In this document: one piece after another, positions 1 through 64,000 of the stretch
Position numbering within the stretch: position 1 is the stretch's first letter
Layout of the letters: each line of letters opens with the position of its first letter
Origin: Paratrimastix pyriformis
Taxonomy: Eukaryota; Preaxostyla; Paratrimastigidae
NCBI GenBank assembly: GCA_027972325.1
Contig: JAPMOS010000046.1
Coordinates: 1 to 64,000, forward strand
Length of the DNA stretch: 64,000 bases
Direction: 5' to 3'
Program-made: the position numbers and the translations under genes
Notes under the pieces: model-generated
Told to the model about the DNA's origin: nothing
What the model saw: the letters and a program-made list of their open reading frames with translations, nothing else
Database searches by the model: none

Positions 1-3000
1 CCACCACCGAGCTCCTCCAGCACCACCCTCATCCACTTCTCCTCCAACTGTTGCTTGTTGTCTTTCGTACCTTTACTTGTAGGAGGGCAATGTTGACCCC
101 CCCAACTCGCAGCAGGTCCGCCACATTGCTCTTCTTCCAGTCTGACCCCCAACCCACGCACGTTCCACCCCACGACCCTCATCCTTCCTCCTCCCTCGCC
201 GGCAGCCCCGCCCTCAGGTTGGCCTCCTTCTTGCCCTGGCACTTCTCCACCCCTGGAATTCTCCTCCGCCTCTCGTCATATGTCTTCGATATCCTCATCT
301 TTGCCACTCGCTCTCTTCTTCCTTGTCGCGTCCTTCTTCCCGCGCTTCTTCCTGGCCTTTCTGCTCATCCCGTCCCCAGGATATCACACCCTAGGGAGTC
401 TCCTGCCGCGCACCCCGACTGCCCCACCTCATGCCTCCAGGTCTTCACCTCTCCCGCCTTACCCGTCTCCCCTTCGTCCCCCCTTGTGCCCTCCCGTCTG
501 CCCCTTCTTTGCTCCCTCCAAAAGCCGGTCCCCATCGAACGCTGCATTCTCGACCCCATCCCCTGCCCCCCGCCACATAAAGAAAGATGTCATTCTTCGT
601 CTCTTCCTCGCCCACCTCCCTCACCACGCTGTCATCGAAGCGCCACCATGCCCCTTCAATCCTCTTCACCGCCACCCAATGTCGCCCCCTCCTCCTTCTC
701 CTTTCGCAGAACTCCGCCGCCGCCTCCAGGCGGTAATTCGTGCCAAGAACTTCCACGGGGTCCGCACCCGCCACTGCGACTGGTCCACCTGCCGTCCCGC
801 CGATCGCGAACCACCTGGACCACCATGACATCCTCCATGCCCACCGCCCGTTCTCCTGCGCATGCCACCGATCGGCACCACACTCTGGGCACTCTTCCGC
901 ACCCGTCCGTCCGCCATCACCACCTTCCGGACCGCTTCACCCATTCTGTCACCGTCCCTCTCCAGACGCACCACCAGGCAGTCCCGCCCTTTCGCGGCCC
1001 TCGCTCACCCTTCCGCATTCCTGACAGACGCACCACCCTCATCCGCGCTCCTGTCGGGATCCGAGCTTTCCTCAGCAAGTCCGCCACCGCATCCCCTGCA
1101 TCCCCATCATGAAGCTCATCCAGCCCATCAACCCTTCTCCCAGATTGCCTGCTCCATACCCGGTCTCCCCAATCACCCTCTCACAACATCGAACAACTGT
1201 CCGGCCTCCACCACTTGAAGGGCTGTTGCCACCAACGGTGGCCCGACGTATTACACACGCCTCTGTACCTCCCGACCCCGCCCCCCGCGCCAACCCTTCA
1301 ACCTCCTCCGGCCCGCCACCACCGCCAATCAACTCGCCCAGTCGCTCCACCATCCCTCCATCACTGTCACTTCCTCCCCTTCCATCAGAGCCTCCTTCTC
1401 CTCCCGTACCTCGTCCCTCGTCCGCCTCTTCGGGCCAGTCTCTTTGCCTGTCTTTCCATCCTCCCTGTCCGCCAGCTGGGATCCCGCCCCCACCCCCAAA
1501 GCCCAAACCTCCGCCGCTCCATCATCCACACCCACTCCTTCCACGCCGCCTCGACTTTCAGAGCCGCGCCGAGTTCCCACCACGCTCTCCGATTCACGCC
1601 CGTCTCTCCCCATTGAGCCAGCGCCACCAGTAAACAGATCCCCACCCATCGATTCCCCAAATAGATTTCGTTTGGTCCAATAATGATTTCCTCGCCCTGC
1701 CCCTTCACCTGAGTCCCGAGCCTGTGGTATTCCCGCCCCCCGACTTGGATCAAGTCGATCAGGCCGTCTTCCAAACCAAGGCCCCTGCATGAACACACAC
1801 AACCTACCAACACTACCGATCAAAATCGTCACAAAGGAGATCCACCAAACCGCCATCATTCTCTGCCAACTCCTGCAGAGACCCATCCGCCCAACTCCGG
1901 CCAAAGATTCCCTCCCCAGGGGGTACTCCACCTGGCAGCAAGCTACTGCCCCATCAGACTTCTCCACCGTCCGTTCCACCCCATTCCACTGTTTCCAATT
2001 CCCCAACCTTCTTTTTCACCAAATCAGATCCCCATCCACTCGTTCTTCCTTCTGCGCTGCCCTCGCCGGCTGGCCGATTCCCCACCGATCGCCACGTTTC
2101 TTTACACCACCTTCTTCCTTTGGGTTCGTCCCCAACATTATTCTAATATCACAGCTCCCCCATTTCCGATACAGCAGCCATCCCTCCCGCAAGCTGGCCC
2201 CTGATCATGCCGCCCAAGTCCACACCCATTTTCTCCAGTCTGTGTAACAAACCACCACTTCACCCACCACTTTCCATCAACAAGATCGATCGTGCCCCCA
2301 GAGCGGCGGCCCAACGACGATATCACTACTGCGTCTTTGTCCAGCTCAATACGTGCCATCCGCACGTAAGGACAACCAGTCGTAATTATCCCGTTCCCTT
2401 TATGAATATATGGTTGCTCAAGGCATGTTTTCAGAAAAGATTCAGATTGAAAACACAACACCTCAAACCAAATCACAGCAACCCCTTGGCCGCCACACGC
2501 ACCACAGTTCGCTGAACGATAGTCCGCGGCCCCCATACTGCTGCTGCTTCTCCCTCGCCAGCCGGTCTCGTTCCTCGGGATCGACCACCAACAACCATGT
2601 CCATCCCAGCGACCCGTCAGGAAGGCCTGCCCTTCCTGGCAATGGTCGCTGGGTGGATTGGAGGCGTCAGACTCGCCAACCAGGCCTCGACAGCCGGCAC
2701 AGTCGCCAGATCCCGACGACGCAGCATCGCCAGCCTCTTGTTGGGCGGCACCTCGACCCGGACCTCGGGAGGCACCACGGTAATGGGCCATCTCGGTTTG
2801 GCATCCCGGTGCGGGAACCACTTCGGCATTTCCTCTTCTCCCGCCGCAGAAACTGACTTGAAAGATCGCCGGCATTAACTTGAACACCCTCAGTGAATCT
2901 ACCAAAACCATAACACCCCTCCGTCTCCCAAGCGCACCACAAACCTTTCCCCCAACCATGTCGCCGTCCTCTTCACTGGCCTCCGTCGGAAAGCCAGCAA

Positions 3001-3541
3001 GCGTAGCCTTGAAGAGCGTTGTAGTGATGATGTCCGGCTTGAATTCAGTCGCCACCGCCACAATGGGTCTCACAGTAGCATGGAACTTCTGCCCTAGTTC
3101 CTCGACCCTTGCAAACTGCTCGGTCGTCGGACGATCGAATAGAATTGAGAATTCGGGGAACGACCCCTCCACCGCGGCGCCAGCGAAAGACGCTTGTATT
3201 TCAGCATATGATAAAGGATTCCCTTCCGGGAACACAAGCGTAGCACCAATTGCCTGCATCACAAAAAAGATCGTCAGGATCACTCCAAGCCGCCGGCCCC
3301 AACTCAGGGCGCTTTGTCTGCGGCACTCAATCCTGCAGACCTTATCCCAGCATGGGCTCTCCCTCATCCTTGCAGGAGCCGCCGCCTCCGCCGCACTCTT
3401 CTCGGCCGCCCGCTTGTGTTGTTGCGCACGAGCCTCTTGCGCAGCCGCCTCCTTCTCAACATCAGACATAGTCACAGATTCAGAATCAGCCATCTTCTGC
3501 GGAGAAATTCAAACGCTTGAAGGTCAACTCGACCCCGGGGC
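1..3541 (-). mobile_element. LINE (non-LTR retrotransposon) copy 1, 5' half, cut by window edge
   Basis: This stretch matches 10,883-14,514 of the complete LINE copy along its whole length, with many small indels and substitutions. The element is read on the - strand, so its 5' end is near 3,541, where the shared sequence stops just after a CCCCGG-type terminus. The rest, from the endonuclease onwards, lies beyond position 1. The ORF1 start is intact, but the protease-like region is decayed: a 4-bp deletion removes the codon equivalent to the active-site Cys found in the other copy, and the frame breaks there. I infer an older or less constrained copy than the one at 5,327-14,514. The insertion target duplication cannot be tested because the 3' end is outside the window. 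Confidence 0.9.
2138..3493 (-). pseudogene. LINE copy 1 ORF1 (membrane-anchored N-terminal part)
   Basis: The frame opens with MADSESVTMSD and stays open for 451 codons. The first 180 or so residues closely match ORF1 of the complete copy: a charged Ala/Glu/Lys-rich start, a Cys-containing basic segment, one hydrophobic helix (LGVILTIFFV, about residues 68-90), then a conserved soluble segment beginning FPEGNPLSYAEIQ. Further downstream the reading frame departs from the one that best matches the other copy, and the equivalent residues appear in another frame at 2,617-2,829. So the copy is probably not functional. I do not recognise the soluble domain. It lacks an obvious coiled coil, RRM or CCHC knuckle of the kind usual in LINE ORF1 proteins. 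Confidence 0.7.
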
Positions 3542-3550
3542 ACACGACCC

Positions 3551-3657
3551 GTAAATGTCGTAGGATGGGGGTGCTGTCGCCGGGGTGCTCATCTCCGGCG
3601 ACGGCGGCGTGCTCTCAGCTGGGGTGGGCCAGGGTCCCCAGAGTCGAGCGGCACCAC
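3551..3657. repeat. Direct repeat R1 (about 95-107 bp), partner at 4,631
   Basis: The stretch beginning AATGTCGTAGGATGGG and ending GAGTCGAGCGGCACC recurs at 4,631-4,722 in the same orientation, with two short internal indels. The two copies bracket about 1 kb holding a minus-strand reading frame, a long CA array and the repeat D core. They may be terminal repeats of an element, or the ends of two related insertions. The sequence alone does not decide. Confidence 0.7.
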
Positions 3658-4300
3658 GGAAACCGTCTTCACTGGGACGGGCACGAGCTGCACGGGAACA
3701 GCTTCCAGAGGGATGACGGGCCCGTATGGGAATGGCGGCGGGGGCACAAGGGGGGCCGGCGCCGATGGTTGTGGACGGTGTCGTTTGCCATTGTCGCGTG
3801 GTGCGGAATGCTTTGGCGGTGGTGGTGATGGAGTACTGACGATGCTCGGAATGGCCACTGCAGACTCCAACTTTGCGTGAGTCGGAGTCGGTGTGATGGC
3901 ATGATCTGATGCTGGCGGTTCGGGATTCTTTTTAGCTGGCGGAGTCTGCGATGCTTTCTTAGGTTTCGGAGGCTGTTCCGATTCCGATTTTGAATTTCTC
4001 AACCCGGTAATGTGGTCCCTTCTTGAATTCATCGTAACCATCGAGCATCTCAATGGTGGTGGAAGAAAGCATCGGAAAGAAAGGACGATAAATTCCCGAT
4101 GAATTCCTTAGGAGCATACTCGGCAATGAAATCAACCATAGCAGATGTCGGAGCGAAGATGATCGGCATCTTTCTCATAGTGGTGACGGACACGACGACG
4201 AGACCATTCGTGCTTTCATGGCACACAGCCATTGAAGAGAGCTGGAGGTTGCTTGAGAAGAGCCCATTCTTGAAGAGCGCACCCGGTGAGTCGAGGTAAC
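3589..4300 (-). pseudogene. Unrecognised minus-strand reading-frame remnant with proline-rich tail
   Basis: Two overlapping minus-strand frames (4,300 to about 4,050, then 4,053-3,589) read as one plausible protein: a helical start with MVDFIAEYAPKEFIGNL, then a Pro/Lys-rich tail with several PPPP runs ending in SGDPGPP. The layout, a helical N-terminus followed by a low-complexity Pro/Ala tail, resembles the protein of the 1.48-kb elements at 14,803 and 17,869. The similarity is too weak to assign family membership. It lacks the shared 3' hairpin and tail of those elements. The upstream end runs into the CA array and carries no start codon I can support. Function unknown. Confidence 0.35.
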
Positions 4301-4304
4301 CCTG

Positions 4305-4630
<326 letters not shown>

Positions 4631-4722
4631 AAAATGTCGTAGGATGGGCGCCGGGTGCTCATCCTCGGCGACGGCGGCGTTTCGGTGGGCCAGGGTCCCC
4701 AGAGTCGAGCGGCACCGCTCTT
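4631..4722. repeat. Direct repeat R2, partner of 3,551-3,657
   Basis: Second copy of the repeat described at 3,551. It leads straight into the plus-strand reverse-transcriptase element. Confidence 0.7.
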
Positions 4723-5326
4723 GGCCTCTGCTGCAAGGCCTGGTACGCACCAGATGACGACGGAGTTCGGGCCGCGACCCACACCACGGTCACGGGCGGG
4801 ACAGGCTATCCTCAAGGACCACCAGACCTTCAACACGAAGCTCGACCTCCACCACGCCTGGAACCTGCCCTACCTGTACGGGATCCCTGGCTCCACAAGA
4901 GGCCCATCAAGATGCGCTTCATCGTTTGCCCCGCCCGACGGACCTAGCCACCAAGCCCGCCAACACCCAGGCAGCACCTCCGCCACGTCGGGCCCCCAAG
5001 CCCGCGTGCTCAACCACCAGTGTTTCGGAGCTGCTGGTGAAGCTTCTGGGCCTCGTCGGCTCTCCGGGAGAAGGACGAGCAGGCCAAGGAGCACGGCCGC
5101 CGGTTCGTCATGATCGAGACCTTCGAGGAGGCCGCCCTGGACTCAAGCAGAAGGCCGACTCCCTCAGGGTCCGCCAAGCTGCGCCGCGTACGTTCGACTT
5201 TCACCACCATGTACACCCAGCTGCCTCATGACCGCCTCATCGCCAACGTCAAGAAGGCCCTGGAGGAGGCCTTCGCCTGGGCCGCAACCAAGCACGCCCG
5301 CACGACCCGCTCCGGGGCACCGCTGG
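4723..5326 (+). mobile_element. RT-bearing element, segment 1 (fingers and palm A)
   Basis: Plus-strand translation shows LPYLYGIP followed by KRPIKMRFIV, the fingers region of a reverse transcriptase, and further on TFDFTTMYTQLPHD, the palm motif A block with its catalytic Asp. Coding is cut exactly at 5,326, where the LINE is inserted, and resumes at 14,525. The motif style (FTTMYTQLPH, then IPMGTNCAPQLANLY in segment 2) is unlike the LINE in this window. It resembles a group of eukaryotic RTs that I would place near Penelope-like elements, with low certainty. No capsid, protease or integrase region is seen. The copy is a broken fossil because of the nested insertions. Confidence 0.7.
5317..5326. 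repeat. Target-site duplication of the LINE, left copy
   Basis: GCACCGCTGG here is repeated at 14,515-14,524 on the far side of the LINE. Removing the LINE and one duplicate restores continuous RT-type coding in the host element, so this is a clean target-primed insertion. Confidence 0.95.
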
Positions 5327-5400
5327 TGTGTGTGTGTGTGTGTGTGATACTTCCCGGCTTACGCCGAGTCCGTTATCGGGCCGAAGCCCGCGGGTAGCAT
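5327..5400 (-). other. LINE 3' end: UUCG hairpin, GNRA hairpin and (AC)n tail
   Basis: In element orientation the RNA would read CGGGC-UUCG-GCCCG (5,377-5,390), then CGGC-GUAA-GCCG (about 5,355-5,366), then AAGUAUC and an AC-repeat tail. Both loops are classic stable tetraloops. The copy at 34,070-34,139 keeps both stems, with GCAA in place of GUAA, still a GNRA loop. I infer the recognition structure for the element's own reverse transcriptase. Confidence 0.75.
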
Positions 5401-5499
5401 AGACCTCCCGGTCCGCCCTCCCCGCGAGACAAGCTCGCAAGAAGGAACGCCCCAAGTGGTCCATGGGTCGGCTCGCGCCCACAAGGGGCGGTCACCGCC

Positions 5500-6830
5500 G
5501 ACACTCGGACTACGTCCCTTCGTCCATCCCTTCCTCGTTCTTCTCGTTCTTCTTCCGTTGCTTGATCGCTACCAGCATAGTTCTCCGCAGTCCACCCAGT
5601 TCGCTCCCAATCTCCTTCTGGGTCTCTTCATCCACAATCCCCAGCTCTGCTGCCAGTCTGCAGTCATTCGCGTAGATTTCCCTAAGCCCGCACCGTCTTC
5701 GCAGTCTCCCAGCAACTTTCTTCACCACACCTTCTGAAATCCCCCTCCAGTTATAGAGCACTTCGCCCTCCTTCGGACGCCCCTCATAGTCAGCCTCCAC
5801 TCTTCGCGCTCCCGCCTCCTTTCGCAACATGTTCTCCAATGCCCACAAGGGGCTGGGTCCATCGGGAATCTCTCGGGCCCGCTGGTTCTCGAAGAGCAGA
5901 ATGCCCACGTCAAACGGGGCCTCCCCGCACCTTTCTCCCCGTCCGCCAGAAGCTCGGCAGCCAGAAGCTGAAGCCCCTTCCTCAATGATAAACAGCTCCT
6001 TCAGTTGCATGTCCCCCTCAGCGCCAAACCGACTCCATGCTGCGCCTTCATTCCTGCACCGGCCGCGTCCGGTTTGGCTTGCCCACTCCGTACGGGACTA
6101 TCGCGATACATCGGAAGGCTCTTCCCAGCTCTACCAATTGGGCTCTCCGCCCAATCACCAATTGCCGTAAATAACCGGTCCATCTCCTCCTGTGGGTTGT
6201 ATTCAGGGTTGGCAAAGATGAGGTCGCGATTCTCCTTAAACAACCCGTAGCCATCCAGTCTTCCACCCAAAACCAGTCATCCTTGCTGGGCGTTCTGAAT
6301 TCAGGGAGCTCAAATCGGCATTCCCAGGATGCGAGAATGCCATCGTTGTCAAACCGCCTGCTTGTCTGAGCAGAGGACACCACGTGGGGGTCGTCCACTG
6401 GTTTCGCAGGGTGCTCTTGTGGGTCTGCCCTTCTGCCATCTCCGTACTCATCCCATCCACATATCGATCGCAGAGGTTCGCCACTTCTGTGGTGAACATT
6501 TCCAGAAGCTGTCCCAGGTTCGGGCGCGGTACCAGCGCCCCCGCGATCGCTCGATGAGCTCCCAGAGTCTGTCCATCGCTATTTGCTTACCTCTCACCTG
6601 CACACTTTGACCCATAGGCTCCACCCATTTTCTTGGAGCAATTGTTCTGCATCTTCTGCTCCTTCCCCTTGTCCAGCCACGCGATCAGTTTGATCGCATT
6701 GGCACCACTCCACCTTTCAGCGACACTGCCCATCATAGCCGGGCATTCAAAACCAAATGGTTCGTATAGTCTCTCGCCCCACACCAACATTTCCCATCCC
6801 CTTCACCATTGATGTAGAATCTGATGTTGG
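5500..6830 (-). pseudogene. LINE ORF2 C-terminal region: Cys/His motif and charged tail
   Basis: After RNase H the minus strand encodes CWCGARDYTNHLVL and, after a frame change, CPAMM (about 6,740-6,785). This is the C-x-C...H...C pattern found near the C-terminus of many LINE ORF2 proteins. It continues as a helical, highly charged tail (5,510-6,010) that is conserved in the plus-strand stub at 33,689-34,139. Frames change at least twice across this stretch. The motif probably binds nucleic acid, by analogy with other LINEs. Confidence 0.6.
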
Positions 6831-7089
6831 CCGTGATGTACCGCTGCAAGATTGCCATCATGGCCAGTCTGCCCGACATTTCGCATCGCATGGTCTGCGT
6901 ATTTATTCCGCCATTTCCCGTCTGAGCATTGATGACCACCAGTGTTTGCGTTTCCGGGCCGCCCTGGAGATGCGTCCGCGGCGGCTGAAGGACTGGAGGC
7001 TTGTGCGAAAGTCTCCTCCACCTCCTCCCCGTCGCATTGGTGAACCAACCGAAAACCCCAGGTCCGTTCCTGTTGCACCTTGCCTATGT

Positions 7090-7530
7090 CCTGTTTGATG
7101 CTTTGCCCGGCAATCTTGTCTGCCAATCTGTTCCCCTCCGCATCCAGCGATGCCCCTGTCTCCTGGTGCCCTTCACCCACACCAGCCGGACACCCCCTGT
7201 GCTCCTTCAGAATTCGCTGTCCCTTCGGAGGAGGCCTCGGCCTTCGACTCGATCAGGTCCGTCGGTGTCCAGTCGTCCTTCATCAGCCTCTCCACCCATC
7301 CCTTTGCCACCTTACTGTCCGCACCTCCACGTTTGCATCCTGTCCCACTCTGATGGCTTCCAGGATGGCTTCCAGCTCTGCCTCATTGTTTGTTTGCCCT
7401 TTCCCGTGCACCTTCTCCCGACCCGCACAGCCAGTGCCCCATTGGACAGCTGCCCACCACCGCCAATGCAGCTCGCCGGTCCTTCTTCTTCTTGGTCGCG
7501 CTACCATCTGTGTAAAAGTCCGCCACTTCA
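7090..7530 (-). pseudogene. LINE ORF2 RNase H domain
   Basis: The minus strand reads FYTDGSATKKKK (first catalytic Asp, about 7,512), then QTNNEAELEAILEAI, which carries the catalytic Glu, and then GHQETGASLDAEGNRLADKI near 7,110-7,170. The last is the conserved C-terminal His/Asn/Asp block of RNase HI. The pieces lie in different frames, so this copy is decayed. RNase H in a LINE removes the RNA strand during target-primed reverse transcription and is typical of I-like clades. Confidence 0.8.
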
Positions 7531-8489
7531 GCTCGGGCTCCTCCACCCGCACCTCCACCTCCTCACACTCCGCCCGCAGTGCCTCCCATCGCCTCCACAT
7601 TGCCTCGTCCCACTTGCCCGCTCTCATCCGGCTCTTCTTGCTTTCCCCGTTCTGGTCCAGGTGCTCTCCGCCCCCTCTTCTTGTCGCTGGCTTCAACATG
7701 CATCCTCTCCGTTTCGCCATCCCCTGCTCGTCGGCTTCCCTTTCTTGGCGGCCTCCCACCCCGGCTCCCCGCTTCGGCGTTTCCTGTTCTTCGCCACGAC
7801 CACCAGCTTTCCTCCTTGCCCCACCATCAGCTTGGCTTGTCTCATCTTCCTCCGGGTCTGGGATCCCGTGATCCTTCCCACCATCCTCTCTCTCTTGCCC
7901 GTATCCCGTCCCGCCCTCTCGGCTCTCCTTTCCTGTTCCGCCCTTGCCCTCTTTCGATCTCTTCTGCCACTTCTTCCTCTCGGATCCTCCTCGCCAACTT
8001 AACATATTCCGTCTCCACTTTGTTCCCCACACACACCCGCTCCTTGATGGCCTCCACGTACTGCGGCATCGTGCCCTTCCACTGAAACCTACCGCCCACA
8101 ATCAGGTCAGCCACTCCTGATGCCCCTCTTCATGAGTGTCTGCCTATGCCGCTTGGTGATTTTGCATGGCTCTGCCAGCTCCTCCAGTGTTGTCGGCATT
8201 CCCCATTCCGCTTCCTTTTCAATACTTCCCCATCCCCTCACGATGGCCAACCCCTTCTTGTGCAAGATCCTCAACATCCCCGACACCACCCCGGCATCTT
8301 CTCCTTCGCGTGCAGTCTGACCCACTTCCCGGGGTTGTCCAGCAGCGGCTCACTCGTCGTCCACAACTTTTGCAGGGCTATCTCTTCACGGAGCATCACG
8401 CCGCACCCTTGTTGGTCTGCCACCCTGCCCAGCAGTTGCGTGAGCACCATCATGTCGTGCACATCCACCGGGTCCTTGAGACCCATCCC

Positions 8490-9800
8490 ACCCTCATCCT
8501 CCGGGAAGAGCACCTCCGCCGGGTCGCATTTCCCAAGCACCCACCAATCTCCCGAAATACTCGCGCATAGCGCTGTTGAAGAATCTCAAGGTCCTTCTGC
8601 GGCATGGGCACTGCCTCGCCGTATATTGTAGGCACGTCGACACGCACTCGTTGATCATCTGCACCATCAACCTCGGTGGGACCTTCTTGTCCATCAGCCT
8701 GTGCAACCTCCCACACATTTTCTGGATGACCTTCTCCGTGTTGATCTTCATGTTCATCTCCTCGTCTATCCAAATTCCCAGGTACCGGATGGCCCCACCC
8801 TTCTGCTGGACCTTGATGACTCGACCCTCACCCAGGTCCAGGTCCGTCTTGCTCTTTACCCCCCACACAGGTAGTCACACTTGGTCCACGACAGCTGCAT
8901 ACCCGCCTCCACCTTCCGTCTCACTGTGTTGACCAACCGTACCATCTGCTCCTTGGTTCGAGTGACCAGCATCACATCGTCAGCAAAGGCAAGGACCTTC
9001 ACCTTCCTTCCACTATCCAGGATATACCCACCTTCCTGCTTTCGCACCTCTGCCAGCACTTCTCCATGAATGAGATAAATAGCAGACATGAAAGCGGGTC
9101 CCCTGACTAATGCCTCTCTATCTCATAGCTCGTCAGCCCGAAACCCGTAATGACTTTGGCCTTCCTCCCCTCGTACAGACTCTCCACATACCTGATGAAT
9201 GCCTCCTCAACCCCCATCCGTCTCAACCTCCTCAGTGCGTCCATGTCCACTGTATCATAGGCCTTTTTGATATCTAACGAGCACATGTGGAATTCCCTGC
9301 CTCCCATAATTTTCGAGTCAGTGAGCACTCCCATAATTTCTGCAATTGGGGTCTCAATCCTTCCTCCCTCAGAAACCCAAACTGCTCCTCCCCAAACACA
9401 TTCCTTTGCACGCACCATTCTTGGAACCGCGACGCCATCACCACCTGCAATCCCTTCAAAAAGACCTGTATCAAAGTGATTGGCCTTCTGCCTGCAGGGT
9501 CACCAGGGTGTTCTGTCTGCGACTTCGTGGCCATGAACACCGAACTGACCTTGAGCTCCTGCGGCACTTCACCCGCTCCAACATCTCATTGTATCTCCTC
9601 CCAACCACTCTTTGATCTCTTCCCCACAGGCATGGATCATCTCTGCCGTCACTCCATCCGGGCCCGCCGCCTTACCATCGGGGAGCGCCCCCAGGATTGT
9701 CTCAACATCATGCGTTGTGAGGGGGGCCATGATCACCCTCCTTCTTCCTGCGGCCTTCCTTCTGGCACCCGTCCCACCCTCGGGCCCACCGGCAACACCC
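8490..9800 (-). pseudogene. LINE ORF2 reverse transcriptase domain
   Basis: Motifs in order on the minus strand: GALPDGKAAGPDGVTAEMI (motif 1, about 9,640-9,700), RRPITLIQVFLKGLQ (about 9,460-9,500), SLDIKKAYDTVD (motif A with catalytic Asp, about 9,250-9,285), FADDVMLVTRT (motif C, the catalytic Asp pair, about 8,975), then YLGIWIDEEMNMK (thumb side, about 8,785). This is a standard non-LTR RT and is clearly different from the IPMGTNCAP-type RT of the element it interrupts. The frame is broken at several points. Confidence 0.92.
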
Positions 9801-10349
9801 TCCTTGCCAGGTCCGCCATGAAGTTCCTCCATCCATTCTTCACCGACTCCGGATCTGTGACCACTTTGTCCACCTTTCCTCCACATTCTTAGTTGCATAC
9901 GACGTGACCGGCGCCACCCCGTCTGTCATGATGCCCTTATATATGCGCTTGCGCTTCCCTTCCAACGCCCGATCCTCTTCCCAGTGCACGCCTCATTTTG
10001 GCCAACTGCTTCTGCATTTCCCTCCTCAGGTTCCGCTCCGCCATCGCCATCCGTCTCAGCTTCTTCATGCGATGGGGCTCATAATCCCTGTCTGTGTTGG
10101 CCACGTCCCGGAACCCAAACACCTTCCCCGCCGTCTCCCGCAGGATCCCACTCATCTGCTCGAACGATGGGTCCGCCCCTTCTCCATCGCCTTCCGAAGC
10201 AATTCCGCCACTTTCTCCCGGTACGCGCATCTTCCCCACCATCCCTTCATACTCATCCTTCCTCCCGCAGCAACGCATCCAGGTCCGACTTGGACGGGCA
10301 GATGGCCACCTTCCTCCGCAGCGTTCCCGCCCATGCCGGCAACATGTTC

Positions 10350-11110
10350 CTCAAGTCAGTGACTACCATGTGATGGTCTGTGACTTCCTGCCATTGAACC
10401 TCCTCATTTCTCCACACCCACATATTGTCCAGCAATCGTGCCATCGTCCCCTGCGTTGCTGGGCAAAGGTCCAGCCTGGCCTCCCCTTTCCCCCTTGCTT
10501 GCCCTCCTCCACCTTCCCTCCTTTCTTGTTGCGCACGAATGTGATCTCGTTCTGCTTACCCACCATCTTCGCCGTGTCATACAGACCCAGCATCTCCTGC
10601 TCACCAACCTCCTTGGCCCAGCTATTCGCGTCCGTGTACACCACCACGCCCCTCCCTCAGCTGCTCCCTCCGCCATGCACTCTTCCAACCTCCTGATAAT
10701 GACATTCCTTACCCTCACCTTGTCCTCTCCCTCCCCAGATTTATGAGCCTCAGGTTGGTCTTCCCCTCCGACCAATCGAGAAACATCAAGTAGCCAGGGA
10801 TCACCTCCCTGACCTTGCGCACTGCTATCTGTAAGGTCCGCCTATACCCAATCATCACCCCTCCCTTGGGGTGCCGCATCTGCGTCCTCCACCACCGAGC
10901 TCCTCCAGCACCACCCCTTCATCCACTTCTCCTCCAACTGTTGCTTGTTGTCTTTCGTACCTTTCGTCTCTTGCAGGAGGGCAATGTTGACCCCCAACTC
11001 GCAGCAGGTCCGCCACATTGCTCTTCTTCCAGTCTGACCCCAACCCACGCACGTTCCACCCCACGACCCTCATCCTTCCCTCCTCCCTCGCCGGCAGCCC
11101 CGCCCTCAGG
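10350..11110 (-). pseudogene. LINE ORF2 APE-type endonuclease domain
   Basis: The minus strand reads MRVVGWNVRGLGSDWKK (start of the exonuclease/endonuclease/phosphatase fold, with its catalytic Asn), then GVNIALLQETKG with the metal-binding Glu, and ends near 10,400 with TDHHMVV, the S/T-D-H catalytic motif. The domain nicks target DNA to prime reverse transcription. Frame changes separate the blocks in this copy. Upstream is a Lys/Arg-rich then Glu-rich linker (about 11,100-11,296) that may mark the start of ORF2. Confidence 0.85.
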
Positions 11111-11489
11111 TTGGCCTCCTTCTTGCCCCTGGCACCACTTCTCCACCCCCTGGAATTCCTCCTCCTCCGCCTTCTCGTCATATGTCTTCTCGATATCCCT
11201 CATCTTTGCCACCTGCCTCTTCTTCCTTGTCGCGTCCTTCTTCCCGCGCTTCTTCCTGGCCTTTCTGCTCATCCCGTCCCCAGGATACCTGGGCACCCCG
11301 GGTAGGGAGTCCCCGTTACCGGGCGCACCCCGGACTGCCCCACCTCATGCTCCTCCAGGTCTTCACCTCTCCCCGCCTTACCCGTCTCCCCTCTTCGTCC
11401 CCCCTTGTGCCCTCCCGTCTGCCCCCCTTCTTTGCTCCCCCCTCCAAAAGCCGGTCCCCACATCGAACGCTGCATTCTCGACCCCATCC

Positions 11490-12230
11490 CTGCCCCCGCC
11501 ACATAAAGAAAGATGTCGCCATTCTTCGTCTCTTCCTCGCCCACCTCCCTCACCACGCTGTCATCGAAGCGCCACCATGCCCCTTCAATCCTCTTCACCG
11601 CCACCCAATGTCGCCCCCCTCCTCTCCCTTTCGCCGCCGCCTCCAGGCGGTAATTCGTGCCAAGAACTTCCACGGGGTCCGGCTGCACCCGCCACTGCGA
11701 CTGGTCCACCCTGCCGTCCCGCCGATCGCGAACCACCTGGACCACCATGACATCCTCCATGCCCACCGCCCGTTCCTCCTGCGCGTGCCACCGATCGGCA
11801 CCACACTCTGGGCACCTCTTCCGCACCCGTCCGTCCGCCATCACCACCTTCCGGACCGCTTCACTCATTCTGTCACCGTCCCTCCAGACGCACCACCAGG
11901 CAGTCCCGCTCCCTTTCGCGGCCCTCGCTCACCCTTCCGCATTCCTGACAGACGTGCACCACCCTCATCCGCGCTCCTGTCGGGATCCGAGCTTTCCTCA
12001 GCAGGTCCGCCACCGCATCCCCTGCATCCCCATCATGAAGCTCATCCAGCCCATCAATCCCCTTCTCCCAGATTGCCTGCTCCATACCCGGGTCTCCCCA
12101 ATCACCCCTCTCACAACATCGAACAACTGCCCGGCCCCCCACCGCTTCCACCACCTGGAGGGCTGTTGCCACCCAACAACGGTGGCCCGACTTATTACAC
12201 ACGCCTCTGTACCTCCCGACCCCCGCCCCC
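11490..12230 (-). pseudogene. Ubiquitin-specific-protease-like (peptidase C19) domain inside the LINE
   Basis: The minus strand carries the ordered landmarks of a USP: a Cys box GVCNKSGHRCWVATALQ (Cys codon 12,176-12,178), a DAGDAVADLL block like the QQDAxE helix, a first CQEC knuckle (11,939-11,950), a second CPEC knuckle (11,803-11,814) followed by VMVVQVVRDRR in the place of the usual hydrophobic strand ending in KRF, then the His box GRHWVAVKRIEGAWWRFDDS (His codon 11,608-11,610, Asp pair about 11,559-11,564). Cys, His and Asp are all present. One frame change lies near 11,880. Spacing fits the C19 fold without large inserts. It would cleave ubiquitin or a ubiquitin-like protein if active. 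Its role for a LINE is unknown. Confidence 0.75.
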
Positions 12231-13437
12231 TGCGACAAGCCAACCCCATCAACTTCCTCCAGCTCGCCACCACCGCCAAACAACTCGCCCGGTCGCTCGA
12301 TCATCCCTCCATCCGTCAATCTCTCACTGTCACGTCCCCTCCCCCTTCCATCAGAGCCTCCTTCTCCTCCCGTACCTCGTCCTCGTCCGCCTCTTCGGGC
12401 CAGTCTCTTTGCCTGCCACTCTCCCCCAGTCCGCCAGCTGGGATCCTGCCCCACCCCCAAAGCCCAAACCTCCGCCGCTCCATCATCCACACTCTCTCCT
12501 TCCACTCCGCCTCGCTTTTTAGAACCGCGTCGAGTTCCCACGCTCTCCGATTCACGCCCGCACCTCCCCATTGAGCCATCGCCACCAGTAAACAGATTCC
12601 CACCCATCGATTCCCCCCAAATAGATTTCGTTTGGTCCAATAACGATGTCCTCGCACTCCCCCTTTCATCTGAGCCCAGAGCCTGTGGTATTCCCCGCCC
12701 CCTCGCTTGGATCAAGTCGATCAGGGCCATCTTCCAAAACAAAGCCCCTGCATGAACACGCACAACCTACCAACACTACCTATCAAAATCGTCAAAAGGA
12801 TATCCACCAAACCGCCATCATTCCCTGCCAACTCATGCAGAGACCCGTCCGCCCAACTCCGGCCGAAGATTCCCTCCCGGGGTGCTCAACCTGGCAGTAG
12901 CAAGCTGCCCCATCAGTTTCCTCCACCGTCCGCTCTACCCCATTCCTCTGTTTCAATTCCCCGGTCTTTTTTTTCACCAAATCAGATCCCCATCCGCTCG
13001 TTCTTCTTCCTCCTACGCTGCCCTCTCCGGCTGGCCGATTCCCCACCGATCGCCACGTTTCCTTTGCCACGCCTCCTTCTTCCTTTTGGTCCGTCCCCAA
13101 CATTATTCTATTATCACAGCTCCTCCATTTCTGATACAGCAGCCGTCCCCACCCGCAGGCCGGCCCCTGATCATGTTGCCCAAGTTCACACCCATTTTCT
13201 CCAGTCTGTGTAACACACCACCACTTCACCCACCATTTTCCTTCAATAAGATCGATCGTGCCCCATGCGAGTGGCCCAACGACGATACTGCGTTTTTGTC
13301 CAGCTCAATACGTACCATCCGTACGTAAGGACTGAATCCAGTCGTAACCATCCCGTACCCTTTATGAATATATAATGGTTGCTCAAGGCATGTTTTCAAA
13401 AAAGATTCAGATTGAAAACACAACACCTCAAACCAAA

Positions 13438-14466
13438 TCACAGCAACCCCTTGGCCGCCACACGCACCACAGTCCGCCGAACAATAGTCCGCGGCCCCCA
13501 TATTGCTGCTGCTTCTCCCTCGCCAGCCGGTCTCGTTCCTCGGGATCGACCACCAATAACCACGTACCGTCCCAGCGACCAGTCAGGAAGGCTTGTCCCT
13601 TCCTGGCAATGGTCGCTGGGCGGATTGGAGGCGTCAGGCTCGCCAACCAGGCCTCGACAGCCGGCACAGTCGCCAGATCCCGACGGCGCAGCATCGCCAG
13701 CTTCTTGTTGGGCGGCACCTCGACCCGCACTTCGGGAGGCACCACGGTAATGGGCCATCTCGGGTTGGCATCCCGGCGCGGGAACCACTTCGGCATTTCT
13801 TCTTCTCCCTCCGCAAAGAAGCTGACTTGAAAGATCGCAGGCATTAACTTGAACACCCTCAGAGAATCTACCAAAACCATAACACCCCTTCTCCATAGCA
13901 CAACACAAACCTTTCCTTCCCAACCAAGTCGCCACATCCTCTTCACTGGCCTCCGTCGGAAAGCCAGCAAGCGTCGCCTTGAAGAGCGTTGTCGTGATAA
14001 TGTCCGGCTGGAATTCAGTCGCCACAGCCACAATAGGCCTCACAGTAGCATGAAACTTCTGGCCAAGTTCCTCAACCCTTGTGAACTGCTCGGCCGTCGG
14101 ACGATCGAATAGAATTGAGAATTCGGGGAACGACCCCTCCACCGCGGCGCCCGCAAAAGACGCCTGAATTTCAGCATAGGACAGAGGATTCCCATCAGGG
14201 AACAAGAGCGTAGCCCCAATAGCCTGCAGCACAAAAAAGATCGTCAGGATCACTCCAAGCCGCCGGCCCCAACTCAGGGCGCTTCGTTTGCGGCACTCAA
14301 TCAAACAGACCTGATCCCAACATGGGCTCTCCCTCATCCTTGCAGGAGCCGCCGCCTCCGCCGCACTCTTCTCGGCCGCACGCTTGTGTTGTTGCACACG
14401 GGCAGCCTCTTGCGCAGCCGCCTCCTTCTCAGCATCAGACATAGTCACAGATTCAGAATCAGCCAT
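13438..14466 (-). pseudogene. LINE copy 2 ORF1, membrane-anchored
   Basis: Opens 48 bp inside the element with MADSESVTMSDAEKE. There is an Ala/Glu/Lys-rich helix (residues 10-45), a Cys-containing basic stretch, one strongly hydrophobic segment (LGVILTIFFVLQAIGATLLF, about 70-90), then a soluble domain (SYAEIQASFAGAAVEGSFPE onward) of about 110 residues shared with copy 1. A frame change near 13,900 moves the best-conserved continuation (VDSLRVFKLMPAIFQVSF, then MPKWFPRRDANPRWPITVV) into another frame. I do not recognise the soluble domain. The topology predicts a type II or tail-in membrane protein, which is odd for a retrotransposon ORF1. Confidence 0.65.
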
Positions 14467-14514
14467 CTTCTGCGGAGAAATTCAAACGTTGAAGGTCAAC
14501 TCGACCCCGGGAAT

Positions 14515-14524
14515 GCACCGCTGG
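14515..14524. repeat. Target-site duplication of the LINE, right copy
   Basis: GCACCGCTGG, identical to 5,317-5,326. Confidence 0.95.
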
Positions 14525-14802
14525 GTCTGACACCGATCGCCTGGGGCAACAACGGCTTCTCCGTCGAGGACGTCACCGGCATGGTCGAGTTCGTCGTGCA
14601 GAACACGTACGTGTGCAACGGGCCCATCATCCGGCACCAGGGGGTTGGCATCCCCATGGGCACCAACTGCGCGCCCCAGTTGGCCAATCTGTACTGCTAC
14701 GCCATCGAGGCGGACTTCGCGGACCGACATCCCGAGGTCACCCACGAGTTCACCTACAGGTACATCGATGACATCCTGACGTTCCACCCGGTGGAGCACC
14801 TG
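14525..14802 (+). mobile_element. RT-bearing element, segment 2 (palm B and C)
   Basis: Continues the RT of 4,723-5,326. Plus-strand translation shows IPMGTNCAPQLANLYCYAIE (motif B) and YRYIDDILTF (motif C with the catalytic Asp pair). It is cut at 14,802 by the 1.48-kb element B, which carries its own 14-bp target duplication. Confidence 0.85.
14789..14802. repeat. Target-site duplication of element B, left copy
   Basis: CGGTGGAGCACCTG, repeated at 16,283-16,296. The final TG could belong to the element's tail, so the duplication is 12-14 bp. Confidence 0.9.
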
Positions 14803-16282
14803 TGTGTGTGTGTCATACATGTTTGCAACATAGAGATGCAAAACTCCCGATTCCGGCCGAAGCCGGGGGGTAACATGACCCCCAGTCCCTCCCATGTCCC
14901 CCGCAATTCTGCGGGCAACTAGGGCTAGGGGCGGGGGCTATGGTGACAGGGAGAGGTAGAAAAGAACGGGGGGGAGGGGACCAAGGAATAGGGTGGATCG
15001 AGGAGATAAATCAGGGAAAAGACTGAACAACGGGACAAAAGATTGAACCGAAAGGAACACAATTCCCTTACATTGGGACTTCTTGGGCGTTGGGCATCCG
15101 CGTCCCCATGTACCATCTGGTACTGGTGCGGAACACGAACATCGGGGCGTGTTGTTGGCGGATCCACCATCCAAAGTCCCGCCTCCGCGGCCCGTCCGGT
15201 CCCGCGGGCACTCGAGCCGCCCTGCTCCCCTTCAACCCCAGATCCGTGGGGCAGAGCGAGGCTCCCTTCGGCGTGGCAGAAGCCCTTGCGCTGGGGCAGG
15301 GACAAGCGCAGGGGCAGCATGGGCAGGGGCAGCATGGGCAGGGGCAACATGGGCAGGGGCAACATGGGCAGGGGCAGGGGCAGGGGCAGGGCAGGGGCAT
15401 GGGCAGGGGCCACAGTGGGAGTCGCAGTGGGGCTGGTGCAGATGCAGTGGGGCTGGTGCAGATGCAGTGGGGGCTGCTGCAGATGCAGTGGGGCTGGGGC
15501 GGCACCCTGGCGAACGGATTCCCGACCGGCGCGGGCTGCTGGTGGGCAACAGCAGGGCGCACAGCAAAAGGATTGCTGTCAGCCTTCTCCTCAACCCTGT
15601 CCTTCTTCTTTGCTGGCGAAGGTTCAGGGGATGGCGGACGTGGCCGACTCGTACCACCTCCAAGCTGAAGCGGGGCAGCTGAGGGGTCGATGCAATGTGC
15701 GGTCACTTTTCCGGGAGGCTGTTTGACAGTGCTCGGTGACTTTGGACACAGGCCGGATTGCGGCGAAGCAGTGGACGGGTTCACCGAAGCCACAGGTCGG
15801 CGGGAACGGGGTCGCCATCGATATCGCGATACAGTAACGGGCTTGCTGGAAGACTCCAAATTGAAAATGGTGGCACCACAAATGAATTGAATCAATTGCG
15901 CAAGCTTTGGCAGCACAGAGATTGATCGCCCCCGCCGACCGTAGAATGCTCAAACTGATGCGCTGAAGCAACTTGGTCGACGGGATGCGCTTCTCAGAGG
16001 CCACCAAATACCCAAAAGTTTGCCAAACTCAGGGATCATGGTAGAAGTGAAGGAAAGACGGCTCAGCTGGTCCATGCTCCGGAAGATAGCTCGATGATCG
16101 TCGAGCTCGTCAATAAAGCACAGAAATGGATCTTCTTCATCAAGAATAGAAGCATGTTTTCAATAAAAGCAATGGTTGCGTCGTCCAGATCATCATTCAC
16201 CGCAGTGATTTCGCAGGCCATAGCTGAGTAAATCGTGCGCCCAGCAATACGTGCAGTGGAGACTGAGCAATAGTGCCGGGGA
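14803..16282 (-). mobile_element. Element B: 1,480-bp RT-less retroelement, family B/C
   Basis: Flanked by a 14-bp target duplication, read on the minus strand. The 5' end reads GTCCCCGG. The 3' end has CCGGC-UUCG-GCCGG, then GTATGACACACA and a short AC tail, the same layout as the LINE. It encodes, across more than one frame in this copy, a helical N-terminal part, NPF-containing segments (SNPFAVRP, GNPFARV), a long Ala-Pro-His low-complexity run and a C-terminal GWWI-type segment. Element C (17,869-19,349) matches it in length, order and sequence style. No RT, endonuclease or transposase is present, so it must depend on another element, most likely the LINE next door. Confidence 0.88.
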
Positions 16283-16296
16283 CGGTGGAGCACCTG
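16283..16296. repeat. Target-site duplication of element B, right copy
   Basis: CGGTGGAGCACCTG, identical to 14,789-14,802. Confidence 0.9.
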
Positions 16297-17698
16297 GTCC
16301 CGCCCACCATGCGGTACCCTCGTCAATCTCCAACATCCCGCTCCACCAACTGGTCGGCATCACCACGGGGCAGCTGGACCGCATCTCCGCCATCAGCAGC
16401 AACATGAAGGCCTTCAAGAGCGGCGTCCAGAAGTACGTGCAGCAAAGTCTCGACCGTGGCCACAATGTACGGGGCATTGTTCGAGGCTGGAGCGTCTACC
16501 TGCAGGACCGCTGGACTGCGAACGAGATCCGCTCCTACCGCATCCGGAGCTGGTTCCGCAACATGTGCATCGCCTCCATCCGAGCACGGGACTCCACAGC
16601 CAGCATTCCGCCCCAACTCCGTCGCAAGCCAGCGAAGGACGTCGAGCTCATGGCCAGCCAGCAGTCTCTTCACCTGCCGGCACAACAACAGCCTCAGGGC
16701 CCCCACAGCAACAGTCTGAGTTTATGGCGAGCTTCCTCGAGGCCCCTCAGCATGAGGCCCCAGCACCGCAGCCCGAGGCCCCAGCACCGCAGCATGAGGC
16801 CCCAGCACCGCAGCCCGAGGCCCCAGCACCTCAGCCTGCCCCGCAACCTCAGGGTTCCACCCCGCAACCGCAGGCCGCTGCACCGCAACCGCAGGCCGGA
16901 GCACCGCAAGCGCCTGCAGGCCCTGCAACATCCGCGTCTGCCCAACCAGACCGCGGCGACGGGATCCTCCCAATCCCGGAGCGCTTCCTCAAGCTGCAGA
17001 GGAACCTCATGCCACCGCCACCCCCTCCGGGGAAGGGCAAGGCCGGGCCAGAGCCAGCCGCCAAACAGCCAGCCAGCCAACCACCAGGGGCTCCGCAGAC
17101 CCCGAAGCAGGAGATCGCCACCCCGCACTCCTCCTCCGGTGAGTCATCATCGCCCTCCTCCTCGCAGGCGTCGGCCGACCCAACTGCAACACCTCCCACA
17201 TCGCCACCAGCCCGCAAAGCGTCACGCCCCTCCCCGTCGGCATCCGAAGGGAGCTCCAGCAGCAGCAGCGACAGTGACGGCAGCGGCAGCGGCAGTGGCC
17301 GGAGCGGAGACGACAGCGAGGACAACAGCGGGGACGACGACGAGGAGGCCAGCGAGGAGGCCTCACCCGCACCCGCATTGACACGCACTGCATCGGCGCG
17401 CACTGCATCAACACGCACTGCATCTGCACCCACGGCATCTGCACCCACGGCATTTGCACACACAACATGCGTGACACCTCCACGTCGCACCCGAGCATCG
17501 GGCAGGGCGGTCCTCCCGAAACACGTCGTGGCCTTCCAGCCCGACGACCCGTCGCTGCACGGGCTCTCGGTGAGCGAAATTGTGGCAAAGGGCATCACAG
17601 CGGGCATTCCGGAAAATGTTTGCCCGTTCTGTTGCGGGATGTTCCAGTCTCGCAAATCGGTGATGGCCCATATGCGGAAGTCCCACAAGGACTACTAA
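16297..17698 (+). mobile_element. RT-bearing element, segment 3 (thumb region, low-complexity linker, C2H2 finger)
   Basis: Resumes the element after insertion B. It first encodes a helical stretch (SNIPLHQLVGITTGQLDRI, then NMKAFKSGVQKYVQ) that fits the region following the palm of this RT group. A long linker follows, with EAPAPQP repeats (about 16,745-16,830), Ser/Asp-rich and RTAS repeats, ending in one C2H2 zinc finger, CPFCCGMFQSRKSVMAHM, and a stop at 17,698. A C-terminal zinc finger after such a linker is unusual for an RT element. It may guide DNA binding at the target. The coding is broken in this copy, which I treat as a fossil. Confidence 0.65.
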
Positions 17699-17858
17699 CG
17701 CAGCCACACTGAGCACATGAACTGTGCGATGATGTACATCACCACAGCAACCACTACAACCACCACACCCCCATACTGCTTCACCTGGGAAGGGCCCCGT
17801 GGGTGGTGGCACTGCCCCTAACGTTCCGATCTGTAGGCTCATTTGGGTGCCACTACAC

Positions 17859-17868
17859 TTTTCCGGAT
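17859..17868. repeat. Target-site duplication of element C, left copy
   Basis: TTTTCCGGAT, repeated at 19,350-19,359. It lies about 160 bp after the stop of the RT-bearing element, so element C sits in that element's 3' flank. Confidence 0.9.
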
Positions 17869-19349
17869 GTTGTTGTTGTTGTTGTTGTTGTTGTGATACT
17901 ATTTCGACTGCCAGTAACTGCGCGCAAAACACAGAAAACTGAAACAGAGGAAAATCCGTTAATCCGGTCGAAACCGGCGGGTAACATGCCGACCTAAACC
18001 CCTTCAGGGGTAGGCGTACAGACGGCATGGCGGGAAGGAGAGAGACTGGAATATCGCCGAGAAACAGAATCGTTCAAACACTTGAGCAATCAAAAGGAAC
18101 ATCAAAAGAAAGAACGGGCCAGTAGGGGGACAAAGGGATCCAACACTGAGACACGGGACAAAAAGAACAAAAAAAAGGGGGGGGGCGAAGGATGCAAAAG
18201 AGACAGTTAGAACGAAAAATATTCCCGAACCCAGCCTGTGGGGGCGGCGGAACCCATCCACCATGACCTACCACCTCGGTAGGAAAGGCGTACTGGGCCC
18301 CTGATCCACCATCCCCATTCTCGTAGCTCCCTTCCCAAATGCCCACGGTTGGCAACAGGCGAGAGGTCGGAGTGGCTGATCTTCGGAGGCACGGCAGAAG
18401 CGGCATGGTCGGGCGTCGGGGTAGCACGAGCGGGCGCAGCAGGCACAGCAGACAATGGAGCCACACCAGCAGCAACAGAGACAACAACCGGGGCAACAGC
18501 GGCAGCAACAGGAACCAGAACAGGGGCAGGGGCATGGGTAGGGGCAGGGGCAGGGGCAGGTGCAGGTGCAGGTGCAGGTGCAGGGGCAGGTGCAGGTGCA
18601 GGTGCTGTTGCTGTTGCCGGAGCATGAGCCGCAGTCGGAGCCGGAACAGGTGCCGGCTTGGCAAATGGATTCGCCAAGGTGAGAGGTGCTCTTGGGACAG
18701 CGTAAGAGACAAACGGATTGCTGGAAGAAGGGGAACGGGCTCTCTCCTTCCCCGCTGGACGATCGCCATCGATGATCGGGTGGCGAGTTCCACCTCCACC
18801 TCCAAGTTGCTTTGGACCACGGTACGTAGTCTCCCAACAGATAGGAGGACTCGTTCTGGCGGTGTGCGGTGTTTGTCCACAGACGAGCCGCGCGATGATT
18901 CTTGTGGCACGTGGCAGTCGAAAGTTCGCACATTCGATTGCTGGAACAATAAAGCCCCAAGAAGTTGGAAAATAAACTGGCTGATCGCTTCAGGCTGCTT
19001 CTTCGGATTGTCCTCCAGCAGCATGTGCACCGTGCGTTCGATGATCTCATAGCGTGGGGCCCGGTGCTCATTGACGACCAATGAACTGAAGAGCTTCATA
19101 AGCTCCAAACGCATCCAAGGAGAGAGCTTGTCCAATGGAGCTGAAGAGGGGGACCACAGATGCCGACCCAACTCATCTTGAAGATACTCTACCATAGGGT
19201 CGTCACGACTAAGGATCTCGGCGTGATCCATAATAAAGTTGGAATCGTCCTTACTGAGCTCGTCATGCTCAGTTGCGATCTCCATGGCCAGAAACGGGCG
19301 GAACGCGGAGCAAAGGGAACGTGTAGCGCCGAGACTTCAACCGGGGGAA
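17869..19349 (-). mobile_element. Element C: 1,481-bp RT-less retroelement, sister of element B
   Basis: Flanked by the 10-bp duplication TTTTCCGGAT. The 5' end on the minus strand reads TCCCCCGG. The 3' end has CCGGU-UUCG-ACCGG, then more than 50 nt, then GTATCAC and an (AAC)n tail rather than (AC)n. Length differs from element B by one base. It encodes one protein (see 18,207-19,285). The stem of the hairpin differs from element B by a compensating pair (GC to UA), which supports a conserved RNA structure. Confidence 0.88.
18207..19285 (-). CDS. Element C protein: helical N-terminus, NPF motifs, Ala-Pro repeat tail
   Basis: Starts MEIATEHDELSKDDSNF at 19,285, 64 bp inside the element. The N-terminal 130 residues look helical and globular (SPWMRLELMKLFSSLVV, EYLQDELGRHLW). 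The matching blocks are found in element B, for example a QFIFQLLGALLFQQS-like helix. Then come SNPF and NPFAKP motifs, an Ala-Pro dipeptide run at about 18,530-18,610, and a C-terminal stretch with WGWWIRGP that matches GWWIRQQ in element B. A frame change is needed between the N-terminal part and the Ala-Pro part (which reads in the 18,677-18,207 frame). No known domain was recognised. It may be an ORF1-like RNA-binding or packaging factor. NPF is an EH-domain ligand in other eukaryotes, so membrane traffic contact is conceivable. Confidence 0.5.
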
Positions 19350-19359
19350 TTTTCCGGAT
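19350..19359. repeat. Target-site duplication of element C, right copy
   Basis: TTTTCCGGAT, identical to 17,859-17,868. Confidence 0.9.
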
Positions 19360-19721
19360 CCACTCCCTGTCTCTCGGGGATGGACCGTTTTCTTTCTCCC
19401 TTTCTCCCAACTCTGATCCCCCCCACATCCTCCACACTCCGGCCCTGTCGTCGCGTTCTACACTGTCGTTCGGCCTGCCCTGGTCGTTCGTCTACGTTCG
19501 TGGTGTTCCGCCCCGTCCCGTCGTCCCGCCCCGTCGTCCCGTCCCGTTTGTCCTGTCCCGTCGTCCCGTCCCGTCGTTCGTTACGTCGATGCTCGTCATC
19601 GACACGTTAATTACACACCCGATCGAAAAAGGTCCGTACCCATCCTTTGTGTTTATGGCGTGCCCTCTCTGGGGAACTTCCCACCGTGTCGCAGTCTCCA
19701 CCATGGGTGGATGTTGGTGTG
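19360..19721. other. Non-coding flank with a CCCGTCGT-type tandem repeat
   Basis: No gene seen. A minisatellite of CCCGTCGTCCCG-like units occupies about 19,505-19,575. The rest is unremarkable flank between element C and repeat E1. Confidence 0.6.
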
Positions 19722-20540
<819 letters not shown>

Positions 20541-20716
20541 GCACCCCAGACCCAGGCCCTCGGGGCCCTTTGGACGGGGTTGGTGCAGTTTTCTCTCGGA
20601 GGGGCGTGCGCGTGGTTTCTATTGGCCCCGCTCACATATTGTCGGTTCCCCCCTCCCCGCCCCAGAGACGATCGAAAGAGTCCACGCCATGTTCGGGCGG
20701 AGTGGGGGTCTACTTT

Positions 20717-23700
20717 TTATGGAACGCAGCGTCCGCTGCCCGCCTGCTGAGGAGGAGGCGGGGCCGGCGGGCGAGGAGGTGCAGCCGGCCGAGACTCGGG
20801 CTTCGGTCTGGGCTCTTGGCGCGGCCGTTTCTGCTGACGATAGCGGGGCCGGACGGGGCGTTGAGTCCCTTCGCCACGGCGGGAGCGGCTCCTCTCCGCC
20901 TTGTCCCCCTCGACCGTCGCGGGGTCCGGGAGTTCTTCGACCGCCGGTTGATCCGCATAAAGGGCCCTCTCCGCGGCAGGAGGGGCAACCGGGGATGGAT
21001 GATGGCCAGGCGGCCGGCGCAGGGACGGGCGGCACAGGCCCCTCAGGGTTTCCAAGGCAGCACGTTTATCAAACTTCTCGTACCCTTCTGGGGTCAGCTG
21101 CCGGATGAGTGAGTCGAGGTCCTGGTCCTTGTCGAGGTCCTGCTCCTGCGGGAGCCGGATCACGTAGGGCTTCGCCAGCCGAAACTTGGGGTCGGCCAGG
21201 GTCAGCAGACACAAGGCGGTCTGATGCAGCACAAGCCCGCCCGCCCTTCTCACAGCCTGTGTGCGAACCCAGAGTGTGAAGGGCGATGTAGTTGGGACGG
21301 GACAGGTTGGCGAGTGTGTGAGTGAGTGATATCAAAAGGAAGAAGGACGATCTTGTCGGGGCGGCGTGAAGAGGGGTCTTCGCGCCAACAAGGCCAGCCG
21401 GGTTGCCGTGCGAGGCTCCGCAACACGGCAGGAAGATGGCTGCATAATGGGACGGGGGGGGGGAGCACGGTTGGCGGCGCACGCAGGGCCAGGAGAGCCG
21501 ACGGTGGGGCAACGGCGAACGACAGGGCACGGTAGCGGACAGACACTCGTTGGGGCAAGGCGCCGGTAGCAGGCAGCTCGAGCGGGGAATGCATGGCGTG
21601 TGAAGTGGGCGCCAGACCAGCGTCATGCAGTGGGAGGGGAGCATGCCGTCCAAACGCATGAAACACGGCAACAAAGGCAAGCCGAAGAAACGCAGGAGCT
21701 GGGCGACAGACACAAGGTGTGGAGGGGCTGTCCAAGTAGATCGGCTTGTCGGCGCCAAGTGATGACACCCGATCGAAGTCAATCAGGGTCAGGCCGCCCC
21801 GGTACAAGCAGAAGTTCTGCGGGCGGATATCGTTATGGGCGAGATCGAGGCTGGCCAGGTCGAGGACCCGCCGAACAAGGGCCCGGGCCACAGCGGGGAG
21901 CTCACCCGGGGGGAAAGAGAGCTGCGACAGGTCATGGCCGTAGTTCTTCATCAGCACCAGGTCGTAATTGCTGGAGAGTATCCCGAGCTGCCACACACAC
22001 CAAAAAAATAGTAGCGGTATGGAGAACAGTTCAGAAAGCAGATGAGGGTGGGTGGGTGGGGGGGTGCGGGGGGGTACCGTAAAACACGAAATTTAGGACC
22101 CCTCTCCCCCCCCCCCCCCCGATTTTTCGGGGCTCCTCGGACCAAACTCAATAGGAAAACCCCGAAATTCGTACCCCCAAGCCCACGAAATTTAGTACCC
22201 CGCCCCTATTTTTCGGGCCATTTTTCAATTTTAGTACACGGGTACTAAATTTCGTGTTTTACGGTAGGTGGGGGGGGTGGGTGGGGGTCGGGTCGGGTCG
22301 GGTCGGGTCGGACCTTGGCAACGACCTTGGGACACTCGTCATCCGTGTAGCCAATCTTCAAGTAGAACTTCCGCATGGCCTTGAAAACGGTGTGTTTCAC
22401 GAGCTTGGCATACTGTTTGGTGGCCTCGCAATAAAACAGGGAGCGGGCCTCCATGAGCCCGGGACGTTCTGTCATGTCAGAGGAGGATTTGGCGATGGGA
22501 TGGGTGCGGGTGGGGGGGAGTGAGCGGTAAATCACAAACCTGGGAGCGCATGGACGACAGGCTCTGCCTATTGTGTGTGTGTGTGTGCGTGTGTGTGTGT
22601 GCGTGTGTGTCGAGTAAAGAAGGAACGAAGTAACGGGAAAATGTGTGTGTGTGTGTGTGTGTCGAGTAAAGAAGGAACGAAGTGTGTGTGTGTGTGTCTG
22701 TGTGTGTGTGTCTGTGTGTGTGTGTGTGTCTGTGTGTGTCTGTCTGTGGGCGTACAGAACTTTGGGGGGGGAGGTACTTCCAAGATCCCCCACGGAGAAG
22801 CGGCAGAAGATCCTCGGTGGGAAGGATGCCAACTTTACCCCGGGGCAGCGGCGTCAAGTCCACGGCCCTGAGGCCCTTGAGAACCGGCCGAACGGCAGTT
22901 TCGAAAGGAAGGGGGTAACATCGAAGCAGGTCCTCGAGGAAGCGCGCCTTGTCCTCCAGTAATTGTCTCTGCTGGGCCTCCAGTTCTTGTCTCTTTCGGG
23001 CTCTTCTCCGCTGGGCCGGGGTCGGGGCCTTGTGGGAACCCTTCTTACTGTTCACCTTCTCGACTTTCACTGCACCCAATCGGGTCTCTTCCTTGGCTTC
23101 GTCCTCGCCGTCCTCGTCGTCCTTATGGTCTTGCCATAGGGTCTCGTCTTCATCTTCCTTTGGCTCCGCATCCGTCTCCACTTCCGTCTCCCCCTCTGCC
23201 TCCTCGTCCTCCTCGTCCTCCTCCTCGTCCTCATCTGGTTGATACTCGGAATGCTCGGAGGGACTGGCCCCGCTGCAGCTGCCGGTTGAAGGCACCGGAG
23301 AGTTGGATCCGAGAAGCGGGCGCGGGGCAGGGGCTGGCTGGAGAACGGGGGGCTGTCGTGGGGGGGTGCAAAGGGGCAAGTGTGGTGATGAGACCGTGCC
23401 AAGCAGGCGCGGGCGTCTCGCCTGGGCGGCGGGGGGCAGGCAGACCGTGGCTCCGGCCCAGAGTGGTTTCAAAGCGAGATTCACGGTGAGGGAGTCCGGT
23501 GCTGATCGGTCCCCTCGATGCGCCTCCCGACCAAGGGCGAGGAGCCCGCCTCCAAGGAGTGGGCCCTCTTCCTGGAGGCCTTCGGCAAGCTCTACGTCAG
23601 CCGGCAGACGCGGCCTCTGGATTTCAATCCGGGCTTGGAAAAACAAAGAAACCTACATGGGACGAGATGATCGAATTGCTCTTGGAGCTGAGGTTTCGTC

Positions 23701-25422
23701 AGACATTGGAATCGACATAGAGCGCGTAGAAGGGTTCTTGACAGTGGTGTGAAAGGAAGATGCCCCAAACGGCTTGCCACACAGACAATATCAGTTGGGC
23801 CACGGAACCTACCGCGGGAAGAAAAAGGAACGTCATTGGTGGGCGTCAGGATGACCCGCTCGGACAGACATAGGCGGGTTTTCGTGGAATTCACCTCGCA
23901 TAAAAAGTGTGGGAACCTCAAGGCGCCCACTTTCGAACTCAGCTGTGCGTCGCAAGAGCCGAACTCGGTGTCCACGAGTTCGTGGATCTGCGGCAAGGCA
24001 CAGAACGAAGTGAGTCACCGCCAGTTTGGCCCCCAAAGGATGACATGGTTCAGAGCGCGCCCATCACTGTGCGGTGTGTCTTGTGTCTTGTGTTTCTTGT
24101 GTTTCTTGTGTTGCTTCTTGTTAGGTTTGTCATATGCTCCGATTGTCCCTTGTCTTGCCGTGTCGGGGACCCCCTTTGGCGCGACACATGCTGCTGCTGT
24201 GCGATGTGGTGAGAGCGTGAGCTGTCCATCCACCATGTGACGGATCCCTTGTGGGTCCTGATTTCCGGTCTCGAATGTTGGCGTGCTCTTCCGCCTGAGC
24301 GCTTTTCCGTTGACTGACCCTTGTTCGCTGCCGCCTCTTGCGTAAGTGGTGTGGACACTGCTTGACTCTGGCGCTTCCCTCGTGGACTGTGCCTATACTT
24401 CTTGCGGTGCCCTTCCTCCTTAATGTGTCATGTGTGCCTGCGTCTGAGACCTGGGTACCACTCACGTCACGTCCGGGAAATAACATACGGAGATGCGTGC
24501 GCGGCGAGGGTGGTGGAGGGAAGATGACAGACCCACTTCTGGGGGTACAAAGAATGGGCGTCAGCCTTTCGGGTCGCCGAAAGACCCACTGCAGGGGGCA
24601 GCTCAGCCAGAAATGTAAAGGCAGCATCCACATAGGGCTGATGCTCCATGTCGGGAGTCTCCTGCTGCAGGATCTCAGGCATCCCGAATTCAGCAAGAAG
24701 AAGGCCGGCCTTTTCCAATGGAAGGGTCTTTGCGGCGAAGGCGCCGCCGAACTCCGATGGGCGGGGCTTCTTGGGGTCCAAGACCCCGGCTGCGAGAACA
24801 CTGCCAGAACTTTGACAAAAGAGCAAAACCGAGCAGACAAACCTTCGGGCGCTGGGAGCAAGGGTCGCCGAAAGGCCAAGGGCTGCGAATCGGAGTGTGA
24901 TGGCCGGGTGAAAGCAACCAGAGGCAGACTCGGAACATCCTCCTCAACGCGTGGTTCTGGTTCACACCGAACTCTCTTTCGTTCGGACTCGGGACCAGAT
25001 GCGGGACCGGATTCGGGAGTTGTTTCTTGCCCAGATTCGTGATTTTCAGAGGCCGAAAGATGTATATCTTTCCGCGCCCGCCGACGAGCGATGGTAGTCT
25101 TCTGCAGCATGAAGATCGGCTTGAACTTGTGGTGCTGGGGTTAGTTATGTACGTTATCACGCCCGGTCTGACACGTCGGCACGGCGGTGGCCAAAACGGC
25201 CGTTCGATGCTGATTAGGAAACACCCCGAGGGATCTTGAAGAATTTTTCAAACTTACCCCTTCGAGCTCTCCATTCGTGGCGTGACCCGATGTGGGAATC
25301 TTCAACTTTGCAAGGACCCTTTCGCCAGATGTAGCAGTTTGGGGACTCTCGCTTTGACGTATTATTCGTGACTGAAAAGAAAACCCGTTCATTGGTGACC
25401 TTCGAAATGACCATTCCGCCAT
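20717..25422 (-). CDS. Nuclease-like plus protein-kinase-like fusion protein, multi-exon
   Basis: Minus strand, start taken at [13 protein letters not shown] (25,422) and stop at 20,717. The exons I can follow encode: a basic/acidic linker ([13 protein letters not shown]); a segment ending [25 protein letters not shown]...[17 protein letters not shown] (about 23,890-23,990), which looks like the core of a restriction-nuclease-like fold although the usual ExK Lys is Asn; a long acidic linker; then a kinase-like half with [28 protein letters not shown] (HRD-like loop, about 21,837), LIDFD (DFG-like, about 21,780) and a Lys/Arg/Pro-rich C-terminus. Nuclease-like plus kinase-like halves are known from Crinkler-type proteins, so that is my tentative class. 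Introns hold a SINE-like repeat and a MITE. Exact exon limits are uncertain. Confidence 0.5.
21313..21676 (-). mobile_element. SINE-like repeat E copy 2, inside an intron
   Basis: Antisense to 19,722-20,116 in window terms, but in the sense of the host gene. The intron starts GTCTGTCG after LDSPSTPC and ends ACACAG before AVRRAGGL, so the insertion does not damage coding. The 3' hairpin is kept with changed bases on both arms (GGCGCGAAG / CTTCACGCC against GGTGTGAAC / GTTCACACC). The tail is TATCACTCACTCACACAC. Confidence 0.7.
22075..22266. mobile_element. MITE, 192 bp, with 22-bp terminal inverted repeats
   Basis: The left end TACCGTAAAACACGAAATTT is inverted at the right end (AAATTTCGTGTTTTACGGTA). 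Inside are a poly-C run and further partial copies of the CGAAATTTAGTACC block, so the whole unit could fold into a long hairpin. It lies in an intron of the nuclease/kinase-like gene. A TA duplication is possible because the inverted repeats themselves begin and end with TA. No transposase is encoded. Confidence 0.8.
22268..22312. repeat. G-rich tract with (GGGTC)n
   Basis: A GGTGGGG run followed by four to five GGGTC units directly beside the MITE, in the same intron. Confidence 0.8.
22573..22745. repeat. TG microsatellite with duplicated 22-bp spacer
   Basis: TG runs alternate with two copies of GTCGAGTAAAGAAGGAACGA, so an original TG array plus spacer was duplicated. It lies in an intron. 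Confidence 0.85.
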
Positions 25423-25506
25423 TCCCTGTCTTGGCTCCGGCTCGGCTCGGGACCGGGCACGGTTTTACCTTTCGTTTGGTCTGCGCGACGCTGTGGATCT
25501 TTCTTT

Positions 25507-27363
25507 TTATTGAGATGACGACAATCCATTTCGGGCTTGTGGAAGCGGACGCTGGGGCGGGGGCGGGGGCGCTTGGTGAGGCAGGTGGGGCGCGGCCGGG
25601 GGGCTGTGTGGGCAGGAAATGACGGGCTTCTTACGCGCTTTCTTTCTCACTTCGGATGTACTCTGCAGTGCCTGGCCGACGGCATCGAGCGAGCGCTTCT
25701 CCCGAAGGGCAGCCTCACGGCCGCGGGTCAACATGGGCTCGGGCACTGGGTCAGTCTCTTCCTCGGCTTCATCGTCCTCTTCGGTCCTCTTTGCCCTCTT
25801 CATCTCCTTCATCTCCTTCGTTCTCCTCCTCTTCGTTGTCCTCCTCCTCTTCGTTGTCCTCCTCCTCTTCGTTGTCAACCTCCTCATCTTCGGCCTCCAC
25901 CCCGTCGAAGCGCTTCCGGGGGCGCAACCACAGGGGATAGGTGAGGTGGCGCAACACCAGTCTCTGGCAGATCTGCATCGACAGAGACCCCAGATTGGCG
26001 GTCTTCCAGACAGCTCCTTCGATGGTCCGTTTGACATCTTGCATGACATGCTCCTGAACTTGTTCGCTCCTCCACTGCAGGCTATGTTCGCGCCACTCGC
26101 AGGGAAGAGTCGGCTGCTCTTTGTCGAGACGCATGAGCAGCCGGGGGAACTCCTCCGCCATTAGGTTGAGATATCTGGGCAGTGGGGCGAGATTCTCCTG
26201 GAATTCCAGAAACTCAGTGGCGAAGTGCCGCATCGCCCCCGCCAGGTATCTCGAGCTATGTTCGAAGGCCGCGCTGGGGGTGGAGCGTTTCAATGCCTCC
26301 CAGATCGCCCCGAATTGCTACACGAGACGATGCTGCACTGTTGGGAGCCCGTCACCAGACCTGCATGAGGTCCCCCAGCTTCCGTTTCTTTGGGGGCGTG
26401 AAGCTCGTTTGGGCCACCAGGTCTGCGCCCAGCTTGATAAGTTTCTTCACCTGAGCCCCAACCAGTGTGTTTTCCCCACCGCGCAGTTTGAGCCCATGCA
26501 AGGCAAGCCACTCCTATCCACCAAGGTTTGTCGCAGATTGAGTCTCAACGTTGCAGACCTTGAGTGTCTGCTCTGCTCCCCAGTTTTGCTCCAGGATGCG
26601 ATAGAATGCCCCGCCCATGACCAATCCCAGGTGGAGGATGGGAGACGCTTGAAACCGCACATGGTCGATGGTCACCCAGGGCATAGAACTGAACTGTGGA
26701 GATCCCAGGGGGAATGCACACACCTCTTGTCCCATGAGCGGGTGCGTCAGATCCTGGATGATGCCTCGCTCGATGTGGGCCACTAAGTAGTCCTCGCTTC
26801 TGTTGGTGGCGAAGCTCCAGGGGCTCCAGTAGGTGAATTGACCACCGATATTTAACCCTGTTTTTTTTTTTTTTTTATCTTCCGTAGGGATGAAGCTGCG
26901 GACAGACCAAGGAAGGACTGCAAGCCCAGGACCCCTCGGAGTGAAGCGCACGCCGTCAACCCCTTCCCGTAGGACTGCGTTGATTTCTTCAAACGTACTA
27001 CTCGCGTAGGTGCGGATGCACACATGATGGTGGTCGCCTGGCCAGGTGGCGTACACCTGGAAGGCCGAGGGCCTAGGGTTGCAGGGTCCAAGAGGATGCC
27101 TCCAAGAGTGGCGCGCTGGCCGTCGGGTTGGTGCGATGCCGAATCCATGATTTCCAGATCATGGATTCGGGGACTCTAATTTTTTTTTTCGGGCCTTTCT
27201 TTCGCGGTGACTGGCCCACTGACCTGATTCCCGCCTCGCGGAGTCTCCCGAAATGGGCACGGATCAACTCTCGGACAGGAACACGGGCTCCGTCGCCCCC
27301 AACCGGGATGGGGAGCACCCGCACTCCCCTGCTCGCGACGTCAATTGACGTCTGGGAGGGCAA
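25507..27363 (-). CDS. Unrecognised multi-exon gene with acidic then basic C-terminus
   Basis: Minus strand, start taken at MPSQTSIDVASRGVRVLPIP (27,363), stop TAA at 25,507, only 85 bp before the next gene. Recognisable exons encode VPVRELIRAHFGRLREAGI, TFEEINAVLREGVDGVRFTP, LTHPLMGQEVCAFPLGSPQF, VKKLIKLGADLVAQTSF and FEHSSRYLAGAMRHFATEFL. A 46-nt intron (GTCTGG...TAG) near 26,330 joins GDLMQ to QFGAIWEAL in frame. The tail is Glu/Asp-rich (EEEEDNEEE), then basic, then Pro-rich, and the frame changes there, so a further intron is likely. No domain was recognised. A poly-A/T tract at 26,862-26,877 lies at a probable intron. Function unknown. Confidence 0.5.
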
Positions 27364-27428
27364 CTGGGCAGCAGGGAGCCAGTAGGGAAACCCGACTGAT
27401 TGTGTGGCCCGTCCCCTTGGGCCAGCCC

Positions 27429-28245
27429 CTAGAGCGTGTCGATCCAGTTGGCCTCCTCCTCGCCCTTGGAGTCCCCGTCATCTACCTGATTGTCTACCTC
27501 CTCCGGGCAAGCCTTTTCGGCAGCCCCTGGCTCCCGACCTTCGTCCGCGCTCCTGGTTGGTGCCGATGTCCTTTTCTCCCCATTGCGTCATTCCTCTGAC
27601 CTTCGCCTTGCTGTTATTTTCTATGCCCTTCTCCTCCTTTTCACGTTTTCGGAACCACACCGGAGTCAACACGCTTTCCCTATTCGATGCGCACGCTCCC
27701 CAAAACTTCAGTGTCAAATCCGCCAGAAAAGTCTCATTAAACGGCAAAAAGGCGTCCCCTATTTTCCAATGGCCGGGACCAACAGTTCGGTCCAGCTCCC
27801 CTTCGTCCAGACGGAAGTGCCCAATCGTTAAACTGACTTTGGTTGTGCCTGAGATTTGTTGCGCCTTCTTTTGCTCGCGCCGCCCTGTCGCCCGAGATCC
27901 CGAGACATGCCCCAGCTGGCACCTGATGCCCTCCTCCCGCGGAGGGCTCGGTCCCCTCCTTCACGCTCCCGCGCTGGCCGGCAGCTGTCTCCTCGGCCTG
28001 CCTGACTCACGGGGCCTGCCCTTCTCGGCCTCGTCGACGTTCCTCTCGGCCTCGTCGGCTCCGAGCTCGCCCCTCCCCGGGGCCTTCGCGGCCTCTGCAA
28101 TTCCCGCTTCCTCGGCCCACGCGATGCCGGTCGCACGGGGACCTCTTGGAAGTCCTGGCCAGCCTCGTCCCAGCCCCTTTTTGGTCGCTGTGTCGCTCCC
28201 GCTGCTTTTCGGTGGTGGTGGCAAATCTCCCCCATGAGCACCCAT
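27429..28245 (-). CDS. Unrecognised gene with a beta-rich KIGDAFLPF block
   Basis: Minus strand. A start at MGAHGGDLPPPPKSSG (28,245) gives an Ala/Glu/Arg-rich N-terminus. A middle exon reads QQISGTTKVSLTIGHFRLDE, then HWKIGDAFLPFNETFLADLT and FWGACASNRESVLTPVWF, which looks like a compact folded domain. The likely end is an acidic tail with EEVDNQVDDGDSKGEEE and a stop at 27,429-27,431. Exons lie in different frames and need at least two short introns, which I cannot place exactly. It is close to and co-oriented with the gene at 25,507-27,363. No family recognised. Confidence 0.4.
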
Positions 28246-28824
28246 ATACGTGACCGCTCATCTGACCTGTCGGCCATTCCTCATTAGAGGCTTCACCTCA
28301 GGTTGATGGCTCTGGTTGCCTCATCTTCATCCGAGGTCCGCACCGGGGCCCGGGGCCCACTCCTCGGAGCAGGGAGAGAGGAGGGAAGAGGACGCGGATC
28401 TCGCCCCCGGGAGCTGCACCAATAGAGGGCGCGCTAACTCGTGGTCTCTTCGGCTCCTTCTTCTGCCCTCTGCAGCCCACGCTGGCGCCCGTGCGGGGTC
28501 AGTTGCCGAACCAGCGCTGCCGCGGGCGAGACGCTGCCGCACCCGAAGCCAAAGCTGCCGCCGTCACCCTTCCCCTCGTTCGCGCGATCACAGCGAGTTG
28601 CGACACCTTGTTTTGAGCCCTCCGCTTTGACGAGCGGGCGAGGTGGTGGTGGGGGGGGAGGGAGGTGGGGTGAGGTGAGGGTGATGGTGAGGTGAGGAGG
28701 GAGGAGGGAGGGGGAGGGCCCGCTTCGGGAACTGAGCATGGGCATTGCTTGAAGGCCAGGTTTCCGAGAGACATTCTCTGAACTCCCTTGTGCGATTTCC
28801 ATGAAATCAGAAGGAGGGCCAACC
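28246..28824. other. Intergenic, no supported gene
   Basis: The region between the stop of the GNPTAB-like gene (28,825) and the next start. It contains a GGTGGTGGGG/GGTGAGG G-rich run at about 28,640-28,710. Frames are open on both strands but show no coherent protein. Confidence 0.5.
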
Positions 28825-31800
28825 CTACGGCATCATGGGGCAGAAGGGTGATTTGGCGAGAGTCCGACGGCGCCTTTCCTTCCTCAGGCTCCGAAGCCAG
28901 AACAGGAGGACGAGCGAGGCCGCCGCAGCAGCGACACAAATAATGCTTCCTCGACGAACCCCATGAAAAGACCAGACACTACGAAGGATGTTTCGAAGGA
29001 CCGTCTTCTGAAGACTCGGACCTCGTGAATGCCGGGGCAGAAGTCCGCTCAGCCCTTGGCCCGTCCTGATTCCCTTCTCCAGATGGGAGTTCAAAGGAGG
29101 AAGGGAGAGGGAGCAACGTCTCATAAAAATTCCTCCACGCATCCACAACCTAGGACCTGCATAAAAGCTCAGCCCCAACGAGGTGGGTGCAGACCAAGGG
29201 ATTGATGTTGGAGCTGTTCATGTCGTCATTCAGACAGACGAACTTGCTCCGCTTGAAGAGGATGTCATCGAAGCGGCTCTGCATGGTCGTCTCGTTGTCC
29301 CGCACCATCACAAAACTCACATCATCCAATGGCACGATCTCGAATCTGAACAGGCAAGGTTGACCAAAGCGTAAAAGGCGGCAACCGACTTGTATTTCAG
29401 GGGCCGAAAGGCAGTTGAATTCAGCTGTTCAATCAGCCCACCGCACCTCGCGAGCAGCTCCTCGGTCACCCACACCGGGGCTTGGTTGCGATCTGGAACA
29501 AAGGCGTGAGAAAGAACGCAAAAACACACAGACTCAGGATGGGAGCCACGCTCGCATTGAAAAAAGTGCGAAACGCGAGATGATCTATTCCGAGATGATC
29601 TATTCCGCATCCTTTGGATCCAGGGGGAAAAAGGCGCCAGCAGACCGAGTCGCGTAGAATTGTCTCTTCCTGGTGTTTCAGTATTCTGGGCCCCCAGAGT
29701 CGCAGAGCTGTTTGAAGTCTCGCTCCGGGCTAGGAAAGTGCGGAATTCGGTCAAGTCGATGATTTAATGAATGAGGCAGACAGTTGTTCAGAGCCTGCTG
29801 GAAAATCTTCTGCTTCAAGGGCCGAACATCAAAATCCTCCGAGGAAGAGAGCTACAGAACATCAAAAGGAGCCAATCAAAGAAAAGAAGGTGCCACACAG
29901 ACAGCCATCTTCATCGCGAGAAGGCGAAGTTCTCGATCGTCCAGAAATCTGAAACGAATGACAAGGATCGGACAAACGTACAAACCCGTCACCACTTCTG
30001 TCACAGTCGCTGAAAACCTCGTGTAAATTAAAGGGCCGCCGGACTTCCATGAGATAATAAAAATAGCTAAAGCTGTATTGCATATCCTCCGGGTGCCTGA
30101 ACCGATGAGAACTCGTTGATGCGAATTCCGCGGGCCATCTAAGATCACGAAACAAGTCGAACCCGAAACACCAAAACTCAGACCGTTCCTGCAGCTCCGT
30201 GAGAATGTCTTTGTCGAGAAGATGGGGCATATGGGCCGGGACTTTTCGGGGGGAAGCCCCAAAAGCTTTGTTGTAGATTCGGTTGACATGCCGCAGGCTG
30301 ACCGAGGAGAAAGCTCACGCAAGCCGAACTCTGAAATAGACCTGTCGGCAAAGCAGTCGTGAGGACTCCTCCCAGGGGAGGGCACTTGTAATGGCTAAAG
30401 GGGAACTTGGAAATTTCAAAGAGAGCAGGCGTCCAGACCTCGCTCTTGTTTTCCCAGGGGTAATGTTCGCGTTCTTTGTCTCCGCTGGCGGGAATCTGTC
30501 TGTACTGTGTCCCTGTTGACTCCGGGGATGGCTGTTGGCATCCGGTGAATGGGCAGTCCAACGTCGAGTGAAATGGAGTGGGAAGGGGAGTTGGAGGTTC
30601 GGAAGCGGGGCCTGTCGGAGGAGGAGCGGGTCCATCCGAGGCAGGAGTTTGGTCTGGGATCGGCGGCGAAGGCTCGAGCAGGGTGGAATGCGGTGCTCCC
30701 AGGGGATGCAACGGTGGAACTTGAACATCGGGTTCATTTGCGGCAGGGGAGAGAGGGCTGGAAAGGGCCGGGATCTCAGCTCCCAAAACGGAAGACGGTT
30801 TGGATGGAGGTGTGTGGATTGAAATGGCCTTGACTCTGGCGATGGTTCGGTTCAAGAGGAGCTCCAATTCTGCTCGAGATCCAAGATCGGTGGCAGCTGG
30901 AGTGGAATTGAACCGCGGCTCCACGAGGTCGCGGTACCTACAGGTCGGATGTGAGTTGATTCCGTAAAGACCAAGAAAGACGCAGGCGGGAGGAGAAGAG
31001 GCGGACCGGCGGAGTGCCTCCTTGAGATTGACTTCGGCCGATCGAAGACTGTCTTCGGAACTTCCGGAGGATCTGGACCCGTGCGAATAACGCGAGCTCC
31101 ACGAGTACGACGAAGATGACGCCGGGGAAGATGGTTCGGGTTCAGGATCACGCGGGAACATTTCCGGGAAGAGAAGAGCCGAGAAGTTTGCACGGGCAAC
31201 GGCGCTCAAATCGAACCGAAAGTCTGGCCAGAAGAAGGAAGAAGAAGAAGAAGAAGAAGAAGAAGAAGAAGAAGAAGAAGAAGAAGAAGAAGAAGAAGAA
31301 GAAGAAGAAGAAGAAGAAGAAGAAGAAGAAGAAAGAAGAAGAAGAAGAAGAAGAAGAAGAAGAAGAAAGAAGAAGGAGAAGAAGGAGAAGAAGGAGAAGA
31401 AAGAAGAAGAAGAAAGAAAGAAGAAGAAGAAAGAAGAAGAAAGAAGAAGGAAGAAGGAAGAAGAAACAAACAAACAAAACGCACGCTGAGAACACAAGCA
31501 AACACGGTCCAGACCGGGATGTGCCGTATCGTTCAGCCTGGGGAGGACCAGCATCAATCGGACGATCCGGTCAGCTGAAGTTCCGTTAGGGGCGAGCAAA
31601 ATACTGCCTTTAATTTCGAGAGGGATCTGGTAGAGCAGCGGATTGGAAGAGTTGACGGAGGCATCCGTCGCGGAAGAAGAAACTGGGGACGGGACGGCAC
31701 TCTCCTCCGGAGGCGATTTGTAGAAGGTGAGAGTGAGGAGCTTGTGGCGTTGTGAGAGAGAAGCGGTCCGAACAATTGGGGTCGAACTATGAGAAACCTG

Positions 31801-33638
31801 CAGGAAGAGCTAAATAATCTGGCCCCTTTGAAGCAGAGACCGTTGTGAGAGACGAGTCGCCTGGAAACGGGCCGGCCAAGTCGATATAGAAGGAAGGGAG
31901 ATTCAGGGGAAGATACAGAGGCTAACAGGAGCGAATGAGCACGGGACGGAAAAACAAACGACCTTCGAGAAGACGAAGTCTCCATTATTGTCAAGAGAGG
32001 GGGCGAGAAGACTCTGGGTGCGGTTCAAGGATTCATTCGAGGGAGCCGAAGCGTTGAAACCAATCATTCCTTGGTGCATGAGACTCGCACCGCAGTCTCC
32101 GGCGTCATAACCACACTCCATAACCTTGCAGGCCTGGGGGGGAAACAAGAGGTGGGAAGAGGAACAGTCAGACAAAGAGGAAATGAGATCGGAAGGGCGA
32201 GAACGGGCAAGGAAGGGCGAGGAGGAAGGGCAAGAAAGGGCAAGGAATGAAAGTCGAGATGTTCTTTTTGCCACTCCCAGCGACAGACCTGATCACACAT
32301 GCGATCGGCGAGCCAGTTATCAGGGCAGCCACTCGCACAGTACTGGCGTTGCTGCGTCCGCCATGAAGACCCTGACCCAAAAACAGATCGCATCCCAAGA
32401 GGGGGGAACGGCAGACCGTGGTACCGCGACCCCCCCGAGAAACTACTGGACGCTTCTGTGCTGCTCACGTTGAGGCAATCTCCCCCATCCCAGTCGCACT
32501 AGGAGGGGGTGATGGCAGAAACAAACCCGAACAGACAGCCGAAACGTTGCATGCCCGATCACAGTAGCCATCACCGATCCAACTTGGGGCGCAATTTGGA
32601 GCGCAATTTGGAACGGGCCAAGAGAGATAAACCTGGATGGGACGGGGGACGGTGGGACGGGGACGGTGGGACGGGGAGGGACGGTGGACGGGGGACGGTG
32701 GACGGGGACGGTGGGGACAGAGGGGGCGGAGGGCGGAGGGGGGACGGAGGGGGGGGGGGACGGAGGGGGGACGGAGGGGCGGAGGGACGGAGGGGGACGG
32801 AGGGGGGACGGACGGGGGGGGACGGAGGGGGGGGACGGAGGGGGGACGGAAACGTCGAAGCAGGGAGCTAACCTTCTGTCCATGAGCCTGGGTGTAGAAG
32901 TCATCAGGATAAACTGGGCTCCCGAACATAATATCGTCGTTCAGATAAAGGAAACGTTTCGAGAGGCCAGGGATGCGATGGAGATGTGTTTCGATGGCAG
33001 GGCTACTGAATGTCGGGAGGTGTGACACATTGGCGAAAATGTCTTCGTGGGTGACAACGGATACCCGAGGGTTCTTGAGGTTGAGCCAGGAGGGGACCTG
33101 CCCGTTTGTGACGATGTAGACGTGTCGAACCCATGGAGCGAACTTTTCGACAGAGCGAAGTGAATAGAGCAGCTCATTGTTATCCCGGTATCGATTCAGA
33201 GTAGCTGCATCGAGAGATGAATTGAAAGCCTCTTCATTTGTTGCTTGGATATCGTGGTCCCAAAGCCATTTATGGTATGCGAGTTCTCGAATCTGTCGGG
33301 GATCCGAGCCATTGACCCAGGTATAGACAAGATCAATAGGAAGAATAGAGAGTGACGATGTGGCATTATCCAGAGTCAAAAATGCCGTCGGAAACGGCTG
33401 TGGAGCAGCAACTAACGAGAGAGGTGAAGATTCGGACAATTGGAACGTACGAACGTTTTTGGAGCATCAGCGACCCGAATCGGAGACCGGTGTTGATTGT
33501 GACAAAGAAACCCACGATCACCAACAAGATTCCAATTTTACTATTGACGGCATTGATAAGTCGCTTCTGTGTCGCCTTTAACAGCTGGGCCGTGCAGTGA
33601 CGCAACCCGCCCATCTGCCTTCGTGTGAAATTCCCCAA
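28825..33638 (-). CDS. GNPTAB: N-acetylglucosamine-1-phosphotransferase alpha/beta-like (Stealth family)
   Basis: Transfers GlcNAc-1-phosphate to lysosomal glycoproteins in the Golgi in other eukaryotes. The N-terminus (start 33,638, or 33,614 at MGGLRHC) has one signal-anchor helix ([12 protein letters not shown]). Then come Stealth CR1 [12 protein letters not shown] (33,302-33,337), CR2 with [19 protein letters not shown] and [10 protein letters not shown], two Notch/LNR repeats split by introns ([10 protein letters not shown]...CDWDGGDC and [19 protein letters not shown]...[10 protein letters not shown], about 32,100-32,600), an EF-like [11 protein letters not shown]3 [18 protein letters not shown] (about 30,080-30,200), CR4 [10 protein letters not shown] and FVCLNDDMN (29,190-29,335), [16 protein letters not shown], and a C-terminal membrane helix before a KERRRR tail. 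The domain order matches animal and Dictyostelium-type proteins. Introns are short, one is 38 nt. Stop at 28,825. Confidence 0.9.
31233..31463. repeat. (GAA)n-type trinucleotide tract in the GNPTAB-like gene
   Basis: Read on the gene's strand it is an unbroken pyrimidine tract that is also open as poly-Ser, poly-Leu and poly-Phe. The surrounding frame (31,599-30,178) stays open across it, so it may be a coding Ser run or an intron polypyrimidine tract. Confidence 0.9.
32637..32858. repeat. GGGACGG(A)GG minisatellite in an intron
   Basis: Irregular units of GGGACGG and GGGACGGAGGGG repeat more than 15 times. The tract lies between the CR2 exon (ending about 32,870) and the first LNR exon (about 32,600), inside one intron of the GNPTAB-like gene. 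Confidence 0.85.
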
Positions 33639-33688
33639 GGGGAATTACCTATTGCCACTTGACATCGATGACATCCGAGGCTCGGTCA

Positions 33689-34139
33689 GGAGGCTGGAGC
33701 GCGGAGGGTGGATGCCGACTATGAGGGGCGCCCGAAAGGACGGAAGGAGTGGTGAGGAAAGTTGCAGGGAGACTGCGGAGACGATGCGGATTTCGGGAGA
33801 TATTCGAATGACTGCAGACTGGCAGCAGAGTTGGGGATTGTGGATGAAGAGCCACAGAGGGAGATTGGGAGCTAACTTGAAGGACTGCGGAAAACCATGC
33901 TGTTCGCAATCGAAAGAAGAACGAGAAAGAACGAGGAAGGTATGGATGAAGGAACTTAGTCCGAACGTCGGCGGTGACCGCCCCGATTGGGGGGCGCGTC
34001 CACCAATGGGTCTCCTGGGGCGCTCCTTCTCGCGAGTTTTTCTCGCGGGGGGCGGACCGGGGGGTCTATGTACCGCGGGCTTCGGCCCGAGAACGGACTC
34101 GGCGCAAGCCGGGAAGTATCGCCACACACACACACACAC
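33689..34139 (+). mobile_element. LINE copy 3, 5'-truncated 3' stub
   Basis: Matches the last 450-500 bp of the LINE (minus strand of about 5,330-5,830): the charged ORF2 tail, the 3' UTR, both tetraloop hairpins (CGGGC-UUCG-GCCCG and CGGC-GCAA-GCCG) and an AC tail at 34,121-34,139. It inserted just upstream of the GNPTAB-like start, head to head. 5' truncation is the usual product of incomplete target-primed reverse transcription. No clear target duplication was found. Confidence 0.88.
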
Positions 34140-34470
34140 GTGACTGGATTCCGGCCTCCGTTCCCACCCCCTCACCGCCTTGTCCTCCCGCCACTGCCCC
34201 GCCACCCCCGCCGGCCCTTGCCAGCAGACCCGTCCTGAGCTTCACGCCCGAGTTTTTGGGGAGACGACTCGCCCCGCCCCCCCTGCCGCCACACATGGCC
34301 GGCCTCCGCCAGCTGGCTGCTGCTGCGGGGCAGTCGTAATAACACAAACATGCGGGAGATGACCGGCCGTTTCTATTCAAAAAGTATCTTCGAAAAATAG
34401 CAGTCCCTTCCCACTCCGAATTGACCGACCGACTCCTGATCAAGGAGTCGAATAGAACTCGTCGCCACTG

Positions 34471-37400
34471 TCACCGGAAACCAGATGAAGGATCCCGCAG
34501 TCCCCCTTCTGCTCCCGCGCTGGCCGGCACGGCAGATCCCAGCAAGTTCACGGCCTCATCAGATCCCAGCAAGTTCTGCTGGCCCCCCGTGATGGCCTGC
34601 AGCACAGTCATCTCGGCTTCCAGCAGGCTGGGCGGCGGGTGGTCACCCCCCGTCTCGTGGGCCCTCCAGTAAGCCAGCCAGCCGTCCGGGAAGATGGTGC
34701 GCACACGGGCCTTGTCATCGCGCTGTTTGATCAGAACCAGCGCGCTGGGAGTGTGGTGTGTGTGTGTGTGTGGGGGGAGCAACGAACGGGCACGCGGACG
34801 GAGTGAGGGAGTCGCGGTGCGGGAAGGCAGACACAAGGAGGAGTTGGGCAGTGTGAGTGTGGAGGGGTGAGCAAAAAAGGGGCAAACCAAAGTCTTTCCA
34901 TCGTTTCGGCAGAGGCCGAGGCGAGGGCCGCCTCCGGCAACGGCAGGAGGTGTCGCCAAAGGGCATCCACAGCAAGGGCAAGGGCCTTCTCGGCTGCTTC
35001 GAGTCCGCCATAGAGCGGGGCCAGCAGCTCTTGGGGAGCCGAAAGCTTCTGTGCCTGGGCGGGGGCGTCTTGCCGGAGCTGCTTTCGTTCTGTGCGTGGT
35101 CATCCCCATGCCCAAGCATCAGCTTTGCAAAAAGTAGGCACGGGAGGACAGACCGGCGCTGCTGCCCGAGGGCCCCGGCGGCCGTGAGTGGTGTCGGTCT
35201 TCGCGGGGACTGCCGGGCGTTCCCCGGTTGTGCGGTCCCCGGCTGGGCGTTCCCTGGCTGGGCGTTCCCTGGCTGGGCGGTCCCCTGCTGCCGGGTGTGC
35301 TGGGTGGCGATGCTGGGCTGGGATCCGCCCAGGGTGACACGCTCGGCAGGTTGGGGCGGGACCCCAGGCCGACAATCCAAGCAAAGTGACAAGCGAGGAA
35401 GAGATGATCCAGGTACGAGGACATCGAGAAGGTGCCCAGGATGGAGAACTTGCCACCCCGCAAGACCACCAGCACGGCCTCATCGGGCCGGATGATGAGG
35501 CCATAAGGGGTCACATCCTCGGGGGACTCCAGATACAGGTAGGGCAGGTGCGGGGCCGGGGCCGGGGCCGGGGACGCCGCAGGGGATGCAAAGTTCCGAA
35601 TCCTCTGGCTGAGGATGTGCGGCTTGTCAATGTGCCCGATCAGGGCATGGCAAAGCTCCAAGCAGAGCCCATCAAGATAGCCCCAATCCGGGGCCGATTG
35701 GCCGGAGAGGAGGACCGGAGGACCGGGAGACGGGTGCGTGCCAAAGAAGGAGATGGCGCTCACAGAATTGGCGTGGTCGTCCCAGTTGGGGAAGGAGAGT
35801 GGAGGTATGGGGCGGGGAAGGTTAGGTTCCCAGGGTGCGGACTGAGCGCACTCGAGGAGGAAGGCAGCCGTCTCGACAAGGCCATTGAACGCGGCGTAGT
35901 ATCGCTTTGCTGCCGGAAAGGCGGGCGGATGCAGGGACCCCGCGGTATACGCGTCAAGCTGGAAACATTGAGCCTGGGTTACCGTGCAGGGGAGCGAGAG
36001 GTTCACGGCGGCCAGCAGGTCGTCAGACAGAGGGCGTGGTCCCTCTTTGGGGAGGGCGCGCAGTTTCCCCGCAATCTCACTGATCTTCGTGTTGATGCCG
36101 TCGTCCCAGTGGGGGTGCCGCATGATGGGCTCTACAAGAGCGGAAGGGGAAAAACAGAAAACAAGAGCCCGTCAACAACAAGATCCCCCGCCGTGAGCCG
36201 AACACCACTTTCCTCGAGTTCAGAGGTCAGGCACGGAGGGGTGCGTGCGTGTGTTTCGGGGGGGGGGGGGGGGGGGGGGGATTTTTCTTGATTCCGCGTT
36301 CGAGACTCCAGGGCCGTTTCTACTGATCACGGGTCTGTCGAAATGTGATCAGTCGCTTGTCAACAAAAGAAAGGAAAAATAACATACGGGGGGATGCAGG
36401 GGGAAAAAAACATCATCACACGGACGGCACGGACCCAAATATAACATGATCTGCCCCAGCTCCTCCGCCCAGAGCGTTGGGTAGGAGGCATATCGGGCGA
36501 ACGTGAGCAAGTGGAGCGCCACCCGCACGAGAGCCGGTGCTGACAGGGTGGTCATGTGCCACGCAAAGAAAGCCGCCGCTGTGCCTTCCTGCCTCCGAAG
36601 CAGGTCGAAGATCTCAGGAACTGAAGTCCCAGTGTGGAGAAGAAGCACGATGAAGCGGCGTCCCTTCAAAAGCTGGGGAGGACAGACCCTTCGGGCCGGC
36701 GGCGGCGGCAGTGGGGAGTGCCGTCGCATCGGTGGTGGGGGATGCCGGAGGCGGTGCAAGTTCCAGAGGCAGGTCGGTGGAGGAGGCGGTGGGGGCTGCG
36801 GGGGGAGGCGATCTGGCGACTGCTGCAGGTGAAGTGACCGCTCCCCGGCCGGTCGACTGGGGCAACTGGGGTGCATTGACCTGGGATAGACTGACGATTT
36901 TTTGGGAGAGGCTCTCGAGAGAATGGCCAACCTCCGAAAGGGCAGCCTCGAACTCAATCACAATCCCCCAGAGCCCACCCCGCGAAGCCACAAGGAGGTC
37001 GGGCCGAAGAGTGTCGTCGGGGGTTGGCGGCGGGGTGGAACGGCCCTGGCGACCGGGGCGATCCTTGGGGAGGCGCACATCACTATGTCCGGGGAACACA
37101 GCGGTAGCAGTGAGAAAGGGGGGCTGAAGCAACATCAACAACAGACGCGCAAAAATCTCCGTTCACTGCTTGGAAGAAGGACAGGGCAGCTCGAAGGGCT
37201 TGCTCGCCGGGGTTTTCCATCTTGCGCACTTTCTGCACTTGACGGAACGCCAGGCTGATCAGCCGCACCGCGTCGCCTTGAAGGAAGCTCCTTTCGCTGA
37301 GGTCGCAGAGTGACCCTGGAAGGAACGGAACCTGGCAGAGAGGGCTCGACATCGAACCAAAAAAACGGCACAAACCGCAAAGCCATCGTAAGGGAGGAGG

Positions 37401-37560
37401 CCCATTCCTTGAATCAAGGCCTCCCAGAGCTCGCGTTGAAGAGGGCCGAGCGGCTGATGGGGGGGCACTAGCACGAATGTGATTGCGGACAGCAAATCCA
37501 AAAAAGCAAACCTTGAGGGAGCTGAATTTGCGCTGCCCCTGTGACGAAGCCGAGTTGGAT
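34471..37560 (-). CDS. Unrecognised multi-exon gene with Pro-rich linkers
   Basis: Minus strand, stop at 34,471 after GGLRDPSSGFR. The 5' end is uncertain. Exons in order: PPHQPLGPLQRELWEALIQG (about 37,400-37,460); VPFLPGSLCDLSERSFLQGD, joined by an intron GTTTGTG...CCAG; RQVQKVRKMENPGEQALRAA; TLRPDLLVASRGGLWGIVIE; LLHTGTSVPEIFDLLRRQEG and ARYASYPTLWAEELGQIMLY; a long exon 36,123-35,119 starting MRHPHWDDGINTKISEIAGK; LSAPQELLAPLYGGLEAAEK; and a last exon with RTIFPDGWLAYWRAHETGG. The block LRPDLLV...IVIEFE has the D...ExE look of a nuclease fold, but this is weak. There is a 20-base C run at an intron (36,258-36,280). Function unknown. Confidence 0.5.
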
Positions 37561-37704
37561 GAGAGGAAAAGAAAAAAAGAAAAATCGTGGAGCGGAAATG
37601 CCAGAAGATGTGACACGAAAACAAACGTCCCAAAAAAAGCAGATTAGTTTACAACAAAGGCTGTGGGCAGAATCGAACAGAACAGACGAGGGGAAAATGG
37701 AGAC

Positions 37705-37860
37705 ATGTTGGCCCGGGGAATAGAAACAAACGCCGGAGAAAGAGACGATGGGGGACAAACGTGTTGGCCCGGGACGAAGCGCAATTGGAAGAACGACGAA
37801 GGAGGTGGAACATGATGATAAACGTGTTGGGAATAGAAACAAACGCCGGAGAGGGCTCTT
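37705..37860. repeat. Three partial copies of a TTGGCCCGGGGAATAGAAAC motif
   Basis: Copies start near 37,710, 37,762 and 37,828. Full units run on as AAACGCCGGAGA. The middle copy keeps only the TTGGCCCGGG half, and the third lacks CCCGG. Two more units lie at 45,119-45,240. The stretch is intergenic, between the 3' end of one minus-strand gene and the 5' end of the next. Confidence 0.7.
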
Positions 37861-37959
37861 CTCTCTCTTGTTTTTTGATGAGTCGTGCTGAGCGTAGTAA
37901 GGAAAAGGAGACAATCGGAAAGGACGAAACAGGGGTTTGGGGACAATGGTGGACGATGA

Positions 37960-38966
37960 TTAGTGGCTTTTGATGTATTCAGGTCGATGTGGCGGGTGCG
38001 GATCGCGGATGACGGGACGGAGACTTGGACGAAGTCCGAAAATACCCGGAGACCGGCTGAACCCAGCCGGGCTGTGATCTTGGAGTGAAGCTTGGCAGTG
38101 TCTGTCCGGGGTCTCCTGGGGAGCCAGAAGTCCACAAGGGCTTCGGGTTGGCCGGGAGACGCCGAGCTGGAGAGCTGGGGACGGGAAGGCAGCGCTTGTC
38201 CAGCATGAAGCGGGCCCCCTCGGACGCCCGCAGGCCTTGTCGGGGCGCCGCGGGGCGAAGGCCACCAGCCCCTCGGCCAGGAAGGGCCCCAGGAAGAGCG
38301 CCAGCGGGATCCGGTGCAGCATTTCGGCCAGGCAGCTGATGGCGTCCCGCAGGACGCGCACCCGCATGTCGCCCAGCGTCACCGGCTGGCCCCGGGCGAG
38401 GCCCGCACCACCGCTGGCAGCCCCATAACCCGCCGCCCCGCCGGCAGCTGCCCCGCCGCCGCTCGGGCCGCCTGTGGGGAAAAGCGGCAGAGAAAAGGGA
38501 CGCCGATTCGGGCATGAGATGGGGATGGGGATGGGGATGGGGGACAGAAAACGGGAATGGCAAGCAGAGAAAGGGTGGGGCGCTGACCGGGGCCGCCCGG
38601 GGGGCCGCCACCCCGGGGCGCGTTCTGGGCATCGGGGGCGGCGGCCCCTGTGGCCCCTGCGGCAGCCGACCCGGGGATGTCCGGTCGTTCGGCGGCCTCC
38701 CCGCTGGTGATGCGGTCCCACTCGATTTCGGTTTAGGACGTGGTGATGAAAAAGCTCCTCGGTGCCACATGTAGAAATGGATCAGCAACCAACAAGAGAG
38801 AAAACGGAGAAGCACATGAAGGGACCGCCACTTCCTCGACTTTGACAGCCTGCGGACCTGCGGGCGAAAGCCATCCGGGCGGGGCTCTCCCTGGAAGAAG
38901 TGGAACTTCGGCAGGTCTCTGGGCGATCCGGCGTCCAGATGCCGGGACTGCCGACCACTTCCTCAT
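37960..38966 (-). CDS. Unrecognised gene with Gly/Ala linker
   Basis: Minus strand, limits approximate. Exons read PKFHFFQGEPRPDGFRPQVR, then EIEWDRITSGEAAERPDIPG with an Ala/Gly/Pro-rich stretch, then after an intron (GTCAGCGCC...CCACAG, about 38,475-38,590) GLARGQPVTLGDMRVRVLRD and LHRIPLALFLGPFLAEGLV, a likely helix pair, and SEGARFMLDKRCLPVPSS near the end. No domain was recognised. The 5' start is not fixed, because the MRKWSAVPASG frame at 38,966 differs from the frame that looks conserved further in. Confidence 0.4.
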
Positions 38967-42521
<3,555 letters not shown>

Positions 42522-42603
42522 ATCCTGGTGGACTCTGTTGTTGTTTGTTTCGGGAAGATGCAAAATGTCGTCTTTCGCATTGAGAACGGGAGGGGGTCAG
42601 GTC

Positions 42604-44468
42604 TCACGAGCCCAAGCTGTCGCGGCAGCTTTGACAGACACGAACCGGTTCCGGGTACCCAAGCTCGGGAAGAGGGACGATCGCCGAGCAGCATTTCGCG
42701 CAGAAGATGCGACCACAGCTGCGGCAGTGGTGCTACGAAAGCTCAATGCAATGAGGCACAAATCAAAGAAGACCTTTCGGGTCAAAATGCCAAACCCGCG
42801 ACCGCAGAGTTGGCAGACGCTGGCTTCAGAGTCGTCCATCCACCGTGGACGAGTCTTCACGCGGAGGCGCCCCGCCGAGGAGACGGCAGTGCCCGTTCCG
42901 TCGACTGGGTGAAGATCCGGCCGAGGGACGGGATCGTCGACTTTTGGAGTCTGCGAGTCCAAGGACGGTGCAACGCCTTGTGCGGGCTGACCCTCCCTCT
43001 GGGGTGCTGGCGTGGCGGTGGCGACGGCCGGCTCGACGGTCCGGGAGGCGGCTGGGGTGTCGACCTGTGGGAGGGTCGCTGGTGGAGGCGCTGCAACAGG
43101 AGTCGGGTGCAATTGTTGCGGGGGAGGAGGTACATGATCATCTTCGAGACTGAACAGAAACAGTCGATCCTCGCAAGATCCATCCTCGGCAAGTCCTCCA
43201 CAGAGCAGAGCGGTGGTCGAGCCGGGAGACTGAGCAATCACCGTCAGGGTGTGGTTGTGGCGCGGTGAGGGCACCAGCCCGTCGCACTCGAGCCGATGCC
43301 AATTTCGGGAAACTAGAACCGCTCGGCATGAGGAGGGTGCAGCAGTGGGGCAAACAAACCAAGATCCAGAGCGAAGGCATCGTTGAAGGGCTCCTCATCC
43401 GACATCCCGCCAAAGACAACCAACTGGTCTCGAAACAGGAGAGAGGCGTGACCGTACCGGCCCAAAGGCACCTCCCCGCCGCACATGGGCGAAGACCAGG
43501 TCATGGTTTCTATGGCAAACCACAGCGCTAAAGCGACGGGGCAGGGATCAGGCAGACCCAAATTCAAAATATGCAGATCGGCCAGGACTTGACCCGTCCC
43601 GTCGATACCTCCGAAGATGATCACCTTGTTTCCCCAGACATTCATCGTGTGCTGTTGACGGCCACTGGGGGCCTCCCCGCTCAACGCAGCGCAGCTCCAG
43701 CAGAGCGTTTCCGGGTCGAAAAACAGAGCTTCGCTGGTCGTATCCGCACCTTTGAGGCCTCCGAAAACGAACATCTTCGGAGAAGAATTTACCACCACTG
43801 GCACAGCACCGTGCCCGGACCGCGGCGTTGGCAGGGGAATGATGTGAGAGATGCACTCGTGGGGTGCCCAAGTCTGAGTGCTCGGATCAAATGACCAAAC
43901 GTCTCCGTAGACTTGTTGGTTTCCACAGCCACCATATATCCAGATTTGATCGTTGATTGCACAGGCAGACTGATATTCGCGGGGGGGTGGGAGGTCTAAA
44001 CACGATGATGAAAGTTGGGGGGAAAAGGAACGCCGAAATAGAGGGACCTCCAGCAAGTGGTATGGCACTCACAACAGACTCTACAAGATCAGAGCTCGGA
44101 AATGAGAAAAACAAAAGGGGACCTGTGATGATGTGGACAGAATTATGATAGGTGTCGTTTGTCGTCCCAAAAAAGGAATAGACTCTTCCTTTATATTCGA
44201 CGCATGAATTTCCGGACCGAGGGAATCCTATCGGGCTGGGAAACTGGGAAAAAGAAGCGCGCGCACTCATCTTCGAAGGAGAACCGTCTCGACCCGGTCC
44301 ATTAGAGGCAGCCGGAGCGCTTGAAGAACTCCCTGAGTCACTTTTGTCCGCCTCTCCACCACTCTGCTCCACCCCAATCGAAAGAGGTGGACGAATCTGT
44401 CCAGGTTGGAAACAGTTCTCACGAGGACTGTTGGCTGCTGCAACATCCTTCTCCAACTTTGATCGCAA
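42604..44468 (-). CDS. Kelch-repeat protein with C-terminal FYVE domain
   Basis: Minus strand, stop TGA at 42,604-42,606. The start is [13 protein letters not shown] (44,468) or [13 protein letters not shown] (44,270). Kelch blades: [47 protein letters not shown]...[46 protein letters not shown] and [13 protein letters not shown]...LLCGG, enough for one six-blade propeller. A Pro/Ala-rich linker leads to [20 protein letters not shown], an intron (GTCTTC...GTAG), then [15 protein letters not shown] and RVCQSC. This has all FYVE signatures (WxxD, R+HHCR+CG, RVC) and eight zinc ligands. A protein binding PI3P on endosomes is inferred from the FYVE family. Confidence 0.9.
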
Positions 44469-45315
44469 GGCATCCGGTGGCTCGTCTCCGTCGCCTCACC
44501 CGCGACCGGAGCCCAACTCCGCAAACTGATATGTTGGGTTCCGTCCGGGTTCGAGGAGAAGCAACTGGATTTCGGATGGCTGCCCCTGGGGGGGTGCGTA
44601 TCGAGACGATCGGCCGCATGTGACCCCTGGAACCATTTCGACGGCCTCATCTTATTCAGCTTTCGCTCTCGTCCGGCTTGGGGCTCAAGCCGGATCAGTG
44701 GCGGGACACCCTCGCAAACCCGGGCACGGCAATGGCGCAAGGTCGCCACACCCGCAGGGGCGGAGGATGGGTGGCGGATGGGTGGCGGGCGGCACCCCCC
44801 GGCCCCAGCAAACCTTGAAACCTGCCGCCAGAGCTGGGAATTCAGTGGCCTTGTCGAAAAGGACGCAAGGGCGCCTTCCTCAAGGCTCTGATGGCGTTTG
44901 GGAAGCCCCCGAGCGCATCAGCCTTTTTTGATGACTTGTGCGGTCACAGGTCACTTCTGTTCATTGGAGAAGGGAGTTCAGAACCGAATGCGCCAATGCG
45001 TATCCAACTCAATTTATTGCGAAACAAGGTTTCCAATTGTGAAGAATCTTATCTTCGGGAAGGGTGGCGATAAGGCACCACTCCGAAGTTCACGAGACAA
45101 CTGAAGTGATGAAATGGGTGTTGGCCCGGGGAATAGAAACAAAAGCCGGAGAGGAGCGAGTCCTTCAAGATCGAGGAAAACAATAATAATAAGCATATTG
45201 GCCCGGGTAAAAGAAACAAAAAGCCGGAGAGGCGAGACTACTTAGATGGAAGATAAAAAAAAATTCAAATAACATAGGCTATATTACCCTCTGGCGGCTA
45301 CCAAGAGGTTCTCAG
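44469..45315. other. Intergenic between divergent genes, with two TTGGCCCGGG motif copies
   Basis: This lies between the Kelch-FYVE gene and the plus-strand zinc-finger gene. Part (44,469-44,750) is open on the minus strand and may be 5' exon sequence of the Kelch gene, but no coherent protein is seen. Two units of the motif described at 37,705 lie at 45,119-45,157 and 45,199-45,235 (TTGGCCCGGGTAAAAGAAAC in the second), 80-190 bp before the zinc-finger start codon. An A-rich run follows at 45,250-45,265. Confidence 0.5.
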
Positions 45316-47275
45316 ATGATGGACCCTGCTCTTGCTGCAGCGGCTGCCGGCGCCGCATCCCCGATGGCGATGGCCGGTATGCAACCTCCTGGAATGGCTG
45401 CGATGCCCATGATGATGCCTGGAATGGCTCCCGGGATGATGCCACCCATGTTCTTTCCCATGATGATGGGCGAGGAGGAGGAGGATCGTGGCGAGAAGCG
45501 CAAGCATCAGTGCCCTTTTGCCGGTTGCCCTCGTGCGTTTGCCAACAAGAAGGATCTGAAGCGGCACATTCGCACTCACACTGGTGAACGCCCTTATGTT
45601 TGCCCGTATACTGGCTGTGGCAAGGCCTACGCCTACAAGAAAACCCTTCAAGAGCATATTCGTACTCATACAGGCGATCGTCCCTTCAAGTGCACCTACG
45701 AGGGTTGCGGCAAGACTTTTGCCTACAAACCATCTCTTGCCAAACATCTGCGCACCCACACGGGCGAAAAACCCTACGTTTGCCCCGAAGAATCATGCGG
45801 CAAGAAATTCTCCGATTCAAGCTCTCTCAAGCGGCATATGGGTACCCACAGCAAGCCCTACCATTGCACTTTCCCTCAATGCGGCAAGTCTTTCGCTCAG
45901 AAAGTTTCGCTGATCAATCACATGAAGACCCACGACGAGAAGGCTTCTGAAGGCGGTGAGCGGCGCTTTGTTTGCACAGATGAATCTTGTGCGAAGGTTT
46001 GTCCTTTCAACTGTTTTTGTGCATGCCGGCATGATGACGATCTTGTAGACCTTCCCCACCCAAGAAGCTCTCGAACTTCATCTGCGGACGCACAACGCCG
46101 AAAAGCCTTTTGTGTGCCAGTACGAGAACTGCGGGCTGGCCTTCTCTCTGGTGACCCAACTTCAGGCCCACATTCGGACCCATGTCGTTCAGCCCTACGT
46201 GCAACCGACACCGCCACCCTATTCAGGCGGTTGGCTGATTCCCATGGCCGGTGGTGGGTTCGCCCAGATCGTCCCCCCACCTGGTGCGGCCCCGCCCCCT
46301 GGTGCCATTCCCGTTCCGGCTCCGGACACCCCGCCCGTGCCGCCTCCGGCCCCCGATGCCAGCGGTCAACCGGTGCTCGGACCTGACGGCCAGCCCCTGC
46401 CCCCTTCGTTCAACCCCAACGCCCCTCAGCCAACCCAGACCCCCACCGCCTCGTCACTGATCGACCCGCAGACAGCCCAGCTGGCCCCCATGGCGGCTGT
46501 TGTGTGCCCCCACTGCGGCGCCAAATATCACAAGTCCGAGGCCCATCAATGCCCTTACTACCGCCCTCGCGAACGCCGGAAGCGCACCCGTGAGCCGGCT
46601 CAGCAGGCCCAGAGCCCCTACGGGATGGCCTACCCACCCGGGTTCGAGTACATGTGGGGTATGTCGCCCGGCATGATGATGCCGGGACCCGACGGCCAGA
46701 TGATGATGATGCCGCCACAAACCCCAGGCGATATGAGCGGCGCCTTCCCCGGGATGTCGCCCATGGGGCCCCCGCAGACCCCGCAGACCCCGGGAATGTC
46801 CCCCTGGGGCGATTCCGTCGTCTCGACCCCCCAGCAACCCCTGGCCATGCCGACCGAGGGTATGATGGCCCCGCCCGCGGGCCCCTTGGCCATGGCAGCC
46901 GACCACAAGCGCCCCCGGCTCGAGCCCGAGGACGAGGAGGTCGAGGCGGAGATGGACGCCAACGGCGGTGATGAGGACGACGAGTTTGACGAGGACGAGG
47001 AGGACAACGAGATCGAGGAGGCGGAGATTCTGCAGCTCGAGCAGGCTGCGAAGGCGGCGGGAGCTGGCGCCACGGTTCCTGAGGCCACCAAGCCCCCAGT
47101 GGCCCCCGAGCAGCCCGCCGTGCCCGTCCCTGTGCCGGACCAGGTCAAGCCGCCTGCGCCTGCCCCGGCCGTCATCTTCATCGCCGATCAGCTCAAGGCC
47201 TCGGCCGGCCAGTCCCCCGCCCTCCCCAAGAAGGTTTCCGCGGGGGCCCTCTTTGCTGCTCTCTTCAAGAAATAA
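45316..47275 (+). CDS. TFIIIA-like C2H2 zinc-finger protein, seven fingers
   Basis: Exon 1 45,316-45,996, intron 45,997-46,048 (GTTTGT...TGTAG), exon 2 46,049-47,275. The N-terminus is Ala/Met/Gly/Pro-rich (repeated PGMAPGMMPP). Seven C2H2 fingers of the C-x4-C type used by TFIIIA, YY1 and Zic follow: CPFAGC, CPYTGC, CTYEGC, CPEESC, CTFPQC, CTDESC (split by the intron, completed by TFPTQEALELHLRTH) and CQYENC, most with TGERP/TGEKP linkers. After a Pro-rich stretch comes an isolated CPHC...H...C motif, then Met/Gly/Pro-rich sequence, an acidic block (EDDEFDEDEEDNEIEEAE) and a Lys-rich end. Seven tightly linked fingers and an acidic tail suggest a sequence-specific DNA- or RNA-binding regulator. 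Whether it is TFIIIA itself cannot be decided. Confidence 0.9.
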
Positions 47276-47471
47276 GGAACCCTCCTCCCTGCCTCCAAGT
47301 TTTTGTAAACGATCGTGGGGTCGTTTTTTCGTTTTTTGTTGTGTTTTTCTTTTCCTTTTTTTTCGCTGTACACGAAAGAAAAAACTGCCGACCTGTCGTT
47401 TCCGACCCTCGCAGACTGGCGGACTGTACTGGCCGTTTTCATTGGCCTTCCCCAGGGGGCCAACCTTTGAC

Positions 47472-50400
47472 ATGGAACCGGGCGAGAAACAGGAAAAAAC
47501 TGTTCAACCGAATGATATTCGGTTTTCTGATCTTTGCTTCCTTTTCGAACGTCTCGGGAAAACGAAAAAGAAGCAGGAGAAGGATCACCTTTATTCTCTC
47601 TTCTGGCGGAAGCTGCCTCCGAACATCAGTGCTTTTCCAGTGATGAGGCTTTTCCTTCCTCTCCTCGATCGTGTCAGTTGGTTTTTTTTTGTTGCGCCCG
47701 GAACACTAAAGCCAATTCACAGGGCCGAATGTACCGAGTGAAACATACCAATCTGGCCAAATTGTATGTGAGCGCTCTTTCTTTGGAACGGACCAGCTCC
47801 GTTGCGCGCCAACTTTTGGAGTGGAAAAAGCCAACCGCTTCTCGTGAAGGGACAGGCGACTTGGCCTCTGTTGTCTTTCACGTGGTGAGCACCCGCTGTC
47901 TTGCCGAGCAGCCCACGATGACCGTCTGACTTCTTCTCGTGCTTTTTCTCCTCTGAACCTTTCGGAAGGTCGGACGGGTCAATGAGCTGCTGGATTTGCT
48001 TTGGCGCGCCGAACGGGACGAAGAACGGCAGCGCATCTTTGCGGGTTTGATTCGGGAAGCCACGCCGCTCGAGCACAAATGGCTCGTTCGCATTGTGCTG
48101 AAGGAAATGAAGATTGGCTCGACGGAGGACACTGTGCTTCGCATGTTCCACCCGCACGCGCTCGATCTCTACAAGGCCGGTTGGCGGTTGCCCTGCTCCT
48201 CATCGTTCCTTTCTAGCACTGTGCCGACCTTGAGCGTGTCTGCGCCGACTTGGCGGATCCCGTCCATCGCCGCGAGCTCGAGGGCCAAACCATCACTCTC
48301 GGGATGCCCATCAAGCCGATGCTCGCCATGCGCTGTGCCCCAACGCGGGTCTGTTGGGATTCTGCCGAGTTGTGTCGTTGGTCCGACCCGGGGGGGATAG
48401 GTGCGCGACAAGATTCTGTCGAGTCGAAGCACGCTGGTTGTGGAACCCAAGTTCGATGGCGAGCGGATCCAGGTGCACAAGAATGGGGATCAGGTTCGGC
48501 GTTCGCGCACCGCCCAGTGCCACGACCGCTCGCCTCCCCCCAATTTAGGTTCTCATGTTCTCTCGGAATTGCAAGGATTGCACCGGGTTGTACCACAAAT
48601 TCATCCCGATTGTCCAAAAGGCCTGGCGCTTTTGCCCCCTCCCTCTTCGAATGGGGGACAGTATGTTTCCCCAGCACGCTGTATCCTGGACGGTGAGCTC
48701 CTTGTGTGGGACCGTTACGAGCAGAAGTTCGAGGAATTTGGTCACTTGAAGACGACCGCCAAAAATCGGGGATTTGATTCCAAAGCCGAAGTGAACATGT
48801 CTGTGCGCCTGCCCCCACGCAGCCCCCCTTTTGATTGCGGCGCTGTCTGCTGCAGGCACGAAGCGGCCGAGGGCGAAAGCGAGGGGAAGCAGTTGTGCTT
48901 GGTCTGCTTCGACATCCTCTTCCTCGACGAAGGCCCTGTGATGCAACTGCCGTACCGCGACCGCAGGTCGGCTCTTGCTCTTTGTGTGTGTTTCGCCACT
49001 TGGGCGCGACTGCTTCCCCCCAGGCAACTGCTTGAGCGCTGCCTGATTCCGCAGCCGCACCGACTCGAGATCGTGGAGCAGGTCTGCTTCACTGGCACCA
49101 TCACCTCTCGGCAACCCCCACACCCCCACACCCCATCCATTGGCCCCCGGGCCATCTCTCAGGTCCCGATCCGCAGTTTCGAGGATGTCGTTTCTGAGTT
49201 CGACCGGGCGATTATCGACCGAAACGAAGAAGGTATCATGGTGAAAGAGCAGGAGGCCACCTATGTCCCCGACGAGCGACGGGACAAGTGGATCAAGGTC
49301 TTCCACCTTCCGCCCCGCGAGCTTTCGTCTGATGAGGGGTGTGTCTGTTGTTTCAGATGAAGCCGGATTATGTCTGTCTGCTGTCGGATTCCCCGCCGAC
49401 CGGAAGCGGCCCATGCCGTCGCCTAGGTGAATGGGATGGGCGAAGACTTTGATTTGGCCATCATGGCGGCCTGGTTTGGGACGGGCGACCGGCACAGCGG
49501 CCTCTTGTCGGAGGTTTGTATGGGTTATGCGACACGCTTTGTTGCACCTCCTCCTCCCAAGTTTCTCTTGGGCGTGAAATCCGGGGCCACTTATCTCAGC
49601 TTTGCCCGCGTCGGAACCGGAATCAACGTCGAGGATCTTCGCCAATTGAACGACGTCTGGATGGCTGCGTCTGTTCCGCGGAAGGAGGGAATCGCTTGCC
49701 CTTAGGAACTCCGGCCCTACCTGATTCCCCACGATGCGGCACACGAGCCCCCAACCTGTTACGATGTGGGCCCCAAGTTCCTTGAGAGCGTCGGCAAGGA
49801 CCACCCCGATGTCTTTGTGCCGCCGGAGCACAGCAAGGTCCTTCAGGTCAAAGGCCACCAGTTTGTCCCGAGCGATAAATATCGGGTCGGCTATACGCTC
49901 CGGTCTTTGACACGCTGCTCTTCTGTCTGATCTGTGCTGATCCTGCCTGCTCCAGCTTCCCGCGGGTGGTTCGAATCCGCAACGACAAGTCGCCTAACGA
50001 AGCGATGGACATGGCGTCGGTCACCCGGATGATCGAGGAAGGCGGAGGCCGCCTCCGGCTGGCTGCGAGGCGCTATCGCGATGTCCTCGGGGACGAAGGA
50101 GGCAAGGAGCAAGGAGGGGAGCCGGGCCTTTCCTCGCTGAACGCCAAGCGCGGGAAGGGACGCCGGATGATCAAGTCTGTCGGCTGGCGGTTCGGCTCTT
50201 GAGGTGGTGGATCCCCCTGCAGGTATGACCCCCAGGAGCTTCTCTGGAGCGCCTTTCGGGAACGCCAACGGACTCAGAAGTCAGAAGGGCTCTTCAAGGG
50301 CTCCGAGTTTTGGGTTATCAACGGCGAGCCCACCGGCCAGTACACCAAACAGGCCATCGAAACGCTCATCTTGCAAAATGGCGGACAAGTGGTTTGTGCG

Positions 50401-51655
50401 CATGAGCCCTGTCCTTGCCTTTCTTATTGCTCCCCGCAGGTCGCCAACACCACAACCACCATGTTCTGCGCGATCGCTGCGACTGCCGGGACGGTACGAA
50501 CGCAGGCCCTGATCTCCGCCAATACCCACGATCTGATCCACTACCAGTGGCTCGTGGACTCGCTCCAGGCGGGCGAACTGGTCGGTGGCTTTCCCCTCCC
50601 CGTCCTTGTGGCTCCCGGGGGGCTGACTTTCGCCCCGTTCTGACTTTCGCCCGGGGGCTGGCTTTCGCCCCGTTCTGACTTTGCCCCGGGGGGCTGACTG
50701 ATTTCTTCTTCTGTGCAGCTGACTTTCGATCCGCGGGTGCATCTGATCCACGCCTGCCCGGCAACCGCCAAGCGGATCGCAGAGGAATTCGACCCTTTCG
50801 GGGACGGGTACTACCGCTGCACCCAAGTCCCCCAGCTGAAGGACCTGTTTTCGCGGCTCCCGCCAAGCTCCGCGCGACCGATTCCGCTCTTTCCCCCGTT
50901 TTGGAATATCCTGGACGACGACTCGGACGGCGACGGCGCCGGTCCGGAGAAAGCCCCGCCGCGGCTTCTGGCCCCGCCCCAAACCGCAACGGTGGCTTCA
51001 ATCGAGCGGCACTATCACCTCGAGACCAGGTGGAGCCTGTTTCGGGAATTCGTCGTTTACGTCGATCGCTTTCTGGTCGTTGGCGACCCGACCGGTGGCT
51101 CGATCCCCCGTCTGCTCCGATCTTTTTCCCTCCGGACTTTTCCGCTCATCCGGTCGGTCGGGCCAGTGTCGGCGCCGACGGCATTGACGTTGGCGGCCAT
51201 TCGGCTCTCGCTCTTTGGGGCGCGGCTTGCCGACCGGATCGACGCCCAGACGACCCACATTGTCATGGATCCGGACGACCGCTCCCGGGAACCCGCCATT
51301 CGGTCTGCTTGGCCAACTAGCCCGAGGTTCGGGCTCATCATGATCACCCTCCCAATCGCAGTGACGTCCTGCGGCGTCTTCGGCTGCAAGCACCGGACGC
51401 CCTGGAGAAGCACATCGTCGGGGTGGAGTGGGTCAGCGGCTGTGTGGCCGGGGAGGTCTGTGGGGCGGCGGCCCTGTTCACGCGGGGCTCATCTTCCGAA
51501 TGCAGGGGCAGCTGCTCGACGAGCAGCCCTTCGCCATCCGCCCTGCAGCCTCGCCCCCACCCATCGAGGGGAAAGCTCGCCCCCGAGCCGCCCCGCTGGG
51601 CCGCGAGGACTCCGACGACCGACCCGCTAAAATGCCGCGGAGCGAGGAGGAGTGA
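47472..51655 (+). CDS. LIG4: DNA ligase IV (ATP-dependent, non-homologous end joining)
   Basis: Seals DNA ends with XRCC4. Exon 1 (47,472-47,672) MEPGEKQEKTVQPND, then FSDLCFLFERLGKTKKKQEK; exon 2 (47,723-47,884) NLAKLYVSALSLE; exon 3 from 47,969 RVNELLDLLWRAER and TPLEHKWLVRIVLKEMKIGS. The nucleotidyltransferase core has EPKFDGERIQVHKNGD with the ligating Lys at 48,449-48,451, CILDGELLVWD, CFDILFLDEGP, EEGIMVKEQEATYVPDERRD and WIKV. The OB-fold side is NGMGEDFDLAIMAAWFGTG and YRVGYTLRFPRV. The first BRCT is LFKGSEFWVINGEP...HYQWLVDSLQ; the linker HYHLETRWSLFREFVVYVDRF fits the XRCC4-binding segment; a second BRCT ends VEWVSGCVAGE; then LLDEQPFAIRPA to a stop at 51,655. All known LIG4 parts are present. 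The intron after DLYK appears to start GC rather than GT. Confidence 0.95.
50620..50700. repeat. Intronic tandem repeat, CTGACTTTCGCCCCG units
   Basis: Three to four imperfect units (CTGACTTTCGCCCC, CTGGCTTTCGCCCC, CTGACTTTGCCCC) lie in a LIG4 intron. The next exon begins again with CTGACTTTCGATCC, so the repeats look like copies of the exon's 5' edge. Confidence 0.8.
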
Positions 51656-51892
51656 TTGAGGGGCACCACCACCTTTTGTAAAAAAAACATATTCTTGGCC
51701 CAGCAGAATGCGGGCTCACAGTGCGCAACAAACCGGCGAGTGAAAAAAAAAGATACAAAGGAAAGGGAGGGGAGGGGATGAGGGAGAGGGGAGTGGAGTG
51801 GAGTGGAGGGGGGAGTGGAGGGGAGGGGAGGAGAGAGAGGGATGGAGGGGATTGGAGGGCGATGGGAGGAAAAGGGCGGGGAGGCGAGGCGA

Positions 51893-54800
51893 TCAGAGGG
51901 GGCCGGGCTCCTCGTCGGGCAGGCCGTAGAGGTGGCGCAGCTGTGCATATTGCGGGGTACCGACAAACTCGGGGTAGACGTACTTCTTCAGGGCCTCCAT
52001 GACCTCGCCCGCGGCCCGCTGCGCGAGCGAGGAGAAGAGGAGGAGAAGGACCCACTGAGCGCCGCCGCAGGGCGGGGATGCCGGGGCGGACCTCGAAAAG
52101 CGAGAGCGAGAGCGACCGGGGGTTCTCGCGCCAGATGGTGGCGATCTCGCGGCGGGCCTCCTCGCTCAGGTTGACGTGCTCCGGGGCGTCGTCGTCCAGG
52201 AAACGCTCCATGATGACCCGCCCCAACGAGGCACGCTGGTGGCGACGGGGGGGGGGGGGGGGGGGGGGCGGGTGAGTGAGGCTCGGTGGGGCGGCGCGGG
52301 GCAGACCTTTGCCGCGTCCCGCTCGCGGGTGAAGCGGAGCGCCTCCACGAAGAAGTTCAGGGCGTGCGGCTCGAAGGCCTCCTCGACGAAGCTCCGGAAG
52401 AGGGCCAGTGCGGGCGGATCCTCGATGATGTTCGACAGGGCCAGCGGGCTCGAGCTGGCCTGGGGACCTACTCCCGCACCGCCCGCCTCGGCCCGGGCGT
52501 GGGCCGAGTGTGCCGGCGGCTCGTTGGGCTCGTCGCCCGACCAGCTGCCGGACGAGTGCGAGTGGGACCCGGAGAGCGAGCTGCCCCCCGAGTAGCCGCT
52601 CCCCGAGAACTCGGAGCCTTCCTCGCCGCCCGACCAGCTGCCCGAGTCGGCGCCCCGCGAGTGGGTCGGCGAGGGCGTCCGCGACCCGTGGCTGTGGCTG
52701 GACGCGGAGCGAGAGTGCCGCGAGTGCGAGTGGCCCGCCCGATGGTGGTGCCGGTGGTGGTGCCGGTCGTGGTGGTGTTTCGGCCGGGCCGAGTGGGGCT
52801 GCGAGCTGTGGCGCGAGCTGTGGGGAGAGGGCGGCGGCTCCTTGGAGGCCTCAGGGGCGGAGGTGGGAAGGGGCAGGGCCGGAACGGCAGGCCGCTGCGA
52901 AGACTGCGGGGGAAATGAAGGCGGGTTGGGACGAACGGAGCGCCAGACCCGATGCGACGAACCCGCCGGGGACTGTGGTGGCGGCGGGGGCGGCGGGGGC
53001 GGCGGCGGGGGTGGAGGAGAGGCCGGGGTCACGGAGTTTGCAGGCTCCTGCGGGGCCGGGGGCAGCTCCTCTGTTCCCACACCAGGAGGCGCGCCGCATC
53101 CGCAGGGAAGACGATGAGCGAGGGCGAAGGCAGAGCGACACAGATGGGCGGGACGGGGTGTGTGGGCGGGAGCCCCACAGGCGGGCCCGCAGACCTGGCT
53201 GCTCCACGGGCGGCGGGGGCTCCACCACCACCACCGGCGCGTAGGCGGGCTCCGGCGGCGGGGGAACAAAGGCCAGGGGAGCCTCGGGCGGCGGGGGGCA
53301 AGGTTCGACAAGGGGAGCTGGGGGTGGCGGAGGAGGAGGTGGTGGCGGCGGCGGGGCGGCGGGGGCGGCGGGGGCGGTGGCGAGGCCATGACGGCAGCAT
53401 ACTGCGCGGAACAACAAAAACAAACCCGAACGGGGGCGGGGCGGGGGCGGGACGGGGGGTGATGTGAGGTGGGATCGGGGGAGGTGTGGGGCGGGACCGA
53501 CCTCGCTTGCTGCCGGCGAGATGGCCAGGGGCGATCCGCCGAAGGGCGGCGAGAGGGGGGCCGGGCTGGCCAGCAGCATGGGCGGGGTGGCCATGATCAT
53601 CCGCCAGGCGGGCGCCATCAGCTGACCCGCCGGCGCCTCCGAGGGCGCCAGGAGGCCTACCCGGGTGAGATAATTCCGACCCACGCCCAGCTCGGCCTCG
53701 AAGTCGGCCGTCTGCAGGTCGGCCCCGTGCTTCTGGCCCTCGGCCGGGGCGGGAGGCTCGACGAAGAGGGTCGCGAGGGCCTCGGGGGCCGCCGAGGCGC
53801 CCGTCACGGCCTGGTGGAGCATGGCCACCCAGCGTGCAGCCGCCTGGCGGTCGTTGATGCCGAATGGGGTCGCGGCGGCGGCCGAGGCGGCGGCGGCGGC
53901 CGGGGACTGGGGCTGGCCGGCTGAGAGGGCGAGGCTGAGTGTGGCCGCCTGGAGCAGCGAAGAAGCGGTTGGGAAGGCCCGCGGGCAAACAGCATCAGCG
54001 CACAGACTGCGTTCTGGTCCCGCTGGACGGCAGAGGCGGCGTTGATCAGGTCGACGGCCGACTGGTGCAGTTGGGGCACAACCAGATTGCGGTGGGCGTA
54101 CTGCGGGTGCAAAAAAATGGGGGAATGAGTGTCGCGGCGAGCCGAGAGGCGCCGTCCCAGACCAGCAGCACGGCCTCCAGGGAGGCGAGCAGGGGCGCCC
54201 CGCCTTGGTGGCGCAGGAGATGGGTGCAGAACCGGAGGACGGAGGGTCCCAGGGTGGAGGGCGATCCGATCAGCAGCGACTGGAGCACCTCGACCGCCAT
54301 CAGGCGCAGGGGGGCCAGCGCAGGGGCGGGGGCCGGCAGGGCGGAGGGGTCACTAAAGGCGGGGACAGGGGGGGGGGGGGGGGGGGGGGGTGAGGCCGTG
54401 GGATGGCACCAAGGCGGATGGGTGACTGGACCGGCGGGGCAAAGGGCGGGGGGGACGGACAGCTGCTGTGCATCCAGACGCTCGCGCTGGGCGCGTGTGG
54501 CCGCGACATGCTCGGCAATCACAGGCGCCAGGAAATCCTGCACAAGCCAGCCATCGCCATACGGGCGGGAGGGATAGTCGGTATGACCAAAGATGCATGG
54601 GGATAGTGACTGGCGGCGATGGGCGGGCGGGGCGGGAAGGCCATCCGACGAACCCTGCAGAAGGCATCGGCGGCCCGGTCGAGCATCGCGTCGGGTTCGC
54701 GGGCCAGCGAGTCGCCCAGCTCCTGGAAGAGGCTCAGCGTGGCCGGGGCGACCTCAGGGCACCGCTCGAGGACTGCCGCCAGCCGCTTGGCCAGCTGGTC

Positions 54801-55814
54801 CAGTGGCCAGACGTCCGCCCCGATGGCCAGCGCGTCCTCGTCCTCCAGCGGGTTGGGGTCCCGGCTGGCGCTGCTGGTGGCCCGCAGCCCGCGGCTGTGC
54901 GGGTTGGCCCGCTGCCGGTGGCGCCGGATGCTGAGCGAGTAGACGCTGCCCGCCATGCGGGCCGACTGGGGCGGCGAGCCGGGCGCGCTCAGGAGGGGCA
55001 GGGGCTGCGGGGCCGCGTCGGGGGGCAGGAGCAGGGGCGAGGAGAGGGCCGCCGCCTGCAGCTGGGCGGCGCTGGGGGTGCGCCGGTGGCCCGAGAGCGG
55101 CAGCCCCGATGAGGAGGCGCTGCCGGCGGGGCGGGCTGCGGGCGGCCGGGGCGGGAGGCCGGCCGAGGATGGGGCGGGCGAGGGCGCATTGGTTGGGGTC
55201 GGGATGGAGCCGGGCGGTGCTTCGAACTGGAAGGCCGCAGGCTGGCGGGTGGGCCAGTGGTGGGCCACTTCGGGCAGCCGGCGGGTGGCGATGGCGTGGA
55301 GGGCCGTCAGGACCGCGGCCACGGCCACCGAGACGCGCTCGCGGAAGGTCGCCCCGGGGGCGTCGAGGGCCCCCTCGCCGGGCAGCCCCGGGTGGCACAG
55401 GGCCACGAGCAGCTGCAGGGCGAGCCGGTTGGAGAGCAGGTCCAGCCGACCCTGAGGCGCCGCCCCGCTGGGCGGCAGGGAGGGCAGGGTGACCGGGGCT
55501 GCCAGGGGCGGCGTCCCCACCGTCGGGGGAAGTGGCGGACGGGGCGAGGCCGATTGGGGGACGCCGGCTGCCGCGAGGGCAGCCAGGGGCACGTAAGCCC
55601 CGGAGGATGGGCGAGACGGGGGCTGAGGGGCCGCGGAGGCCACCGAGGCAGCGGCGGGGTGGCGGAGGGTGAGGCCGGGGATGACCAGGGACAGCAGCCC
55701 CGGGAAGGTGGACGGGCGCAGGGCCGCCCCGATCGAGTCGAGCGAGGCGGGCGACAGGCTGGCCAACAGCAGCGAGCCCAACTGCAATGCCGCAAAGAAG
55801 GCGATGATGATGAT

Positions 55815-55895
<81 letters not shown>

Positions 55896-58800
55896 GGATG
55901 ATGATGATTGGATGATGATGATGATGATTGGATGATGATGATGATGATTGGATGATGATGATCTGGATGATGATGACTGGATGATGATGATGACTGGATG
56001 ATGATGATGACTGGATGATGATGATGACTGGATGATGATGATGTTGATGATGATTGGATGGTGGTGGTGGTTGGATGGTCAAGGTCCAGGTCTGTTGCAC
56101 TGCGGGAGGAGGCGTTGCACTGCGACCGAGGCACTGCACGGCAAGCCAGACCTTGGACCAGCCCATGAAGGTGTGCAGCAGGGTCCCCAGGGCCTGCCCG
56201 TACACCTCGGGGGCGGCCTCGCAGAGCAGGGCCAGTGGGAGACCGCTCAGGGTGCGGCCCAGCAGGTCGGCGGCCGGGTGGCCCCAGTTGGTGGGGTCCG
56301 TGGGCCCCGCGGGCAGCAGGCCCAGCCGCGAGGCGGCCAGGACGCAGTGCTGGGCGAGGCCGAGCCCTTGGTAGAGCGAGATGGCCTGTCGGCAGGAGCA
56401 GCAGCAGGAGTGAAGAAGGGAAACGGGTGAGAAGGGGAAGGGGCCGGTGGCTCGGGGGGCCAGACCTCAACCGTGAGGAGCACCTCGCGGGCCCAGGGCG
56501 CGAAGTCGGGCTTGCTGCCGACCATGCGGGCGGCTAGGAGGCCCACCAGGACGGGCACATCCGACAGGCGGCAGACCGGCCCATCGGGGCTCGCGGCCAC
56601 CGGCGAGGCGCTCAGGGATTGCGAGCCCTGGGTGGGCTGGCCCACGAGGACGGCCCGGTAGCAACGGAGGGCCCGGAGGGCCACCCCGGCCTCGCCGCTG
56701 GTCTGGGCCCACTGCAGCAGCAACTTGGCCAGCTGGCGGGGGCCCGAGGGGCACAGGGCCGCCAGGGCGGTGGCCAGGGCGCCCACGAGGGCCGCCACGT
56801 GGACCGAGATGGGTTGGCCGGTCGGGGGCTGGTCGCCCGCCGCCTCGGGGTTGGGGACGAAGGCGGTGTCCCAGTCCCACTCGACCGGGTCCGCGATGGC
56901 GGGCGTCTCGAAGATGGGCAGGGCCACGTCCAGGATGCGTGAGTGGGCCTCACCGAGGGCGGCCAGTTGGCCCTGGCTGTGAAGCGAGCGCAGGGCGGCC
57001 ACCAGGTGCCCGAGCAGCTTGCGGGCCGGGTGGGCCGCCAGCAGGGACGGGGTGCCGGTCTGGCTGCCCGCGTCGGCCGCGGCCGTGCGGGGCTGGGGCA
57101 GGTGGGACAGTGCATAGGCGAGCAGGGTGGGTAGGTAGGGGCAGAGGGGCGCCGGCTCAATACTGGCCAGATCGCCCAGGAAGGCCGCCGCAAGGGCGCG
57201 GCGACGCTGCAGCCGCCTGCGCTGCTCGCGGTGGTCCTCGCCCATGCGGGCCGCCTGCTGGGCCTGCTCGGCGGGGCTGGGCGGGGCGGGGACGGCCTCG
57301 GGGGCCGGCGGCAGGTCGATCGGGGGCACCACGACCCCGGGGGCAGGCCGCCGGATGCGGCGAGGGGCAGGAGGCGCTTCCGGGGCAACCGGAGCCTCGG
57401 GTGCGGGGGCGGCGGGCATGGGGGCGGGCGGGGCAGTCGGATCGCCCGAGGGCGGGGGTGGGGGCGGGGCCTCCTCGAGGGCATCGAGAGGAATGTCCGA
57501 CTGTGGCGGCGGGGGCGGCGTGCCCACCGGGACGGGCGGGACCCCTTCCGTCGGGGCGAACGGGGCCATTGGGGCAGGGACAGGGGCAGGGGCGGGAGCG
57601 GCCGGCGGGGCGTCGAGCAGGATGGCCCCCTCGGGCAGGGGGGCCCCCGCGGGCAGGTCCTCCTCGATCCATTCCTGGGCGGCGGCCGCGGCGGCGGCCT
57701 TGAGACGGGCCACCTCGGCCTGGTGGTCCTCCATCCGCTGGAGGTACTCCTGATGGCGGGCCCGCACGGCGCCCAGGGCGGCCTCCCGGGTGCGGGCCGC
57801 CTCGGCCTGGTGGCGAACCAGGGCCACCCAGGCGGCGGCCGTGGTCAGGGGCAGGAGCGCCTCGATGACGGCCGCCGGGTGGATGCGGTAGAGCAGCATC
57901 AGCACGTGCAGCGAGGCCGAGACGGCCACCGTGGCGTCGGGCATGGGGGCCCCGGGGGCCGGGGCCGGCGGGGGGACACCCAGCCGGGCCACCACGTGCG
58001 CCACCAGCGGCGGCAGGTTGGCGGGCGGGCCCTGGGGCTCGGCGGCCGGCTTGGCCCGGGCAAACTGCTCCCACACGTTGAGCACCTCGCCCAGCAGGGC
58101 GCCCGGGCCCTCGGCACCGCCCGCCGTCGAGGCGGCCCGGAGGGTGGCCGCCAGGGAGGGGTCGTTGGGCTTCAGGGCGGCTGCCCCGGGGATGGTCATC
58201 GCCTTCTGGGTCAGTGCGGCCAGCCGGTCCATCAGCCCCCCAAAGGAGCCCTCGGCCAGGGCGCGTGCGTCGATGGTGCGCACCCAGGGCACCAGCGCCC
58301 GGATGGCCCACCGCCGCTGGGCGGGGGCCGCGTCAATGTGCAACCCCAGGGGCGCGAAGGTGTCGGGCGGCAGCGGGGCGCCCGGGATGCAGTGCGGGTG
58401 GAAGGCCTCCACGTGGCCCGCCATGACCTGCACCACGGCCGAGGCCAGCTCGGGGCAGGCGGCCGCCAGGCGGCCCACCAGCAGCAGGGCCGTGGCCTGG
58501 GCGGCCTCGGGGGTGTGGGTGTCCAGGGCGCAGACGAACTGGCCCAGGGTCTCGATGGCCTCCTCCAGCCGGGCCGCGCCGCCCTCGGCGGGCACGCTGG
58601 TCGCCTGCAGCCGCCAGTAGCGCAGCAGCCGCTGCAGGATCAGGCAGGCGGCCCGCCGGAGGGGCGCGTGGCTGCTGCCCAGCAGGTGCACCAGCACAAA
58701 CCCGAGCACCTCCGCGAAGTGGGCCACCCGCTGCGCCTCGCGGGCCGCCAGCATGGCCGGCTCGGGCGTGCCGGGCATGACCTCAAGGGCCGGGGCCTCC

Positions 58801-59562
58801 CCCTCGGCGGCCGGGCTGCTGGCCGGCCGCGGGGCCGGGAGCGGGTCGATGAAGAAGGCCGGGTCCCAGTCGAAGGCCAGGTAGCGGGCGGCCCGGGCGC
58901 GCGACTGGGGGCCGCTGGGGCTCGGCGAGACCGCGTCCCGCATCAGGATGGGCAGCAGCTGGCGCGGGAAGAGGCTCAGCGCCGTGGCCAGGAAGGGGAA
59001 CCGGGGCAGGGCCGCGAAGGGGGCCGCCTGGTGCTGTTCGGCGGCCACGAACCAGGCCAGGGCCACCTTGGAGGTGATCAGGGCCGGGAGGGCCGACTGG
59101 GCGGGGGGCCCCTCGGGCGGGGTGAACAGGCGCAGCAGGGCTCCCACACCGCGGTGGGCGTGGAGGTGCAGGGCCGCGTGCTGGAAGGCGAACTCGAGCG
59201 GGGCCGCCTGGGGCTGGACGGGAGGAAACGACCGGGATGGAATGGATGGGGGTGTGAGCAGTCAGCCGGCTCGGGGCATGCGAAGCGGAGGCAACGGAGA
59301 ACGGAGAAGAGAAAACCACTGAAGGCAGCAGACCGATGCCGGGTTGGAGCGGGCCCTGTCGGCCTGGAGGCTGATGAAGGCCTGCCGGAGGGGGAAAAGG
59401 AAGGAAGAAAGAAGAAGAGGAGGAGGAAGAAGAAGAAGAAGAAAGAAGAAGAAGAAGAAGAAAGAAGAAGAAGAAGAAGACAAATCCATACAAACCAGAG
59501 GAAGACCGATGTGGGATGAGAACGGGAGCGCGATGGATGCGGGCGGCGCATGGGTCAGGAGT

Positions 59563-59594
<32 letters not shown>

Positions 59595-59822
59595 GGGAGG
59601 GAGGAGGGCGGCGCACCGGGCTGTGACGGACCTCCACGGGACCCACAAACTGGCCGCGTCCGGAGCAGTTCAGCATGATCCGGAAAATCTCCACCCGAGC
59701 GCCCAGGGGCCAGGCACCCAGGGCAGCGAGGAGCCCGGCCCGCACAAGATCCGCTAGCAAGGGCATGCCGAACCCAACGCCGCATAAGAGGACATGAGAA
59801 TGGGGGCGACGAGGGGCAGGCG

Positions 59823-59853
<31 letters not shown>

Positions 59854-62800
59854 CGGATTGGATGAGCAAAGCGGCGAGGCAGCGCGGACCGGGGAAGGCG
59901 TCCGCGGGCTGCTGCAGGAGCAGGAGCCCCACGCCCGGACCGCTGGGGAGCAGCTCCTCCAGCCAGAGGCGCGCCCCCAGGGCGGCCCCGGTGGTGGCGG
60001 CGGCCGCCTCGCCCGAGGGGGCATCCTCGATGAGGTCACCCTGGACGGGCACGTCGGGCTGGGCGGCGTTGGTGGCCTGGGCGCCGAGGAGGCCGGCCAG
60101 GGGCCCCGGGGCGTCGGTCGGCTGGCCGGCGGCCGCAAGCCAGAGGGCCTCCGGGCGGGCGGTGACCTCGAGCGGGGCGGCGAAGGGGGTCCGGAGGGCC
60201 ACCCCGGGGGGCAGGGTGGGCCGGGCCGCGATCACCAGCGGGGAGAAGGCCGCCCGGAGGGAGGGCGCCACGGGCAGGCCGCGGCCCAGGGCCTGGGCCA
60301 GGTTGGCCACGATGGCGGCCCCGTCGACGGCCACCGTCAGCACCCGGGCGAAGAGGGCCGGGTCGATCGAATCCGTGGGCGGGGGCGCGTTGCGCGGCTC
60401 GAGACCAACCAGCGACCGGGCCGCCACACAGCGCTGCAGCAGGGGCAGGAGCAGGGGCTGCGGGTTGCCCTGTTGCTGGGGAGCTTCCCGGGGGGAGAGC
60501 GGGCAGGGGACTGCGAGAGGATGGGGAAGGACCGCAGTGGCGCCGGCAGCGGCGGTGGGGGCAGGGGCAGGGGCAGGGGCAGGGGTCGAGGCAGGGGTAG
60601 GGGTCGCGGCGGGGCGGGGTCGCGGGGGCAGCAGTGGCGATGGCGGGCGTGCCCTCGGGCAGGAAGAGCTGGGCCAGCACGCGCTCCCACTGGGCGCTCA
60701 GGGCCGGCTCGAAGGCCAGGGCGAGGTGCAGCGCGGGGTTGTTGGAGAGCAGCCTGCACCACACAAGGCAGAGTTGGGTCAGGCAACCACCGGACGATCA
60801 GAGAGGAAGGGGCGGAGGGCGTGCGAGTCTCTCTGGATGTGCGCGATTGGGCTCCTGTGGGTGGGTCTGACTGGTGAACTTATAACGAACTGGGACATGC
60901 GGTGCGAGTGGCTGGCTGGCTGGCTGGCTGGCTGGCACCCCGCTGACGGGATCACCAACACCACCCGACTGGCCGTTAGGTGCCCCCCTGCCCCGTCTCC
61001 GGCTGCTCACGACCCGGGCTGGTGAGTCCTCATCGCCAGCCCCCGAGTGGGGCCGGGGCGGGCCTGGCTGGAGGCTCTGCCTCTGGGGCAGCTGGCCGGC
61101 GCGAACCACGGACCGGTAGAAGCGCACCAGGTCGACGCGGGTCCGGCGCCGGAGGACGGCGGGCTTGAGGGTTGCCGGGGGGGCCAGCCACCACTCGGCC
61201 AGGGAGCCCATCAGGGTCCCGATGGCCTGCCAGTGGCACGAGGCGGCCACCAGGAAGACGCCCTCGTGCACCCAGGGGCACTCCGACAGCAGCCCGAGCC
61301 ACAGGCGGCCCGCGAGCGGCTGGACGCATTGGGGCGGGAGACGAAGTGGGGGGACGATCATGACGACCGGGCCAAACGAGGGGCCGCCACCCACCAACCT
61401 CACCCACCCACCCAGGTACCCCAGTCGCAAGCCGGGCCAAGAGGGACCGGAGAAGAAGCCCGCACAACAACACAAACCAACACCCAGCCACGTCCCGGGG
61501 CAGTGTGGCCTCGGCTGAGCAGGGGGGGACAGCAGACCATGACGATCCGCTCGCGGATGAGGCCCAGCTCCTCCTCCTGTGCTTGGGTCAGCAACCGGTC
61601 CGCGGCTGGCGGGCTGACGGCGGGCGTCTCGCCAGGGGTCGGAGGCGTGGCCGCGGCGGGCGGTGTCTCCAGGCGCGGCAGGGCCACGCAGGCGGCCGAG
61701 AGGCCCGCAAGGGCCAGCACCACCACGTGGGTGTTCAGCGTGTAGATGCGGTAGGCCATGGGGGGCCCGTACCGCGAGGGGGTCATATCGGCCTCCTGAC
61801 ACAGCAAGCGGGTGCGGCCGTGGGATGATTGGGTGATGATGACTCGCATTATGAAGATGATGATGATTGGTTGATTGGATGATGATGATTGGTTGATTGG
61901 ATGATGATGATTGGTTGATTGGATGATGATGATTGGATGATTGGATGATGATGATGATTGGATGATGATGATGATTGGATGATGATGATGATGATTGGAT
62001 GATGATGATGATTGGATGATGATGATGATTGGATGATGATGATGATTGGATGATGATGATGATTGGATGATGATGATGCTCGGTGCTGATGAGATGGGGG
62101 GCGGGGGGGGGGGGGGGGGGGGGACAGACCCGCGCGGGCAAGGGGGGCACCAGCTTGGGGTCGAGCAGCAGCGGGCTGAGGCGCTGGGTCAGCACCCGGG
62201 CCGTGGCGGGGGACCCCTGGCCAGTCAGCCGGCCGGCCAGCTCGGCCAGGGCGCACGACCACCACAGTTCGAGCACGCCTGCGTCGGCCGGGGTGGCCGC
62301 CTCGAGGGTGCGCGGCACCAGCTGCCGCATGGGGTGGGCCGCCGCGGGGGCGGGCGTCTGGTCGGCGGGGCCCGGGGCGGCCTTGCCCAGCCGCTGCAGG
62401 GCGGCCAGCAGGCGGGGCAGCGAGGGCCACTGGGCGGGCAGCGGGGGCGGCTGGGGGGTGCCCTCGGGGAGCGGCACCGAGCCGACGAGGCCCAGCGGGG
62501 AGACCCCCGTGCAGAGGCTGCTCATTCTGGCGAAGGCGGCCCGCAGGACGCCCCGGCCCAGGCTCTCAAACTCGGCGGCCTCCTGCAGGCCGGGCGACTG
62601 AGCCAGGAAGGCGTCCTGGGGCAGGGCCGCCCCGGTGGCCAGCTCGTAGAGGGAGGGGCACCGGAGCACGGGGGCCTCGTTCTTGAGGGTGCCCAGGGCC
62701 CGGGCGAAGACCTCCATCGACATGGCGTAGATCTGGGCCGGCTGGGGCCCCTCGGCTGTGGCGGGACAGGTATGGGCGGGGGTGGGCAAGGCAATCATTG

Positions 62801-64000
62801 AGATGGGACGGGATGGGATGGGATGGGATGGGTGGGGATGTTCGGGTTCCCTCCCGAAATATTCGTGAGTCCAAGGATGGGTTTGCTGTCAAGATGCACA
62901 CACCTCGGGAACCCATCGGAATACATTACGACAATCAACACAAACTAAGTCACCCCATTGTGGTTTTGATGGCATCTCAGGCTTATTTACATGAATCTGT
63001 GCTATTCGTTGTGATAAATACTCAGGCTTGTACCACATCCACGCACTGCCTTCGCGCCACGGGCAGCAGCAGCAGACCGGGGGCGCCGGCGGGGGCCACC
63101 TCGGCCCTGGCGCAGGCCTCGCCGATCTGGTCGTGGCAGTGGGTGACCCACTCGAGGAGCGCCCCCCGGTAGCGGGTCCACTGGTGGCACAGCGTAACGG
63201 CCGTCAGGGCCGCCTGGCGGGCGATGCGCAACCCCAGGGCGCGCAGCTCGGGCGCCTGGTGGCAGAGCAGCCCCAGGGCGGCCGCGTCGGCCTGGTGGAG
63301 GGCATCGAGGGCCTCGGCCAGGGCCGGCCGGTGCAGCAGCCGGGTCCCGCAGCGGAACTGGGGCGCGTGCAGGCCGGCCAACAGGGCCGTCACCTCGGGA
63401 TGGTTGATGAGATCCTCCTGGTGGGAGAGGCGCGTCGTCAGATGAGTGGTGGGAGTCGTGTGTCCCGTGTGCAGACCGGGCCTGTGGGCGGGGTGCCCTC
63501 GGGGAGGACGGTCAGGGCCGGGTCGACGGGCCCCGGGGTGGCCAACTCGGCCACGACCTCCAGGCCCCACCGGCGCAGGGTCTCGGCCAGCTGGGTGCCC
63601 GTCGTGGCCAGGGCGAAGGGCCGCGCGTACAGCGGCCGAAGCAGGTCGGCCGACAGGGCCTACGGACGGACACATGGGACGCGACAAACAAGGCAAAAAC
63701 AGGCAAAAATGGGGTCGGGATGTTCGGGCCTGTGGAGGGAGGGGAAAAGCAGAGCCACGACGCGGCAGTAGGGTGGCGGACCTTGACGAGGGGCGCCCGC
63801 AGGCGGGGGATGGCCTGCACGGCGCTGCGCAGGCTGAGCGAGGCGGCGCTGGCGAGGGCCACGTCCCGGTGGAAGAGCAGACCCACCACGTTGGGCTGCA
63901 GCAGGGCGTGGGGCGCCTCCACGGGCGGCGGGGCGGGGGCGGCGGCAGGGGCGGCGGCGGGCTGCTCGAGGGGCAGCAGGCAGTTGCCCTGGGGGTGCAA
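51893..64000 (-). CDS. Very large HEAT-like scaffold protein with C-terminal RGS domain (Furry/Tao3-like?), incomplete
   Basis: Minus strand, running in from beyond 64,000 and ending at 51,893 (LPDEEPGPL). Long exons of Ala/Leu-rich helical repeats cover 64,000 to about 53,500, for example ALARMLTVAV-like helices, ALAWFVAAEQHQAAPFAALP, RRWAIRALVPWVRTIDARAL and GEVLNVWEQFARAKP (59,147-56,247 is one 966-codon frame). The order of helices plus the LVPWV block recalls Furry/Tao3/Mor2 NDR-kinase scaffolds, but this is a tentative reading. Next come a Pro-rich linker and a Ser/His-rich stretch (RHSSQPHSARPKHHHDRHHH), then an RGS domain: LSNIIEDPPALALFRSFVEE, ALNFFVEALRF, VIMERFLDDDAPEHVNLSEE, ALKKYVYPEFVGT (52,450-51,930). 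RGS domains speed GTP hydrolysis by G-alpha subunits. I cannot exclude that the RGS part is a separate gene, but no start or stop separates them. Confidence 0.6.
52247..52268. repeat. Poly-G (poly-C on gene strand) tract next to a 3' splice site
   Basis: A 22-base run inside the intron between the two halves of the RGS domain, about 10 bp before its AG. Similar runs lie at about 54,369-54,391, 59,566-59,593, 59,826-59,852 and 62,100-62,122 in other introns of this gene. Confidence 0.9.
55803..56075. repeat. (ATG)n/GATTGG microsatellite array in an intron
   Basis: About 270 bp of GATGAT units with regular GATTGG and GACTGG interruptions, between two exons of the large minus-strand gene. On the gene's strand it reads CATCAT/CCAATC. 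Confidence 0.95.
59400..59483. repeat. (GAA)n tract in an intron
   Basis: A GAAGAA run with short interruptions. On the gene's strand it is a pyrimidine tract. Confidence 0.9.
61855..62085. repeat. Second (ATG)n/GATTGG array in an intron
   Basis: About 230 bp of the same mixed GATGAT/GATTGG pattern as 55,803-56,075, in another intron of the same gene and followed at once by a poly-G run. Confidence 0.95.
62797..63030. other. AT-richer intron with GGGAT repeats
   Basis: Several GGATG units (62,802-62,842), then about 190 bp that is clearly less GC-rich than anything nearby and shows no coding. It contains GGGTTCCCTCCCGAA and, 60 bp on, TCGGGAACCC, which can pair. It is possibly a small inserted element or a diverged repeat. 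Confidence 0.5.

What the first reader, a model, noticed from the sequence alone, without database searches (positions are those of the whole stretch)
11490..12230. A LINE that carries a ubiquitin-specific-protease-like domain
Seen: Cys box GVCNKSGHRCWVATALQ, a DAGDA block, two C-x2-C knuckles, and the His/Asp box GRHWVAVKRIEGAWWRFDDS, in the right order and spacing on the LINE's own strand, between ORF1 and the endonuclease. Known: peptidase C19 (USP) enzymes have exactly these landmarks, and some LINEs carry other deubiquitinase-type proteases (OTU in Dualen-like elements, Ulp1 in others). I do not recall a USP fold in a LINE. Inference: the element may strip ubiquitin from its own proteins or from silencing or repair factors, or the protease may process its polyprotein. 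The catalytic triad survives although the copy is decayed, which hints at past selection.
Basis: partly seen in the sequence, partly recalled or inferred. Interest (0 to 1): 0.88.

Follow-up and report, generated by a model that had tools for sequence, protein, structure and literature searches.

The report
LINE family carrying a ubiquitin-protease domain
A group of jumping genes (LINEs) in this unnamed eukaryote carries a built-in domain that looks like a ubiquitin-specific protease, an enzyme that removes the cell's ubiquitin tag from proteins, which suggests that these elements meddle with the host's ubiquitin system.

Summary
The window carries a complete LINE insertion (minus strand, 14511-5327, 10-bp target duplication) whose ORF2 begins with a USP-like (C19) domain before AP endonuclease, RT and RNase H. 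In the window copy the domain is split between two frames. The genome holds at least 163 matches. The whole domain is open in 7 of 20 copies fetched by DNA similarity and in 17 of 20 fetched mainly for open frames; subfamilies A-C are 54-100% identical to the query, and more diverged families D, E and F carry the landmarks too. Family D scores 35.7 bits to Pfam UCH (cut-off 23.9); 6 of 10 A-C domains also pass. An A-C profile finds 38 USP-type hydrolases among 41 PDB matches (best USP15, E 4.9e-6). dN/dS is 0.16 (0.085-0.28). Against strict necessity: 29 subfamily-C sites carry a frame-neutral lesion that removes the catalytic His, 20 do not. The Cys half has no Pfam hit, structure prediction was uninformative, activity is untested. 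LINE proteases I found in print are Ulp1-like (OTU in Dualen is recalled); my ten searches listed no USP in a LINE. Best guess: a deubiquitinase protecting the element's own RT particle.

The parts
5327..14511 (-). complete LINE copy, about 9.2 kb; 5' end shared (within 2 bases) with 14 of 22 fetched loci compared; 3' end is an (AC)n tail
14515..14524 (-). target-site duplication CCAGCGGTGC, 5' side (three extra bases 14512-14514 at the junction)
5317..5326 (-). target-site duplication CCAGCGGTGC, 3' side
13435..14466 (-). ORF1 (ATG at 14466; no Pfam hit; TM-like stretch by eye); third-position bias changes frame about element position 600
12400..13430 (-). spacer without codon periodicity, fast evolving (approximate limits, carried over from L030)
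11434..12220 (-). USP-like (C19) domain, N-terminal domain of ORF2; broken into two frames in this copy
12176..12178 (-). predicted catalytic Cys codon (GHRCW)
   Evidence: column invariant
12014..12049 (-). QQD-like box LDELHDGDAGDA (QDGEAEEA in subfamily C, GHQEDARELL in family D)
11939..11950 (-). first CxxC knuckle
11803..11814 (-). second CxxC knuckle
11608..11610 (-). predicted catalytic His codon (GRHWVAVK)
11560..11565 (-). predicted third catalytic residue, FDDS (FNDS in subfamilies B and C)
10407..11051 (-). AP-type endonuclease (Exo_endo_phos 20-24 bits in open A and C copies, just below the cut-off 24.5)
8772..9498 (-). reverse transcriptase core, approximate limits (RVT_1 110-112 bits in open copies L029 and L012)
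7080..7520 (-). RNase H, approximate limits (66 bits in open copy L029)
5510..5512 (-). stop codon of ORF2
1..3540 (-). 5' part of a second copy of the same LINE (ORF1, spacer, decayed USP domain about 1255-448, start of endonuclease)

Best explanation
ORF2 of this LINE clade starts with a compact (about 245-residue) USP-type cysteine protease, probably captured once before the families diverged and kept by purifying selection. Steps: (1) the domain is real, shared by many copies and homologous to C19 USPs (shown by sequence, about 0.93); (2) in most lineages seen it has a complete Cys-His-Asp/Asn active site and a zinc-knuckle finger (shown as sequence; activity inferred, about 0.75); (3) it most likely removes ubiquitin, acting mainly on the element's own ORF2/RNA particle to escape ubiquitin-dependent destruction before target-primed reverse transcription (inferred, about 0.4 among the possible functions).
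For: At least 163 genome matches; whole domain open in 24 of 40 loci L009-L048, half of which were picked mainly for open frames. UCH 35.7 and 35.6 bits in family D copies, 24.0 in family E's His half, over cut-off in 6 of 10 A-C domains. Profile of A-C against PDB: of 41 matches at E up to 1, 38 are USP-type hydrolases, 2 the deubiquitinase TssM, 1 unrelated; best USP15 E 4.9e-6. The A-C profile aligns to family D from the Cys box past the Asp box (31 bits after a bias correction of 16). Cys half against two host USP segments: 0 and 1 of 1000 shuffles reach the score. dN/dS 0.16 against 0.70 for the upstream stretch and 0.06-0.08 for EN and RT. RT of A, C, D, F and L056 is one side of a branch, 100/94. 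The third residue varies Asp/Asn, which known USPs also do (recalled, USP7 against USP2).
Against: The Cys half alone has no Pfam hit and its scores to host USPs are low (5.4 and 3.2 bits). UCH hits cover only the His half of the profile. Subfamily C: 29 sites carry the His-removing lesion, 20 do not, so an active site is not strictly needed for a lineage to multiply, unless helped in trans. Two C pairs show weaker constraint (0.41, 0.30). Fold prediction uninformative. No activity data. dS between subfamilies is high to saturated.
Confidence: 0.55

Rival explanations
1. The domain is a deubiquitinase aimed at host factors: ubiquitinated histones, silencing or DNA-repair proteins at the insertion site.
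For: The Ginger paper proposes that OTU/Ulp1 domains of transposons act on repair factors and notes a Peptidase C19 domain in a Trichomonas DNA transposase (PMC2836005, passages read). Position next to the endonuclease.
Against: No targeting module or partner identified; nothing here separates host from self substrates.
Confidence: 0.25
2. It is a processing protease that cuts the element's own protein, for example after a Gly-Gly just behind the domain, releasing EN-RT.
For: A GPAFGG stretch follows the domain in subfamilies A, B (L033) and C while the linker around it diverges (seen by eye).
Against: GPAFGG is absent in families D and E and is out of frame in L034 and L035. ORF1 and ORF2 are separated by a spacer without coding signal, so no ORF1-ORF2 polyprotein needs cutting; USPs normally need a folded ubiquitin-like substrate (recalled).
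Confidence: 0.2
3. A former protease that now only binds ubiquitin, or a passenger being lost.
For: 29 sites of subfamily C carry a lesion that removes the His box but keeps the reading frame; 20 lack it.
Against: dN/dS 0.16 in family A; landmark residues kept in A, B, D, E, F and in the C copies without the lesion.
Confidence: 0.15
4. Another papain-like cysteine protease (Josephin, OTU, Ulp1) or a chance look-alike rather than a USP.
For: Weak Josephin matches over the His box in 12 of 13 members (best E 0.014); the Cys half has no profile hit.
Against: UCH scores higher wherever both appear; no Ulp1 or OTU match in the Pfam scans of the domain at the thresholds used; USP landmarks incl. a QQD-like box and two zinc knuckles; PDB matches nearly all USPs.
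Confidence: 0.05

Closest known systems
Ulp1-protease LINEs: NeSL and Utopia-1_TSP
   Same: A cysteine protease of the ubiquitin/SUMO-hydrolase type at the N-terminus of the RT protein of a non-LTR element (PMC4640811, passages read).
   Different: Ulp1-like and restriction-like endonuclease; here USP (C19) type, AP endonuclease and RNase H.
Dualen/RandI LINEs with an OTU-like cysteine protease (protease recalled, not read)
   Same: LINE with AP endonuclease, RT and RNase H (APE, RLE and RNase H: passages of PMC4640811) and, recalled, a cysteine protease.
   Different: OTU, not USP; Dualen also has a restriction-like endonuclease; the Pfam scan of the open ORF2 listed none, and membership in the Dualen RT clade was not tested.
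Peptidase C19 in a Trichomonas DNA transposase (XP_001314237.1); OTU/Ulp1 in Ginger1, OTU in Helitrons, Ulp1 in Mutator
   Same: Ubiquitin/SUMO hydrolases captured by mobile elements (PMC2836005, passages read).
   Different: DNA transposons, not a retrotransposon.
Cellular USPs, nearest by sequence USP15; deubiquitinase TssM
   Same: Cys, His and Asp/Asn boxes in order; USP15 also aligns through the second knuckle.
   Different: Here compact (about 245 residues) and embedded in a LINE ORF2.
LINEs of Rhizophagus irregularis (P0018, P0020) and proteins P0032, P0049
   Same: Sister group by RT (100/98).
   Different: No USP match in these four; P0049 begins at the RT, so its upstream part was not seen.

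Membership tests
Peptidase C19 / USP (PF00443) | Profile match over curated cut-off (23.9 bits) | tested here: met
   Family D 35.7 and 35.6, family E His half 24.0; 6 of 10 A-C domains 24.1-28.2, four 17.7-23.7; 18 LINE rows of 61 in the genome scan. Window fragment 19.8 and longer A or C proteins 16-23, below. Hits lie in the His half of the profile.
Peptidase C19 / USP (PF00443) | Catalytic Cys in a C-[FYW]-x4-[LI]-Q type box (pattern recalled) | tested here: met
   HRCWVATALQ / HRCWISTALQ / NSCYLGVALQ / NLCFLTASIQ. Motif only: no Pfam hit for the Cys half.
Peptidase C19 / USP (PF00443) | QQD box | tested here: inconclusive
   HDGDAGDA, QDGEAEEAL, GHQEDARELL, GRQEDATEVI at the expected place; good in D and E, weak in A.
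Peptidase C19 / USP (PF00443) | His box and Asp/Asn in the right order | tested here: met
   GRHWVAV...WWRFDDS or FNDS; GGGHWTC...WFYFDD. His missing in 3 of 24 open copies and in the 29 lesion sites.
Peptidase C19 / USP (PF00443) | Zinc knuckles C-x2-C twice (most, not all USPs; recalled) | tested here: met
   24 of 24; also in D, E and F.
Peptidase C19 / USP (PF00443) | USP fold | tested here: inconclusive
Peptidase C19 / USP (PF00443) | Deubiquitinase activity | not testable with these tools
   needs protein
Non-LTR retrotransposon (LINE) | AP endonuclease and RT in one ORF | tested here: met
   RVT_1 110 bits and RNase H 66 bits in P0007; Exo_endo_phos 20.3, below its cut-off 24.5, with WNVRGLG and LLQETK motifs by eye.
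Non-LTR retrotransposon (LINE) | Target-site duplication, simple 3' tail | tested here: met
   10-bp duplication, (AC)n tail in the window copy. LTRs were not searched for separately.
Ulp1-protease LINEs (NeSL, Utopia) | Ulp1 protease and restriction-like endonuclease | tested here: not met
   UCH, not Ulp1; AP-type endonuclease.
Dualen/RandI | RT clade, second (restriction-like) endonuclease, OTU protease | tested here: inconclusive
   No OTU match in the Pfam scans; RLE not specifically sought; no Dualen reference in the RT tree.

The most novel reading that the evidence does not exclude
A clade of LINEs has independently captured a third type of ubiquitin-system protease (USP, after OTU and Ulp1) as the N-terminal domain of its RT protein and uses it as a true deubiquitinase, showing that ubiquitin removal is a recurrent requirement of LINE retrotransposition.
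Probability: 0.5. Interest if true: 0.85.

Novelty: new variant of a known kind. Interest (0 to 1): 0.72.

Why it matters
LINE proteins are fought by host ubiquitin-dependent pathways (recalled), but the LINE-borne proteases I met in print are Ulp1-like, and OTU-like by recall. A USP-type domain kept across six diverged families or subfamilies (A-F) of one genome makes the idea that LINEs carry their own ubiquitin-removing enzyme testable with standard assays, and the natural His-less subfamily provides a built-in comparison.

Tried and rejected
Single polyprotein: several copies have frames of 966-1820 aa running from ORF1 through the USP, and I first took this as one polyprotein. Substitution periodicity shows a spacer without coding signal between ORF1 and ORF2 and a frame change within ORF1, so those long frames look accidental.

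Relatives elsewhere: protein-database searches with the domain region found nothing at E up to 1; they need shared 5-residue words and returned no cellular USP either, so they say little. The ORF2 search gave 51 LINE relatives among the 8000 candidates scored; none has a meaningful match to the A-C profile (best 7.0 bits) or to family D's domain (best 5.0 bits). Viral contigs and genome contigs: no relative confirmed. L056, a more distant RT relative (44%), showed no credible USP upstream, but that copy is broken and is not counted either way.

Host: no match to chlorophyll a/b-binding or chitin synthase 2 in a six-frame search that ignores introns; host not identified.

Full report
OBSERVATION. 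The window copy is broken: Cys box, DAGDA block and first knuckle are in the frame 11873-12766, second knuckle, His and Asp boxes in the frame 11269-11928. The window genome (56.06 Mb, 495 contigs, unnamed) holds 40 scored DNA matches to the stretch at 95-100% identity, of 122 candidates, and 163 six-frame matches to the intact domain, identities 42-100% among the rows listed (both are lower bounds).

THE ELEMENT. The window copy is a full insertion. Its 5' end at 14511 is, within 2 bases, also the start of the match in 14 of the 22 loci compared (L009, L012-L016, L019-L022, L024, L026, L029, L030); the flanks differ in the 12 of these that were printed; the 3' end is an (AC)n tail, and a 10-bp duplication flanks it. 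Substitution patterns of L030 against L012, L029 and L013 show ORF1 (element about 33-1080, with a frame change near 600), then about 1 kb without codon periodicity, then strong third-position bias from about element position 2326, where the USP domain begins. So the domain is the N-terminal domain of ORF2, followed by a linker, AP endonuclease, RT and RNase H (P0007, 2291 open residues including part of the spacer). The start codon of ORF2 was not determined.

THE DOMAIN IN OTHER COPIES. L009-L028 were taken from the best DNA matches other than the window; L029-L048 were picked mainly for open frames and for divergence. Of these 40, 24 have the whole domain in one open frame: 7 of the first 20, 17 of the second 20. 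They fall into A (83-100% to P0003), B (66-68%) and C (54-59%). Cys 24 of 24, both CxxC 24 of 24, Asp/Asn 24 of 24 (Asp in A, Asn in B and C), His 21 of 24: L042-L044 have lost the His box by two small deletions that together keep the frame; L045 and L048, not among the 24, show the same. A genome pattern search with up to 2 mismatches finds 29 sites with that lesion and 20 without, reversed-pattern control 0, so a His-less lineage multiplied. At DNA level the 21 family-A copies (20 loci plus window, up to two substitutions allowed) keep the Cys, His and second CxxC stretches 21 of 21, the Asp and first CxxC stretches 20 of 21. Of 67 indels among 20 copies compared with L013, 48 lie in homopolymer runs, so part of the 'decay' could be slippage or assembly error.

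MORE DIVERGED FAMILIES. The UCH scan of the genome led to family D (L049, L052): Cys box NSCYLGVALQ, QQD-like GHQEDARELL, two CxxC, GGGHWTC, WFYFDD, directly upstream of an endonuclease-RT frame in L049. Family D's domain scores 35.7 bits to UCH. Family E (L050) has NLCFLTASIQ and GRQEDATEVI in one frame and GGGHWTC and WFGFDD in another; its neighbourhood beyond 1.3 kb was not fetched. Family F (L055) has the landmarks spread over several frames upstream of an open endonuclease-RT frame, with weak profile scores (14.1 and 11.8 bits). The A-C profile aligns with family D over most of the domain (31 bits after a bias correction of 16). The RTs of A, C, D, F and L056 form one side of a branch (100/94) against 51 database LINEs; the next group is four proteins incl. 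two of Rhizophagus, in which no USP was found. This fits one capture before the families split; L056's status is unknown, and B and E were not in the tree.

IS IT A USP? For: UCH is found in 13 of 13 A-C members (E up to 0.1), over the cut-off in 6 of 10 scanned alone; the PDB search with the A-C profile gives 38 USP-type hydrolases and 2 TssM of 41 rows at E up to 1; TssM aligns to both the Cys box and the His box in order, the Cys box at only 4 bits. The Cys half is the weak part: no Pfam hit; against two host USP segments the profile scores 5.4 and 3.2 bits, with 0 and 1 of 1000 shuffles as high, while the His half scores 18.7 and 5.1 with 0 of 1000. Structure: uninformative.

SELECTION. 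L029 against L030: USP dN 0.040, dS 0.250, ratio 0.16 (bootstrap 0.085-0.28); EN 0.057, RT 0.077, linker 0.20, upstream stretch 0.70. Between subfamilies dN is 0.23-0.37 with dS from 1.3 to saturated. Two subfamily-C pairs have 0.41 and 0.30, weaker constraint.

MECHANISM. Shown: a conserved, mostly complete active site at the N-terminus of ORF2. Inferred: protease activity; ubiquitin as substrate; protection of the element's own particle (about 0.4), action on host factors (0.25), self-processing (0.2), binding only or being lost (0.15).

LITERATURE. Ten full-text searches listed no title or abstract start that describes a USP in a LINE; I opened four papers. I read passages of PMC4640811, PMC2836005, PMC12747079 and PMC7599744; the last cites, in its reference list, a Helitron with deubiquitinase-like domains. 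The library lacks most subscription papers, and Repbase reports were not searched, so absence here is weak. The OTU protease of Dualen is recalled.

Noticed in passing
window 14119-14922 (+): Reverse-transcriptase-like frame (RVT_1 27.1 bits, cut-off 29.6) beside the LINE's 5' end; the LINE may have landed in or next to another RT gene.
   Followed up: partly
window 1-3540 (-): Second copy of the same LINE, cut by the window edge; about 540 bases at its 5' end are 99.8-100% identical to L021 and L029.
   Followed up: partly
window 14466-13435 (-): ORF1 changes coding frame near element position 600 in the copies compared (third-position bias): splice, programmed frameshift or fixed lesion; no Pfam hit, one TM-like stretch by eye.
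   Followed up: partly
family C loci L042-L045, L048 and 29 genome sites: Frame-neutral lesion removing the catalytic His box, at more sites (29) than lack it (20).
   Followed up: partly
20 family-A copies, USP stretch: 48 of 67 indels lie in homopolymers: slippage in vivo or assembly error.
   Followed up: no
window 14801-16237: Another repeat: matches L010 (1410 bp) and L025 (1447 bp), where it sits against or inside LINE copies.
   Followed up: no
L027:1365-3806 (+): A diverged version of ORF1 (MSTSTVTGS...) upstream of a subfamily-A USP, pointing to a recombinant or older 5' end.
   Followed up: no
window 4290-4550 and about 20000-20250: Long CA/TG microsatellites; the LINE's own 3' tail is (AC)n, so LINE tails may seed some of them.
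   Followed up: no
window 16274-17698 (+): 474-residue frame with a weak C-terminal C2H2 finger match (16.8 bits, below cut-off 27).
   Followed up: no
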